From Lewinellaceae bacterium (GTDB lineage: Bacteria > Bacteroidota > Bacteroidia > Chitinophagales > Saprospiraceae): 64,000 nucleotides of DNA. The stretch is from contig CANJPT010000006.1 of NCBI GenBank assembly GCA_947476195.1, forward strand, positions 1 to 64,000, read 5' to 3'. A program made the position numbers and the translations under genes. The notes beneath the pieces were generated by a model, which had not been told where the DNA came from, ran no database searches, and saw only the letters and a program-made list of their open reading frames with translations. Of the stretch, positions 1 through 64,000 are shown piece by piece; position 1 is the stretch's first letter, and each line of letters opens with the position of its first letter.

Positions 1-475
1 ATTATTTGAGAACAAACAAGTTGTGGAATCAAACGCACAACAGAATATCGGCCACGGACGGATCGAAACACGAACTTGCAGGATGATTTCAGCTGAAATG
101 TTGCCAAACGCTACAGATTGGATCGGACTAAAAAACTTGGTTGAAATTCCCTCTGAACGCACTGAAGTCACTACTGGGAATACAGCCATTGAATACCGAT
201 ACTACCTGACCAGTTTAGATGAAACAGTTGTAAAACTTAACCAACTTGTTCGCCAGCATTGGGGAATCGAAAATAAGCTTCACTGGGCAATGGATGTTCA
301 ATTTGGGGAGGATTCGAGCCAAAAACAAAGCAATAATGTCCCACAAAATTTGGCATTGATTCGAAGATGTGTACTTAACCTTTTGAAATCTTTTCCCGAG
401 AATATTAGTGTAAATCGAAAAATCTCTAAATGCGCAATTTCAGATGATTACAGGCAGAAAATACTTGACTTTTAA
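1..475 (+). mobile_element. ISAs1-family transposase, C-terminal part (truncated by window start)
   Basis: ORF 23..475 contains RQHWGIENKLHWAMDVQFGEDSS, typical of ISAs1-family DDE transposases. A likely right inverted repeat end (TGCGTTTGCCCTG) lies just after the stop, about 476-488. Confidence 0.85.
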
Positions 476-566
476 TGCGTTTGCCCTGGCCCTGTGTGGC
501 CATTTCCCTGCGATCCAGCAAATACACAAGCACAGGTTTGGTCGCGGATACCAGAAAATACAAAAT

Positions 567-1064
567 ATGGAATACAAAGCATCTCTCGACGCACTTGCAA
601 AAGGAATAACAATCGGAGTTTTTATCCTTTTCATTGCCATCGGGCAACAAAGTGTAAGGGCGATACTTGTTGCTAAAGGCGACACAGCCGGAATTTTAAT
701 TCACTCCGGGATGCTTTTGTTGTTTGTCGCCATTTTATTGGGTAGCTGGCTTTACGCTCCACAATCTTACACACTCGACCGTAACGAACTGACCATTAAC
801 CGACCCATTGGTAAGGTGAAAATCAAACTCGGAGACCTTAAACAAGTTCGGCTACTTGCCGACAATGAAACGAAAGGAACCATCAGGACCTTTGGCGTTG
901 GCGGGCTTTTTGGCTATTTTGGAAAGTTTTATATGCCCGGTATTGGGCACGCTACATTTTACGCTACACAACGAAAAAACAGAATTTTGATCGTAACAAA
1001 TAACGACAAAATATGGATCATAACCCCGGACGACAATAGCATGGCTGAAAAATTAAAACTATAA
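567..1064 (+). CDS. Small membrane protein, PH-like/hypothetical
   Basis: ORF 444..1064. The likely start is MEYKASLDALAKGITIG at about 567. Two hydrophobic segments are followed by a beta-rich PH-like C-terminus. Confidence 0.55.
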   Translation: MEYKASLDALAKGITIGVFILFIAIGQQSVRAILVAKGDTAGILIHSGMLLLFVAILLGSWLYAPQSYTLDRNELTINRPIGKVKIKLGDLKQVRLLADNETKGTIRTFGVGGLFGYFGKFYMPGIGHATFYATQRKNRILIVTNNDKIWIITPDDNSMAEKLKL

Positions 1065-1176
1065 AGACCATAGGAACACGACCATTTGATCCGTTCGAAT
1101 CTGCTTTTCTACCAGGGGTCTGACTTCCGGAATAAAGAAAATAGGAGATCAGGTCAAACGATCCTCCAAATACAGC

Positions 1177-2208
1177 TCAAAACCCCGAACAAACAATACA
1201 CCTGTCGGTTTTGCCAAAACTCGCCTGAAAGACAATCTCCAGGCCGCCCGCGAAGCGTGAACGCGTGCGCGCGATATCTACATCATAAGAAATGGTAGCA
1301 GAAAACTGGTCATTGCCCAATTGTATGGCGGGTACCAGGGTGTTAAGGGTGAATACTGATTTGGGCAGGCTACCACCTCGGAGATAGGCGCCTGCGGTCA
1401 TTTTCATCCCCGCCTGCCCGGAGAAGGATGTTTGATAAAACACACCGGCCATTGTCTGCCACTGAAGGCTGTTAGAGCCCGTTACGGATTGTCGGCGGTA
1501 CAAGGCCCGTGCCTGTATGCTTTGTTTGTTAACGTGGGTTTTCCAGAGCGAACAGGTTCCATAAAAAACCATTCCCACGCCCAGCCGGTTTTCATCGCCC
1601 AGCAGTGAATACACCGGTTTGTTCAGATGCCGCAAGGAAATGCCGACCGACCATGCTGCTTTGTTGTTGTACAATACAAATCCCGACGACAAATCGGGCT
1701 GGAAGATATTGGCACGCAAGAATTTCTCACCATTGCTGTTGGACGGATCATAGGTGCCATTCTGAAACTGTTCGTCGAACTTCAGTTTTTCCGGCTGTAT
1801 GCCCATGGCCAGCCCGCCCAGACTGCCGCCGACAGCCCCGAAGGTTCCATTCCCCAAATGGTGGTGGTAGGAAGCGGTCAACATTCCGTTGCTGTTGTAG
1901 AAGTAGCCCAACGGACTGAAATCGTGCTGAATGCCGATACCAAGTGCGTAGTAGTTCTTTTTGCTGTTTTGCAGGCAGAAACGTATGTCGGCAAATACAG
2001 ATTCGCCCTGATATGAATTCTGGCTTGTGAGGTTGTCCCACTGTCCGCGGTACAAGGCGGCCACCTGCGTTCTGTGTACCGATCCGCTGCCGGTGGCTGC
2101 CGGGTTCAGCAACTGTGGCACCTCAATACTGTTGGCAAAGTGATAGTCTTGCCCCATGGCGAACAATGGAGCGGTAATCAGGAATAAAAAGATTGCTTTG
2201 GCGCGCAT
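1177..2208 (-). CDS. PorP/SprF family type IX secretion system membrane protein
   Basis: Signal peptide followed by QDYHFANSIEVPQLLNPAATGS...YRGQWDN, the typical PorP/SprF N-terminus. It lies directly downstream of giant T9SS-type proteins. Confidence 0.88.
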   Translation of the reverse strand: MRAKAIFLFLITAPLFAMGQDYHFANSIEVPQLLNPAATGSGSVHRTQVAALYRGQWDNLTSQNSYQGESVFADIRFCLQNSKKNYYALGIGIQHDFSPLGYFYNSNGMLTASYHHHLGNGTFGAVGGSLGGLAMGIQPEKLKFDEQFQNGTYDPSNSNGEKFLRANIFQPDLSSGFVLYNNKAAWSVGISLRHLNKPVYSLLGDENRLGVGMVFYGTCSLWKTHVNKQSIQARALYRRQSVTGSNSLQWQTMAGVFYQTSFSGQAGMKMTAGAYLRGGSLPKSVFTLNTLVPAIQLGNDQFSATISYDVDIARTRSRFAGGLEIVFQASFGKTDRCIVCSGF

Positions 2209-2213
2209 GTTGC

Positions 2214-5200
2214 TTATCTGATGAGTTGAACTGTTCCCGCAAAATTCCGGTTCACTCCGTCCGGGAAGACAACGGAAATGGTGAAACGGTAAGAACCAGC
2301 CTCAGCCTTCACACCACGAAACAAGCCGTCCCAGCCGAAAAGACGGTCTTCAGGGGTGGCATTTTCATGGCCTTCAAGTTCTGCCAGGTCGAATACAGTT
2401 TCGTTATATTTATCAAAAATCCTGAAGTAGGCTATCCGAAGAGCCTCCGGTACGTTGCTTCTGGAATAGAAGATATCGTTCACACCGTCGTTATTGGGCG
2501 TGAATGCATTTGGGATGAACAGCGAAGCATCGTAGTCAATGGAGAGGGCTATCCGGACCGTGTCGATTTTGGTGCATCCGTTGTTGTCGGTGGCTACAAC
2601 TGTATAAATAACAGGTTGAATGGGTCTTGAAACAGGGTCAGCGATGGCTGGATCGCTCAACCAGGAGCTGGGATCCCATACAAAATCAACGTCCGCCTTA
2701 TTTACCTTGGCTGATAGGGGAGCATATTCTCCCAGAATCAGGTCATAATAATCCTGTTCAACGTGCAACAGAAGTTCGTTGACGGGAAGTACATACACAA
2801 TAGTATCCTGAAAGCAACCCTCCTTGCTTTCAGCCCTGACCGTATAGCTTCCTGGAGCGAGTCCGTTGTGTATTGCCCCAGGGACATTGTAGCTTGGGCC
2901 ACTTACAAAGAGGTTATCCTGAGGCCCGGTGGTAGCAACCAGATCTGTTCCAGCACCAGCTATACAGTGCAGCGTTGTGGCTACCTGCAGTACTGGTAAG
3001 CGTAATACTTCAAAAGACACGTGTGCAGTGTCGGGGCAAATACCATCGTTTGAAGTATAAAAGGTGGCGGAATAGTTGCCAGCCTGATTAAACGTCCGTT
3101 CAAAAACAAAATCATCCGTCGAATACCCATCACTTACTTCCCACCGGACGGCTGTAGCGCCGCTTGCCTGACTCAGGAAGGAGGCCGTTGCGGGCGCGCA
3201 GGCCTGCGGAAGACTGAAACTAAAATTGGCTTCCGGGATGGTTCTGACTATGACCTCTGTGGTATCTGCGGCTGGGCAGCCCTCGGGCGATAACACCTTC
3301 AAAATTGCCCTGAAATTGCCCTGTGCGCCGTATTCGTGTATAAGTGTGCAGCCGTCGGAAGAAGTTCCGTCACCAAAATACCAGGAGCAGGAAGCGTCTG
3401 GATTATTGCTGACTCCCTGAAACTGAGCCGTAGTAAAAGTGCAGATCGAATCAGTGGCCGTGGCCAGTGCTGTAGGTAGTTCGTGTATGATGAGGCTCCC
3501 TGAGGCCGTGCTTTCACAGCCCCGCTGGGTGGTGACTCGTGCAAACGGCGCGTAAGTGCCCGGTCCTGGGTACACGTGAGAAATATTTCGCTGCTCCGAA
3601 GAGTCACCATCGCCAAACCAGAGTTGTATTCCCGGCGCAACGGAGTTCACCCAGAAACTGACAGGCTCACCCGGACATTTTTGCTGGTCGTGAATCAAAT
3701 CGATATCGGGCAGCGGATAAACGGTAACAGGCAGTGTTACACTATCGTAGCCACAGCCGTACGCATACAACGTGATAAAGTATTGGCCCGGGTATTTAAA
3801 AAGTACTGAAATCGTATCGCCCGAATAGCTTTCGCCAGTGGATACTTTCCAGACAATTTCCGAACCCGGGGTGGCAAAACTGATGACCTGTGCCTGTAAT
3901 CCTTCGCACAGGCGTGTAGTATCAGGCAAGCCAACCAACACGGTCACATCAGGAGAATTCACAACTACCTGGTGCCAGGCGGTATCGGAACCGCACAAAT
4001 TGGACGAAACAAGCCAAATCCCCACGGTATCTGGCTGATCGCCCGTAAATAGCTGGAAGGAAGTGGGCTGATCGAAGGAACCCGTGTACTGGTGTCCATT
4101 GGAAACGTAATAGTTGTTTTGTAACGAATTTCCGTAACTGCCAAGGACAAGTTCTGCAACGCTACCGGAACAGGGTTCATCAAAAAGAATATTGAAATCG
4201 GCCCTCGGCCTCGGCGCCACCTTTATCGTGTGGGTAAATTCAGCCAATCCGCAGCCATTGATCATACTGACCCGCACCTGGTAGGTGGTGTCTGTGATTC
4301 CATCGTAGTAAGTAACCGGGGGCGGATTATAACCGTAATATTTTTGTCCATTCCCCATATCCCAGACATACTGACGGCCGTCGTTCGGACTCAGGTTGGA
4401 GAAATAGACGGTGAGTGGGGCGCAACCTGAATCCGGAAACACAGAAAAACGAATCACTCCAGACAGTTGCTCTGCGGGTATTACCACCTGAGTGCCATCC
4501 GTTACGGTGCAAAGAGGCTCTCCGGTGAGTGGGTTTACGGTAAATGCGGTGTATTGAACGGAATAGCTTCCTGGTTCGGTGTATGCATGTTCGAGCAGTC
4601 CAAGCCCCGAGGTTCCATCACCCCAATCAATCAGGTGAACCACACCCGAAGTGGCCTCTGGCAGCACGCTGACCACTTCACCCCGACAGGCGGTATCCCT
4701 ATCTAAGCTGAATCCGGCCGCTGGTGGGCCATAGACGGTTACTGTTCGGGTATCCAGGTTGCAGGCGTCTGGCAAGCCCGGATTTATGTATGTGTAAAGA
4801 TAGGACGTATCAAGCGCCAGTTGGGAGATGTTCACTACGTTGCCGCTTAGGGCAAATCCGTTGAAGTAGCCTCCTGGAGAGGCATTGGCCAGTTGTACAG
4901 CCAGTTCACTATTGCACACGACCAAGTCTTCGCCAGCTTCCACGGCGTTACCCGGGGCAACATTGACCCTGATAGAGTCGGTACGCCGGCACAGATCGAA
5001 ACCGCGCACGAACACCAACAGATAAGACCCAGGATCAACCGGGTCGAAGTAAAAACCATTGCTGTTTTGAAAAATATGCTCGCCCTCCCAAAAACCGAGG
5101 ATGGTATCGCTGGCTTCCAGATAAATTCTGCCTGTACCAGAGCACAGAACAGTATCCCTGGAATAAATTTCAACATCCTCTGGCGCTATAAACTCAGAAA

Positions 5201-6836
5201 CCACGCTTTTTTCTGCCAATCCGCAGGAATTACTGGCGGAGGCTGTGATCATGTAGGGCCCAAATGCGGCGTTCAGTTTAACTGGAAAACTGTCCTGAAT
5301 AGCACCATTCACCTGGTACAACAGGCTGGAGTCGAATGGAGCAGGGGTAAATTCTGTTTCCAGACAAGCCAGGGCCGGGATGTCGAGGGCTATTTCAATG
5401 GGTAGTTCTACGGTAAAATGAATCGTATCGGCACGCCTGCAAACACCTATTCCACTGTAGGTAAATGCTTCAAAATCTCCCGGAGTATTGGGCACAAAGA
5501 AAATTCCGGAGGTGTCGTTGTAGAAACTTCCTGAAGGCCCCGACCAGTTTCCGGCCGGATAGGCAAATATGCGTATGGTATCAGAATTGATGCAAGCCGT
5601 CACGTCCCCATTCGGATAAGCAATAGCAATATTGGGGGCAGCGCGAAGCGCGAAAGTGTCATAGGCATGAACTTCCCCGCAAAAATTCTTCATGACCGCT
5701 TCGAGAAAATAAATATCGTTTGAAATTGGCAGAAAAATTGGGAAAGTATCCAGTTTAATACCGTTAAGGGTATAGGTCACGTTCGAGTCTAGCTTAATCG
5801 GTGTATAAGTAATCGCAGTACAGGAATCTCCCTGCGCTTGTAAACTGACCGCAGGTAATTTGATAACATTGACAATCACTTCTGCCCGGTCGTTGGCGAT
5901 ACAATTATTGCTGACCTCCAGATAAATCTTGTAGGTGCCTGGCTGTGAGAACTGCATGGCCACAATATTGGTATCTGGCGCTGCCGGATCGGGGTACCAC
6001 TGCCAGCCGCCAGCCGGACCCTCTACATTCCATGAGAAACTGGAACTGGAGAATGAGTTTGCTCCCGTCAACTGCAGGTATTCCAGCGAATCGTCCATGC
6101 AAATATTGTACTCGTTGCCTATTACATTGATTGCATTGTTGGTGATCGGTATCAGTTCGGCATCGGGCGGGTATGATATGGTAAAGGTTCCGGATGAACA
6201 CACCGTATCACATACGTTCCCTACACAGTAGGTTACATTATAGGTCCCACCGTCGGTGAATACATATCCAAGGGTATTTCCGGTGTAATACAGGCTATCC
6301 CCCAGATCCCATACCTCATAATTGACGCCGGCAACGGGACAGTCGGACAGTCCACCCCCCCCACCCACTAATGATCCCTGAAGGGTAACTCCTTCGTTTG
6401 CGCAGGGGTTAGACGACATAAAAAAGTTGGCAACAGGCGGATTCCGGAATGTTAGAATGAAAGCACTGTTGGTGGGGTCGGCCAGTGAGTCGGCCTGGTA
6501 AGTTTGCAAAATAATCGTGAACGACTTCTGATATTGGCAAGTGCCATAAAAGTCAGAAAGGTTGTACACATGCAACTGCGAGGGTGGATTCAAGCTGCCA
6601 GGAACCACCGTAAGGGGGGAATTATCCCCCCAGTCAATTTCAAAATGATCTATACTGTCTTTGCTTGGATCATTCGGATCCACAATGATATTTACACAAA
6701 TCTCTTCCAGTGGACCGGTGATACAGTAAAACTGTACCCCGTCACAAGTGGTGATGGTTGGGTTATTGTAGGTCTGACCGAAAAGCCGGGCTGAAACAGC
6801 CAACAACCCAAGGAGAGACAGGATAGTCTTTCTCAT
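2214..6836 (-). CDS. Giant secreted PKD-repeat protein with gliding-motility-associated (CHU_C / T9SS type B) C-terminal domain
   Basis: 1540 aa, signal peptide, repeated PKD motifs (WGDG..., FGDG...YGAQGNF), and C-terminus FIPNAFTPNNDGVNDIF...GWDGLFRGVKAEAGSYRFTI. Confidence 0.9.
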   Translation of the reverse strand: MRKTILSLLGLLAVSARLFGQTYNNPTITTCDGVQFYCITGPLEEICVNIIVDPNDPSKDSIDHFEIDWGDNSPLTVVPGSLNPPSQLHVYNLSDFYGTCQYQKSFTIILQTYQADSLADPTNSAFILTFRNPPVANFFMSSNPCANEGVTLQGSLVGGGGGLSDCPVAGVNYEVWDLGDSLYYTGNTLGYVFTDGGTYNVTYCVGNVCDTVCSSGTFTISYPPDAELIPITNNAINVIGNEYNICMDDSLEYLQLTGANSFSSSSFSWNVEGPAGGWQWYPDPAAPDTNIVAMQFSQPGTYKIYLEVSNNCIANDRAEVIVNVIKLPAVSLQAQGDSCTAITYTPIKLDSNVTYTLNGIKLDTFPIFLPISNDIYFLEAVMKNFCGEVHAYDTFALRAAPNIAIAYPNGDVTACINSDTIRIFAYPAGNWSGPSGSFYNDTSGIFFVPNTPGDFEAFTYSGIGVCRRADTIHFTVELPIEIALDIPALACLETEFTPAPFDSSLLYQVNGAIQDSFPVKLNAAFGPYMITASASNSCGLAEKSVVSEFIAPEDVEIYSRDTVLCSGTGRIYLEASDTILGFWEGEHIFQNSNGFYFDPVDPGSYLLVFVRGFDLCRRTDSIRVNVAPGNAVEAGEDLVVCNSELAVQLANASPGGYFNGFALSGNVVNISQLALDTSYLYTYINPGLPDACNLDTRTVTVYGPPAAGFSLDRDTACRGEVVSVLPEATSGVVHLIDWGDGTSGLGLLEHAYTEPGSYSVQYTAFTVNPLTGEPLCTVTDGTQVVIPAEQLSGVIRFSVFPDSGCAPLTVYFSNLSPNDGRQYVWDMGNGQKYYGYNPPPVTYYDGITDTTYQVRVSMINGCGLAEFTHTIKVAPRPRADFNILFDEPCSGSVAELVLGSYGNSLQNNYYVSNGHQYTGSFDQPTSFQLFTGDQPDTVGIWLVSSNLCGSDTAWHQVVVNSPDVTVLVGLPDTTRLCEGLQAQVISFATPGSEIVWKVSTGESYSGDTISVLFKYPGQYFITLYAYGCGYDSVTLPVTVYPLPDIDLIHDQQKCPGEPVSFWVNSVAPGIQLWFGDGDSSEQRNISHVYPGPGTYAPFARVTTQRGCESTASGSLIIHELPTALATATDSICTFTTAQFQGVSNNPDASCSWYFGDGTSSDGCTLIHEYGAQGNFRAILKVLSPEGCPAADTTEVIVRTIPEANFSFSLPQACAPATASFLSQASGATAVRWEVSDGYSTDDFVFERTFNQAGNYSATFYTSNDGICPDTAHVSFEVLRLPVLQVATTLHCIAGAGTDLVATTGPQDNLFVSGPSYNVPGAIHNGLAPGSYTVRAESKEGCFQDTIVYVLPVNELLLHVEQDYYDLILGEYAPLSAKVNKADVDFVWDPSSWLSDPAIADPVSRPIQPVIYTVVATDNNGCTKIDTVRIALSIDYDASLFIPNAFTPNNDGVNDIFYSRSNVPEALRIAYFRIFDKYNETVFDLAELEGHENATPEDRLFGWDGLFRGVKAEAGSYRFTISVVFPDGVNRNFAGTVQLIR

Positions 6837-9800
6837 TATCTGATTAATTTAAGAGTTCCATTAAAAATACTGACCTCATTATCAATGAACCGTGCGGCAA
6901 TCACGTATCTGTACGAACCTGCCTCTGCTTTTTGTCCCCTGAACGTACCATTCCATCCGAAAACGGGATTTTCAGGCGTTATCAGACTGCCGGTATCGGT
7001 AACCCGGGCCTCAAAAACCTGTTCGTTGTACTTGTCAAACACCCTGACGTAGTCCAGACTAAGTACCGAAGGACTGCTGCTGCGCACGTAGAAAATATCA
7101 TTGACCCCGTCTTCGTTCGGCGTAAAGGCATCCGGGATATAGATTTCGTCTTCTCTTGTGATTTTTAGCACCACCCTTACCGTGTCTATTCTGACACATC
7201 CGGTTGAATTGGTGACATACACATAGTAAACCATGGATCGTAGCGGTGTGCAGACCGGATTGCTGATCGTAGCGTTGTTCAGAAACAAATCGGGTTTCCA
7301 GACAAAAGTCACATCGGCTTGATTAGAAGTTGTATTGAACTGCACCGATTCTCCGAGGTGTACCTCGAAGTAATCCGTGGCTACCTGCATTTCGACCAGA
7401 TCGGGGGCTGACAAATGAACAACAGTATCCAGCCGGCAACCAATCTGATTCAGGATGGCGATATTATACTCCCCGGTATCGAGGGCTTCGTGAAAATCAC
7501 CAATCTGATAGTAGCCGGGCGCACTAACCGTGACAATATTGGTTGGATCGGTGGATATGCGCAGATCAATAAAGTCCTCCGGGTCACATACCGGATCAAC
7601 CAATATTTCTGCCCGTATTGCATCGTCGAGATGCAGGACAACTTGCCCGGTATCCGGACACAATCCATTGTTACGGGCAGTCATACTTATCAAATGGGAT
7701 CCGGTTGTCGTGAAAAGCAGATCAAATGCTGTTTGGTAGGATACCGGAACACCATTGTCTTTCCAAATGGCATCAGTTGCAGCCGCTGAAATAACCTGAA
7801 ATGATGCCGTTACGGGCACGCAGGTCTGCGGAAGCTGATATGCAATTGCTGCGCTTGGTGTTTCCACTACCTGTAGCTGCGAGGTATCTGAATGGAGACA
7901 CCCGTTCGGGGCAAAAACGGTGAATATGGCCTGATAACTGCCCGCTTGGGTGTATATATGTTCGGCTTCACATTCAGGCTTCACATTTCCATCGCCAAAC
8001 CGCCAGTAACAGTTGACAGGCGGTGGAGTACTGGTTCCTGAAAAAAAGACTTCACGGCCTGTGCAGGCAACATTATTCAATACCGTCTGAATATCAGGAA
8101 GTTCTAATACCTCAATTTGTCTTGTATCGGTAGCCTTACATCCAGGAAGTGTGCTAACCGTGGCAGTAACGATGTAATTGCCTGGGAAAGAATATTCGTG
8201 TAAGGAAGACGTCTGGGTGGTGGAGGTGCCATCGCCGTAATTCAGCAAAACAGCCGAAACATTGGCATTCACCTGAAAAGCAGTCTCTTCGTAAACGCAT
8301 AGGTTCGGGTCTATCACCAGGCCCACCTCAGGAGTGGGATAAACCTGGATTGGCAAATTGATGCTGTCATACCCGCAACCAAATGTGTAGAGGGTGGCCG
8401 AATACATACCTGGCGAGTTGAAGACAACAGAAACGGTGTCGCTGAGGAAGGTATTGCCATCTGAAAACTTCCATAGAACCGGTGCTCCATTGGTAGACTG
8501 GCTGTACAATTCCACCGGAATACCGGTACATAGTGGTGTGTTGGGTGTGCCGATCAGTGCATTGACAGCGGCGGGGTGGACCACCACTTCCTGATAGGCT
8601 GTATCGGAACTGCAGCTATTGGAAGATACAAGCCAGATTCCTATAGTATCGGGTTCGTTCTGGGCATAAAAATGGAAAATTGAGGATATTCCTGATGTAG
8701 CCGTGCTGACTTCTCCGGTAGAGGTGTAATAGGTATTGCTTTCCGGGTATCCGGTACTCAGTATGGAAGCCTCCAGCGGGACACCAGAACAGATTTCGTT
8801 CAAAAAAAGTGCAAAATCAGCCACTGGATTAGGCAGTACTTTAATGATCTGTTCCGATTCGTAAAACCCACAGCCGTTTGGCACGCTCAGACGAATGTGA
8901 TAAATTGTGTCAGCTGCGCCATCCGGATAAGTCACCGTTGGCGGCGAAAAGCCATAAAAACTCTGTCCGTAGTCCGTTTCCCATAAATAATGGTTGTGCT
9001 GAGCTGTGCTCAGATTAACAAACTGCACCGTAAGCGGTGCACAACCGAAATTGGGCTGTGCAACGAAATTCACGGCTCCAGGTGGTAATGGCGCAGGAAT
9101 TTCAACGATGGCCGAATCCCAGATGGTACACAATGGCAGGCCTGTTAACGGATTGATGTTATAGGCCGCGTAATGAAGCGAATACGTTCCGGGTTGGTTA
9201 TAACTGGCCGAGAACGTATTGATAACCCCGTTTCCCCAGTCGGTCTCATATGCTACCCCGCTGATAGCATTGGGCTGTAAGGTGAGCAGTTCACCCTGAC
9301 AAACGGTGTCTCTGTCGAGCATAAAACCGGCCTCTGGCAATGAACGGACTACCAGTGTCAATTCGTCGCTTTTGCAACCAGGAGGAAAGGTGGGGTCAGT
9401 ATATAGGTATTTATAGACTGAATCACGTTTTATCAACGACAAATCAATCATATTTCCTGAAACAGCAAATCCGCTGAAAAATCCGCCAGGTGAGTAGCCT
9501 GTAATTTCAACTGACGAAGCTGTTTCGCAAACAAAGATATCCGTACCTGCCTGAATACTATCCGAAGGGGCAACTTGAATGGTTATAGTATCCCTGCTCA
9601 GGCAAATACCCAGGCCCCGGGTATATACCAATTGGTATGACCCCGGTGTGAAAGGATCAAACCAGGTTTGTCCCTGATACTTGAATAGATGTTCACCACT
9701 CCAGAAGCCTGTCGAATCGCTGGCCCAAAGGGGAAATGATGGCGTCCCCGTGCAAAGTGCTGTATCGGGAGAGAGGATATAGACTTGTTCGGGATAAATC

Positions 9801-11473
9801 ACAAGCAGCGTGGTGGATACAGTTGTGTCTGTACAGGTATTCTGCACCGTTGCTATAATGTGAAATGGACTTTGCGGGGCCTCGAGGGTAACCGGAAAGC
9901 TGTCGATCACTACACCATTTATGGAATATATCGCTTCTGGTTCAAAGAGTGTTGGGGTGTAGTCCCACAGGAGACAGGCCACTGAAACCGTATCCAGCGA
10001 AAGCGTGATCGGCTTGTCTACCTTCAGCGACAGGGTATCAGCCCGGCGGCAAATACCATAATCGCGGAAAGCGATGAATCGGTACGATCCAGGAACATTT
10101 TCCACAAAAAAGGTATCCTGAGGTGTAATTTGCAAGCCTGCCCCATTCCAAAATACTGGCAGGTTGGCATTCAGCCTGATGGTATCCAAATTGATGCACA
10201 CGGCTAATTTGGAGGTGTCGGGGGACAGAATAACGACATCCCGGGCCGTTTTAACCCAGAAGGTATCTTTCAGCACCTGGTATTTGCAGGTATGTGTCAG
10301 CTCAGCCTCCACATAGTATGGTGTGGTACTGACCGGTAGCGTCACTGGAAACGAATCGGTTTGTACGCCGTTGATCCGGTAAACTGCTCCTGGGATATAT
10401 GGGGAAGGGGAATAGGATAAATCCACACAGGTATCCCGCTGAGCTGTGAGCGATAAAACCGGAGGCTCAACTACCTCAACGGTCAGTGTTACGGTATCCG
10501 GTAGGTTGCAAAAATTGTTGGCCTTGAGCTTGATCTCATACACACCCGGTTCGATGAAAATGATTCGGGCCACGCTGGTGTCAGGAGGATAAGGGTTTGG
10601 ATACCAGAACCAGTTTTGCTGTCCGTTGCCAAGCCAGGCGTAGAAATTTTCGTACAGGGAAACTCCGCCGTCAAGCCTGATGATTGACCAGGGTTCCTCA
10701 AAACAAACCCTGTAGTGCAAATTACTGATCAGCGTAGCGCCCGAATCAATCACCGCATCAGCCTCCGTAGCATTGAAGGCACCAATAACGGTGGAGCGAC
10801 AAACCGTATCGCATACATTACCGGCACAGTACTTCAGCGTCTGAACGCCCACGGTATCCCAGTAATAAGTTACCTGGTTGCCCAGGAAAAAAGTTCCGTC
10901 CTGCAACAGCCACGATTGGTAATTCAGGGCCTTATCGGAACAAGGCACTTCCTCCCCGGTACCTATAAAAAGCACTGGGTCTCCCACGCAGGACACATAA
11001 GGATCTACCGTAAAATTAGCCTTTGGAGGATTGCGTAGCGTGAGTAAAAAAGCGCTGTTCGTGGTCTCAACCGTGATTATTGTGTAATAAGTACGCAGAA
11101 TAACCACGTAATATCCTTGATATGCGCAGGAATCTGCAAATTCGGTAACGTCGTACAGGTGCGATTGACTCGGAGGATGAAGCCCACCGGGAATAATAGT
11201 TGGTGTTGAATTATCGCCCCACTCAATTTCAAAGTAATCAATAATACCAAGGTTGCTGTAATTTGAATCTACAACAATCTCTACGCAAGCTTCCATTGTA
11301 TCCGCTGTGACGCACAAATACTGCTTGCCATCGCAGGCAGCAATAGTGGGATTGTTATTCTGCGCGTGCGCAGCGCTACATAGCACAACAAATAGGAGGA
11401 ATAAAAGAGCCGTAAAATCTTTTACTTTCAAAGATGGATTTTCACAACGATTCGTTTTTTGATATACTTTCAT
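6836..11473 (-). CDS. Giant secreted PKD-repeat protein, paralog of the adjacent gene, CHU_C / T9SS type B C-terminal domain
   Basis: 1545 aa, collinear with 2214..6836 at both ends (NNPTIAACDGKQYLCVT..., YIPDAFTPNEDGVNDIF...GWNGTFRGQKAEAGSYRYVI). Confidence 0.9.
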   Translation of the reverse strand: MKVYQKTNRCENPSLKVKDFTALLFLLFVVLCSAAHAQNNNPTIAACDGKQYLCVTADTMEACVEIVVDSNYSNLGIIDYFEIEWGDNSTPTIIPGGLHPPSQSHLYDVTEFADSCAYQGYYVVILRTYYTIITVETTNSAFLLTLRNPPKANFTVDPYVSCVGDPVLFIGTGEEVPCSDKALNYQSWLLQDGTFFLGNQVTYYWDTVGVQTLKYCAGNVCDTVCRSTVIGAFNATEADAVIDSGATLISNLHYRVCFEEPWSIIRLDGGVSLYENFYAWLGNGQQNWFWYPNPYPPDTSVARIIFIEPGVYEIKLKANNFCNLPDTVTLTVEVVEPPVLSLTAQRDTCVDLSYSPSPYIPGAVYRINGVQTDSFPVTLPVSTTPYYVEAELTHTCKYQVLKDTFWVKTARDVVILSPDTSKLAVCINLDTIRLNANLPVFWNGAGLQITPQDTFFVENVPGSYRFIAFRDYGICRRADTLSLKVDKPITLSLDTVSVACLLWDYTPTLFEPEAIYSINGVVIDSFPVTLEAPQSPFHIIATVQNTCTDTTVSTTLLVIYPEQVYILSPDTALCTGTPSFPLWASDSTGFWSGEHLFKYQGQTWFDPFTPGSYQLVYTRGLGICLSRDTITIQVAPSDSIQAGTDIFVCETASSVEITGYSPGGFFSGFAVSGNMIDLSLIKRDSVYKYLYTDPTFPPGCKSDELTLVVRSLPEAGFMLDRDTVCQGELLTLQPNAISGVAYETDWGNGVINTFSASYNQPGTYSLHYAAYNINPLTGLPLCTIWDSAIVEIPAPLPPGAVNFVAQPNFGCAPLTVQFVNLSTAQHNHYLWETDYGQSFYGFSPPTVTYPDGAADTIYHIRLSVPNGCGFYESEQIIKVLPNPVADFALFLNEICSGVPLEASILSTGYPESNTYYTSTGEVSTATSGISSIFHFYAQNEPDTIGIWLVSSNSCSSDTAYQEVVVHPAAVNALIGTPNTPLCTGIPVELYSQSTNGAPVLWKFSDGNTFLSDTVSVVFNSPGMYSATLYTFGCGYDSINLPIQVYPTPEVGLVIDPNLCVYEETAFQVNANVSAVLLNYGDGTSTTQTSSLHEYSFPGNYIVTATVSTLPGCKATDTRQIEVLELPDIQTVLNNVACTGREVFFSGTSTPPPVNCYWRFGDGNVKPECEAEHIYTQAGSYQAIFTVFAPNGCLHSDTSQLQVVETPSAAIAYQLPQTCVPVTASFQVISAAATDAIWKDNGVPVSYQTAFDLLFTTTGSHLISMTARNNGLCPDTGQVVLHLDDAIRAEILVDPVCDPEDFIDLRISTDPTNIVTVSAPGYYQIGDFHEALDTGEYNIAILNQIGCRLDTVVHLSAPDLVEMQVATDYFEVHLGESVQFNTTSNQADVTFVWKPDLFLNNATISNPVCTPLRSMVYYVYVTNSTGCVRIDTVRVVLKITREDEIYIPDAFTPNEDGVNDIFYVRSSSPSVLSLDYVRVFDKYNEQVFEARVTDTGSLITPENPVFGWNGTFRGQKAEAGSYRYVIAARFIDNEVSIFNGTLKLIR

Positions 11474-11796
11474 AAAAAGTAAGAGCAGATTAAAGGTTAA
11501 ATTGCAATAGATTTTAGCATTTTATTATTGAATATGATATGATAAAGGTGTCCAAATCTCTATTGATAGACGCGTCTTTTTTTCGTAGTCTTCTATTTAA
11601 AGCCCTTGCTTTCAACTTTATAAATGAGATAAACGACTATATTTTTGGGAGTATTAACTGGTAATTTCCTAAAACAAAATTATACATAAAGCAATACTTG
11701 ATTTCAGAATCTACCCGTATTTAAAACTATTTTTCGGGGATCTTTACGATAGAAAAGGTAATTTATGCAGGCGGGTTTAAATTAATTCTTAAAATT

Positions 11797-11804
11797 TATA
11801 TTTG
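11797..11804 (+). promoter_or_regulatory. Possible Bacteroidota -7 element TAnnTTTG (TATATTTG)
   Basis: Exact match to TAnnTTTG in a 1.2-kb non-coding stretch. No annotated gene lies immediately downstream. Confidence 0.2.
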
Positions 11805-11948
11805 TAGGCCTATACCCCGTATAACACTGGTCTAATCTTCACAACGGCTAATGTATGTGCGTTTAATAAGCACGCAAATTCTGGAATGTAGACAGGCAGC
11901 TAAAACGAGAGACAACAATACAAATGAAAAAAATAATGTATCTCTCTT

Positions 11949-12039
11949 CATACTACTGGACATTTTTGTTTTGCCCACAGACCTATAAGGTTTCCAAAAA
12001 TCTTATATGTCTCGATTTTAGAAAATGTCCAGTAGTGTG
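11949..12039. mobile_element. MITE-like element copy 1 (91 bp), 18-bp terminal inverted repeats, 9-bp TSD ATCTCTCTT
   Basis: Starts CATACTACTGGACATTTT and ends AAAATGTCCAGTAGTGTG. Flanked by ATCTCTCTT at 11940-11948 and 12040-12048. Same length as copy 2, near-identical in reverse orientation. Confidence 0.85.
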
Positions 12040-12359
12040 ATCTCTCTTACTTTATATAGGTAATATTTCAAAAATTATGTCTGGCCCAAGCCTTCAAAAA
12101 GCAGTCAAAGATCGTTTTTTAGCAGAATTCTTTGGCTTTTTCAGGTGTTCTTTTTCTCACAATTCGATACCCTCATCGCCCAAAAGTAACTAAAAAGATT
12201 TGATTGGCGCAGGGATTATTTAAATTGTGTGGGAATAGACTTTTTAGGTGACTTTTATGCTCAATCAAGTCATTTTTGTTCGTAGCCCAGGTTTGGAATT
12301 TTCTGGTCGTAGTCAGTTCGTTTCATGGATACCAAGCATTGCAGGAAGTTGACAGAATC

Positions 12360-12450
12360 CATACTACTGGACATTTTCTAAAATCGAGACCTATTAGGTT
12401 TCCAAAAACCTTATAGGTCTGGGGGTAAAACAAAAATGTCCAGTAGTATG
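12360..12450. mobile_element. MITE-like element copy 2 (91 bp, reverse orientation), 9-bp TSD GACAGAATC
   Basis: Starts CATACTACTGGACATTTT and ends AAAATGTCCAGTAGTATG. Flanked by GACAGAATC at 12351-12359 and 12451-12459. Confidence 0.88.
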
Positions 12451-12573
12451 GACAGAATCGCTTTCTGGCATAACGCCCAACATCTTCAGGATTCGCTTTT
12501 GGCCCTGGTTAAGTTGCGCTGTCCAAGTTGGTCGTGTAGATCTTACTCAGGGTTTTATGCTGGTATTTAAGGT

Positions 12574-12627
12574 GGTAAAAGTTGACGAGCGAAGTGGGAA
12601 ACCCGCTTCGCTCGTCAAACTTTTACC
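12574..12627. repeat. Strong hairpin (about 21-bp stem with one bulge), possible terminator
   Basis: GGTAAAAGTTGACGAGCGAAG...CTTCGCTCGTCAAACTTTTACC. A T-run follows on the + strand. Located about 100 bp past the 3' end of the minus-strand gene 12729..14702. Confidence 0.55.
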
Positions 12628-12728
12628 GCTTTTTAATCTATTAAGGAGCATGTTTGAAGGACAGGGAAAGCCTTTACCAGCAAGATAGTTGCTGGCCAAA
12701 CTCCAATTTCCGAACAAATGCTAACACA

Positions 12729-14702
12729 TCACTTCTTCAATGAAGGTTCCACTGCATAAGCCTTATCAAACCACTCTCCAGATTTTTCCGGCTGCCCCAT
12801 ATCCTTATAAGCCGATCCGATGTAGAAATAGAGTATACCGGATTTTTTGTTGTCGGCATATTTAAGGGCCTCTTTCCACTGCTCAATGGCTTGCGGGAAT
12901 TTTTTCTGCATGGCAAGCACGGCACCCAGATTGCGTCGGCCATCTACAAAGCGCGGGTCGAATTCAACTGATTTGCGGTACACCTCCTCGGCCTTCTCAG
13001 GCTGTCCGCGGCTGAAATAAATTTTGCCCATATTGGAAAGCACCTCAGAGTTGTTGTAGCGGTATTTTAGTGATTCCTGGTAGTCCGTCAAGGCTTTATC
13101 CCAGGCGGCGCGCTGTTCTTCCGGGTTTTTCAGCACTTCTCCCAGGCGGAAATACGCGAGGCCACGGCTGCCGTATGCGTCATGGTATTGCGGATAAAGC
13201 TCTATGCATTTGTCGTAACATTCGATTCCTCGTTTCACTTGTTCCACGTCTTTTACGATGCTTTCCTTTTCGTCCATACCAATGCGCACCGTTTCCAGGG
13301 CATTGTGGTAATTCAATTTGGCACAATTGGGCGAATTAGGTAGATCTGCTGCATACAGTGATGCACTGTCGTACCATGCCCCGTTTCGGAAGACCGTTTT
13401 AAGTGAATACGCAGCAATCAAAACGCCCACAGCCATCCACAAGGCTATTCCCTTTCCGTTGGGGTTCCAGACTTCTCTGAGGTCATTGATCTTGAATATT
13501 TTGCAAAACAGCCAGCCCACAGCCAGCGCAAAACCAAATGAAGGGATATAAAGCAAACGTTCCCCGTAAGAGGTACCGATGAGCATCAATACGTTGCTAA
13601 AGACCGAAAAAGTGGAGAGATAAAAAAGGATCGCAAAGGATAGGATATGCTTGCGTGACAAATTAGCCAAAGCCCAAACACCCATCCCGACATAGGTGAT
13701 AAAGCCTGCTATGGCCCGCCAGTCTCCAAAGCTCACCACTTTCATTTGCGGGTAGCCCATGTCGCACACAAGTGGGTGAGGGAGGAGTAGCGTCCACAGG
13801 TAGCGTCCACACATCATGAATGCCGAGGCTAGACGTTCTCCCTGATTTTTGGTCTCTACCATAAAGTTATCCAGGATGGAATAGGATTCAGGATAGGGTT
13901 GTGCGTCGAGGATATGTTTCCGGATAAGCAGGAAAACGACTGCCGGGACCAGTAACGCTCCCGTAGTTTTTGCGATCTTCCCCCCGGATGCCGACGAAAA
14001 ATACCACATGGCCAGGGGAAAAACAGCCATAAATGTGAGCGAACTTTCCTTGGAGAACATTGCAATCATATAGGAAAGTACAGCTGCAAAAAGCCATTTC
14101 AGATCATCTGTTGCAATGAATTCCCAGATGGCCCGGAGTGTGAGGGTGCTGAATAGCAATGCGAGAATCTCGTCGCGGCTTTTGATATTGGCCACTACTT
14201 CCGTGTGTATCGGGTGTGCCATGAATACCAGCACGGTGATCGCAATCAGTGCAGGCGGATAGTTGACCAGGATACGCCGCCAGGTATTCCACAATACCCA
14301 GCCTGTGAGCGCGTAGAACAGGGCATTCAATGCGTGACCAAGCATAGGCTTGTCTGGCGCGATTTGCCACTCGAAGGCAAACATGGTGAGCGGAATAGGC
14401 CGGTAGAGCGATCCGACGCTATTCCAGGAACCAAAACGGTACTCGGTAGAGAAGATCAGGCCAATATTTTTCAGACCGCCTTTTGTGATCCAGTTCGACT
14501 TAATGATTGAAAAGTCATCAAGGGTGTATTGATGGCCCAGGGTGTTGGCATATAACAAAAAGCCCAGAGCTGCGGCTGCTATACCCACCCAAAAGGCGCC
14601 CTTTATGTTAGGCAATGGACTTTGCACAGCGGACCTTAGACTTTGGATATTTGATTGTTTGCGGGATTGTGGAACAAATTTATCAGGTTTCTTTTTTGAC
14701 AT
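12729..14702 (-). CDS. Multi-TM glycosyltransferase-like protein with C-terminal TPRs (TMTC-like architecture)
   Basis: Multiple TM helices with YANTLGHQYTLDDFSII and AHPIHTEVVANIKSRDEIL, followed by TPR repeats (NMGKIYFSRGQPEKAEEVYRKSVEFDP). Confidence 0.75.
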   Translation of the reverse strand: MSKKKPDKFVPQSRKQSNIQSLRSAVQSPLPNIKGAFWVGIAAAALGFLLYANTLGHQYTLDDFSIIKSNWITKGGLKNIGLIFSTEYRFGSWNSVGSLYRPIPLTMFAFEWQIAPDKPMLGHALNALFYALTGWVLWNTWRRILVNYPPALIAITVLVFMAHPIHTEVVANIKSRDEILALLFSTLTLRAIWEFIATDDLKWLFAAVLSYMIAMFSKESSLTFMAVFPLAMWYFSSASGGKIAKTTGALLVPAVVFLLIRKHILDAQPYPESYSILDNFMVETKNQGERLASAFMMCGRYLWTLLLPHPLVCDMGYPQMKVVSFGDWRAIAGFITYVGMGVWALANLSRKHILSFAILFYLSTFSVFSNVLMLIGTSYGERLLYIPSFGFALAVGWLFCKIFKINDLREVWNPNGKGIALWMAVGVLIAAYSLKTVFRNGAWYDSASLYAADLPNSPNCAKLNYHNALETVRIGMDEKESIVKDVEQVKRGIECYDKCIELYPQYHDAYGSRGLAYFRLGEVLKNPEEQRAAWDKALTDYQESLKYRYNNSEVLSNMGKIYFSRGQPEKAEEVYRKSVEFDPRFVDGRRNLGAVLAMQKKFPQAIEQWKEALKYADNKKSGILYFYIGSAYKDMGQPEKSGEWFDKAYAVEPSLKK

Positions 14703-14913
14703 GTTGCTGTCCTTTTATGGTACGTACTCTATGTTTTTATCGGGCGAATGTACGGAAGGATTATTTTTTTCAAGCAGACTCTCTTTAATACAATACTTGT
14801 CTTTATCTTTGAGGACTTCAACTTACTTGTCCATTGCATACATATTTATTCTAATGTAGAATAGATATTTCCTCTTCAAACACAGCGAGGCGCCTTTCAG
14901 TGTCTTTGTTAAT

Positions 14914-17900
14914 ATGATCAGAAGATTTCTTTTTTCCTGTGGTTTAATGTTTTTTTGGGTAGGTAGCCGCGCAATTGCCCAGGATTGCTCTATCCCTTTT
15001 GTGCCTCCTCAGTTTAAAGCCCGTTTAGCATGGCAATCAGGCCAGGATGGCGCGTCTATAACGGCGTCGCCGATGGTGGCTAATTTGAATCCTCAGCAAG
15101 ACAGCATACCAGAGATCATAGTTACCGAGGGTTCTACCTTCAATACCTATAACAATAGAGTTCTTTTTTACCGTGGGGATGGTTCAAATGCTAACAATCC
15201 ACAGGTGTTAACCATACCAGGCAATTTCGACTATTATCCGTCAACTATGCTAACGATCGGCGATCTGGATCGTGATGGAATTCCAGAATTACTGATAGCC
15301 TGTGCCGATCGGCGCATCCGGGTTTTTAGGAATTATATGGAGACCTCGGGCGACCCTATGACCCTTTGGATTACCTCCGCGGACCTGCTGGATTTTATTG
15401 ATCAGCGGCCCTTGTTGGCTGACTTTGATGGTGATGGAATATCCGAGGTCTATGCCGGCAGCGATATTTATAAGTTTAATTTTTCGAATCCGACAGCTCC
15501 TTCCTTGGTAAAAGTTATCAATGGCCCCGTGAATCAGGGCCGGGCGCAGTATTCAGGCTATGGCGAGGGTAGTTGCAACCCAACCGCAGTAGACATACTT
15601 ACGGCGGCGGATTGTAATGGCGACCCAGATTGCGCAGGCCTGGAATTGGTCGCAGGCCCGGTGATTTATTCGATTGACCTTGATTTGACGGATGGAGACG
15701 GATATGAGATTAAAGTACAGCGTAATCTGAACACCATGATCGTACCGCCCACTGCCGGTTATCGGGATGGTTACACCTCTGTTGCTGATGTGGATTTAGA
15801 TGGAACCCTGGATATTGTGGTTACTTCGTTACGGCAGACCAATCAGTATGGCATGTATGTGTGGAATAAAAACGGCCTGATCCGGTTTTTTTCTTATCCG
15901 ACCAATCCGGATAAAAGTGGTAGCCTGGCCTGTATTGCCAATGTTTACGATGATACAAAGCTAGGTTACGGAGTTGACTATCCGGAAATATTGGTTTGTA
16001 GTTCGCTAAACTTCACTTGCTACAGTTTGCATGCTGCGCAGTCTTTTCCTGCAACACCTTATTGGTGGAACCTACCCACTACGGATGATTCCGGCTGGAC
16101 GGGTTCTACGGTATATGACTTCAATGGAGATGGAATCTCGGAGATCGTTTACCGGGATGAAAATAACCTTAGGATCTTATACGGAGGTGCGGCGCCTTTC
16201 CCGCCCGGCGTTGATGCACAGCGAAACTGGTTCAAAGTTCCCTGTTATTCGATCACTTCGGATGAGTATCCGGTGGTTGCAGATGTAGACAATGACGGGG
16301 AAACTGAAATTACCGTAACGGGACGACTGACCAATAACAACTTCAATTTAAAGGGGCGGCTACGGGTCTATGATTCCGATTCCGGTCCATGGGTCCCTTG
16401 TCGGAACGTCTGGAATCAATTCAACTATTTTATTGTCAATGTAAACGACGACCTCAGTATTCCTGCTCCACAACAGGTAAACCATCTTGAACTTCCAACA
16501 CAGGGTTCAGGAAAACGTCCGCTGAATATTTATTTGTCGCAACTCCCCATTCTGAACGATAGCTTTGAAACCTTTATACCACTGCCTGATGCTACGGTCT
16601 CAATCAGCCAGTTTATTTGTAAAACGGACAGTGTGACGGTACAGTTGAATGTATGTAATACAGGAGATCAAGTCTTGCCAGCCGGAATGCCCATTTCTTT
16701 TTATCAGTCTGACCCGACTGCTACGATGGCACTTCACCTTGGAACGGTGCAATGGACCAATGCTTTGATCAAAAAAGATTCCTGCAAGATTTTCAGCTTT
16801 ACCCTTCCAAAAACTTCGGGCACTGCTTTTGGGGTGCTAAATGACGATGGTACACAAGTAACACCCTTCCAGTTGGGCGCTAATCCCCCCTTGCCCAACC
16901 TACTGGAATGCAGCTTTTTGAATAACATTTTTCAATTTCAGATTCCAGGCAATCTGCCTCCCATTAACCTCGGACCTGACCTTGGAGCATGCCAGGATAC
17001 TGTTGTTGTGCTGAATCCCGGGATCGGATATGCCACTTATCTGTGGCAGGATGGTAGTACCAATAGTACGCTTCAAATGCAACAAACGGGCTTGTATTGG
17101 GTGGAAGCTACGGATTTTTGCGCCCAAAAACAGCAGGATTCTGTACGCCTGGAATTGTATGGAGTTGCTGATATTCAATTGGATACACTCAATGGCGATT
17201 GTTTTGGAAGTCCGGCGATTGTGACGGCTACCGCGCAAAGCGCATACCTACCGCTCCAATACGCCTGGTCCTCTGGCGATACGGTGCCTATTGTGAGCGG
17301 GCTGTCTGATGGAATGTACACCGTGACCGTAACCAATGCAAAAGGCTGTACTTCTACCCGATCTGCCTGGGTAGAAGCAGGCGGGAGTCTGCAAGTGACG
17401 GCTTTTGTAGCTGCGCCGATCATGTGTTATGGGGAGAGCGGTGCCCTGAGCCTGAATTTTCTGACAGGCAATCCGCCTTACACTTTTCATTGGTCGGATG
17501 GTAGCCTCTCTCAGGTTTTCCCCAATGCACTGGCGGGTGATTATGCGGTGACGGTCACGGATGCGGATCATTGCTTGGATACGGTTCAGGTCTCGATCAC
17601 ACAACCCGAACCATTGATTTCCAGCGGTTTTTCTGCCACGGCCAGTTGCCCGGGACTGACTACCGGTACTGCGATGTTTTTAGGAGCGATGCAAGGCGTC
17701 GCACCGTACCAACTGCTTTGGTCGAACCATGCAACTACGCCTGATCTGCTTGGTTTGTCGGCGGGAAATTATCAACTTACAGTCACGGATGCGAATGGTT
17801 GTACCATCATAGAAAGTGTGCAAGTACCCGAATATCTGGTGCCTGTCACGGAAGCCCTCGAAGCGGATGTGTCCTGTTTTGGGGTAAACGACGGAAGTGT

Positions 17901-20460
17901 TTCTATGATTGTCCTTAGTGGTTCTCCTGGGTTTGGATTTAACTGGTCAAACAGTTCTACCACAAATCAGATCCAAAATTTGCAACCAGGCAATTACATG
18001 CTGACCTTGACCTATGCGGATGGGAACTGTGCACAAACATTTGATTTCCAGATTGCAGAACCATTACCTATTTTGCTTTCGGTTGCACCCAGCCCGGTAC
18101 TTTGCCATGGCGGCCTGAGTGCAGGTGTTGACCTGACGGTACAAAACGGCGTATCGCCTCTGTCTTTTTTATGGTCAAACAATGCCGTTATTGAAGACCT
18201 GGCAAATGTGGGAGCAGGTTCGTATCAGGTAACGGTGACAGATGCGACCGCCTGTAAGGAAGTAATCGCTGTGCAAGTAACAGAACCCATGGCACTTTTG
18301 AGCGCAGGCCTTACTTCCGGGTCCGCTTGTCCAGGCGAAGCCAATGGAACGGCCAGTTTTCTGGGTGCAAGCCAAGGGACACCACCCTACAACTTGCTTT
18401 GGTCTACCAATCAAACCATTCCTACCCTGAGTAATTTACCCGCTGGCAATTATCAACTTACGCTGAGCGATGCCAATGGCTGTAGCATCGTGGAGAGCAC
18501 ACAAGTGACCGAATATTTGACGCCAACGGTTCTGCCGACCCTTAGTGAGGTGAACTGTTTTGGTCAAAATAATGGCATTATTTCAGTGCAGGTCACAGGC
18601 GGTTCACCGGGTTTTGGATACATCTGGTCCAATGGAGGAATGAGTCCTGTCACGGCCAACCTTTCTCCTGGAAATTATGCACTGACACTCACCTATGCCA
18701 ATGGAGATTGTGCGAAAAGCTTTGATTATCAGATCACAGAACCTCCAGCCCTGCTTTTGATGGATACGGTGGTTATTCCAGTCAAATGTTTTGGGGGAAA
18801 TAATGGCGCGGTTAATTTGACGACCCTCGGCGGAACTGCCCCGTATCAATTCCACTGGACAGGTAATCAGAACAATGAAGATCTTGTCAATCTTTTGGCC
18901 GGGAATTATGCTCTGACTGTGACAGATAATCATGGGTGCACGCTCATTAACCAGTTTACCGTGCCGCAGCCGGCCGCGATTGTCCTTGCGACAAATATCG
19001 GAGCCGATACCTGTCAAACCTCAAACGGTTCGATCACCATAAATTCATCGGGCGGTACTTTGCCGTATCAGTATGCCTGGTCCAACGCGGTGTCTGTTCC
19101 AAACATCCTTGATCTACCCACAGGTATTTACCAACTGACCCTTACGGATGCAAATGCCTGCTCAGAGCAGCTATCTGTACAAGTTCCGAAATATGGCGAA
19201 ATCCCGGTAGTGAATACGTATACGAATCTGCTTACCTGCGCTCAGACATCGGTAAATATTGGGGCAACGGTCAATCAGAACAATATTCAGTATACCTGGC
19301 TTGCCCCCAACGGCTCCTTGCCTAACCAAGCAGTGCAAATCGTCCAAACGCCCGGAACCTATCAGGTGACCGTGACGAACGCCTATGGTTGCCAATCTAC
19401 GGCACAGATTCAGGTGCTGGAAGATGCGGAAAGTCCTGTAGCAGATGCTGGCCCGGAGATGTTGGCCATTAATTGTAATGAAACCCTGGCCTTGTTGAAT
19501 GCAGCAGGTTCCTCTCAGGGCAATGGTTATTTGAACCGCTGGACAGGATTTCAATCCGGCGACGCATTCATAGATACCTTGTCCATCCTTTTGCCAATTT
19601 ATAAAAGCGGCCTGTACATCCATAGCGTATTGAATTTGCAGAACGGCTGCGTAGCACAGGATTCAGTTTTGGTCAACTGGGATGCGCCAATTGCAGCTGC
19701 ATTATCCGTGGACTCTATCCTATGTTTTGGTGATGGCGATGGAAAGATCGATATTCAAAATGTAGCAGGTGGAAACCCGCCGTTTTATTATTCGCTGGGC
19801 AATCTGCCCTTTACCACACAGCATACTTTTTCGGGTCTTGTTCCCGGTAATTACCTGCTGCGCATCCGCGATGATTTTGGTTGTACGTGGCAGCACACTG
19901 TAGTTTTGACTGAGCCTGGCCCACTTTCGGTGGAACTGACGGCCAACGATACCTCTCTTGTGTTAGGGCAAACCATACAACTCATTGCTTCGCCAAACCC
20001 TGCCAATGCAGATTTAAGGGCAATTGAATGGGAACCAGGCGATTTGATGTTTAGCCCGATGTCTTTACAGCAACGTTTGAGGCCAGAAACCCGTACCGAA
20101 TTTGTAGTTCGGATCACAGATCAAAACGGTTGTGTTGCGGAAGATCGGCTGTGGGTTTCGGTGTATAATCACCATATTTATGTGCCGAATATTATACTTC
20201 CAGGCAGTGAAGTCAATAGTTGGTTCACGGTATTTGCCGGAAACGGCGTGCAGGAAGTTCGCTCCTTGCGGGTGTTCGACCGTTGGGGCGAGCAACTCTT
20301 TGAGCGCTTCGACTTTTTACCCAATGTCCCGACCCTCGGTTGGGATGGTGCTTACCGGGGAGAACCGATGAACCCCGGGGTGTTTGTCTGGTATGCCGAG
20401 GTGTTGTTGCAGGATGGGCAGGTGGTGTTTTTGAAGGGGGATGTTACGATAGCGAGGTGA
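14914..20460 (+). CDS. Giant secreted protein: N-terminal FG-GAP/VCBS repeats, multiple SprB repeats, T9SS type B (CHU_C-like) C-terminus
   Basis: 1848 aa. FG-GAP motifs ([26 protein letters not shown]); SprB repeats ([33 protein letters not shown]); C-terminus [15 protein letters not shown]...[18 protein letters not shown]. Confidence 0.9.
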   Translation: [1848 protein letters not shown]

Positions 20461-20514
20461 GGTTTTCCTATTGACCGGGTGACTTCAAGTCACCCGATCA
20501 ATAGGAAAAGAACC
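20461..20514. terminator. Long hairpin just after the stop of the giant SprB-repeat gene; contains GGGTGACTTcAAGTCACCC
   Basis: GGTTTTCCTATTGACCGGGTGACTT-C-AAGTCACCCGATCAATAGGAAAAGAACC folds almost fully, starting at the nucleotide after TGA. Confidence 0.7.
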
Positions 20515-20559
20515 AATAAAACCCTTACTTTTGTTCTCAAATAGAAATCTATGTAAGCC

Positions 20560-20822
20560 TACCGCACACATTCAGTTGTCCATAATGGGCAGGTAGTTGT
20601 TCAACTCCCGGAGGGTTTCGAGCATATAGATGTCGAAATCATCGTCTTGAAATCTTCGTCAACGAGCGAATCTGAGCCACAAAAAAAACGGAAATACAGC
20701 AAGTATTATGGCATCCTAAAAACAGGATTGCCCATAGAAGAAATTGACGCTCAACTCAAAGCATTGCGCGAAGAATGGGAACGACCTATCTATTAGACAC
20801 CAACATCGGTATCTACTTTCTA
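20560..20822 (+). pseudogene. vapBC-like toxin-antitoxin remnant (antitoxin without start codon; PIN toxin N-terminus only)
   Basis: In frame: HNGQVVVQLPEGFEHIDVEIIVLKSSSTSESEPQKKRKYSKYYGILKTGLPIEEIDAQLKALREEWERPIY*. It overlaps an ATG at about 20776 giving MGTTYLLDTNIGIYFLSEA, a PIN-domain N-terminus that then runs into a hairpin. Confidence 0.65.
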
Positions 20823-20855
20823 AGTGAGGCGGTGACTTCAAGTCACCGCCTCACT
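20823..20855. repeat. Perfect hairpin AGTGAGGCGGTGACTT-C-AAGTCACCGCCTCACT
   Basis: 16-bp perfect arms, sharing the core GGTGACTTcAAGTCACC with the hairpin at 20461..20514. Confidence 0.8.
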
Positions 20856-20872
20856 AATTTCCCAGCATTAGT

Positions 20873-20880
20873 TACTTTTG
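20873..20880 (+). promoter_or_regulatory. Candidate -7 box (TACTTTTG) 4 nt before the polA start codon
   Basis: Matches TAnnTTTG. Its position would imply a very short leader or leaderless transcript. Confidence 0.3.
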
Positions 20881-20884
20881 CCCT

Positions 20885-23797
20885 ATGGCAAAAAAACTCT
20901 TCCTCCTTGACGGACACGCGCTGATCTACCGCGCTCATTTCGCATTCATCACGCGGCCACTCATGAACTCCAAAGGCTGGAATGTTTCCGCCGTGCAGGG
21001 TTTCATGCGCACGATGTGGGATTTGATGCAGAACGAAAAACCAACCCACATAGCTGTTGTATTCGACCCGAAAGGCGGCAACTTTCGCAACGAAAAATTT
21101 GAGGCTTACAAGGCCAACCGCGAGGCGCAGCCAGAAGACATCACCTTTGCTCTGCCCTGGGTGAATAAGATCGTCAGGGCCATGAATATCCCCGTGGTCA
21201 TAGTACCCAACTTCGAAGCTGACGATGTGATCGGTACCCTGGCCAAACAGGCGGAAAAAGAGGGATACACGACCTTTATGGTTACACCCGACAAGGATTT
21301 CGGGCAATTGGTTTCGGACAATATCCAGATCTACAAGCCCAGCAAAGGCGGTGAGCCTGCAGAGATCTGGGGGCCCAAAGAAGTCTGCGAACGCTGGGGG
21401 ATTAAGCGTGTTGATCAGGTAATTGACATGCTTGGCCTGATGGGCGATGCGGTGGACAATATTCCTGGCCTGCCAGGTATCGGTGAAAAAACGGCTACCA
21501 AACTCCTCAACGAATTCGATACCGTTGAAAATTTGCTTGCCAATACCAACAAACTTAAAGGAAAACAGAAAGAAATTGTAGAAAATCACCACGAAAAAGC
21601 CACACTTTCCAAGTGGCTGGCTACAATTGATGTCAATTCTCCGGTTCAATTCCACGAAAAAGATTTTGAGATCGAGCCTTTCAACCGGGAGGAATTGCTG
21701 GAGATTTTTAAAGAACTGGAGTTCAAATCGTTGGCAGATTCGATTCTGCGCAGTCCATGGGGAAGCCCTGCCCTGCCCCCCCTTGATGAAGCCCGATCTG
21801 CCGCCCCCTCTGATGGAGCGAGGCAGAAAGGGGGTAAGTCTGGAGGAGCTAAGCCGCCCAGCTCCGGCGCAGGAACCCAGGGCAATCTTTTTGGTGATCC
21901 TGAATTGGAGTCACAATCCAACGCCTCCCCACTCGAATCCCATGAAGGTGTCTTCCATACGCGGGGTACGCACAATATTGAAAATACAGAACATAGCTAT
22001 CACTTGGCCGACACGCCCGAAAAGCGAGCCAAACTCATCACCTTGCTGCTGAAGTCAAAAGCAATTTCGTACGATTCAGAAACCACCGCACTCGAAGCAC
22101 CACAAGCTGATCTGGTTGGATTTTCTTTTGCTGTGAAAACTTTCGATGCCTGGTATGTACCTATTCCGGAGGATCGTACGGAAGCACAAAAGATCGTAGA
22201 GGAATTCCGACCTGTTTTTGAAAACGAGCAGATCGTAAAAGTCGGGCAGAACCTGAAATATGATGCGATTGTACTCTTGAATTATAACTGCGAACTCCGC
22301 GGGCCTTATTGGGATACGATGCTGGCGCATTATCTCTTAGAGCCAGATCTCCGCCACAACATGAATTACATGGCAGAAACCCTGCTGAATTATGCGCCAG
22401 TCAAGATAGAAGACCTCATAGGAAAGAAAAAAGCGGGCACAAAACAGGGCACCATGCGTGATGTTCCGATTGATGTCATCAAAGATTATGCTGCCGAAGA
22501 TGCTGATGTAACGCTACGCCTACGCGATGTGTTGAAACCCAAACTTGAAGAAGGCGGTGCAGTGTTAGTCAAACTCTTTGAGGACGTGGAAACCCCGCTT
22601 ATAAAGGTATTGACCGACATAGAACACGCGGGTGTCCGGATCGACCCTGATTTTTTGAAGGCGTATTCCGGTGAAATTGCAGTGCTGATCGTGGCTTTGG
22701 AGGATAAAATATTAAAACAGGCAGGGTTCAATTTCAATATTTCCAGCCCGAAACAGGTGGGTGAAATGCTTTTTGACCAATTGAAATTGCATTATCCTGG
22801 CAAAAAAATGAAGTCGGGTCAATACTCAACGGATGAGGATATCCTCTCAGAACTTGCGGTAAATCATCCTATTTGTGCCGACATCCTCACACACCGCAGT
22901 TTGATGAAATTGAAGTCTACTTATGTGGATGCTTTGCCCGCACTTGTAAATCCGCGCACAGGCCGGGTACACTCATCCTTCAATCAGGCCCTGGTCGCTT
23001 CCGGCCGACTCAGTAGCCAGAACCCTAACCTTCAAAACATTCCAGTACGGACCGCTGAGGGACGCAAAGTGCGGGAAGCCTTCATTCCAAGAGATGCCGA
23101 GCACGTGATCGTAAGTGCCGACTATTCGCAGATCGAACTCCGCCTGATTGCTGAGATCAGTGGCGATAAAGCTATGCTGGAAGCCTTTCAGAACAACCTG
23201 GATATTCATACAGCTACTGCAGCGGGCGTTTTTGGGGTGCCCTTGGATCAGGTAACCAGCGATCAACGCCGCACAGCCAAAACAGTAAACTTTAGCATTA
23301 TTTATGGGGCAGGTGCCAGCAATCTTAGTCAGCAACTCGGTATTAAGCGTACCGAAGCCAAAGAATTGATCGAGAATTACTTTCGGGAATATTCCGGATT
23401 ACGGGGGTACATGACCAGTATCGTGGAGTTTGCCCGTGCAAATGGCTACGTAGAAACCATGCTTGGCCGTCGACGCTACCTACGGGACATCAATTCCGGC
23501 AATGGCATGATGCGCTCCATGAGTGAGCGCGTAGCGATCAATACACCCATCCAGGGCTCTGCTGCTGATCTTATCAAGGTGGCGATGATCAATATCCGCC
23601 AGGCCATGCGCGAGGGTGAACTCAAATCTCAGATGATCTTACAGGTGCATGACGAACTCGTATTCGACGTGCGCAAAGACGAGCTGGATCGGATGAAGCC
23701 GCTGATCATGGAAAAAATGACCACTGCAATGCCGAATTTGAAAGTGCCGATTCTGGTGGAGATCGGGGTGGGGGATAATTGGTTGGAGGCGCATTGA
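20885..23797 (+). CDS. polA: DNA polymerase I
   Basis: 5' nuclease domain (MAKKLFLLDGHALIYRAHFAF), 3'-5' exonuclease-like domain (ISYDSETT), polymerase motifs (SADYSQIELRLIAEISGD, QVHDELVFDV). Confidence 0.97.
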   Translation: MAKKLFLLDGHALIYRAHFAFITRPLMNSKGWNVSAVQGFMRTMWDLMQNEKPTHIAVVFDPKGGNFRNEKFEAYKANREAQPEDITFALPWVNKIVRAMNIPVVIVPNFEADDVIGTLAKQAEKEGYTTFMVTPDKDFGQLVSDNIQIYKPSKGGEPAEIWGPKEVCERWGIKRVDQVIDMLGLMGDAVDNIPGLPGIGEKTATKLLNEFDTVENLLANTNKLKGKQKEIVENHHEKATLSKWLATIDVNSPVQFHEKDFEIEPFNREELLEIFKELEFKSLADSILRSPWGSPALPPLDEARSAAPSDGARQKGGKSGGAKPPSSGAGTQGNLFGDPELESQSNASPLESHEGVFHTRGTHNIENTEHSYHLADTPEKRAKLITLLLKSKAISYDSETTALEAPQADLVGFSFAVKTFDAWYVPIPEDRTEAQKIVEEFRPVFENEQIVKVGQNLKYDAIVLLNYNCELRGPYWDTMLAHYLLEPDLRHNMNYMAETLLNYAPVKIEDLIGKKKAGTKQGTMRDVPIDVIKDYAAEDADVTLRLRDVLKPKLEEGGAVLVKLFEDVETPLIKVLTDIEHAGVRIDPDFLKAYSGEIAVLIVALEDKILKQAGFNFNISSPKQVGEMLFDQLKLHYPGKKMKSGQYSTDEDILSELAVNHPICADILTHRSLMKLKSTYVDALPALVNPRTGRVHSSFNQALVASGRLSSQNPNLQNIPVRTAEGRKVREAFIPRDAEHVIVSADYSQIELRLIAEISGDKAMLEAFQNNLDIHTATAAGVFGVPLDQVTSDQRRTAKTVNFSIIYGAGASNLSQQLGIKRTEAKELIENYFREYSGLRGYMTSIVEFARANGYVETMLGRRRYLRDINSGNGMMRSMSERVAINTPIQGSAADLIKVAMINIRQAMREGELKSQMILQVHDELVFDVRKDELDRMKPLIMEKMTTAMPNLKVPILVEIGVGDNWLEAH

Positions 23798-23798
23798 A

Positions 23799-23890
23799 AG
23801 TGATAGTCTCGGAAAAACAAATAGGCAAATTGATAGTCTCACTAGAGTGAGACTATCAATTTGCCTATTTGTTTTTCCGAGACTATCACT
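23799..23890. repeat. 92-bp palindrome (45-bp perfect arms, 2-nt centre), REP-like
   Basis: AGTGATAGTCTCGGAAAAACAAATAGGCAAATTGATAGTCTCACT-AG-AGTGAGACTATCAATTTGCCTATTTGTTTTTCCGAGACTATCACT; begins 2 nt after the polA stop codon. Confidence 0.95.
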
Positions 23891-23972
23891 AACCAGGATT
23901 TGGAATGTTCCAAAAATTCTTCTATTTTTGATAACGATCATTAAAAAACGTTCATCAAAAAACCAATCCATT

Positions 23973-24563
23973 ATGCACTTTGAACCAAATGTAATTTATC
24001 ACGTATTCAATCAAGGGAACAATCGACAACCCATATTTTTCAACAGCGAAAACTATCTTTATTTCCTGAAAAAAACCCGAACCTTGGTCTTACCCCACGT
24101 TCATTTTTTGTCCTATTGCCTGATGCCTAACCATTTTCATTGGTTGATTGTGACGAAAGAAGAGGCTTGTGAGTGGATGCCTTTTAGGGCCTCTAGTAAA
24201 GCGATACCGCGCCAACGACTCAGTCATCAAATCAACATTTTGTTACGGTCTTACGCTCGAGCGATAAATAAACAGGAAAATCGAAGCGGTTCGCTTTTTC
24301 GGCAACATACACAAGCTAAAGATGGCTGGCTGGACCAATTTGTTGAAGTTGCCAAACGTCGGAATACCACAGATGGATTTACATTTGGACCAGGCAATGA
24401 TTATGCAATTCAGTGCTTCCGTTACATACATGAAAACCCATCTGAAGCTGGATTAGCACAATCCCCGACGGATTGGACGTTTTCTTCTGCTCGTGATTAT
24501 GCCGGGTTACGCCAAGGGAATTTGTGTAATAAAGTACTGGCTAAGGATTTGTTGGGGTTTTAG
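23973..24563 (+). CDS. REP-associated tyrosine transposase (RAYT), Y1/IS200-like
   Basis: MHFEPNVIYHVFNQGNNRQPIF, HUH motif MPNHFHWLIV, candidate catalytic region RSYARAINKQENRSGSLFRQ, and C-terminal YIHENPSEAGL. The start at 23973 is preferred over the track start at 23847. Confidence 0.9.
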   Translation: MHFEPNVIYHVFNQGNNRQPIFFNSENYLYFLKKTRTLVLPHVHFLSYCLMPNHFHWLIVTKEEACEWMPFRASSKAIPRQRLSHQINILLRSYARAINKQENRSGSLFRQHTQAKDGWLDQFVEVAKRRNTTDGFTFGPGNDYAIQCFRYIHENPSEAGLAQSPTDWTFSSARDYAGLRQGNLCNKVLAKDLLGF

Positions 24564-24570
24564 TAGGCTA

Positions 24571-24613
24571 AATTTACTGATAGTCTCACTTTAAGTGAGA
24601 CTATCAGTAAATT
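24571..24613. repeat. 43-bp palindrome (21-bp arms, 1-nt centre), REP-like, sharing TGATAGTCTCACT with 23799..23890
   Basis: AATTTACTGATAGTCTCACTT-T-AAGTGAGACTATCAGTAAATT, followed at 24621-24632 by a further outer half-site GAGACTATCACT. Confidence 0.93.
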
Positions 24614-24627
24614 TCAAGCTGAGACTA

Positions 24628-25875
24628 TCACTTCTTCTTATTCTTCTTCTTGTGCGCAGCCTTCCAGGCCTCCGCCTGCTCGATCTCCATCATGACCGCT
24701 TTCCATTTATCCGGCTCCGCTTTGGTGAGTACCAGCGTTTCGGAGTACTCACTTTTATTGAGCACTAAAACCTGAATAGGATTCTCTAGAAACGCCTCGA
24801 TCTCTGCCAGCATTTCCTTTTCCTCCGGGCTGCAAAACGCCACAGCCAGGCCTTTTTTGTCGCCACGCCCCGTACGACCAACCCGGTGGACATAGTTTTC
24901 AGCTACATCAGGCAGATCATAATTGACCACATAATCAACGTCGGGGATATCAATGCCCCGCGCGCTCACATCAGTAGCTACCAGCACTTTTACGGCCCCG
25001 GTTCTGAACTGGGTCATTACAGACAGCCGATCCTTTTGTTCCTTATCGCCGTGAATGGTGATACTTTCAATACCGACCCGTTCCATGGCTTTCATGACGC
25101 GTTCGGCGCGGACTTTGGTGCGCACGAATACCAGGGTCTTTTTATCCGGATTTTCGCTGATAAGTCGTTCAAGAAAAAAACGTTTGTCGTCCATTTCTAC
25201 AAAAGCGACCGAGTGGTTGATATTTTTGGCCACCGGGTCTTTGGGCGAGATCTGGATACGAATGGCGCGGGTGACCAGCGAATAGGCCAGTTCTTTGATG
25301 GTTTCGTTGATCGTAGCAGAGAAAAATAAGGTTTGCCGTTTGCGCGGAAGAAATTTCATCAGATCGCGTATGTCGCGAATGAACCCAAGGTCGAGCATGT
25401 GGTCAGCCTCGTCAAGGACTAGAATTTCTACACGCTCCAGCCGGATAAAACCCTGACTCACCAGGTCGAACATTCGTCCAGGGGTGGTAACGAGAATATC
25501 GATTCCTTTCTCCAGGCGTTCAATTTGTGGGCCCTGTTCCACACCGCCAAACACGCAAAAGGTTTTCACCCGTGTGTGGCGGCCTAACTTTTCAAACACT
25601 TCGGTAATCTGCAAAGCCAGTTCACGGGTCGGTACCATCACAACACATTTAATGCCTTCAGAGCGTCCGGACACTTTGCGATCGTGCAACAGGTGGATGA
25701 TCGGGATGGCAAAAGCTGCCGTTTTACCCGTGCCGGTTTGGGCTATGGCCAGCACATCTTCCCCTTTTAGAATAGGTGGAATGGCTTTGTATTGGATGTC
25801 GGTTGGTCGCCGGAATTCCATTTCCTCCAGGTTTCGCTTGATCTCTGTCGCGATTCGGTATTCTTCGAATTTCAT
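24628..25875 (-). CDS. DEAD/DEAH-box RNA helicase (RhlE-like)
   Basis: AQTGTGKTAAF, PTRELALQ, DEADHML, SATI, HRVGRTGR motifs. Confidence 0.95.
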   Translation of the reverse strand: MKFEEYRIATEIKRNLEEMEFRRPTDIQYKAIPPILKGEDVLAIAQTGTGKTAAFAIPIIHLLHDRKVSGRSEGIKCVVMVPTRELALQITEVFEKLGRHTRVKTFCVFGGVEQGPQIERLEKGIDILVTTPGRMFDLVSQGFIRLERVEILVLDEADHMLDLGFIRDIRDLMKFLPRKRQTLFFSATINETIKELAYSLVTRAIRIQISPKDPVAKNINHSVAFVEMDDKRFFLERLISENPDKKTLVFVRTKVRAERVMKAMERVGIESITIHGDKEQKDRLSVMTQFRTGAVKVLVATDVSARGIDIPDVDYVVNYDLPDVAENYVHRVGRTGRGDKKGLAVAFCSPEEKEMLAEIEAFLENPIQVLVLNKSEYSETLVLTKAEPDKWKAVMMEIEQAEAWKAAHKKKNKKK

Positions 25876-26079
25876 AGCTTGGGTTATTTTTTTGTTGGGA
25901 GCTTAGGTATTCTGGAAGGACAAAGGTACGCTTAGGGTTTTTGGGGATGGGTGCGAATTGACGGTGTTGCTTTTACCGTATGGTTGAAGATTAAAATTTA
26001 AGAGATCTGAGACGCAGGTCTTGTTAATTGCAATAAAAATAATAACTTCGTAGTAAACACACAAAACACACCCTTACCA

Positions 26080-27774
26080 ATGAAACCTGCTATCTGGAAT
26101 TTAATACTAACAGACGACACCGCCGCCGCACAGCTACAAACTGAGCTCAAAATCCCGCTTGTTTTTTGCCGACTACTGGTCCAACGGGGCATTTTGAACC
26201 TCGAGGATGCCCGGAAATTTTTCCGACACGACCTAAACAATACCCACAATCCATTTCTGATGAAGGATATGGATCTGGCGGTGGAACGCCTGGATGCGGC
26301 ACTTCAAAACAACGAACGCATCCTGCTTTATGGCGACTATGATGTCGATGGGACAACCAGTGTCGCACTTATGTTTGATTTTCTTTCCCGATTTCATCCC
26401 AATCTCGACTATTATCTGCCCGACCGTGATAAAGAAGGGTATGGGGTTAGCTTATTGGGGGTAGAATACGCAAGGAAAACCGGATGCACGCTCATTATTG
26501 CCATGGATTGCGGGATCAAGGGCCACAAGCCGATCTCACTCGCTAAGTCGTATGGCATAGATTTTATCGTCTGCGATCATCACTTGCCAGAGGGAGACCT
26601 GCCGGATGCAGTAGCATGTCTGGATCCTAAACGTGTCGATTGCCCATATCCTTACAAAGAACTTAGCGGCTGCGGGATCTCGTACAAGCTGGCTCAAGCC
26701 CTCGCATTACATTACAACACCCCTGCCGAGGAGATAAGCTCCTTATTAGATCTGGTTGCCGTCAGTACCGCCTGTGACATAGTGCCCATGACGGGCGAAA
26801 ATCGGATCTTAGCCCACTTTGGTTTGCAACGGCTCAACCGTTCACCTCGTCTGGGTTTGTGGGCCATGTGTCAACGCATCAATCGTCCGCAGCCCCTGGA
26901 TATTACCGATGTGGTGTTTGGCATCGGTCCGCTCATCAATGCTGCCGGGCGACTGGCAGATGCAAGAGAGGCCGTGCGTATGCTGCTTTCAGCAGATAAA
27001 AACAGCGCGCTCGAAAATGCCGGGCATCTCGTGACCCGCAATAAAGACCGTCGCATAATAGATTTCTCCATGGCAGAAGCGGCCCATCGAAAATTCATGG
27101 AAATGACTGATTGGAACGATCGCAAAAGCACGGTGCTTTTCGAACCTAATTGGCATAAAGGCATCATTGGAATCGTGGCCAGCCGGATCGTGGAAACCTT
27201 TCACAAACCCACGGTAATCCTCACAGAAAGTAATGGCAAGGCGGTCGGTTCGGCACGCTCAGTCGCAGGATTTGACCTATATGGAGCTTTGCAGCAATGT
27301 GATGATCTGTTTACGACGTACGGCGGACATGCACACGCTGCCGGCATGCAAATGCCTTTGGAAAATGTGGAGGCATTCATTGATCGATTTGAAATGGTGG
27401 TGGGCCAAACCATTGCGCCTGAAATGGAGCATCCACAAATCGATATATGTGCCAAGATCATGTTTGATGAGATCACGCCAGGATTTTGGAAAATACTGAA
27501 TCGGTTCGAGCCATTTGGCCCGCAAAACCTAAACCCTGTTTTCTGGGCAGAATCGGTTACCGACACGGGCAGGAGCAAGCTATTAGCCAATAACCATGTC
27601 AAGCTTTCCTTGCGTCAGGCGGGTAGTAAGGTCGAAATGACGGGTATTGGGTTTGGTTTAGGCAAGAAATTTGAAGCCGTACAAGGCAAGTCCTTTGGGC
27701 TCATTTTTAACCTTCGCGAAGATGAATGGCAGGGTCAGCGGACTGTGAAGATCTATGCGAAGGATATGCGGTAA
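26080..27774 (+). CDS. recJ: Single-stranded-DNA-specific exonuclease RecJ
   Basis: DHH motifs (LYGDYDVDGTTS, VCDHHLPEGDLPDA, FGIGPLINAAGRL) and DHHA1 region (TYGGHAHAAGMQMP). Confidence 0.96.
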   Translation: MKPAIWNLILTDDTAAAQLQTELKIPLVFCRLLVQRGILNLEDARKFFRHDLNNTHNPFLMKDMDLAVERLDAALQNNERILLYGDYDVDGTTSVALMFDFLSRFHPNLDYYLPDRDKEGYGVSLLGVEYARKTGCTLIIAMDCGIKGHKPISLAKSYGIDFIVCDHHLPEGDLPDAVACLDPKRVDCPYPYKELSGCGISYKLAQALALHYNTPAEEISSLLDLVAVSTACDIVPMTGENRILAHFGLQRLNRSPRLGLWAMCQRINRPQPLDITDVVFGIGPLINAAGRLADAREAVRMLLSADKNSALENAGHLVTRNKDRRIIDFSMAEAAHRKFMEMTDWNDRKSTVLFEPNWHKGIIGIVASRIVETFHKPTVILTESNGKAVGSARSVAGFDLYGALQQCDDLFTTYGGHAHAAGMQMPLENVEAFIDRFEMVVGQTIAPEMEHPQIDICAKIMFDEITPGFWKILNRFEPFGPQNLNPVFWAESVTDTGRSKLLANNHVKLSLRQAGSKVEMTGIGFGLGKKFEAVQGKSFGLIFNLREDEWQGQRTVKIYAKDMR

Positions 27775-27885
27775 GTGTTATTATCTCACCAGACAGGATG
27801 ACCAGGATCACGTTTTTTTTGATACCAAATCATGGCACAATGGCGTTAAAGTATGAGGATTTTATGCTTCAAATACTTTCAGACC

Positions 27886-28446
27886 ATGAAGCTGTATATC
27901 AAAAATATGGTGAGCATCTGTTCTATAAGGGTAGTGCAATTCGAGTTGAAAAAACTTGGGCTATCTATGATCAGGGTGGATTTGGGGGAGGTAGCAATAG
28001 AAGAAGATATTGACGATTCCCAACTAGAACAAATCAGGATTGCTTTGCAAAGATTTGGGCTCGAACTTATGGAAGACAAAAGAACCATACTCGTTGAGAG
28101 CATAAAAAATTTGGTAATTGAGATCGTGTATTCCCCGGATTTGGCCCTAAAAGGCCACTTTCCTGCTTATATTACTGGAAAGCTTCATTATCATTATACC
28201 TACCTCTCCAACCTTTTTTCCGAGGTAATGGGTATTACCATCGAACAATTCCTGATCGCCCATAAAATAGAGCGCGCTAAGGAGTTGATCTCTTATGATG
28301 AACTCAACCTGACAGAAATTTCATTCCAGCTAAATTATTGCAGTGTTTCACATCTCTCCAACCAGTTCAAAAAAGTAACTGGAATAGCACCTTCCCAGTT
28401 CAAAAAACTACAAAATAAACAGCGTCATGCAATTGATGAGATGTAA
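27886..28446 (+). CDS. AraC-family helix-turn-helix regulator with N-terminal HMA-like domain
   Basis: MKLYIKNMVSICSIRVVQFELKKLGL (HMA-like) and C-terminal YLSNLFSEVMGITIEQFLIAHKIERAKELI...HLSNQFKKVTGIAPSQFKK. Confidence 0.87.
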   Translation: MKLYIKNMVSICSIRVVQFELKKLGLSMIRVDLGEVAIEEDIDDSQLEQIRIALQRFGLELMEDKRTILVESIKNLVIEIVYSPDLALKGHFPAYITGKLHYHYTYLSNLFSEVMGITIEQFLIAHKIERAKELISYDELNLTEISFQLNYCSVSHLSNQFKKVTGIAPSQFKKLQNKQRHAIDEM

Positions 28447-28614
28447 TAATTTACTTCTCCGTAATTTATTGAATGGATACAGTCCCAGCCTAAAAAGGTT
28501 TGTTAAACCAGCATAAATATGTACAAAATGCAATAATTTTCTCTAATTATGTAACAGTTACCTGCCTTCAATGGCACACCTTTGTATATCTCTTCACCAT
28601 AAAAAAGCAATATT

Positions 28615-28905
28615 ATGACTACCGGGAAAATAGTATTAAGCATTGCAGCAGGTATGGCTGCGGGTGTTGTATTGGGCGTACTTTTTGCTCCAGATAAAGG
28701 TTCCACTACGCGGAAGAAAATTGTTCAAAAGCGCGATGATGTTGTAGATGGATTGAGCGAAAAAGTCAATGAATTAATTGACAACGTCACCAATAAATTT
28801 GAAGCAGTGAAAAAGCAAGCCGCCAAAATGGTTGGAAACAGGGAAGTAAAACCAGAGGCGTTTGAAGTAGAATTTACCGCTCCCACAAATTCTAAAATGC
28901 GGTAA
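28615..28905 (+). CDS. YtxH domain-containing protein
   Basis: MTTGKIVLSIAAGMAAGVVLGVLFAPDKGSTTRKKI, typical YtxH N-terminus. Confidence 0.85.
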   Translation: MTTGKIVLSIAAGMAAGVVLGVLFAPDKGSTTRKKIVQKRDDVVDGLSEKVNELIDNVTNKFEAVKKQAAKMVGNREVKPEAFEVEFTAPTNSKMR

Positions 28906-28908
28906 AAA

Positions 28909-28986
28909 ATGATATCTTACATGCTGCCGGTTTTTCAACTTGGATTTATGATTTAGCTTGAAAAACTGGCAGTATGTAGATATCAT
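28909..28986. terminator. Long inverted repeat downstream of the YtxH gene
   Basis: ATGATATCTTACATGCTGCCGGTTTTTCAA ... TTGAAAAACTGGCAGTATGTAGATATCAT, about 30-bp arms with one indel and few mismatches. Confidence 0.7.
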
Positions 28987-29093
28987 CGTTCATTTTGAGT
29001 TTAAGGCTGAAAACATAGGAGACCACAAAACACACTGCCCAGCTTTCCTTATCTTTGCCATTCAAATTTCAGCCCACTATCCTTCCTGTTATC

Positions 29094-30122
29094 TTGAAAG
29101 CACGAGCCTGTTTCCCCCTGTTTTTCTGCCTATCTCTCCTGTTAGCCGCTGCTTGTACCAACAGCAACCGTACGCCTCACCCCGACGTATCGAACATTAA
29201 GGTAAACGTGCAACTGCTACGTTTCGAGCAGGATGTTTTTGCGTTAGATACTACCCAACTTCAAATGGGAATGCAAAGCTTGTTGGGGAAATATCCAGTA
29301 ATGTTGCCGCTTTTTTGCAACGAAATCATCCACGACCAATCGAATCCAAGTGAAACCCCACACGAAGCTTTGGCGGGGTTTGTCTCTGTGCCTCAGGTGC
29401 GTCATTTGTATGATACGGTACAGCAGGTGTACGGTGATTTGCGCTGGCTCGAAAAGGATTTGACCCAGATGTTCCGATATTACAAGTATTATTTTCCCCA
29501 AAAACCAGTGCCGCAGGTAATCACGATGGTGTCGGAATTTGCCACGGATGCTTTCACTGCGGGAGATAGTCTTTGCGGCATCGGCTTGGATATGTTTTTG
29601 GGCGAAGAATACCCTGGGTACGAACATGATGTTTTTCCCTACTTTATGCGCCGGCAGTTTCAAAAGGATTATATTATGGTGCGGCTAAGCAAAGTTTTAG
29701 CCCAAAATTGCACTAACGCGCCGTCCGGTCAACGATTGATTGACCTTATAGTTCACAACGGCAAGCAACTCTATATCGCTGATTGTCTGATTCCAGATGT
29801 GCCCGATAGCCTTAAAATGGGCTATACCCGCAAACAAATGGAAGGCTGTTATGCCAACGAATCGGCCGTATGGGCTCGATTGCTCAGCGAAAAACTGCTT
29901 TATTCCACCGACTTCGATAAAATCCGAAAATTAGTAACCCCCAGCCCCAACGCCCCGGCTGTTTTTCAAGAAGCTCCTGGCGAAATCGGCAATTGGATAG
30001 GCCTGCAAATCGTGCGTTCATATATGAAACGCAACCCAGTTACCACCATGGAGCAGTTGCTGCAAATGACGGATGCCCAGAAATTTTTAGAATTGGCGAA
30101 GTATAAGCCTAAACTCGATTGA
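29094..30122 (+). CDS. gldB: GldB-like gliding-motility-associated lipoprotein
   Basis: Lipobox LSLLLAAAC followed by VNVQLLRFEQDVFALDTTQLQMGMQSLLGKYP...FCNEIIHD, the GldB-family pattern. TTG start assumed near 29094; the track starts at 29055. Confidence 0.7.
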   Translation: MKARACFPLFFCLSLLLAAACTNSNRTPHPDVSNIKVNVQLLRFEQDVFALDTTQLQMGMQSLLGKYPVMLPLFCNEIIHDQSNPSETPHEALAGFVSVPQVRHLYDTVQQVYGDLRWLEKDLTQMFRYYKYYFPQKPVPQVITMVSEFATDAFTAGDSLCGIGLDMFLGEEYPGYEHDVFPYFMRRQFQKDYIMVRLSKVLAQNCTNAPSGQRLIDLIVHNGKQLYIADCLIPDVPDSLKMGYTRKQMEGCYANESAVWARLLSEKLLYSTDFDKIRKLVTPSPNAPAVFQEAPGEIGNWIGLQIVRSYMKRNPVTTMEQLLQMTDAQKFLELAKYKPKLD

Positions 30123-30163
30123 GGTCTAAGCGCTCAAGTAAGGCTTCAAAAACGCCTGAGTAA

Positions 30164-30198
30164 AAATGGCTGTCCGTACCAGGTACGAACGGCCATTT
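30164..30198 (+). terminator. Imperfect hairpin after the gldB-like gene
   Basis: AAATGGCTGTCCGTACC-A-GGTACGAACGGCCATTT followed by an AT-rich tract. Confidence 0.55.
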
Positions 30199-30203
30199 AT
30201 TAT

Positions 30204-30522
30204 TGTCATTCAACGTTATTGGGGTCATTAAGGTCATTGGTCATTAAGGTCATTCAACGTTATTGGGGTCATTAAGGTCATTGGTCATTAAGGTTATTCA
30301 ACGTTATTGGGGTCATTAAGGTCATTGGGGTCATTGGTCATTAAGGTCATTCAACGTCATTAAGGTCATTGGTCATTTGGCAGGTAGGCTTACTAAGCAA
30401 TGACCCCAATGACCCCAATGACCAATGCCCCCAATGACCAATGACCTTAATGACCCCAATGACCTTAATGACCCCAATGACCAATGACCTTAATGACCCC
30501 AATGACCCCAATGACCCCAATT
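30204..30522. repeat. Two opposed arrays of the GGTCATT word (GGTCATT array then AATGACC array) around a short unique centre
   Basis: About 14 GGTCATT units (often preceded by AA or GG) up to about 30377, a 21-nt centre, then about 13 AATGACC units from 30399. Hand counted. Confidence 0.95.
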
Positions 30523-30528
30523 ACAACA

Positions 30529-32820
30529 CTATTTCATCCCAAAATCCTTCCGGATCTTGTTCAATGCACTGCCAGCCTGTACCCATTCAATCTGTTGATC
30601 GTTGTAGGTGTGGTTCACATCAAATTTCTCAGTGGTGCCATCGGAGTGTGCGAGCATAATCTGTAGCGGCTTGCCCGGAGTAAATTTATCGAAACCAAGG
30701 ATGCTAACTTTGTCATCCTGACGAACTTTGTCGTAATCGGTTGGGTTTGCAAACGTAAGTGCCAGCATCCCTTGTTTTTTCAGGTTGGTTTGGTGGATAC
30801 GCGCGAAGGATTTGACAACCACTGCACGTACACCGAGGTAACGAGGCTCCATTGCTGCATGTTCGCGGCTGCTGCCTTCACCCAGATTTTCTTCCCCAAA
30901 TATGATGGTGCTAATCTCTTTTTTCTGATAGAAACGGGCTGAAGCGGGTACTTCCATGAACTGGCCATTCTCGAGGTTCAGCACTTTATTGCGTTCGCCG
31001 TTAAATGCGTTTTCAGCTCCAATATAACAGTTGTTGGAGATATTCTCCAGGTGACCACGATATTTGAGCCAAGGGCCGGCCATTGAGATATGATCGGTGG
31101 TACACTTGCCTTTTGCTTTAATGAGCACGCGCATATCTGTTAGCTCTTCATGGGTGATGGCTTTGAAGGGCTTGAGTAATTGCAGGCGCTGGCTGTCTTT
31201 GGCAACGGCGATCTTGATCGCAGCTTTGGCTGGAGCAATGTATCCAGCGTCGCCCACTGCGAAACCTGCTTTAGGGAGTTCGATGCCTTTTGGCGGATCA
31301 AGTTTCACCATTTCGCCTTTTTTATTCATCAAAGTTCCCTTTTTTGGGTTGAACGTCAGGTCTCCGGCAATTGCAAAGGCCGTCACGATCTCTGGTGAAG
31401 CCACAAATGCATGAGTGTTCGGATTGCCGTCGTTGCGGGAAGTGAAGTTGCGGTTGAAAGAGGTCATGATCGAGTTTGGGCGCTTTGCATCATCAATGTG
31501 ACGCGCCCATTGGCCAATACAAGGGCCACAGGCATTGGCCAAAACGACCCCGCCGATCTTTTCAAACTCGCTCAATAGGCCATCACGCTCTGCTGTGAAG
31601 CGGATCAATTCCGAACCAGGCGTGATCGTAAATTCGGCTTTGACTTCGATACCTTTCTCGTGTGCCTGACGTGCAATGGAAGCAGCACGGGTCAGGTCTT
31701 CATAGCTTGAGTTGGTACAGGAGCCGATTAGACCAACCTCCAGTTTAACCGGGTATTTGTGCTTTTTCACGGCTGCAGCGAACTTCGACAAAGGCCAGGC
31801 CAAGTCTGGCGTGAAAGGCCCGTTGATGTGTGGCTCCAGTTTGCTCAGATCGATCTCGATCACCTGGTCGAAGTATTTTTCAGGATTGGCGTAGCATTCA
31901 GCATCGCCGGTGAGGTAGTCGGCTACCTTGTTGCACATCGAAGCAACTTTGCTACGGCCGGTGGCTTTGAGGTAGCGGGCCATGGATTTGTCATAGCCGA
32001 AGGTAGAGGTCGTAGCCCCGATCTCAGCACCCATGTTACAGATCGTACCTTTACCGGTAGCACTCATGCTTTGTGCGCCTGGGCCGAAATATTCTACAAT
32101 GGCACCAGTTCCACCTTTTACGGTCAGGATACCGGCTACTTTAAGGATCACGTCTTTTGGAGAGGTCCATCCGCGCAGTTTGCCGGTGAGTTTCACACCA
32201 ATAAGTTTGGGCATCTGAAGTTCCCAGGCCATACCGCTCATCGCATCTACGGCATCTGCGCCTCCTACACCGATGGCAACCATGCCGAGACCGCCTGCGT
32301 TGACGGTATGTGAGTCTGTTCCGATCATCATACCACCCGGGAAAGCGTAGTTTTCGAGCACAATTTGGTGGATAATACCTGCGCCGGGTTTCCAGAATCC
32401 GATGCCGTATTTCTGGGAAACAGTGCTCAGGAAGTCAAAAACCTCTTTGTTTTTGTCCAAAGCCACGATCATGTCTTTGGCTGCACCGACTTCAGCGGTG
32501 ATCAGGTGGTCGCAGTGAACGGTGCTGGGCACAGCCACTTTTTTGCGTCCACAGGTCATGAACTGCAACAACGCCATCTGGGCGGTCGCGTCCTGCATGG
32601 CCACCCGATCTACCTGAAAAAACACATAGTCGCCCCCACGCTTGTAGTCAGCCATTGGGTTGTCGCTATGTAAGTGGGCAAAAAGAATTTTTTCAGAAAG
32701 GGTGAGTGGACGTTTCAGTTTGGCTTTGGCGGCATCTACGCGGGCCGGGAAAGCGGCGTAGAATGCCTTTAGCATTTTAATATCGAATATTGTCGAGGCC
32801 ATTTGAATAGTTTTTGTCAA
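30529..32820 (-). CDS. Aconitate hydratase
   Basis: Conserved segments [66 protein letters not shown]. Confidence 0.96.
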
Positions 32821-32892
32821 AAAAAGTGCGCAAATGTAGGGTATTTGACTGCAAAAATGGAACGGAGGAGCAAGGAAAAAGTTCTGTGAAAC

Positions 32893-34146
32893 TCACTTGA
32901 TCTCCTTCACATTATACTTAGGCTCCCGATCGATCAGGATCCGGAAAGGATCAATTCCAGCCTTCTCCGGCTTCTCCGTTACTATGAAAGTAAACGTGTT
33001 GTCTTTTTGCGACACCTTCACCCTTTGGCGGTAAAGTGTTTTGCCATATTTCTTATCCCCTTCAGGTTTGGCAAAAGCGCCGATTTCAATCCAGTCGTTT
33101 ACAGGCACCTCGGTCTCTTTGCCCAGCTCGTCGGCTTTAAGTTTGCGGCACTCCACCTGTATCGTTACCTCGAATTTGCCATCACCGAGGTCTTTGATCG
33201 AAGCCTCTTTGGTTTTGTTTTCAAACAAGGTGATGTCCCAGAATAAGTCCTGAATGATGTATTTCAAAGAATCAGGTGTCTGCGCGGCCGTATTCGTGTT
33301 CCATGACCATGATTGCGGAATACTGTGCAAAGGTCTCTGTGGTCATCTCCGAGCCTTGCATATTGGCGCCAGAGGCCTGGTGCGCCCAATACTGGTGTCC
33401 CATTTCGTGTGCCACCACATAATACACCATGTCTATATCATCCTTATCGGCCTGATAATTCTCAATAAAGCCGATGCTCTCAGAGAGCGGCATCGTGCCA
33501 GGGAATGCCTGTGCAAAGGAAGCTACCCTGGGGAACTCGATGATCCGACACTGTTTGTGATAATATGGGCCAAAGTGTCCGGTATAGTATTCGATGGATT
33601 TTTGCATCGAACGCATCATACGAGGCACATTTGCCGCATGGTCTTTGTGGTAACGGCGGTCTCTGTGTTGAGCGTTTTGCTCTTTTTGTCGGTTTTGCTT
33701 TTTTCTGAAAAATTAAAACGAAAATAACCTGCTACCAATAATGCCAAACCAACACTCATCCAGATAATTTGATTCGCAAGCATGGTTGGATTGTTCAGCC
33801 CAAGGGCCTGATGGTTTTTGTCATCTACGGTCCAGTATTTGGTCAGAATAGAAAAACAGCGGATGCCCAGCAGGTCGAGCATGGCCGCGATCGCTATTCC
33901 TGTGGCAGGTACCCGAGCGCACGGCGCACAGCATCCTTGTTTTTCAGCACATCAATATCGCCGAGAGTAGCCGTGCCACTGTCAGCTTCCTGAAGGGTGG
34001 CGAGGGTACGCATGAGGGTGCTTTTGCCCGCACCGTTGGGGCCGAGAAGGCCGTACATGCCGGTTGGGATATCAAGGGACACATCTTGCTGGGCTTTGAC
34101 CCCGCGTTCGTATATGTTTTGGAGAGGTTGTGAGTGGTAAGTTGCA
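32893..34146 (-). pseudogene. Collapsed ABC transporter (ATPase + permease) / M1-type peptidase locus
   Basis: Fragments in order: MQLTTHNLSKTYTN / VSLDIPTGMYGLLGPNGAGKSTLMRTLATLQEADSGTATLGDIDVLKNKDAVRRALGYLPQE (Walker A, frameshifted, truncated), MLDLLGIRCFSILTKYWT...YFRFNFSEK (permease TM), VYYVVAHEMGHQYWAHQ (HExxH), TPDSLKYIIQDLFWDITLFENKT. Confidence 0.82.
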
Positions 34147-34306
34147 TAGGAGTGTAATAAGATAGGCGGTAAGCGCCGATTATTTCGGCGGCGAATATGA
34201 CGCGCCTTACTTGCAGTGTATTACCAGATTCGAGGAAAGAAGGCTTTTTACTGACAAAAAGCACAAAAAAGCCGGATTTTTACTTTGACCAGGTCGGATT
34301 AAATTG

Positions 34307-34419
34307 AAACAGGAGAACCGGAAAATATAAAATCGCGCAACGAGATCCAAAGCGGGCCAAAATCTCCCCTTTTTTGGATCAAGCACCTCGTGATTTTATT
34401 TTTTCCTGTTCTCCTGTTT
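34307..34419. repeat. 113-bp imperfect inverted repeat
   Basis: AAACAGGAGAACCGGAAAATATAAAATCGCG ... CGTGATTTTATTTTTTCCTGTTCTCCTGTTT, with GATCCAAA / TTTGGATC pairing inside. Confidence 0.75.
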
Positions 34420-34450
34420 AAATAAATGCCAGAAAACCAACGATTTGGCT

Positions 34451-36250
34451 CTACTCCACCCGCACCACTTTTTTCAACAACATCGACGCATCCTTGCCGG
34501 GAATTTCGAGCGAAATCGAGTAAATTCCTTTCGGCAAATGCATGGTCTGGATCTCAAAGCTTTGCTCGCCTGTCACGATCCCTACGGACTGTGTCAGTGC
34601 AGGAATCCCCATCATATCATACATCACCAGGCGTCCTTCAAAAGCAGAGCTGCTTTTAAAAGTAACATTTAAGACCTCTTTGAATGGAACCGGAGACACC
34701 AGTACTTGCTCAAGATTTTCAAGTTCGCTTATGGCCACCACTTCCGGGCAGCTAAATCCACGGCGTACTTGTCCCCGAATTTCTCCCATGGGAAAAGATG
34801 GAGAGGCAATTTGCACGTACGTGCCGCTATTTTCGATAATTGGGCCCAGTACAGCCATGATTTCATGTGAGCCTTCGATCACCGGAGCCGTTAATGGTGT
34901 AGAATGAAAAGCCGTTCCATTTGCACCAAACACACCTTGGGCAAAGTAACCATCAATAGGCACTCCTGATAAACCCTCTGATATGACTTTATAGTGGAGG
35001 TAGCAATTGGCCTGATCTACGGAAGCCACCGAAATCCCGAGTGCACTGCTGCTGGTGGGGGGCACCATTTGTATTCCGCAGAGGTCAAAGGCGTATGCTT
35101 TTCGAAGCGTGTTTTTCATTACCCCTCTAATCTCTCCAATGGGGTATGTAGTAGTTGGTACATTGACGTACAGGCGGCCCTGGGCAAAATCGGTCAATTG
35201 AGCATCCGTAATTTTGTATTTTTTGGTATAAAGCCCTGGGCTGGTAGTAGGATCCAATGTTACCAATTCAGGACCTATTGCCCCTGGATTCCCAATGTGG
35301 ATCTTTGCTGTAGTGGTTGTTATGTTATTGATAAAAGCAGTGGTCGTGAGGCTGTCCAGGGTGCCATTTAGAACGGAAGTACTCCATCCGAAACCTGGTG
35401 AAAGTGGAACTGGAGGAGGTACTTGTCCCCCATATATCGGGGCAGAAGAGCCAAAATATCCTACGTGTTTAAGTTTTCCCTTAATCTCTCCGTTTGGAAA
35501 ATTAACGGTTTTTATCACAATATCATAGGCCCCTTCCCGGGCTTTTCTCAGAAAATCCGGGTCAATTGTATCCAACGCTACTAAACCCTGAAGAAGGCCG
35601 CCAGCCATGCCGGGCATGGCAACAGCCAGGGCACCTGTCTGGTCATAAATGCCAACGCTGGTAATAGCACTGCTCAGTCCATTGAAAGTAAATGCGTACA
35701 CGAAATCTTCAGCACCTAAAGGGAAGTGTATGCCCCCGAATGCGATGGCGGTAGAATTGTTGGGTGGAATTGCCTGGCTACTTGTCAACAGTGCACTATA
35801 ATCTAGGTCAGTTTCACAGGTGAATTGGCCGCGAATTTCTCCGTTGGGATGCACTGTGGTGCGTATATCTGCGTAAACTCCGTTAATCAATAGGTTCTCA
35901 AGAAGAGCCGGCGTCACATCCAACTGCCCTTTGATGTGTCGCCCAACGATCGGCAGAAAGTCTAGCAGCACAGGGCCTGTCTGGCCGGTAATACCGAGGT
36001 GAATGGTAGCTTCTGTCACAGGGCCGTCCATGCCTACCAACAACCCGCTCACATCCACTTTTTTGCGGTCGGCGGTAAAAATCAGCGTTATAAGACATTT
36101 GGCACCGGTATTAACGGCCGGGATGGCCTCCGAGCCACTCATTTCGGCATGGAAGACCAAATGGGGGAGAGGCGATTGCGCTTTTAGTGGCATGGCCAAA
36201 ATGCCGGCAAAAAGCAGCATCGGAAGTAGGTAGTAGTTTGTTTTATTCAT
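34451..36250 (-). CDS. CHRD-domain secreted protein with T9SS type A-like C-terminal sorting domain
   Basis: Several CHRD-like units (HPNGEIRGQF, FPNGEIKGKL, YPIGEIRGVM, FPMGEIRGQV) and C-terminus VSPVPFKEVLNVTF...YSISLEIPGKDASMLLKKVVRVE. Start taken at MNKTNYYLLPMLLF. Confidence 0.85.
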   Translation of the reverse strand: MNKTNYYLLPMLLFAGILAMPLKAQSPLPHLVFHAEMSGSEAIPAVNTGAKCLITLIFTADRKKVDVSGLLVGMDGPVTEATIHLGITGQTGPVLLDFLPIVGRHIKGQLDVTPALLENLLINGVYADIRTTVHPNGEIRGQFTCETDLDYSALLTSSQAIPPNNSTAIAFGGIHFPLGAEDFVYAFTFNGLSSAITSVGIYDQTGALAVAMPGMAGGLLQGLVALDTIDPDFLRKAREGAYDIVIKTVNFPNGEIKGKLKHVGYFGSSAPIYGGQVPPPVPLSPGFGWSTSVLNGTLDSLTTTAFINNITTTTAKIHIGNPGAIGPELVTLDPTTSPGLYTKKYKITDAQLTDFAQGRLYVNVPTTTYPIGEIRGVMKNTLRKAYAFDLCGIQMVPPTSSSALGISVASVDQANCYLHYKVISEGLSGVPIDGYFAQGVFGANGTAFHSTPLTAPVIEGSHEIMAVLGPIIENSGTYVQIASPSFPMGEIRGQVRRGFSCPEVVAISELENLEQVLVSPVPFKEVLNVTFKSSSAFEGRLVMYDMMGIPALTQSVGIVTGEQSFEIQTMHLPKGIYSISLEIPGKDASMLLKKVVRVE

Positions 36251-36609
36251 GGTGAGGATGTGTTTATGAGCATAAAATTGTAAGGCAAATCTACTGCCTG
36301 TATCATTCTTTTTTAGGGATTTTTTGAAGGTCAATTTAGTTCTGGGATAAAAATTTGGCGTTTAAATGGAGAAGTTCGCCCTTTGTATCCCAATTTTCGG
36401 CATCCAAAGCGTTTTAATAGCCAATCGTTCCAAAATAAGCTGATTTGCACAGATTTTTACCCTGTTTTAAAACCATGCATCTGCTATGAAACTTGAATTT
36501 CTTCATTTTGATTGCCTGACCACTATCGTCTTTCTTTATGCGCAGTGATAGCCAATCGCCGGATTTTTTTGAGCGGCCAACAACGGTCTCTGAGAAAGTA
36601 GGTTGACGG

Positions 36610-37791
36610 ATGTACCTTGCAGCCTCATCTATTCTTCCAACTTTGAAGATTGCTTTCGACGCAAAACGTTATTTCAATAACACCACAGGCCTCGGTTTTT
36701 ATAGCCGTACCCTGCTGGAGGGTCTGCGCCGTTTTTATCCGGAACATCAATACTTACTGTATACCCCGTACAACAAGGGTCGATTGAGTTTGTCCAATGA
36801 CGGGATCCGTCTGCCAGATTCCAGGTTGGGGCGGACTTTCCACCCACTGTGGCGTAGCCGCGGGATTACCAGACAACTGAAGCGCGATGGCGTGGAAATT
36901 TTTCATGGCCTGAGCCACGAACTTCCATCCGGATTACATCATGCTGATATTCGAAGTGTAGTATCGGTGCATGACCTTATCTTCATGCGTTTTCCGAACC
37001 TTTATCCTGCCGTAGATCGGTTTTTTTACAAGCAAAAATACCGTCGCGCAGCCGAACAAGCTGATGTGGTCGTGGCCATCAGTGAACAGACACGGGCTGA
37101 CCTAGTGGAATACTTCAACATTCCCGCCCAAAATATTCAGGTCATTGGTCAGTCTTGCGACCTTGTCTTCGAACGGCTTAGTCTTAGGCATTTGCCTGGT
37201 CGATTGGAATTCCCTTTTGCCAAAACGGCCGGATTACCGGATTCAGACTACCTGATTTCAGTGGGGAGCCTCACGCCCCGAAAAAATTGGCACACCCTGC
37301 TCGACGCACTTTTTTTACTTAAAAACCAAGGTGTCCATGTGCCGCTTGTGGCCATTGGTTCAGGCAATAGTCCTTACGCGAAAGCACTGCAGGTGCAATC
37401 TAAACGGCTGGGAGTTCAAGTATATTGGCTCGATCAATATGTGCCAACACAGGATCTTGCCTTGCTTTATCGTCGGGCAATAGCATTGATTTATCCCTCT
37501 ATTTTTGAGGGATTTGGCATTCCAATCCTGGAAGCTATGACGGTTGGGATTCCTGTGGTGACCAGCAAAGGTGGCTGTTTTAAGGAAGTTGGCGGTTCAG
37601 CTGCACTATATGCAGATCCGAATAATGCGGCAGATTTAGCGCACAAGATTTCTAAGGTGCTTGATGGCGAGGTTCATGCGGAATTACGCTCTAAAATACC
37701 AAACCAAATTGCGCAGTTTTCTCCAGAAAGGATTTGTGCTGAATGGATAGAGGTGTATAGCGGTCTGATGACTTTTAGTCATTTGACGTAA
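36610..37791 (+). CDS. Glycosyltransferase family 4 (GT-B)
   Basis: ISVGSLTPRKNWHTLLDAL, LIYPSIFEGFGIPILEAMTVGIPVVTSKGGCFKEVGGSAALYADPNN. Confidence 0.92.
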   Translation: MYLAASSILPTLKIAFDAKRYFNNTTGLGFYSRTLLEGLRRFYPEHQYLLYTPYNKGRLSLSNDGIRLPDSRLGRTFHPLWRSRGITRQLKRDGVEIFHGLSHELPSGLHHADIRSVVSVHDLIFMRFPNLYPAVDRFFYKQKYRRAAEQADVVVAISEQTRADLVEYFNIPAQNIQVIGQSCDLVFERLSLRHLPGRLEFPFAKTAGLPDSDYLISVGSLTPRKNWHTLLDALFLLKNQGVHVPLVAIGSGNSPYAKALQVQSKRLGVQVYWLDQYVPTQDLALLYRRAIALIYPSIFEGFGIPILEAMTVGIPVVTSKGGCFKEVGGSAALYADPNNAADLAHKISKVLDGEVHAELRSKIPNQIAQFSPERICAEWIEVYSGLMTFSHLT

Positions 37792-37804
37792 ACCGCTTAC
37801 CCGG

Positions 37805-38836
37805 TTATTTTTTTGTCAATTTTTGCCGCACTTGCTTAACAAAATCCTCGGTCATGCCGACGACCCCAGCCACCTCGGCATCACTCCAATTCGGAAATTT
37901 TTCTACAATTTTTATGGCAATGTTGTAAATCGTTTTTTCCATACCCTTCTCTATACCCTTCTCTATACCCTTCTCTATACCCTTCTCTATACCCTTCTCC
38001 AGGCCTTCTTCGTATCCTTTTCGAAGACCTTCTTCTTTCCATTTTTTTCCAAATATCTCCGGGATAGCGTCTATCCAATCGCGCTCCGCTTGGGGCAATT
38101 GCTTGTTTAGTTCTTTAACTTGAGCTTCTGTCATGTTACAAAAATTGAAGACGTAAAGCGTTAGGGTTTGAAGTAAGATGCCTTCACGGTCATTCCGGTA
38201 GAATGGCTTCCCAAAAGTAAGGACGTTCGGCCAGTTTTTCAGAGCAAATTTTTCGTTACGGGCAAACTTTAACGCCAGAAACAGATTTTTTAGGTATTCT
38301 GTCTCCGCTTTTTCCTCAATTTCCTCTGGTGCAATCCTATTCAAGTCCGTGAGCAAGTAATGGAAGTTTGGAATAAATGCTGCCCAATCTTTCGGTAAGC
38401 CAGGGAAATAGCTTGAAAACGCCTTCTGTTTCCAACCTTGTGCCCCATGATATACAACAATTGGAATGATAAACGAGAGCGGACGGTCGTTTTTCAGGTC
38501 ATCCTCCCAAATTTGCAATAGGTAGTCAAGTAACTGAAGGTGTATTGGCAGAGAAGGCAGGTAACTTTTATGCTCGAACAGGAATAGCATTCTGGCGGAA
38601 GCGCCGCTCGCTAAACGGGTTTCATACAATACATCGCTGAAGGAAATTCCGAATCGACCACTGACAAAGGAAGTATCAATTTTTTGAAAAATGGTGAAAT
38701 CTATCTGTTGATGTATTGACTCATGGGTGTAATGCAGCAGGTAGGTCCTAGCAATTTTCGCATCGCTGAAAAATGCTTTGAAAACCGCGTCGTGCGGTTC
38801 ATGGTCTTTTCTGCGGGGATGTTTTCTGTTTGGCAT
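37805..38836 (-). CDS. Rpn-family recombination-promoting nuclease / putative transposase (PD-(D/E)XK)
   Basis: PHDAVFKAFFSDAKIARTYLLHY, ARMLFLFEHKSYLPSLPIHLQLLDYLLQIW, PIVVYHGAQGW; C-terminal EKGIEKGIEKG repeat. Confidence 0.88.
   Translation of the reverse strand: MPNRKHPRRKDHEPHDAVFKAFFSDAKIARTYLLHYTHESIHQQIDFTIFQKIDTSFVSGRFGISFSDVLYETRLASGASARMLFLFEHKSYLPSLPIHLQLLDYLLQIWEDDLKNDRPLSFIIPIVVYHGAQGWKQKAFSSYFPGLPKDWAAFIPNFHYLLTDLNRIAPEEIEEKAETEYLKNLFLALKFARNEKFALKNWPNVLTFGKPFYRNDREGILLQTLTLYVFNFCNMTEAQVKELNKQLPQAERDWIDAIPEIFGKKWKEEGLRKGYEEGLEKGIEKGIEKGIEKGIEKGMEKTIYNIAIKIVEKFPNWSDAEVAGVVGMTEDFVKQVRQKLTKK
37941..38000. repeat. 12-nt tandem repeat (5 units of ATACCCTTCTCT-type) inside the Rpn gene
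   Basis: ATACCCTTCTCT repeated across 37941-38000, encoding (EKGI)n/EKGM on the minus strand. Confidence 0.95.
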
Positions 38837-38907
38837 TGGCGCGGCTGGTTAAAGCAACGAAGATAAAACGCCTTTATTTTAAAAACAAAATGTTTTAAAA
38901 TAAAAAA

Positions 38908-38941
38908 TAAGCGGTGATTCCGGGTTTTCGGAATCACCGCT
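38908..38941 (-). terminator. Rho-independent-type terminator downstream of the SPFH gene
   Basis: AAGCGGTGATTCCG ... CGGAATCACCGCTT, 14-bp perfect stem, followed on the minus strand by ATTTTTTATTTT. Confidence 0.85.
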
Positions 38942-38983
38942 TTACTAAATGGAATTGTCGTTCCATCGGAATGTCAAACGGAA

Positions 38984-39913
38984 CTACCCTTTATGTTGCG
39001 CAGAAAAATCCATCTGGTTCAAGGCCATTAATTCCTTCATCGTTTTTTGCATCCCATCAACAGATCCGTCGAGGAAAATGATATTGCCCTTGCCATGTTC
39101 TGTGAAATTTTTGATTGCTTCTGTCCACATGGAGAACAAGATAACAGAGGTGTCAAGATTGGCAGTTTGCATTTCTTTTGCGGCTTGGCTCATACCCCGT
39201 GCAACTTCTTCACGGAAAAGTGCTACAGCTTGTCCACGCATTCTGGCGGCCTCACGCTCCGCTTCGGCAGAAATTTTGATGGCATTACCCTCCGCTTCAG
39301 CTGCTTTGGTCTTGGTGATCAGGAGTGCCTGCCCTTCGTTCTCTGCAGCAGCTTTCAGGTTGTTGGCCGCAACGATTTTCGACATAGAACGCATCACTTC
39401 TTCGTCGAAGGTGATGTCGTTGATCTGCAAATCGATCAGGTGAAAACCCCAATCTTCGAGCATGTGATCAATATTAACTTTTACGGCATCTGTAATTTCA
39501 CGGCGTAGCAAGAGGACTTCCTGCTGCTTTTTGGTGGCCACAAAAGATCGAATGCTGCCCTCTACTGTTCGGGTCAGACTAGCCATAAAGTCCCGGTCGC
39601 CCACAAATCGAAAGGCCACTTTTTTTACGGTCTCTTCCGCGTTATCCATGACGGAGAAAAGCAGTAACGAAGTAAAGTGCACATTGGCCTGGTCCACTGT
39701 CACTGCTTGGAAATTAAGTTCCACAGCTCGGTTTTGCACAGAAATGCGTTTGAAAATCTGCTCGATAAACGGAATCCGGAAATTTAAGCCAGGATAAAGC
39801 GTACGGTTGTATTTACCAAAAACTGTAGTGATAGCCACAGTACCTTGTTGTACGGTGACTAAGCTCAAAAAAATGAGCAAAAAAATCAATGGGATGTAAT
39901 AGAGTGTAGGCAT
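38984..39913 (-). CDS. SPFH/Band 7 (prohibitin-like) membrane protein
   Basis: N-terminal TM, GTVAITTVFGKYNRTLYPGLNFRIPFIEQIFKRISVQNRAVEL, Ala/Glu-rich coiled coil. Confidence 0.92.
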   Translation of the reverse strand: MPTLYYIPLIFLLIFLSLVTVQQGTVAITTVFGKYNRTLYPGLNFRIPFIEQIFKRISVQNRAVELNFQAVTVDQANVHFTSLLLFSVMDNAEETVKKVAFRFVGDRDFMASLTRTVEGSIRSFVATKKQQEVLLLRREITDAVKVNIDHMLEDWGFHLIDLQINDITFDEEVMRSMSKIVAANNLKAAAENEGQALLITKTKAAEAEGNAIKISAEAEREAARMRGQAVALFREEVARGMSQAAKEMQTANLDTSVILFSMWTEAIKNFTEHGKGNIIFLDGSVDGMQKTMKELMALNQMDFSAQHKG

Positions 39914-40065
39914 AGTAATGATTTGAAAGTTTGATGTTGAGTAGCAAAGGTGATTGATTATTCAATACGGCGTGCAGTTTCTCCGACCAAATGACCTTTT
40001 TTGTGGTGTGAAAATCGATAAAATTTCGTCGACGGGAACAATTATCTCAACTTCGCCTTAAAATT

Positions 40066-41718
40066 ATGAATTCGATGCCTACCGACAAAATCCTATGTGG
40101 ATTATTTATGCTTTTCTTTACACAATTAGGTATGGCGCAATCGCCTGTTTATACCAGAGATGATACCTTGCGGGGCTGTATCACACCTCAGCGAGACTGG
40201 TGGGATTTGACTTTTTATAAACTGAAAGTAAAGGTCAATCCAGCCGATAAAAGCATTTATGGCTGCAATGAGATCCGTTATAAGGTACTAAACCCCGGTA
40301 AGTTTTTGCAGATCGACCTACAGCCACCCCTTCAGATCGAAAGAGCAGAACAGGATGGCCAGGCTTTGGGGGTTAAGAAGCAAGGGCGCAATGCCTATTT
40401 CATCGAATTGAATAAAGCGCAGCCGAAGGCCTCGTTGCAAAGTATTACCATTTGGTATTCAGGTATTCCTCAAGCGGCGAGAAATGCCCCCTGGGACGGT
40501 GGATTCAGTTGGAAGGTAGACGAGCAAGGGTTGACTTTCGCGGCTACCTCTTGTCAGGGCCTCGGTGCCAGTATCTGGTGGCCTTGTAAAGACCACATGT
40601 ATGATGAGCCTGATTCCCAGGCAATCTTTGTCACGGTACCCAATAATTTAACGGATATATCAAATGGCAGGTTACGCCAGGTAGTTGAAAATGACGACGG
40701 CACGCACACCTTCGAGTGGTTTGTGTCTAATCCAATTAACAACTATGGCGTGAATGTAAATATTGCCAATTACACCCATTTTTCAGACACCCTTCATGGG
40801 GAAAATGGCTTGTTGACCCTGGATTATTACGTTTTGCCCAAAAATCTTGAAAAAGCAAAGGTCCAATTTCAGCAGGCAAAGTTGATGCTTCGGGCCTTGG
40901 AGTATTGGTTTGGACCCTATCCTTTTTATGAAGATGGCTACAAATTGGTGGAGGTCCCATATCTGGGTATGGAACACCAAAGTTCAGTGACCTATGGAAA
41001 CTATTATTCCAACGGTTACCTCGGCAGAGATCTATCGGGTACCGGTTGGGGCCTTAAATGGGATTATATTATCATCCACGAGTCTGCCCACGAATGGTTT
41101 GCCAATAACATTACTTACCGCGACATCGCAGATATGTGGGTGCACGAGAGCTTTGCCAGTTATAGCGAAGGAATTTATACGGAATATCACTTCGGCAAAA
41201 AAGCCGGGGCAGCCTATATCCGGGGCTGCAGAGCTTCCATTCAGAATAAAGCCCCAATCGTTGGGAGCTACGGGGTCAATGCTCAGGGCTCCGAAGATAT
41301 GTATCCTAAGGGCAGTAATATGCTGCACACCATTCGACAAATTATTGACGATGATGTTCAATGGCGGTCGATCCTGCGTGGACTGAATCATGATTTTTAC
41401 CACCAAACGGTGTATGGTTCTCAAGTGGAGGATTATATTACGCTACATTCTGGCAAAAAGCTGGACAAGGTATTTGACCAATATTTGCGCCATACTGAAA
41501 TTCCGGTTTTGGAGTATCAGATCAAAGGACACAAGCTGAAGTACCGCTGGACAAATTGCATTGCAGGGTTTGATATGCCTGTAAAGGTGACTTTATCACC
41601 AGGGAAGTTCAAGTTTGTTTATCCGGCTACAAAATGGAAAAGTAGTCGCTGCGTATTGCCTAATAAAGATGATTTTCAGGTAGAGGAGAATTTTTATGTT
41701 AGAGCGAATCGCGTTTAA
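40066..41718 (+). CDS. M1 family metallopeptidase
   Basis: LGMEHQSSVTYGN and HESAHEWFANN...DMWVHESFASY, gluzincin motifs. Confidence 0.93.
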   Translation: MNSMPTDKILCGLFMLFFTQLGMAQSPVYTRDDTLRGCITPQRDWWDLTFYKLKVKVNPADKSIYGCNEIRYKVLNPGKFLQIDLQPPLQIERAEQDGQALGVKKQGRNAYFIELNKAQPKASLQSITIWYSGIPQAARNAPWDGGFSWKVDEQGLTFAATSCQGLGASIWWPCKDHMYDEPDSQAIFVTVPNNLTDISNGRLRQVVENDDGTHTFEWFVSNPINNYGVNVNIANYTHFSDTLHGENGLLTLDYYVLPKNLEKAKVQFQQAKLMLRALEYWFGPYPFYEDGYKLVEVPYLGMEHQSSVTYGNYYSNGYLGRDLSGTGWGLKWDYIIIHESAHEWFANNITYRDIADMWVHESFASYSEGIYTEYHFGKKAGAAYIRGCRASIQNKAPIVGSYGVNAQGSEDMYPKGSNMLHTIRQIIDDDVQWRSILRGLNHDFYHQTVYGSQVEDYITLHSGKKLDKVFDQYLRHTEIPVLEYQIKGHKLKYRWTNCIAGFDMPVKVTLSPGKFKFVYPATKWKSSRCVLPNKDDFQVEENFYVRANRV

Positions 41719-41798
41719 TTACATCGTCTATTTTTGATAAGATGCACAGCACATGGGCAGCAAAGGTACTTTTGCAAGACAACTGAAAAATTTCAGCA

Positions 41799-44198
41799 AT
41801 GGCAATCAGAAATCAGCATAACGAACTTCACCGCAAAGCGAGCGAAATAAGATTTTTAAAACCTTATTTCTTTACAGCCCTTGCCTTCGCATTTTCACTA
41901 ACCCTCCACGTAGCACAAGCTCAAACCCTGCGCGGCAGCATCCGTGATGCAGACAATGGCGAAGCTATAACCGGCGCAACTGTGACGCTTCGGTTTAGTC
42001 GTGGCGAAAATTTAGCCATTTCACTTGCAACCAGTCCTATGGGCGAATTTCTGTTTGAAAAGATCCGCGCCGGGTATTATGCTGTGGATATTACTGCACA
42101 AGGGTTTGAAAACCAAACTATTGCAGAAGTTAATGTAGTGGCAGGTAAGGAGCAGGTGCTGGATATTGCGCTAAGTCACTCAACATCTCAATTGGCCGAA
42201 GTGACCATTTTAGCCACGCAATCAGGCCGACGCGCAATGCTTCCTCTCGGTGAGATCCCACTCACCCGCGACCAAACGCTCCGATTCCCGGCTACTTTTT
42301 TTGATCCGGCCCGGCTCGCAGCGGCCTATCCTGGCGTCGCTCAAGTGGATGATGGAACCAATATCCTCAGTGTTCGTGGCAATAGCCCGGCGGCAGTGGG
42401 GTGGCGCCTTGAAGGGGTGGACATCGTAAATCCTAACCACTTGCCTAATGCAGGTACGTTGAGCGATAGACCTGCTGCAGCAAGTGGTGGTATTTTGATG
42501 TTTTCAGCACAGTTATTGGACAATTCTTCGTTGCTCTCCGGTCCGATGCCAGTGGGTTACGGCGATGCGCTGGGTGGAATCATGGAGATGAATTTGCGGC
42601 GTGGTAATACCCACCAACATGAGTTTACGGCACAAGCAGGGCTAATCGGATTAGATCTGTCAGCAGAAGGACCGATGGGAATGAAGGGCAAGAGTTCTTA
42701 TCTTGCCAATTATCGCTACTCCACGGTAGGCCTGTTGGGACAACTGGGGGTATCATTTGGAGATGAGCAGATCAATTTTCAGGACTTGTCTTTCAACCTG
42801 AATATGGAAGGAAAACGAGGCCGGCGTTGGTCGATGTTCGGATTAGGTGGGCTTAGCGAGAATATTTTTCGGCACAAAACTGATGCCGCTGAGATCAAGG
42901 GGGACAAAGACTTCTTTGATATTGATTATAAATCCCAAACGGGTGTGTTGGGCGTGTCAAATTGGTCGTCGGTAGGAAAAAATGCCTGGGTTAAAACCTC
43001 GCTTGCCTGTTCCGGACAAACCAATGATAGGACCTCCGTAACGAATAGTTTTTCAGATAGAGATAGTGGCGATGATATTTCAGAAACGAAGGTTTCTGCT
43101 TCTTTCACCTACGCTCAAGGTTTAGGGCGGAAGTATAGATTAATGAGCGGAGTGTTCGGAACCCTTCAGTACTACAAAGCGGCTGTTGTCATTGATAATA
43201 TTGGTCTGGATCCCATAGCGCACGAATACCTTTTGATACAACCTTGGACCAAGCTTTCCTGGCAAAGTCGCAACCAAAAAAACAACACGTCCATTGGAAT
43301 ACATAGTATGATCCTTGACGTTAAGAGTGATCCGTATTCATTAACATCGGTTTCACTGGAACCCCGTTTTATCTTTTCCCGAAAACTAGCTGAAAAGCAT
43401 CGCATCTCGTTTGCTGCCGGGGTGTATTCCCAGGTTCCCGCTGAGTGGCTTCTGCGGTATAAAAGCGAATTACTTCGTTCGCAGAAAATAGAACTTGCAT
43501 ATTCCAGGATTTTTGCGCCTTCCTGGCAGTTCAAAACAGCCTTTTATCAGCAATGGATCAACAATGCTCCCTACTTCATCAACGAGCAATTTGCACTTTT
43601 GAACGATAGCGAATTCAATCTTGGGAATGATTTTTCGTCCTATAATACTGCCCGGGGTTATAATCGGGGCATGGAAGTTTCCGTGGAGCGAAACTTATAC
43701 AGGGGTTGGTTTTTGCTTGTAAATGCCAGTCTTTTTGATTCTAAATTTTCAAAAACTGGCAGCCCGTCCAAAACCGACTGGCTTCCTACCCGATGGGATA
43801 TCGGACATTTAGTCAACCTTACTTTTGGCAAAGAATGGCAGCGGGAAAAACGGCCAGGAAAGGAAAGGACCATTGGCTTGAATACACGAATGGTCTGGAC
43901 AGGAGGTATACGAGAAGCGGATATAGATACCAACGCTTCGATTCAGGCCAATCGGACTATCGTGTATGAGCGTCTTGGCTACTATAAGCAATATCCTGAT
44001 TATTTCCGCATCGATCTTCGCGTCTATTGGCGTAAAAACCTGGGTAATCGGCGGAACAGCACCTTCGCGCTTGATCTTCAAAACCTAACCGGGCAACAGA
44101 ACTTGGCGTATCACTTCTTCGATCCTTACACGCAAAAAATCGAAAATAAATATCAACTCGGTACTATACCCAACTTTAGTTGGCGGCTGGAATTCTAG
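41799..44198 (+). CDS. TonB-dependent receptor with N-terminal carboxypeptidase-like regulatory domain
   Basis: LRGSIRDADNGEAITGATVTLRF, plug region YPGVAQVDDGTNILSVRGNSPAAVGWRLEGVDIVNPNHL, C-terminal beta-barrel ending WRLEF. Confidence 0.92.
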   Translation: MAIRNQHNELHRKASEIRFLKPYFFTALAFAFSLTLHVAQAQTLRGSIRDADNGEAITGATVTLRFSRGENLAISLATSPMGEFLFEKIRAGYYAVDITAQGFENQTIAEVNVVAGKEQVLDIALSHSTSQLAEVTILATQSGRRAMLPLGEIPLTRDQTLRFPATFFDPARLAAAYPGVAQVDDGTNILSVRGNSPAAVGWRLEGVDIVNPNHLPNAGTLSDRPAAASGGILMFSAQLLDNSSLLSGPMPVGYGDALGGIMEMNLRRGNTHQHEFTAQAGLIGLDLSAEGPMGMKGKSSYLANYRYSTVGLLGQLGVSFGDEQINFQDLSFNLNMEGKRGRRWSMFGLGGLSENIFRHKTDAAEIKGDKDFFDIDYKSQTGVLGVSNWSSVGKNAWVKTSLACSGQTNDRTSVTNSFSDRDSGDDISETKVSASFTYAQGLGRKYRLMSGVFGTLQYYKAAVVIDNIGLDPIAHEYLLIQPWTKLSWQSRNQKNNTSIGIHSMILDVKSDPYSLTSVSLEPRFIFSRKLAEKHRISFAAGVYSQVPAEWLLRYKSELLRSQKIELAYSRIFAPSWQFKTAFYQQWINNAPYFINEQFALLNDSEFNLGNDFSSYNTARGYNRGMEVSVERNLYRGWFLLVNASLFDSKFSKTGSPSKTDWLPTRWDIGHLVNLTFGKEWQREKRPGKERTIGLNTRMVWTGGIREADIDTNASIQANRTIVYERLGYYKQYPDYFRIDLRVYWRKNLGNRRNSTFALDLQNLTGQQNLAYHFFDPYTQKIENKYQLGTIPNFSWRLEF

Positions 44199-44330
44199 TG
44201 ATTGAGTGGTTGAGCGAATGAGTGAGGATGCCTGCGTACGCTTGGTATTCGTTGTTCCCTTTTGGAAAATCATTTTATAAAAATTCTTTACACTCACTCA
44301 CTCATCCACTCAATCATCAACTCACTAATC
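44196..44330. terminator. Imperfect inverted repeat between convergent genes (GAGTGA/TCACTC-rich)
   Basis: AGTGATTGAGTGGTTGAGCGAATGAGTGAG ... CTCACTCATCCACTCAATCATCAACTCACT, spanning the convergent 3' ends. Confidence 0.5.
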
Positions 44331-46886
44331 GGGCTCAAAGCCCAAAATGATACTAAACCGCGCATAATCTGAAATTTTGCGGCTTGGATATAATGCGGGC
44401 TTGTCAATTCCAATACCGTAGTCAAATCCAAGTGTACCAAACATTGGCAGGAATACGCGCAAACCCATTCCTACAGAACGTTTGATATCAAAAGGATTGA
44501 AGTCCCTTAAAGTAGCCCATGCATTTCCACCTTGCGCAAATGCAGTAAGGAAAATCGTGCTTTGTGGATTGAGGGAGATGGGGTATCGGAGTTCCACCGT
44601 GTATTTATTGAACACACCTGCACCACCAGGGAAACGCGCCATAATATCGGAAGAGGTGTAACCTCTCAAACTGATGATGTCGCGGGCATTTAGGCCAAAA
44701 TTCTGATTGTTCAGACCGTCTCCTCCAAGTTCAAAGCGCTCGAAAGGGCTGAGACTGGTCTTTTCGCTCCACTTGGTCAGGATACCGATTTTAGCGGATG
44801 TTTTCAGGACCAACTTACCTACCAGGTTTGTATACCATTCAGCATCTACGCGCCATTTCAGGTATTCTATATATTTATAGACCTCTTCAACGGGTGCTGT
44901 ATTATAAAAACTACCGTCTTTGAACCAGGAGTAGGGAGGAGTCGCATTCAACTTTACAGAAATAAGCGACCCTTGTTTGGGGAAGATTGGGTCATTGATG
45001 CTATTTCGTGCAAGTGTGAGGCCAAGGCTATAGTTGTGGTAAATACCATCCGTAACCCGACGGCCCAAGTCATCTACGAAACCATAAGAAATAGCATTGT
45101 CGAGGCTTAGATTCTGAATGTCAGCGTCGGCACGGAAAACAAAATTGTCGTCAGGCCATTTCAAGCGGGTGCCTAAGCCCACGGTTCCTTGTAGGATTGA
45201 AAGCCGCTGAAAACTTTCAGACCCGGAGAAGCCTGAGGAAAAACGATTGTAAAAGCCTGCTACAGTAAGCGAATTAGGCTTTTTCCCTCCCATCCAAGGT
45301 TCCGTGAATGAGATATTATAAGATTGATACCTGTCGCCGGATGTTTGGCCACGGATACTTAAACGTTGTCCATCTCCTTGAGGAAGTGGACTCCAGGTGG
45401 ACTTGTCTTTAATATTTCGAATAGAAAAGTTGTTGAACGTGACACCCAAAGTTCCAATAACTCCCCCCTTACTATAGGCCGTGGCGGGCTGGTAGCCAGC
45501 CGAAAGTTCCAACTGGTCGGAAGGCTTTTCTTCTACAGTATATTCAACATCCACCGTGCCTCGGTCGGCGTTTACAGGGGTATTGATTCCTAGTTTTTCC
45601 GGATTGAAATAGCCAAGATTCACAATCTCACGTTGTGAGCGGATGATGTCTGCACGGCTAAACTTATCGCCCGGGCGTGTGTACAATTCCCGACGAATGA
45701 TATGTTCGTGCGTCCGATCATTGCCTTTGATGATTACTCGGTCAATGGTAGCCTTTGGGCCTTCATAAATGCGGAGTTCTAGGTCGATGGAATCATTTTC
45801 AATGGCTGTTTCAACAGGATCAACCCTGAAAAACAGATAACCATTGTCAAGATAAAGCGAGGAAATATCACGGCCATCCTGGCTGAAGGAAAGTCTGGTG
45901 TCTAAAAGGGTCTTATTGAAAACATCTCCTTTTTTGAGGCCAAGTACCTGGTCCAGGTATTTTGTTTCGTACAGGGTGTTACCCTTCCAACGAATATTGC
46001 GAAAATAGTACCGATTGCCTTCTTCAATGGTCATCTGGATCATTAAAAGGCCCTTTGGGGTACGCCATAAACTATCTTTTACCACCCTTGCGTCGCGAAA
46101 GCCGAGATTATTATAGTAGGTCTCAATTTTCCGCTTGTCTTCTTCGTAAAGTTCTTGTACGAGCTTTGATTTTTTAAAGATCCGATTTTTTTGGTGGGTT
46201 TCCTTCATTTTTTTGCGCAAAACCTGTGATTTTACGCTCGAATTCCCTACAAATTGGATGTCCTTGATTTTTACTTTTATGCCTGGGGTAATTACAAATT
46301 CAAGTCGCGTAGCATTGGTAGCACGCTCGTCTGGGAAAGAATTGATCTTCACCCGAGCATTCAGATTGCCTTTCTCTATAAAATAGTCCTCCAATTCATG
46401 GACTATTGTAGCCTTTACGTTATCTGTCAGGATCGTTCCTTTTTGTAAAAACTTATTGATGATGCCATTCAGATCTTCATGCTTGCTTTTTTTTACGCCA
46501 ACGAATGTGTGGCGTGTATAACGCGGGAGCTCCTTTAATGCGATCTCGAGAAAGATTTTATCCCCCACCGTACGCTCTTGGTTGATCTTTACATCGGTGA
46601 AAAGCTTGAGATTCCAGAGCGTGTGTACTGCATTGGCGAAGTCTGTACCAGGAACTCGAACTTTGTTGCCGACGCGCAGGCCCGAAAGTGAAATGAGCGT
46701 GTTAGCATCTGCATATTGCACGCCAGAAACCCGTACTCCACCTATTTCGTACTCTTTTTGCTGGGAGTAATCCAATGCAGGCAGGATTGTATCAGGCGTT
46801 TGTGCAGAGGCGGAAAACGGAGCTAAAATGACCACTGCAAGCAAGAAGGAAAGCGCAGTGGGTTTTATTTTTTGCAATAATTTCAT
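44325..46886 (-). CDS. bamA: Outer membrane protein assembly factor BamA
   Basis: Signal peptide, POTRA repeats (YEIGGVRVSGVQYADANTLISLSGLRVG; IDRVIIKGNDRTHEHIIRRELYTRPGDKFSR), C-terminal barrel. Confidence 0.94.
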   Translation of the reverse strand: MKLLQKIKPTALSFLLAVVILAPFSASAQTPDTILPALDYSQQKEYEIGGVRVSGVQYADANTLISLSGLRVGNKVRVPGTDFANAVHTLWNLKLFTDVKINQERTVGDKIFLEIALKELPRYTRHTFVGVKKSKHEDLNGIINKFLQKGTILTDNVKATIVHELEDYFIEKGNLNARVKINSFPDERATNATRLEFVITPGIKVKIKDIQFVGNSSVKSQVLRKKMKETHQKNRIFKKSKLVQELYEEDKRKIETYYNNLGFRDARVVKDSLWRTPKGLLMIQMTIEEGNRYYFRNIRWKGNTLYETKYLDQVLGLKKGDVFNKTLLDTRLSFSQDGRDISSLYLDNGYLFFRVDPVETAIENDSIDLELRIYEGPKATIDRVIIKGNDRTHEHIIRRELYTRPGDKFSRADIIRSQREIVNLGYFNPEKLGINTPVNADRGTVDVEYTVEEKPSDQLELSAGYQPATAYSKGGVIGTLGVTFNNFSIRNIKDKSTWSPLPQGDGQRLSIRGQTSGDRYQSYNISFTEPWMGGKKPNSLTVAGFYNRFSSGFSGSESFQRLSILQGTVGLGTRLKWPDDNFVFRADADIQNLSLDNAISYGFVDDLGRRVTDGIYHNYSLGLTLARNSINDPIFPKQGSLISVKLNATPPYSWFKDGSFYNTAPVEEVYKYIEYLKWRVDAEWYTNLVGKLVLKTSAKIGILTKWSEKTSLSPFERFELGGDGLNNQNFGLNARDIISLRGYTSSDIMARFPGGAGVFNKYTVELRYPISLNPQSTIFLTAFAQGGNAWATLRDFNPFDIKRSVGMGLRVFLPMFGTLGFDYGIGIDKPALYPSRKISDYARFSIILGFEPD

Positions 46887-47004
46887 GTTCAAAAAGCTGT
46901 GGCACAAAAATTTTATGCCTGAAGGTCAAAGTAGTTGTGGGTATTTTTTGCTGATCCGGATGTGCTGAATACTCCTGTATCCAATACGATGTACCAAATC
47001 ATAA

Positions 47005-48366
47005 TCATTGCCTGCGTGCTGCCGAAATCCCAATCATTTCCTGTAAATTATCACACTTGGAGAACATGTCACTCACGCTGAGGTAAGTTGTATTAATTTT
47101 TTGTAGCACCCATTTTTCGGTGTATTCACCCTTCTTTTGTTCGATTGCGGCGGTTTGTATTTTCCCATAGTCTAATTTCAGATCCGCCTTGTGCGGTTTA
47201 GAGCGACTTACCAGTTGTACCAAGCGGAATTGATCGCTGCCATCCGCACTTTTGAATCGGAAGGGTTCAGCCAAATCGCCTTCTTTGATGCCGTCGATGG
47301 CAAAAAAGACACTTGTTTCCAGGTCAGCTACTTCAAAATAGCTGGTACCTGAGCGTGGATTTGTCACACGCCCATCGTTATTGAAACTTTGCTGGTTTTT
47401 GTCTCCGATTTGCTTCACAGCCTCGGAGAACGAAATCTTGCCATCTCGAATGAGTTGGCGGACCGAGTCAAGTTTTGCTTTTGATGCATCCAGGTCGGCT
47501 TCGGTAATTTCTGGCTTTATTAGAATATGTCTGCAGTGTATCAGGTTGCCGCGGCGTTCCAGAAGCTGAATGATATGAAAACCAAAATCAGTTTCAATAA
47601 TAGGGCTGATTTGATTAGGCTCCAGATTATAAGCTGTAGCCTCAAATTCGGGTACGAAAGTGCCCCGTTTTTGAAAACCTAAATCACCGCCCTGTGCTCC
47701 ACTACCAGGATCTTCACTGTATTTTTTTGCCAACTCAGCAAAATCTTCCCCTTTTTCGGTAATTCGCTTAAGTATATCTTCAATACGCTGACGCGCTTTG
47801 ATATGCTCTTCAGGGTTGACCTTAGGTTTGTAAACGATCTCCCGGACCTCCACTTCAGCATTGAAATATGGGAGCGAATCTTTAGGGATATTGGCAAAAA
47901 AACGCTGCACCTCCAAAGGGGTAATGGTTGCTTTTTCTGTCACCTTAGTCTGCATCCTTTCGGCCAGGAGTTGGTTACGCATATCTGAACCAAGTTGCGT
48001 TTTCATCTGGCTAACACTCTGACCATAGAAGTCTTGAATGGCCTTTTCGTCCTGATTAAAATAGGTAAGTAAGCGCTCAATCCGGGCATCAATTTGAGAC
48101 TCGACTTCTTCCTCAGTTACCTCGACAGAGTCGAGTTTTGCCTGATTTACGAGTAATTTTTGAACGATAAGGTTCTGAAGTACTACGCATTGATATTCTG
48201 GCGGCAGGGCAGGCTGGTCTTTTTTGGCAAAACTGTATTGTTCCTGCACCTCACTTAGCAAGATAATCTCGCCACCCACGGTCGCTACCACCCGGTCGAT
48301 CACCGCTTTATCATTTTGGGCAAATAATCCCAGCGGAAAAAGGAATAATAGAAGTAATCTGGTCAT
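47005..48366 (-). CDS. SurA-like periplasmic peptidylprolyl isomerase (parvulin repeats)
   Basis: [59 protein letters not shown]...[16 protein letters not shown]. Confidence 0.93.
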
Positions 48367-48477
48367 ATTGTTAGTTGAAAATCTTTGTTGGACTTTTGGA
48401 CCTTTTACCATTGGATCGATGAACTTAAGATGCGATTGACTATCAAAGTCTAAAATACCAGCGAGACCAGGGTTCAT

Positions 48478-49353
48478 TCACTGAATGATCTTAATATTTT
48501 CGCGCCGCAATTCTTTCTGATATAGGTCCTCTTTCCAGCGTTCCAAAAGTTCTTGTTTGCGCTTGTGGAGGATAATTTTTTGAGCTTGGTCTTTGGCATA
48601 ATCAAAGGGAGCAGTTGTTTTTCCCTGAACAGCTTCAGTTACCCGGTAATAATATCGAAAATCGCCATCTGATAAAGTGCCTTCTCGGCGTGAACCTACA
48701 TTTTCAGAAGTCAAGGTCCCTTTTGGTAATAAAAGAGCTACTTCTTGCAACGTATACCATTTTTCCGGATCAAGTAACGTTACCGTTGCCCATTGCTTGG
48801 CAAAAGCATTGAGTTTGGCCTCATCGGTTGGGTTATGGCTGTACCAAAGTTTGTTGATTTCGTTTTGCGGAGCCTGTAAAGAGATTTTAAGTAAAGAACA
48901 TTTCAGAATCGTACTTTCAAGCTGGAACTGATCCATGTTGCTTTCGTAATAAGCCTTTAATTCATCTTCGGCTACGGTACTATCAAGTTTTTCAGCAATA
49001 AGCCTTTCCTCAAAATTAAAGCGGACAAGACTGGCTCTGTAGCTCCGGACGAGTTCGTCAATGTCAAGTTCTTTAGATATACTACGCTCTGCTTCATACA
49101 TCATTAATTGCTCCCGCAACCAACGCTGCACATAGGCTGCAACCAACAGGGTACTGTCAGCGGGCAAGGTGCCTGTAGACACAACACCTTCTAATTCAGA
49201 GAGATAAAGTTTACGATCGTAAACTCTTGCCAGTAATTTGTCTTCCTTTTTTCCCTCCGCTTTTTTACCACAGTGCCATAGGCAGGTAAAGCAAAGGAGT
49301 AAAAGGAAACCTGCCAATTTATTAAATCCAGCAAGCAAAAAGAGTTTATTCAT
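48478..49353 (-). CDS. Lipoprotein related to PPIase/SurA-type chaperones
   Basis: Lipobox-like LLLLCFTCLWHCGKK, SurA-N-like helical region, and location directly downstream of nothing but upstream of the SurA-like gene in the same orientation. Confidence 0.6.
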   Translation of the reverse strand: MNKLFLLAGFNKLAGFLLLLCFTCLWHCGKKAEGKKEDKLLARVYDRKLYLSELEGVVSTGTLPADSTLLVAAYVQRWLREQLMMYEAERSISKELDIDELVRSYRASLVRFNFEERLIAEKLDSTVAEDELKAYYESNMDQFQLESTILKCSLLKISLQAPQNEINKLWYSHNPTDEAKLNAFAKQWATVTLLDPEKWYTLQEVALLLPKGTLTSENVGSRREGTLSDGDFRYYYRVTEAVQGKTTAPFDYAKDQAQKIILHKRKQELLERWKEDLYQKELRRENIKIIQ

Positions 49354-49493
49354 GGTCAATATTTGCCAAAAGGCTGGCAAAGGTAGGCTAATTGACCTGA
49401 AAAGTATGCAGTTGAAAGTAGCAACTCTCAAGTTAAAGTTTGAGCCAGTTCTGCGTAGCAAAGTTAGACCTGAAACATTCAGTTAGAAATAAG

Positions 49494-50846
49494 CTAAAGA
49501 CTGGCCATTACACCGGCCTGAACAGAAAAGGTACTTAAATGGGAGGCTTTAGGTCCAATGCCTCCGCCTAATGATTGACGGTAAATGGGCTCTACAAATG
49601 CGATATAACGTTTTCCTAATGCTTGCTCTACCCGTAATCCCAGATCAGCCGTTGCATAAGCATTGTAGGATAGTCCACCATTTTCAAAAATACCCTTGGC
49701 TTCCGGGAAAGTAGGAATCGCAGGTACACCTGGGGCAGGGTCAGGCAATTGGCCTGGCGGTGGGTAATGCACGGTATTGTAGCCGTAACGCTTGTTTGAT
49801 GCAAAATGTGAGCTGACGCCACCCACCGCCATTGCCGTGGTATTTTTAACTTTAGCCATTCGCCGGGTAGCTTTCACAGGGATTGAAAATACATCCGCTT
49901 CTACGTTATCAACATAAAAAAAGGTAATTCCGTTGAAAGGATCGTTCTGATACTCTTGGTTTACTCTTTTAGGTTGGTACTTTTTTTGCGAATAGGTGAT
50001 TCCAGTCTCTATGCCCCATTTTCCTTTTCGGTAACCTACGGCAAATCCACCGCCACTACCAGTACCCTGGTTTTTGTAACCGCTATCCTTTAGGTAGTTT
50101 TTATCAAAAGATCCAAAAGTTGAGGCATATAAATGGCTTGAATTCCTGTATTTTTGAATTTGGAGGCCTGGAATAAAAGGGGCTGAACCAGCATACTGTA
50201 CTGGTACCAAAGGGAGTGAAGGCAACACTGATCCAACCTGGAACTTAACCAATCCGGACTCACTGTAAAAGTTTGCCGGATCAAGCAAAGTAGCGGTACT
50301 AGCCGCAATTGGCTGTTGGGTAGCTGAAATTGTAATTTCTGTGCCCGTAGTAAGGGAGGCAGTTATGTTTTGAACAAAAGCAACCAACTGATCCGTGAGG
50401 CTTTGATTTTCTGCGCTTCCTTTAACTTTCGTTGTGCCCCCTTGTATAGATGATTGTGTTTTGTTTTTTGACGATTGTGAATGGGCAATCGGGCCTTTGA
50501 ATTCTATTTTTACAGGAACTGGATTTGTTACGGATTCCACGACCCCAAAAAATCCTTTTAGATTGAGCAAAAGAAGCAAGAAAATAGCGGCTTCTGCCAG
50601 CTTTATAAGGCGCACCTTTCGTGCCCTTGCAATTCCATCCATTCGCCCGGATAGCGCCGACCAGGAGCTTGAATCATAGGCTGTTTCGATGCGTTCCAGG
50701 GATGGCCGCAAAGCTTTGTCCAAAGCATCGGGTGCAGGTAAAGCATTGAGGCGGCTTTCGAGCGCAGCCCAAGTGCTAGGGTCGAAAGGCTCCTCGATAT
50801 TATCCAGGGCTGATTTAAGGGTCGAGTCGAATTTCTTCAAGTCCAT
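49494..50846 (-). CDS. Inner-membrane-anchored protein with duplicated N-terminal motif and outer-membrane beta-barrel-like C-terminus
   Basis: N-terminal duplicated LDNIEEPFDPSTWAALESRL / LERIETAYDSSSWSALSGRM, single TM, C-terminal GYRKGKWGIETGITYSQKKY...YRQSLGGG. Confidence 0.6.
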   Translation of the reverse strand: MDLKKFDSTLKSALDNIEEPFDPSTWAALESRLNALPAPDALDKALRPSLERIETAYDSSSWSALSGRMDGIARARKVRLIKLAEAAIFLLLLLNLKGFFGVVESVTNPVPVKIEFKGPIAHSQSSKNKTQSSIQGGTTKVKGSAENQSLTDQLVAFVQNITASLTTGTEITISATQQPIAASTATLLDPANFYSESGLVKFQVGSVLPSLPLVPVQYAGSAPFIPGLQIQKYRNSSHLYASTFGSFDKNYLKDSGYKNQGTGSGGGFAVGYRKGKWGIETGITYSQKKYQPKRVNQEYQNDPFNGITFFYVDNVEADVFSIPVKATRRMAKVKNTTAMAVGGVSSHFASNKRYGYNTVHYPPPGQLPDPAPGVPAIPTFPEAKGIFENGGLSYNAYATADLGLRVEQALGKRYIAFVEPIYRQSLGGGIGPKASHLSTFSVQAGVMASL

Positions 50847-50930
50847 TTTGTATTTGTGCAATACCAATTTTTGATTGGCATTATGAATTAGCGCTTGTTC
50901 AGGATTTTGGGTTGAGTGCTTCATTAGGGA

Positions 50931-51497
50931 TCACTCCAAATCAAATTCCATTCGACGGGTCGCGAAGATTTCCTGTAGTTTGAGTCTTGATTTAACCAGG
51001 TTACTTCGGGAGGTGCTTTCTGCGATACCAAGTGCATCCCCAATTTCTTTGTGGGAGTAGCCCTCTACTACGTACAGGTTGAAAACTGCCCGGTAAGCTG
51101 GCGAAAGTTGTTGTACTGCGTCAAGAATCTCCCGCTCTGAAAGGTTGCTCAATGCGTCTGGCTCATCAATGGATACCGTTTGAATCGCATCCAGATCTTC
51201 TGTTCGGCGTCTTGTGTTGCGGCGGTAGTAATCAATGCAGGTATTCACGACGATGGTTCTGATCCAGGCGCCAAAAGCGGTGCCGGCTTTGTACCGACCG
51301 ATGTTTTGAAACACCTTAATAAACGCCTCATGCAAAAGATCCAGTGCTTCGTCCCGCGAACCAGCGTAACGCAAACAGATGCCCATCATGCGGCCATAAT
51401 GTTCTTCATATACCTGTTGCTGCGCCCAGCGTTCCTGGCGTGTGAGTGCTTCCACGAAATCGCGTTCAGCGCGTTCCAAATTTAGGGCAATGTCCAT
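50931..51497 (-). CDS. ECF-type RNA polymerase sigma factor
   Basis: YGRMMGICLRYAGSRDEALDLLHEAFIKVFQNIGRYK...AWIRTIVVNTCIDYYRRNTRR and the C-terminal HTH GYSHKEIGDALGIAESTSRSNLVKSRLKL. Confidence 0.95.
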   Translation of the reverse strand: MDIALNLERAERDFVEALTRQERWAQQQVYEEHYGRMMGICLRYAGSRDEALDLLHEAFIKVFQNIGRYKAGTAFGAWIRTIVVNTCIDYYRRNTRRRTEDLDAIQTVSIDEPDALSNLSEREILDAVQQLSPAYRAVFNLYVVEGYSHKEIGDALGIAESTSRSNLVKSRLKLQEIFATRRMEFDLE

Positions 51498-51644
51498 GGT
51501 GTTGATTCTCGTTGGATGGTGAGCAAAGCTCGTCCGGTGCGCGGTTTCACTTTTAACGGTAGAGCCGTTCCGAACGCTGCTTTACTTGGCGCAAAACTTT
51601 AGCAGAAGGTTGGAAGTGAGATAAAATTCATTTTACGAAACACT

Positions 51645-53525
51645 TTAGTGCACCAATACTAATTTGGCCTGATCTGCTTTCGCGATGTCCTTTAGAAACG
51701 ACAAAAGGTCGTCAAATTTTTCTTTAGGCTGTACTTCGTTTTTCATGACCAATTTCCTGTGAACCGTGATCTCATTATTATTGTACTGAACAGCCAGATC
51801 AAAACTGCCGAAAACAGATTTGATAGAAACCGGGTTTAGCGTGTTTTCGACTGAAAAGCCGTCAGGAATCGTGATGACAATAGTATCCTCCTCGGTTTTG
51901 CCACGAGAATGTGCCTGAACAGGATGCTGGCGTGGAAGGTTAGATGCAGGAATTTCAGTTTTCCCTGACAAAAAAGAAACAGGCAGGAAAAGACGCTTTC
52001 CACTCGTTGATGCTAGGCTTGGTATACTCAGCGAAAGCTTTTGAATTGTTTCCGGAATGAGGTCTTTTTTGACATCAAACGAAAGGCTTATGATCTCAAA
52101 ATCACTTAAATCCAGCAGTTGGTACAGATACTTTTTGCGCAAGTCATCATGCAGTTCAGATAATCGTGCTGGAATAGTCTGTTCAAGGGCCTGGAAAGTG
52201 CCTTTTAATTGAAGCGTTGCACTTCCATCCTTATCAAGTGTAACCAAAGATTCCCGATGGATCGTATTTGCGGTTTCGTCATACCGGGGTGTTCGAACCA
52301 ATTGTCCGCCTTCCGGGTAGATAACCAGAGCAAGCCGATCGTCCGTAAAATCGCTTAAGTATCCAAAACTTTGAGTTTGGCTGGTACATTCAAGCCAGAT
52401 CGATTTGTCGGGGGTTGGAATGCAAATTGTTGCATGGTTGAACCACGGATTGGGAAAATCCGGAACCTGAGTATTTTGTTCGGTTGCTTCGGCACGAATC
52501 AAAGCATAATAAGCCGGAACACCCACCGCCTGAAGCATGGCCATGGTATAATTGCTGAGACCTTTACAATCGCTGTATTTAAACTTGTCTACGTCGCTTG
52601 CTGGCATTGGTTGCCAGCCGCCAATGCCCATCCCTACATAATAGTAGCGGGTACTATTTTGTAAAAGTTCATATACTCCCTTAGCTTTACAGACCATATC
52701 AGGACAATCGGCTGTCAATCCTACAAGTTTGGCAACAGTTTCGGCTGAAAGTCTGGCCTTATCGGCATTCATAATGCCAATAAACTTCCCATAAGATTCC
52801 CAACTACTCATATCTCCATCATAGCCTTCCAAGCGAAAGAGGGTTGGCGCGGTCATAACCCTTGGCATACTGTTGTAGCCTAAGGGTAGTAATGGTTCAG
52901 GTTCGAAAGCGGGAAGATTACGAAATTACCATTGGAGGGGGGGCTTTTTTTGATCCGGAAGTACATTGAACTCTAGGAATCTAACCTTGAGATCTTCGGG
53001 TGTTATGAGCTCAAAACTAGCGGACTCAACAGATTGAAAGGTATGAAGTTGGGGTTCAAAGACGGGATAGAACATAAGCCCGTTTAGACGGGCCACGAGG
53101 GTGTACTCGATGGTAAAAGGGAAAGCAAGTCTTGGAAATTGTAGAATCCTCGCCCTTGAATCGGTGGCAAAAAATTGCTCAAAAGGCTTCTGGTCTAAGA
53201 TTTCGTTTTTCTTGATCTTCCGGATCAATTTACCGGTAGCATCATAAACCCTGCCTTCGATTTCTTCAATTTTCCGGATTTGATCATACCAGAAGACCTG
53301 GTCAAGTTCATCAGCAGCCTGCTCATTGAGCAATGTGATCACCTTGTGTTCGGTTTCCAGGCCTTCTCCTTTATTAATCACCTCAAATTTCAGATCATAA
53401 AGCCTAACCACAGATTTTGCATGTTTGAGCAATTCTGGCGGAATGGATGCAAATGAATAATTTGTCTGAGCCATAACAGGAGCTATGCTGCTTAGGGACA
53501 AAAGGATCCATAAAAGTGTTTTCAT
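51645..53525 (-). pseudogene. DUF3857/transglutaminase-like protein interrupted by a single in-frame TAA (52926-52928)
   Basis: ORFs 52926..53525 (DUF3857-like N-terminus) and 51645..52868 (transglutaminase-like) share one frame: ...KKPPLQW*FRNLPAFEPEPLLPLGYNSMPRVMTAPTLF...; 627 codons in total. Confidence 0.85.
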
Positions 53526-53533
53526 AAGGAAGG

Positions 53534-55552
53534 TTATTTTGTCAAGACGATTTGTTCGGCCATTTTGGCCACCATAATTGAATAGAATTGTTGTAGGTCG
53601 GGAAATGTAGTTATAGGGACAAACTGGGTTTTGATGTTCTTCTTGACCGTGATATTGATTAGTTCAGGATTACTTTTGTCTATGAGGTAGTCAAAAGCTA
53701 GGGTATGTTCATTCATTACTAGCTTTAAGGGATTAGGCGCCTCTTCTACCTGGTAACCTGAAGGGATTTTAAAGGAAAAAAAATAGGTGGAGGAGGAAGG
53801 AGGGCCGAAATCAATGCCGAATTTTCGATCTGGATTTTTAAAAGGGGTCTCTTTTAAGCCCATATTGAGCATAGGGGTCAGGTATATTTTATTTCCTGAA
53901 ACCGTGGTATAAGAAGAAGATTCCAGCAAAAAGGAGCCTTTTAAGGCAGGAGTATTCCAATCTGAGGTTGCTTCAATGGTTACTTCTGTCAATTTTCCAC
54001 CAGCAATCATCTCTTTAAAATGTTCCTTGACATAGGCCTGGGCATCGTTGTTGTGGATCATTTCTCTTCCAGCCACGGCTGCATGCCCAGTTTCAGAAAA
54101 GGACACTTTAATAAGAGCCAAACCATCCGAAGTGAATGAAATATCTGAAAGCAGGGCAGATCTGTCTGCAATTTTGCTCTCCAAAGCAATCCACTCAATA
54201 TTTTCCTGGTTTTTTAACATCAGACCATCCCCATTACAAACCGCTTTTGGTAGCAGCCCAATAGGATTGGGCCAGGACGAAGCATCAATCAGAGAAATGC
54301 TCCCGTCTTCAAGAACAAGGCCAGTTAAAACACGATCAAATTGTCTCAAAGAAACCCTGAAATTTATGGGTTTCCCATTGCCTAAGGTGCTGACTAAAAC
54401 CGGAAAGGCTATCAGGTCTGCCCGACGTAACATATTGATCATTAATATATTAAGATCTGTGGGAGTACCTTTTTTATTCTTAGTGAGATTTTCCAGTGTC
54501 TGACTTTTCCAGAAATAATCAAAATTAGAGGCCTGGTAGTTTTTACCAATAAACTCATAAATGGAAGCTGCCTTTTCAAGGCTGGTAGTTTTGCCTTCAA
54601 TGCATTTAGCTGCTTCAGAACCTGTAAACTTGGAAGAACCCAGTATATCCTTGAAATTTTCCTCCAGGAGATCTTTGCCAAGTTGTGTCCAGGTGTCATT
54701 TCTTGCCTTGAAAGACCCAAGATTCAACCTTTTCGTCGCTTCAGAGTATACTATAGAGATTTCATAAACTCCGCTTACATCAAAATTTATCTTAGAAAGA
54801 TAGTCATAATTGGAGGCAACATAGGGCTCCGGATTCAACGCCGGCACGTCCTTCTGGATGTAATGAAGGATTTTGACGGAATAATCGACCGTCCCGAGAA
54901 TACGCTCATTTCTCTCTTCTTCTTTTGCCACGAAATACGGAGTCCAACCTTGTGCAAACTTTTTGTATTCAATAAAAGTAGGGACAGATGCTTCAAATTC
55001 ACTCCAGACAGTTGGTGCTATGGAATTTTGAAAAACCCACTCATTGACCGGCAAACCAATGCCTTCATCCTGGAGGGTATATTTAAATTCGATTACACTG
55101 CCTTCTCTTACTCCGGGAATAGCACCTTTATTTACGAAATGCTGGGAGGTGAGTTTCTCTTCAAAAATATTTTCAGCACTTAGTTTGGTCTCCACAATCT
55201 TGTCTCCTTCCATGTTGTAACAACAGGCTTTAAACTCGGTCAATTTTTGGCCTTTGGAGAAAAAGACAGCAATATCGGCAAAGCCGTATGCGTCTTTTTT
55301 GAAAATCTTGATCCGTTTGTGGTGTTCGTATTTAAGAATAAAGCCTGATCCTTCGTAATAATTGTGGCTGACGATACCTTTATCAAAAAGAACTACTGCA
55401 GGCGCAGCCGGATCAGCAGGATAAACGGTCATTTTCATCTAATCATCAGAAATATTTCCATATTTAATTTTGGGACTTTTGTCCTGAGCCAAAAGAAAAA
55501 AGGGGAGGAGCAAGAGTAAAAATGTCAGAATCCGTTGGTTCAAGCAGGTCAT
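53534..55552 (-). pseudogene. DUF3857-domain protein whose signal peptide is separated by a single in-frame TAG (55439-55441); the remaining ORF 53534..55438 is intact
   Basis: The same frame upstream of ORF 53534..55438 reads MTCLNQRILTFLLLLPFFLLAQDKSPKIKYGNISDD*MKMTVYPADPAAPAVVLFDKG; 673 codons in total. Confidence 0.8.
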
Positions 55553-55921
55553 AATAGTTTAATTTAAGGGTGAGAATTGGGTGCTTTAGAAAATAAAATG
55601 TCAAATAACCACAGCGTTTTCACGATTTTAAAAATGATAAGCAAAAGTAGGCTGTAAGTTTCTATCCACAATGGCTACGTCTGTCCAGGTTTTTCAAATC
55701 CATGGTACATTTTGTTCAGACCATTACTATAAAACTTCTAAAGATTCTGATGAAAACGCAGGGTTGATAATCCCCGCCTGCTAAAAATTCAGACCTGGGA
55801 AGTTTTCATTTTTGTTTTAAATGTGACATGAGGTTCAAGGTAATAGCATTTGAAAATCAATATTTTAAACTAAATTTAGAAAAATATACAATAAAATGTT
55901 TTAAATAAAATCAAAAATTCT

Positions 55922-55950
55922 TTGTTATAAACAAATTGTATGTAATTTTG
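55922..55950 (+). promoter_or_regulatory. Candidate Bacteroidota promoter: TTG (55922-55924), 18 nt, TAATTTTG (55943-55950)
   Basis: Matches TTG / TAnnTTTG with expected spacing upstream of the 56037 gene. The -7 box overlaps an 11-bp-stem hairpin at 55946..55980. Confidence 0.45.
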
Positions 55951-56036
55951 CTCGCCGAGAAACTTGAAAGGCGAGCAAAACCCTGGGGCTCGTCAGGCAA
56001 ATAACCTACCGTCACAAAATTAAACTAATTGCCGCC

Positions 56037-56927
56037 ATGGGAAAGAACAAATGGTACTTCGAGACCGAAAACAACGCTAAACAGACAGGAAGTGCCACGA
56101 ACCAGAATCGCTCAAAAAAATCCAGTTATCTGCCCAGCACCTTTGTTTGGGAGTCTCCTGAAAACATGCCCTTACCAAAGCTGTTGAGGCTGGTATGGCT
56201 TCGATTCAGGCGAAGTTGGGTGGCGCTCCGATTTCAGGCAAATCGCTGGTCATTTGGTATTTTTAAAAAGAAAACCCTGGTTCAGCTGGGTTTTTTAGGC
56301 TGCCTGGCTTTTATCCTGCTTGGGCCAGATGGTCAATCCGGGTTATTGAACAGAGGTGAAAACTCAACCTCCTTCATAGCACAGGAATCAAACTTCGATC
56401 TTGGTAGAGAGGAGAAGATCACGCGCAAAGCAAAACCAGCCAAACGGAAAAATGAAGCAGCACCAGTGAATGATCATGAATTGTTGCGTACTCAATCCCA
56501 AGCGTATATCCAGCGATATAGCAAAATAGCCATGGGTGAAATGAATCAGTTTGGAATCCCGGCCAGCATCAGCCTGGCTCAAGGACTGGTTGAAAGCCGT
56601 GCTGGTACAAGCAAATTAGCGGTATCAAACAACAACCATTTTGGAATGAAATGCTTTTCAAAAAAATGCCCTAAAGGCCATTGTTCTAATTTTACAGACG
56701 ATTCCCACAAGGATTTTTTCAGAAAATTCCCTAATGCCTGGGAAAGTTGGCGTGCACACAGTCAATTGCTCGCTTCAGGGCGGTATACTAAGCTAAAGCG
56801 CTATGGTCGGGATTACCGTGCATGGGCGTATGGCCTTAAGGCGGCAGGTTATGCTACAGATAAAACCTATGCTGAACAATTGATAGGAATAATCGAACGG
56901 TATGATCTACAGAAATACGACCGGTAA
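56037..56927 (+). CDS. Membrane-anchored glucosaminidase-domain protein
   Basis: TM segment LVQLGFLGCLAFILLG; catalytic-domain pattern GIPASISLAQGLVESRAGTSKLAVSNNNHFGMKC...YGLKAAGYATDKTYAEQLIGII. Confidence 0.93.
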   Translation: MGKNKWYFETENNAKQTGSATNQNRSKKSSYLPSTFVWESPENMPLPKLLRLVWLRFRRSWVALRFQANRWSFGIFKKKTLVQLGFLGCLAFILLGPDGQSGLLNRGENSTSFIAQESNFDLGREEKITRKAKPAKRKNEAAPVNDHELLRTQSQAYIQRYSKIAMGEMNQFGIPASISLAQGLVESRAGTSKLAVSNNNHFGMKCFSKKCPKGHCSNFTDDSHKDFFRKFPNAWESWRAHSQLLASGRYTKLKRYGRDYRAWAYGLKAAGYATDKTYAEQLIGIIERYDLQKYDR

Positions 56928-56937
56928 ATACCAGCAT

Positions 56938-56979
56938 GAGTTTTGGAATGGCTACAAATTTGTCCGTTCCAAAACTCAG
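56938..56979. terminator. Bidirectional hairpin between convergent genes
   Basis: TGAGTTTTGGAA...TTCCAAAACTCA, 12-bp perfect arms, including the rsmG stop codon. Confidence 0.75.
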
Positions 56980-57626
56980 CCTTGTGCATAAACCACTGAT
57001 TTTTCGTCGAAAAAGGCTTCCCTGAAGAAATTACGAATCGGGAATACTTCAGTATACTCCTTCCCTTTTCCTGGAAGAGCCCTGATTTCGATGCTCAGGT
57101 TTCCACCCTTTAAGGCTAAAATTCCATTGGGTAATATATGAACATGTTTTTTTTTCAAAAATCGCTGGCTCCAGACCAACAGCTTATCCAACGGAGCTAC
57201 TCCTCTGGAGAGCACAAAATCAAACTGGCTATTCATTTTAATTTCCTCCGCACGGCCGTGAATGGCCGTTACGTTTTCGAGACCCAGTGCACTCGCTACA
57301 GCTTGCACTACATGGATTTTTTTGCCGGTTCCATCCACCAAAACGAATTGAGTATCAGGAAAAAAGATGGCCAACGGTATACCTGGAAAGCCTCCACCAG
57401 TCCCGAGATCTAGTACTTGCGAGCCTGGAGCGAACTGGATGACCTTGGCAATAGCTAAGGAGTGAAGAACGTGGTGTTCAGTCAGGTTCTCTATATCCTG
57501 CCGGGAGATTACATTGATCTTCTCGTTCCATTCGCGATAAAGTGGCTCAAGTTGGGCAAAGCGGGCCACCTGTTCAGGTGACAAGTTCGGGAAGTATTTA
57601 TTAATTAAGTCCATTTTTTGATTCAA
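56976..57626 (-). CDS. rsmG: 16S rRNA (guanine(527)-N(7))-methyltransferase RsmG
   Basis: YREWNEKINVISRQDIENLTEHHVLHSLAI...VLDLGTGGGFPGIPLAIFFPDTQFVLVDGTGKK. Confidence 0.96.
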   Translation of the reverse strand: MNQKMDLINKYFPNLSPEQVARFAQLEPLYREWNEKINVISRQDIENLTEHHVLHSLAIAKVIQFAPGSQVLDLGTGGGFPGIPLAIFFPDTQFVLVDGTGKKIHVVQAVASALGLENVTAIHGRAEEIKMNSQFDFVLSRGVAPLDKLLVWSQRFLKKKHVHILPNGILALKGGNLSIEIRALPGKGKEYTEVFPIRNFFREAFFDEKSVVYAQG

Positions 57627-57647
57627 ACTGTGGCATTAAATTACATT

Positions 57648-58895
57648 TCACTGCGCTAATTCTTCCAGCATTTTTTCAGCTTGAACGCGGCGTTCGGGAA
57701 TTTCAGTATTCGAAAGGGCACGTTCTACAGCTCGTTTCGCTTGATCCTTTTCAGTAGGATCGATTGCAGCGATCTTGACATAAGCTAAAGCCATATACCA
57801 GTATATTTCTTCTCCAAACCGGTCCAGATCCTCAATTTTTGAAATGAACTCCAGTGTAAGTTCCGGATTGTCCAGTTGGAGCCCAATGATAGCGAGATAA
57901 AAAAACGCATCAGATTGGCAAACAGCCAGCGAGTCATCGATCATCGGGACTAATTCAACCGCAGCTTCGCGCCACTCCTGCTTTTTATAATATTCATCTG
58001 CCTTGCTAAAACAAAGGGAGCAGGCATCTGGTCGAATGGGTGATATACTGTCTTTTGAATACCGAATTGCCATATCCTCCAAGATACTGTTTGGTGGCTG
58101 AAAGTTATTATCGTACACCTTTGCTGGGGAGTGATCTTGAGTGACCCAGGTATAGGCTGCAAAACCAATCGTAAGCAATACAAACAGAATGAAAGCATTT
58201 CGAATGGTTTTGTTTTCACTTGAAGCAGGTACCTGGCTGGAATATAGTCTTCGTTCAAGCGCTTCACAGTCTGTCCAGATTTGGTTAAAATGGGAATCGG
58301 TCAGAGTGGTTGCTACCCACCCGGGCAAAGGGGTTTCCCATTCCTTTCCTTTTTCATCGAGTAGTTTTTTGAAACGTTCAATGCTTTGTATAGCAGTCCC
58401 GATATCCTTATTTTGGGCTCCTGATTCAATTCCGGCTGTAAGGTTGGCAAGGCGCAATATTTGCCTTTGGTCCTCTACATTGAGCTTTGTGAATTGACGT
58501 TTTACCCGGATCTGCTGCCTGACTTCAAGCATCGCCTGCAGGTCAGGTAGGACATTAATTACAGGAATCTCTTCAGAAGAAGGCTCAGGGAGCATGGGTA
58601 ACTCTTGTCCTTTTTCACGCAACCAATCACTATATTGTGCTACTGCCAGATCTTTCAGGAAAATGAAGATCGGTGTATCATCTGGGTATTGGCCATGCTG
58701 TAGTAGAAGTGAGGTTTGTATTACGCTCAGGCGAAAAAAAGTATTTCCATCAGCATAGCTACCTCCCATGGATTGAATCGCTTTAGCTACTGTTAAGCGG
58801 AACTCATTGTATAATGCGTCAACGACGATAGCATCAGCGATGCGTAGTCCATTGAGGTAGGTTTCGTTGGGAAATGTTGCGGAAGGATTGCTCAT
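57648..58895 (-). CDS. Hypothetical single-TM protein with TPR-like C-terminal region
   Basis: Internal TM NAFILFVLLTIGFAAYTWV and helical repeats AVELVPMIDDSLAVCQSDAFFYLAIIGLQLDNPELTLEF. Confidence 0.6.
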   Translation of the reverse strand: MSNPSATFPNETYLNGLRIADAIVVDALYNEFRLTVAKAIQSMGGSYADGNTFFRLSVIQTSLLLQHGQYPDDTPIFIFLKDLAVAQYSDWLREKGQELPMLPEPSSEEIPVINVLPDLQAMLEVRQQIRVKRQFTKLNVEDQRQILRLANLTAGIESGAQNKDIGTAIQSIERFKKLLDEKGKEWETPLPGWVATTLTDSHFNQIWTDCEALERRLYSSQVPASSENKTIRNAFILFVLLTIGFAAYTWVTQDHSPAKVYDNNFQPPNSILEDMAIRYSKDSISPIRPDACSLCFSKADEYYKKQEWREAAVELVPMIDDSLAVCQSDAFFYLAIIGLQLDNPELTLEFISKIEDLDRFGEEIYWYMALAYVKIAAIDPTEKDQAKRAVERALSNTEIPERRVQAEKMLEELAQ

Positions 58896-59043
58896 AACGT
58901 AGGCAAAGGTCGTAAGGAACGGCGAATTGGTGGAAGAGAAATCTAAAGTAACTATCCTAAATGCTTTAACCCTTGCATTTAATTCATTTTTGTGTTAACT
59001 TTGTTCTATCCCCAAAGATGTATGAACTACCATCTTAACCAAA

Positions 59044-60327
59044 TTGAATACTACTATGAGAGAATCCTTTCTCCATTTCCTCTGGCGTACACGCCGTTTC
59101 GATGCTCAAAATCTAATCACTACAGAATCTCAGCCTATTGAGATCCAGGTCGCAGGTGAATATAATTCCCATGCTGGCCCCGATTTTTTCAACGCCCGCC
59201 TTCGCATCGCCGATACGGTCTGGGCTGGCAATGTAGAAATGCATCTGCGTAGCTCAGAATGGCTCGTGCATGGACACTCCAAGGATCCAGCATACGATAA
59301 TGTTGTACTCCATGTGGTGTTTGAAGAAGACCAGCCCATCTTGCGCTCTACAGGTGAACGTATTCCATGTCTTGAACTTCAAGGTCGTATCCCACCCAAG
59401 TTGCTTGAAAATTACGAGCGTCTGGAACATGAAGCGGCATGGATTCCTTGTGCACATTTTTTCCACCAGGTACCAGATATTATTCGACTCAACTGGCTCG
59501 ACAGACTTATGGTAGAGCGGTTGGAGTTAAAAACAGCCGTTTTGGCCGAGGTGCTCCAAATGACTGAAAATCACTGGGAAGAGTCATTTTACAGGACTTT
59601 GGCCCGAAACTTTGGGTTGAAGGTAAACGCGGATCCGTTTGAAGCCTTGGCGCGTTCGCTACCGCTTATGATCCTGGCTAGGCACAGATCCAGTCTGCTT
59701 CAATTGGAAGCATTGCTTTTTGGTCAGGCTGGATATTTGGAGGAAAAACATACTGAAGAGTGGCCAAATGAACTGGTCCGGGAGTATCGCCATCTGGCAC
59801 ATAAATACGGACTCGAGCCACTTGCAGTCAGCCAATGGAAATTTCTCCGCTTACGTCCTGCCAATTTTCCAACGGTGCGGCTTGCTCAGTTTGCCGCACT
59901 GGTGCATCAATCGGCTCACTTATTTTCTAAGATATTGGAAGCCAATGATTTGCGAGAAATAGAAAATTTATTTAGTGTTCAACCCAGTCCATATTGGCGG
60001 AATCATTTTCAATTTGACAAACCTTCTGTAAAACGGGAAAAACTGTTTGGACGCGACTTCATACACTTGCTTGTGATTAATACCATTGTACCTTTTCTTT
60101 TTCATTACGGGAAGACAAGGGACTTTGAGGAGCCTCAAAAACGCGCCCTGAAACTGCTTGAAGAACTCCCACCGGAGTTGAATACCATCATTGATGGTTG
60201 GGCAGAAATGGGTATTACAGCCCGAAATGCCTTCCAAACCCAGGCTTTGATCCAGCTGAAAACTAAATATTGTGATCAAAAAAGATGTCTGGAATGCGCA
60301 ATCGGCAGTACGATTTTGAAAGGATAG
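59044..60327 (+). CDS. DUF2851 family protein
   Basis: ESFLHFLWRTRRFDAQNLITTESQPIEIQVAGEYNSHAGPDFFNARLRI and the C-terminal Cys motif YCDQKRCLECAIG. Confidence 0.88.
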   Translation: MNTTMRESFLHFLWRTRRFDAQNLITTESQPIEIQVAGEYNSHAGPDFFNARLRIADTVWAGNVEMHLRSSEWLVHGHSKDPAYDNVVLHVVFEEDQPILRSTGERIPCLELQGRIPPKLLENYERLEHEAAWIPCAHFFHQVPDIIRLNWLDRLMVERLELKTAVLAEVLQMTENHWEESFYRTLARNFGLKVNADPFEALARSLPLMILARHRSSLLQLEALLFGQAGYLEEKHTEEWPNELVREYRHLAHKYGLEPLAVSQWKFLRLRPANFPTVRLAQFAALVHQSAHLFSKILEANDLREIENLFSVQPSPYWRNHFQFDKPSVKREKLFGRDFIHLLVINTIVPFLFHYGKTRDFEEPQKRALKLLEELPPELNTIIDGWAEMGITARNAFQTQALIQLKTKYCDQKRCLECAIGSTILKG

Positions 60328-60342
60328 AAAAGGTCGATCAGG

Positions 60343-61656
60343 CTACTTTGCGGTCCGCAAAAATGCTTCCATGGCCCGGTGTAAGTCCATAGCCATTGCT
60401 TCATTAGGTTGGTATTTTAAGGTGTTGGCATGCAGGCTAAAAATGCGACGGATCTCTATTTCCTGTACTTGAGTGCGTAAGGAAATTTTTTGAAAAAAGT
60501 CATCGTCCGTGCGTGGAAGGCCCGTTTCAGCATCAAGGAGCACCACTAATCCGTATCGTTCGCGCAAATGTGCCAGAAAGTGCCGCATTCCCTGTTTAGA
60601 AAGCCCGGAATAGTTTTTTTCCTGGAAATGTAGGTTGGCAATGGTGCTGATGAATTCGTAAGAGGAGTTTTCGTTTTTGGGTAAAACCGGAATAATTCGC
60701 TGCCGTCGTTTGGCACGAAATACAAGCCAGATGATTGCCAATGCTGTAATTATGTACCAGGCCCATGCCAATGCAGGCTGCTCTAATATAAAAGTCAGCA
60801 GATGCTGTTTGGCCGGGGATCGGTTAGAAAGGCCATTGTTTCGACGGCCAACTTCTTCCGGTACCCGGCTAACGGCATCCCAATAAATATTACCTTCAGA
60901 AAGTTGGGAAAACACACCTGCCACATAAGTGTGCGTGTCATGACGCAAAAGGCTGAAATTAGAAAATGCAATCGGATTGGTGTGCAGCAAGAAGCGGCCT
61001 TTTCCGAGTGGAAATTCGGCAAAATTTATATAATTTTTGTTGAGATAGCCCAGTGGATGTTGTTTCAATGAATCACAAAAATAGTAGGATCCGATGTAGT
61101 TCCAAGGGTAATTTTCAGGTATATTCTGCCTTGCAAAAAAGAAGGTCGTACTGCTATCGGGGAGGATAGGGGTGCGAAGTGAAAAACGGCCCAGGCTATC
61201 TTCAACCATTCCATAATCGTTCCAGTTTGCTTCTGCGCATTCGTCAAAATAAACGAATGTCATTAAATCAAAAGGGATGGTTTTACTTGAAATAAATGCT
61301 GTATTGCCCGCCGCTACAAAATCTAAAAGCCGTTTTGTGCCTGCCGAATCCAGGTACATTGCTTCCCCGATAAAAACATAATTGTGTCCAATGGAATTAC
61401 GGTCCACGGGGAGTTCTTTTGCAATGTTTTTTCGAAGTTCAACGAACTTTTCACCTTCAAAATAGTGCGCCAGTAAATTGTGTGCGATCAAGGAGCCGTA
61501 AGGCTGGTCATTTTTTTCATCGTATCCCTTTTTTTCCCAGCTAGACTCCTCCCAATCAAATTTTGGCTTATTTGCCTCGAATGCGTAATAAAACATCGCT
61601 CCAACAAGGGCAATGGCAACGAGCGCGAGTAGGATTGGGGTACTGCTCTTTTGCAT
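60343..61656 (-). CDS. DUF4350 domain-containing membrane protein
   Basis: N-terminal TM, YGSLIAHNLLAHYFEG, VFIGEAMYLDSAGTKRLLDFVAAGNTAFISS, C-terminal TM WAWYIITALAIIWLVFRAKRRQRIIP. Confidence 0.78.
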   Translation of the reverse strand: MQKSSTPILLALVAIALVGAMFYYAFEANKPKFDWEESSWEKKGYDEKNDQPYGSLIAHNLLAHYFEGEKFVELRKNIAKELPVDRNSIGHNYVFIGEAMYLDSAGTKRLLDFVAAGNTAFISSKTIPFDLMTFVYFDECAEANWNDYGMVEDSLGRFSLRTPILPDSSTTFFFARQNIPENYPWNYIGSYYFCDSLKQHPLGYLNKNYINFAEFPLGKGRFLLHTNPIAFSNFSLLRHDTHTYVAGVFSQLSEGNIYWDAVSRVPEEVGRRNNGLSNRSPAKQHLLTFILEQPALAWAWYIITALAIIWLVFRAKRRQRIIPVLPKNENSSYEFISTIANLHFQEKNYSGLSKQGMRHFLAHLRERYGLVVLLDAETGLPRTDDDFFQKISLRTQVQEIEIRRIFSLHANTLKYQPNEAMAMDLHRAMEAFLRTAK

Positions 61657-61682
61657 TGAAAAATCTGGATATTGGAAATTAA

Positions 61683-62705
61683 TTAAAAATGGACCCAGCC
61701 CTGCGCTTTTAAATCATGCAAATTTCCACCCATGGTATTTATTTTGATTCCATCTTTTGCTTCCAGGATCTCCCCTGCGATGTAAATATCAGGTAGGTAT
61801 TTTACCTTTTCTATGTCTTCAGGTCGGATGGTGAAAAGCAGTTCATAGTCTTCTCCGCCATTCAGGGCACAGGTGATCGGGTCAAGTTTAAATTTTAAAG
61901 CCAACAGTTGAGCTTCCTGGTTGATGGGCACTCCGCTTTCTTCGATAAGTGCTCCGACCATACTCTGCTTGCATAAATGAAAAACCTCTGAGGCCAGGCC
62001 ATCAGAAATATCGATCATAGAGGTTGGTTTTAGGCCAATTTTCCTGAATTCCTCGATCATATCGCGGCGTGCTTCGGGTTTTAGTTGGCGGCCTACTGCA
62101 TAGGTCTGGTTTTCAAAATCGGGCTGTAGTTCAGGGTTTTCCTGCCAGATATATTTTTCTCTTTCCAGGATCTGAAGGCCAAGGTATGCTCCGCCAAGCT
62201 CGCCTGTGATACAGATAAGATCACCTGGTTTTGCTCCGGATCGATAAACGAGTAATTCCTTTTCGCATTGACCAATAGCCGTAATACTGATCGTCATTCC
62301 CTTAGGCGAAGAGGTAGTATCTCCACCAACCAGATCCACGTTGTATGCCTCACAAGCAGCGCGGATACCTTCGTATAATTCATCCAGGGCTTCCACTGAA
62401 AAACGGTTGGAAATGGCCAGTGAAACTACGATTTGTTTTGGCAGCGCATTCATGGCGTAAATGTCAGATAGATTTACCACCACGGCTTTGAAGCCCAAAT
62501 GCTTGAGTGGAGTATACGATAAGTCGAAGTGGATACCCTCCACAAGCATGTCGGTACTGATCACTGTACAGAGCGAGCCGTTATCAATGACCGCAGCATC
62601 ATCGCCAATGCCTTTGATACTGGAGGCTTGTCGTAGGGGGAAATCACGCGTGAGGTGGTCGATCAGGCCGAATTCGCCCAATGTATTTACGTCTGTTCGT
62701 TGCAA
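61683..62705 (-). CDS. thiL: Thiamine-phosphate kinase
   Basis: GIGDDAAVI, STDMLVEGIHFDL, NLSDIYAMNALPKQIVVSLAI, GGDTTSSPKGMTISITAIG, DISDGLASE. Confidence 0.96.
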   Translation of the reverse strand: MQRTDVNTLGEFGLIDHLTRDFPLRQASSIKGIGDDAAVIDNGSLCTVISTDMLVEGIHFDLSYTPLKHLGFKAVVVNLSDIYAMNALPKQIVVSLAISNRFSVEALDELYEGIRAACEAYNVDLVGGDTTSSPKGMTISITAIGQCEKELLVYRSGAKPGDLICITGELGGAYLGLQILEREKYIWQENPELQPDFENQTYAVGRQLKPEARRDMIEEFRKIGLKPTSMIDISDGLASEVFHLCKQSMVGALIEESGVPINQEAQLLALKFKLDPITCALNGGEDYELLFTIRPEDIEKVKYLPDIYIAGEILEAKDGIKINTMGGNLHDLKAQGWVHF

Positions 62706-62786
62706 GATATTTTATTAAATTTGGAGATTAGAATCACTTAAATTGGAGCGCCTGTATGAATTGACCACAAGGACCACAGCATCGTA

Positions 62787-63830
62787 TTAATCCACTTGAC
62801 CCACATTTATCCTGGGAAGTAACCACAAAGACAAAAATCCGCCCAGGAAGTTGTAAAAGATCTGCACTGCAAAAAAGGCAATGTTCGCATAAGAAAACCC
62901 GTCGCTGCCGCTAATGCCATATAGCGCTAAGCCGGCAATACAAAGTGCGTGGAATGTTCCCATGCCACCTGGAGAAGGAATTACAAATCCTAAAGTTCCA
63001 AACACAAAAACCATGAGTGCTGCACTCATGCCTAAGTGTTCGGTCGGTGGGAATGCCAGGAGGTTGAACCAGCATTGAAGGTAAAACATAACCCAGATGC
63101 CAACAGAATATCCAATAAACAAACCTGGATTTTTAAGCTTAAAAACACTCTTCAGGCCATCCAAAAATCCTTTTAGCAGGCTTCCTACTTTTTGTAAAAA
63201 GGGAATTTTGGCGAGCCTTCTTCGAAGAAGATATGCTAAAACAGTTCCTAAGGCCATAACTGCCAATAATGTTTGCACGATAGGATTTTGGAAAAGTCCA
63301 CCACCAGAATTTTCTCCTTTTCGTTGTAAAATAAAGGCCCAAAGGGTGTCACCTTCAAACAAAAACGCGAGTCCAACCACTCCGCCAAGACACAGAAAAT
63401 CCATGAGTCTGTCAATGCCCACAGTTCCCATCACCTTCTCCACCGGAAGTTTTTCATAACGGGCAAGCGAACCAGCGCGTACGACCTCGCCCATGCGTGG
63501 AAGGAAGAGGTTGGCAAAATAGCCCAGTAAAATAGTCAGCAGCGAATTCGCGAAACCCACCCGGTAGCCCAAAGGCTCCAACAACATTTGCCAACGCCGG
63601 GCACGGAAGATATTACTCACCGTAAAGGCTGCCAATACGGCTAATATCCACCATAGATTCACGGTGGAAAAGTCGTACAAAAGCTTGTCAACCAGGCTAC
63701 ATTGATCTGTAGGGGTGCCGTCTAAGTGACACTGTTCTTGAAATGCTTTGTTCTGGCTTCGGAATACCCAAGCCATGATGCTGATCCCGAGACCGAGAAA
63801 AAGGAAAAATTGAAGTACTTTTTTTGCCAT
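62787..63830 (-). CDS. Lysylphosphatidylglycerol synthase TM region / UPF0104 family membrane protein
   Basis: Multi-TM; RARRWQMLLEPLGYRVGFANSLLTILLGYFANLFLPRMGEVVRAGSLARYEK, PSPGGMGTFHAL. Start taken at MAKKVLQFFLF. Confidence 0.9.
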   Translation of the reverse strand: MAKKVLQFFLFLGLGISIMAWVFRSQNKAFQEQCHLDGTPTDQCSLVDKLLYDFSTVNLWWILAVLAAFTVSNIFRARRWQMLLEPLGYRVGFANSLLTILLGYFANLFLPRMGEVVRAGSLARYEKLPVEKVMGTVGIDRLMDFLCLGGVVGLAFLFEGDTLWAFILQRKGENSGGGLFQNPIVQTLLAVMALGTVLAYLLRRRLAKIPFLQKVGSLLKGFLDGLKSVFKLKNPGLFIGYSVGIWVMFYLQCWFNLLAFPPTEHLGMSAALMVFVFGTLGFVIPSPGGMGTFHALCIAGLALYGISGSDGFSYANIAFFAVQIFYNFLGGFLSLWLLPRINVGQVD

Positions 63831-64000
63831 TGCAGGAGCAAAGGTCAAAAAACATCCGCGTTTTTCTATAAAAATCGAGTTGTCCTTACAATATTTCCTG
63901 GTGGCAGGACAACTTGTTCCGGGGCAAAAATAAATTTTAGTTGGAACCCAATTTTCGCATTCGATGACCACTGTTTTAAACTTAGGAATTGTCAGGGTAA

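Follow-up and report, generated by a model that had tools for sequence, protein, structure and literature searches.

Among the miniature elements described from bacteria, one of the closest to the repeats reported here is MITECca01 of Cardinium (PMC9769881), a member of the Bacteroidota. A MITE from Porphyromonas gingivalis (PMC4596501) belongs to the same phylum, and MITEAba12 (PMC6382973) is a bacterial IS-derived MITE reported across a family of genera. On the side of possible parent elements, the IS4Sa subgroup of insertion sequences is tabulated with sizes of 1150-1750 bp, ends of the form CA------T and direct repeats of 8-10 bp (De Palmenaer et al. 2008, PMC2266710). The two 91-bp units analysed below, from a Lewinellaceae bacterium, represent a real and new MITE family, which is a new member of this known type of element and involves no new mechanism.

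The 91-bp units and their family in the host genome

The window, by which we mean the whole stretch of 64,000 nucleotides that was analysed, lies on contig C6 of a 4.76-Mb draft assembly (224 contigs, 97% complete). Both units sit in a 1255-bp non-coding gap between minus-strand genes at 6836-11473 and 12729-14702, where the following features were mapped.

11940-11948, no strand: left target-site duplication (TSD) of copy 1, ATCTCTCTT, read from the sequence
11949-12039, plus strand: MITE copy 1, 91 bp, the query of the genome search, with 40+ relatives in the genome
11949-11966, plus strand: left TIR of copy 1, CATACTACTGGACATTTT, from the TIR pattern search
11979-12012, no strand: internal palindrome of copy 1, with two mismatches between its arms
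12022-12039, minus strand: right TIR of copy 1, with one mismatch, CAC for CAT (CACACT...)
12040-12048, no strand: right TSD of copy 1, ATCTCTCTT, read from the sequence
12351-12359, no strand: left TSD of copy 2, GACAGAATC, read from the sequence
12360-12450, minus strand: MITE copy 2, 91 bp, with internal orientation opposite to that of copy 1
12387-12420, no strand: internal palindrome of copy 2
12451-12459, no strand: right TSD of copy 2, GACAGAATC, read from the sequence

The original prediction had placed two 91-bp units at exactly these positions and is correct to the base. It had also described TIRs of about 18 bp, an internal palindrome in both copies and an exact 9-bp TSD on each, all of which are present in the sequence. 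The palindrome takes the form AGACCTATAAGG.../...CCTTATAGGTCT, and the opposite orientation ascribed to the copies is borne out by their pairing as a 97-nt inverted repeat (88%). At up to three mismatches, the 18-bp TIR occurs four times in the window, compared with 0.04 occurrences expected by chance. At 91 bp both units are within the size expected of a MITE (below about 400 bp). Inspection of open reading frames found neither a transposase nor any other gene inside the two units and all dissected family members are non-coding, as the claim that no gene is encoded had it.

A further and very strong hairpin at 12569-12632 of the window (-49.7 kcal/mol, z -11.7) is bordered by T/A-rich flanks and lies about 97 bp beyond the 3′ end of a gene encoding a 657-aa TPR protein. 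It was considered as a third MITE and ruled out, as the palindrome occurs only once in the genome. This hairpin is probably a bidirectional terminator.

The genome-wide TIR search that had been proposed as a check returned 201 matches to CATACTACTGGACATTTT at up to three mismatches, versus 8 for a reversed-pattern control, implying approximately 95 dispersed elements (about 90-100). When 62 distinct units were dissected, 56 proved to be exactly 91 bp long, and the others measure 72, 89, 90 (two units), 95 and 205 bp. Exact 9-bp TSDs flank 37 of the 62, another 11 have duplications with one mismatch, five have other near-duplications, and nine have none that are recognisable. No exact 9-mer match between flanks arose in 200 reshuffles of the left and right flank pairings. 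Duplications of constant length are thus present at many different sites, whereas the original prediction had named their absence at new sites as evidence that would count against it.

Target sites share a symmetric base preference. Among the dissected units, 59% of TSDs have G at position 1 and 59% have C at position 9, and at the second base outside the TSD the left flank has G, and the right flank C, in 55%. The mean divergence of a copy from the consensus is 5.7%, and positions 25-26, 46-49 and 89 separate the copies into subfamilies. At the right end the third base is free to vary, giving CAC, CAG or CAT. Nearly all copies are intergenic, with 3 of 46 scored copies located within a mechanically called open reading frame. 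Searches with MITE DNA in phage and plasmid collections gave no match.

Two observations accompany the family. A 137-bp composite at C7:29320-29456 (L013:1459-1595) joins a 42-bp partial unit to a 95-bp unit within an intact outer 9-bp TSD, CTGCATCAG, and is counted among the nine units without a recognisable TSD; its structure points to one insertion inside another and a later deletion, or to template switching. To the left of the MITE at C2:6354 of the same genome (L031) lies a further palindrome, CCCATACTGATAGTCTCACCTAAAGTGAGACTATCAGTATGGG, which is perfect and may represent a second family of repeats.

A partner insertion sequence in a sister species

The end pattern was searched in 61 genomes comprising the host genome, others of its genus and others of its order. 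MITE ends occur in many genomes of the genus and hardly any outside it. The autonomous partner that had been predicted to exist elsewhere was found in a sister species (same-genus MAG REEB487, JAGWYI01; here G004), in which two MITE-type ends enclose 1195 bp with one intact 372-aa open reading frame (L094:998-2192). The 91-bp unit matches this IS at 19 of 20 bp at the left end and at 24 of 25 bp at the right end.

The 372-aa transposase matches Pfam DDE_Tnp_1 (E=1e-16), and its best NCBIfam family is IS4_2 (E=1e-42), where its 146 bits fall just below the cut-off of 152. The catalytic residues D100, D164 and E269 are invariant among four relatives, as are Y262, R265, E269 and K276, which make up a complete Y-(2)-R-(3)-E-(6)-K signature. 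The cultured relatives that we found are approximately 40% identical or less.

Two related IS elements, with nearly identical ends, are carried on complete plasmids. The IS of Spirosoma rhododendri is 1203 bp long with ends CAGACTACTGGACATTTT and an exact 9-bp TSD, TAAATCCGC, and that of Persicobacter is 1217 bp long with ends CATACAGCTAGACATTTT and an exact 9-bp TSD, ATTCGGGCT. The end sequences are CATACTACT for the partner IS, CAGACTACT for Spirosoma and CATACAGCT/CATACAACT for Persicobacter. In G004 the single intact copy of the IS (contig C244) has no TSD around it, which we read as the result of recombination or MAG misassembly; fragments at contig edges show that this genome carries several copies of the IS. 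The sizes of 1195, 1203 and 1217 bp, the CA------T ends and the 9-bp duplications are consistent with placement in the IS4Sa subgroup, as are the complete YREK signature and a relaxed third end base (CAT/CAC/CAG).

Other candidates for the partner were set aside. One same-genus genome (G009) holds about 20 near-identical copies of an IS4-type element encoding a 388-aa protein (L134, L141, L143 and others; 28% identity), which was rejected because its ends are TTTCAGGGGGTACACATT. The same genome yields 128 MITE-end matches, yet no partner with those ends was recognised in it. A locus with a single TIR (L053) was rejected as an IS end because no transposase adjoins it.

In the host assembly no full transposase was found. 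It also lacks the fragments of transposase genes that mark contig edges in G004, and therefore true absence of the gene, rather than its loss during assembly, is likely. However, a deleted remnant persists, namely a 205-bp element at C215:1140-1344 flanked by a 9-bp TSD, GTTACCGTG. It consists of the first 83 bp of the IS (88%) joined to approximately the last 126 bp (68%), and it still codes for transposase residues 334-372 (64% over this stretch). This internally deleted element is the expected first step on the way from an IS to a miniature element, and because it encodes the C-terminus of the partner transposase, the partner lineage once lived in the host genome.

Elsewhere in the genus, units with the same ends measure 75, 83, 87, 90, 112, 122, 124, 131, 134, 238, 293 and 390 bp, usually with exact or one-mismatch 9-bp TSDs. 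Their interiors differ and most are palindromic. The inner palindrome GACCTATAAGGTTT...AAACCTTATAGGTC recurs in 9 of 42 genomes; in some cases it is enclosed by other variants of the ends, in others it belongs to a longer palindrome that lacks MITE ends. Since the interiors differ and the palindrome is found elsewhere, the interiors look exchangeable. One 72-bp unit (L203) lacks a palindrome arm yet retains a perfect TSD. It is conceivable, though we consider it rather unlikely, that IS4Sa-type ends have repeatedly captured differing pre-existing palindromes in this genus, and that the hairpin interior itself makes the element more mobile or less harmful, for instance because it blocks read-through or aids excision.

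Probable mobilization in trans and alternative explanations

We assign a probability of roughly 93% to the interpretation that the units form a high-copy non-autonomous family with ends derived from an IS4Sa-type element and are moved by that transposase in trans. The MITE ends would descend from an IS4-family element of about 1.2 kb with a single transposase gene. Supplied in trans, the transposase is predicted to bind the ends of about 18 bp, excise the element and join it to a 9-bp staggered cut. Preferred targets would be symmetric sites in intergenic DNA that start with G and end with C, and repair of the staggered cut would leave the 9-bp duplications. Cut-and-paste transposition is established for the IS4 family, and by analogy the same chemistry may apply to the MITE.

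Judged from sequence comparison, an IS4Sa-like transposase is the most likely mover of the family. Mobilization in trans by such an enzyme is the best supported mechanism. The putative pairing of MITE and transposase draws on the identity of their ends, on the length of the duplications and on the intermediate with its internal deletion. That a 9-bp-staggering transposase moved the units, as first proposed, is supported both by the 37 copies with exact duplications and by the 9-bp TSDs of the related IS elements. In the host itself, we infer that mobility has ceased or relies on an IS copy missing from the assembly.

That assembly, with its lack of an intact transposase, leaves some room for a different and unseen IS that shares these ends, such as a member of some other IS4 subgroup or, in the host species, a transposase that has diverged; the situation in G009, where the only IS4-type element found has other ends despite the abundance of end matches, points the same way. 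We regard this as improbable, as the 205-bp remnant in the host genome codes for the C-terminus of the partner transposase itself. Still less credence attaches to reading the units as conserved genes for structured RNAs, or as intrinsic terminators, maintained by selection on a hairpin. The two units do fold into long hairpins (-38 and -45 kcal/mol), the copies are all short and mainly intergenic, and three compensated pairs occur in the palindrome arms, a number only mildly above that in shuffles. The hairpin, however, is simply what TIRs and a palindrome together produce: none of the 18 TIR pairs is changed on both sides, 19 of 50 copies do not form the third pair, and a conserved position with a covarying helix is not seen for these units. 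Gene ends are not favoured either, with copies in 24 tandem, 8 divergent and 7 convergent gaps, and exact 9-bp duplications flank the copies. An Rfam search gave only sub-threshold scores to miRNA-type hairpins, with no credible family. Least probable of all is that the units are palindromic repeats of a REP-like or Correia/RUP-like kind and that an unrelated enzyme, such as a REP-associated tyrosine transposase or one of IS630 type, moves them. The appeal of this reading lies in the palindromic interior and in the occurrence of the core palindrome without MITE TIRs in sister species (L172, L179, L180, L181). REP elements are not known to produce a TSD, and Correia, RUP and IS630-type elements are flanked by TA duplications, whereas 9-bp duplications predominate in the 91-bp family and its ends agree at nearly every base with those of an IS4-family element.

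Fixed loci, which the original prediction had linked to structured RNA genes, are likewise not what sister species display. One host copy (L018) lies between two convergent genes whose orthologous pair in G010 encloses no element, and at a second locus (L015) the element is absent from three relatives; both comparisons hold at the level of the locus, the intergenic DNA being too diverged for a base-exact empty site. Downstream of orthologues of the 657-aa TPR gene, 1.75-2.9 kb in each of five relatives is free of such ends, with synteny broken there and no exact empty site found for the window copies. DNA of G010 and G065 compared at the L015 site (L266 and L265) also contains a short repeat, ATTGACCACATT, many times over.

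Comparison with known miniature elements

The probable IS4Sa-like mobilization of the 91-bp family leaves the picture of how MITEs work unchanged. For a little-studied group of Bacteroidota, where elements of this type fragment assemblies and complicate annotation, the family is a well-supported addition, high in copy number and with an IS4Sa-like parent that has been identified. The many miniature families of the genus, which share their ends and differ in their hairpin interiors, also offer a natural series for studying how MITEs originate and whether they benefit from a palindrome inside.

The family resembles MITECca01 in being IS-derived, in its very high copy number (169 for MITECca01) and in its mostly intergenic location. 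The two differ in their parents: that of MITECca01 belongs to the IS982 family and still has intact copies alongside it in the genome, whereas the parent of the 91-bp family is of IS4 type and is represented in the host assembly by a remnant only. The MITE of P. gingivalis likewise has an unusual interior, there a minisatellite, and is comparable as far as its published description extends, by description rather than by ends, in another organism and with another interior. MITEAba12, too, is likened by its description rather than by its ends or partner, and it shares with the family described here an IS-derived origin, in different bacteria.
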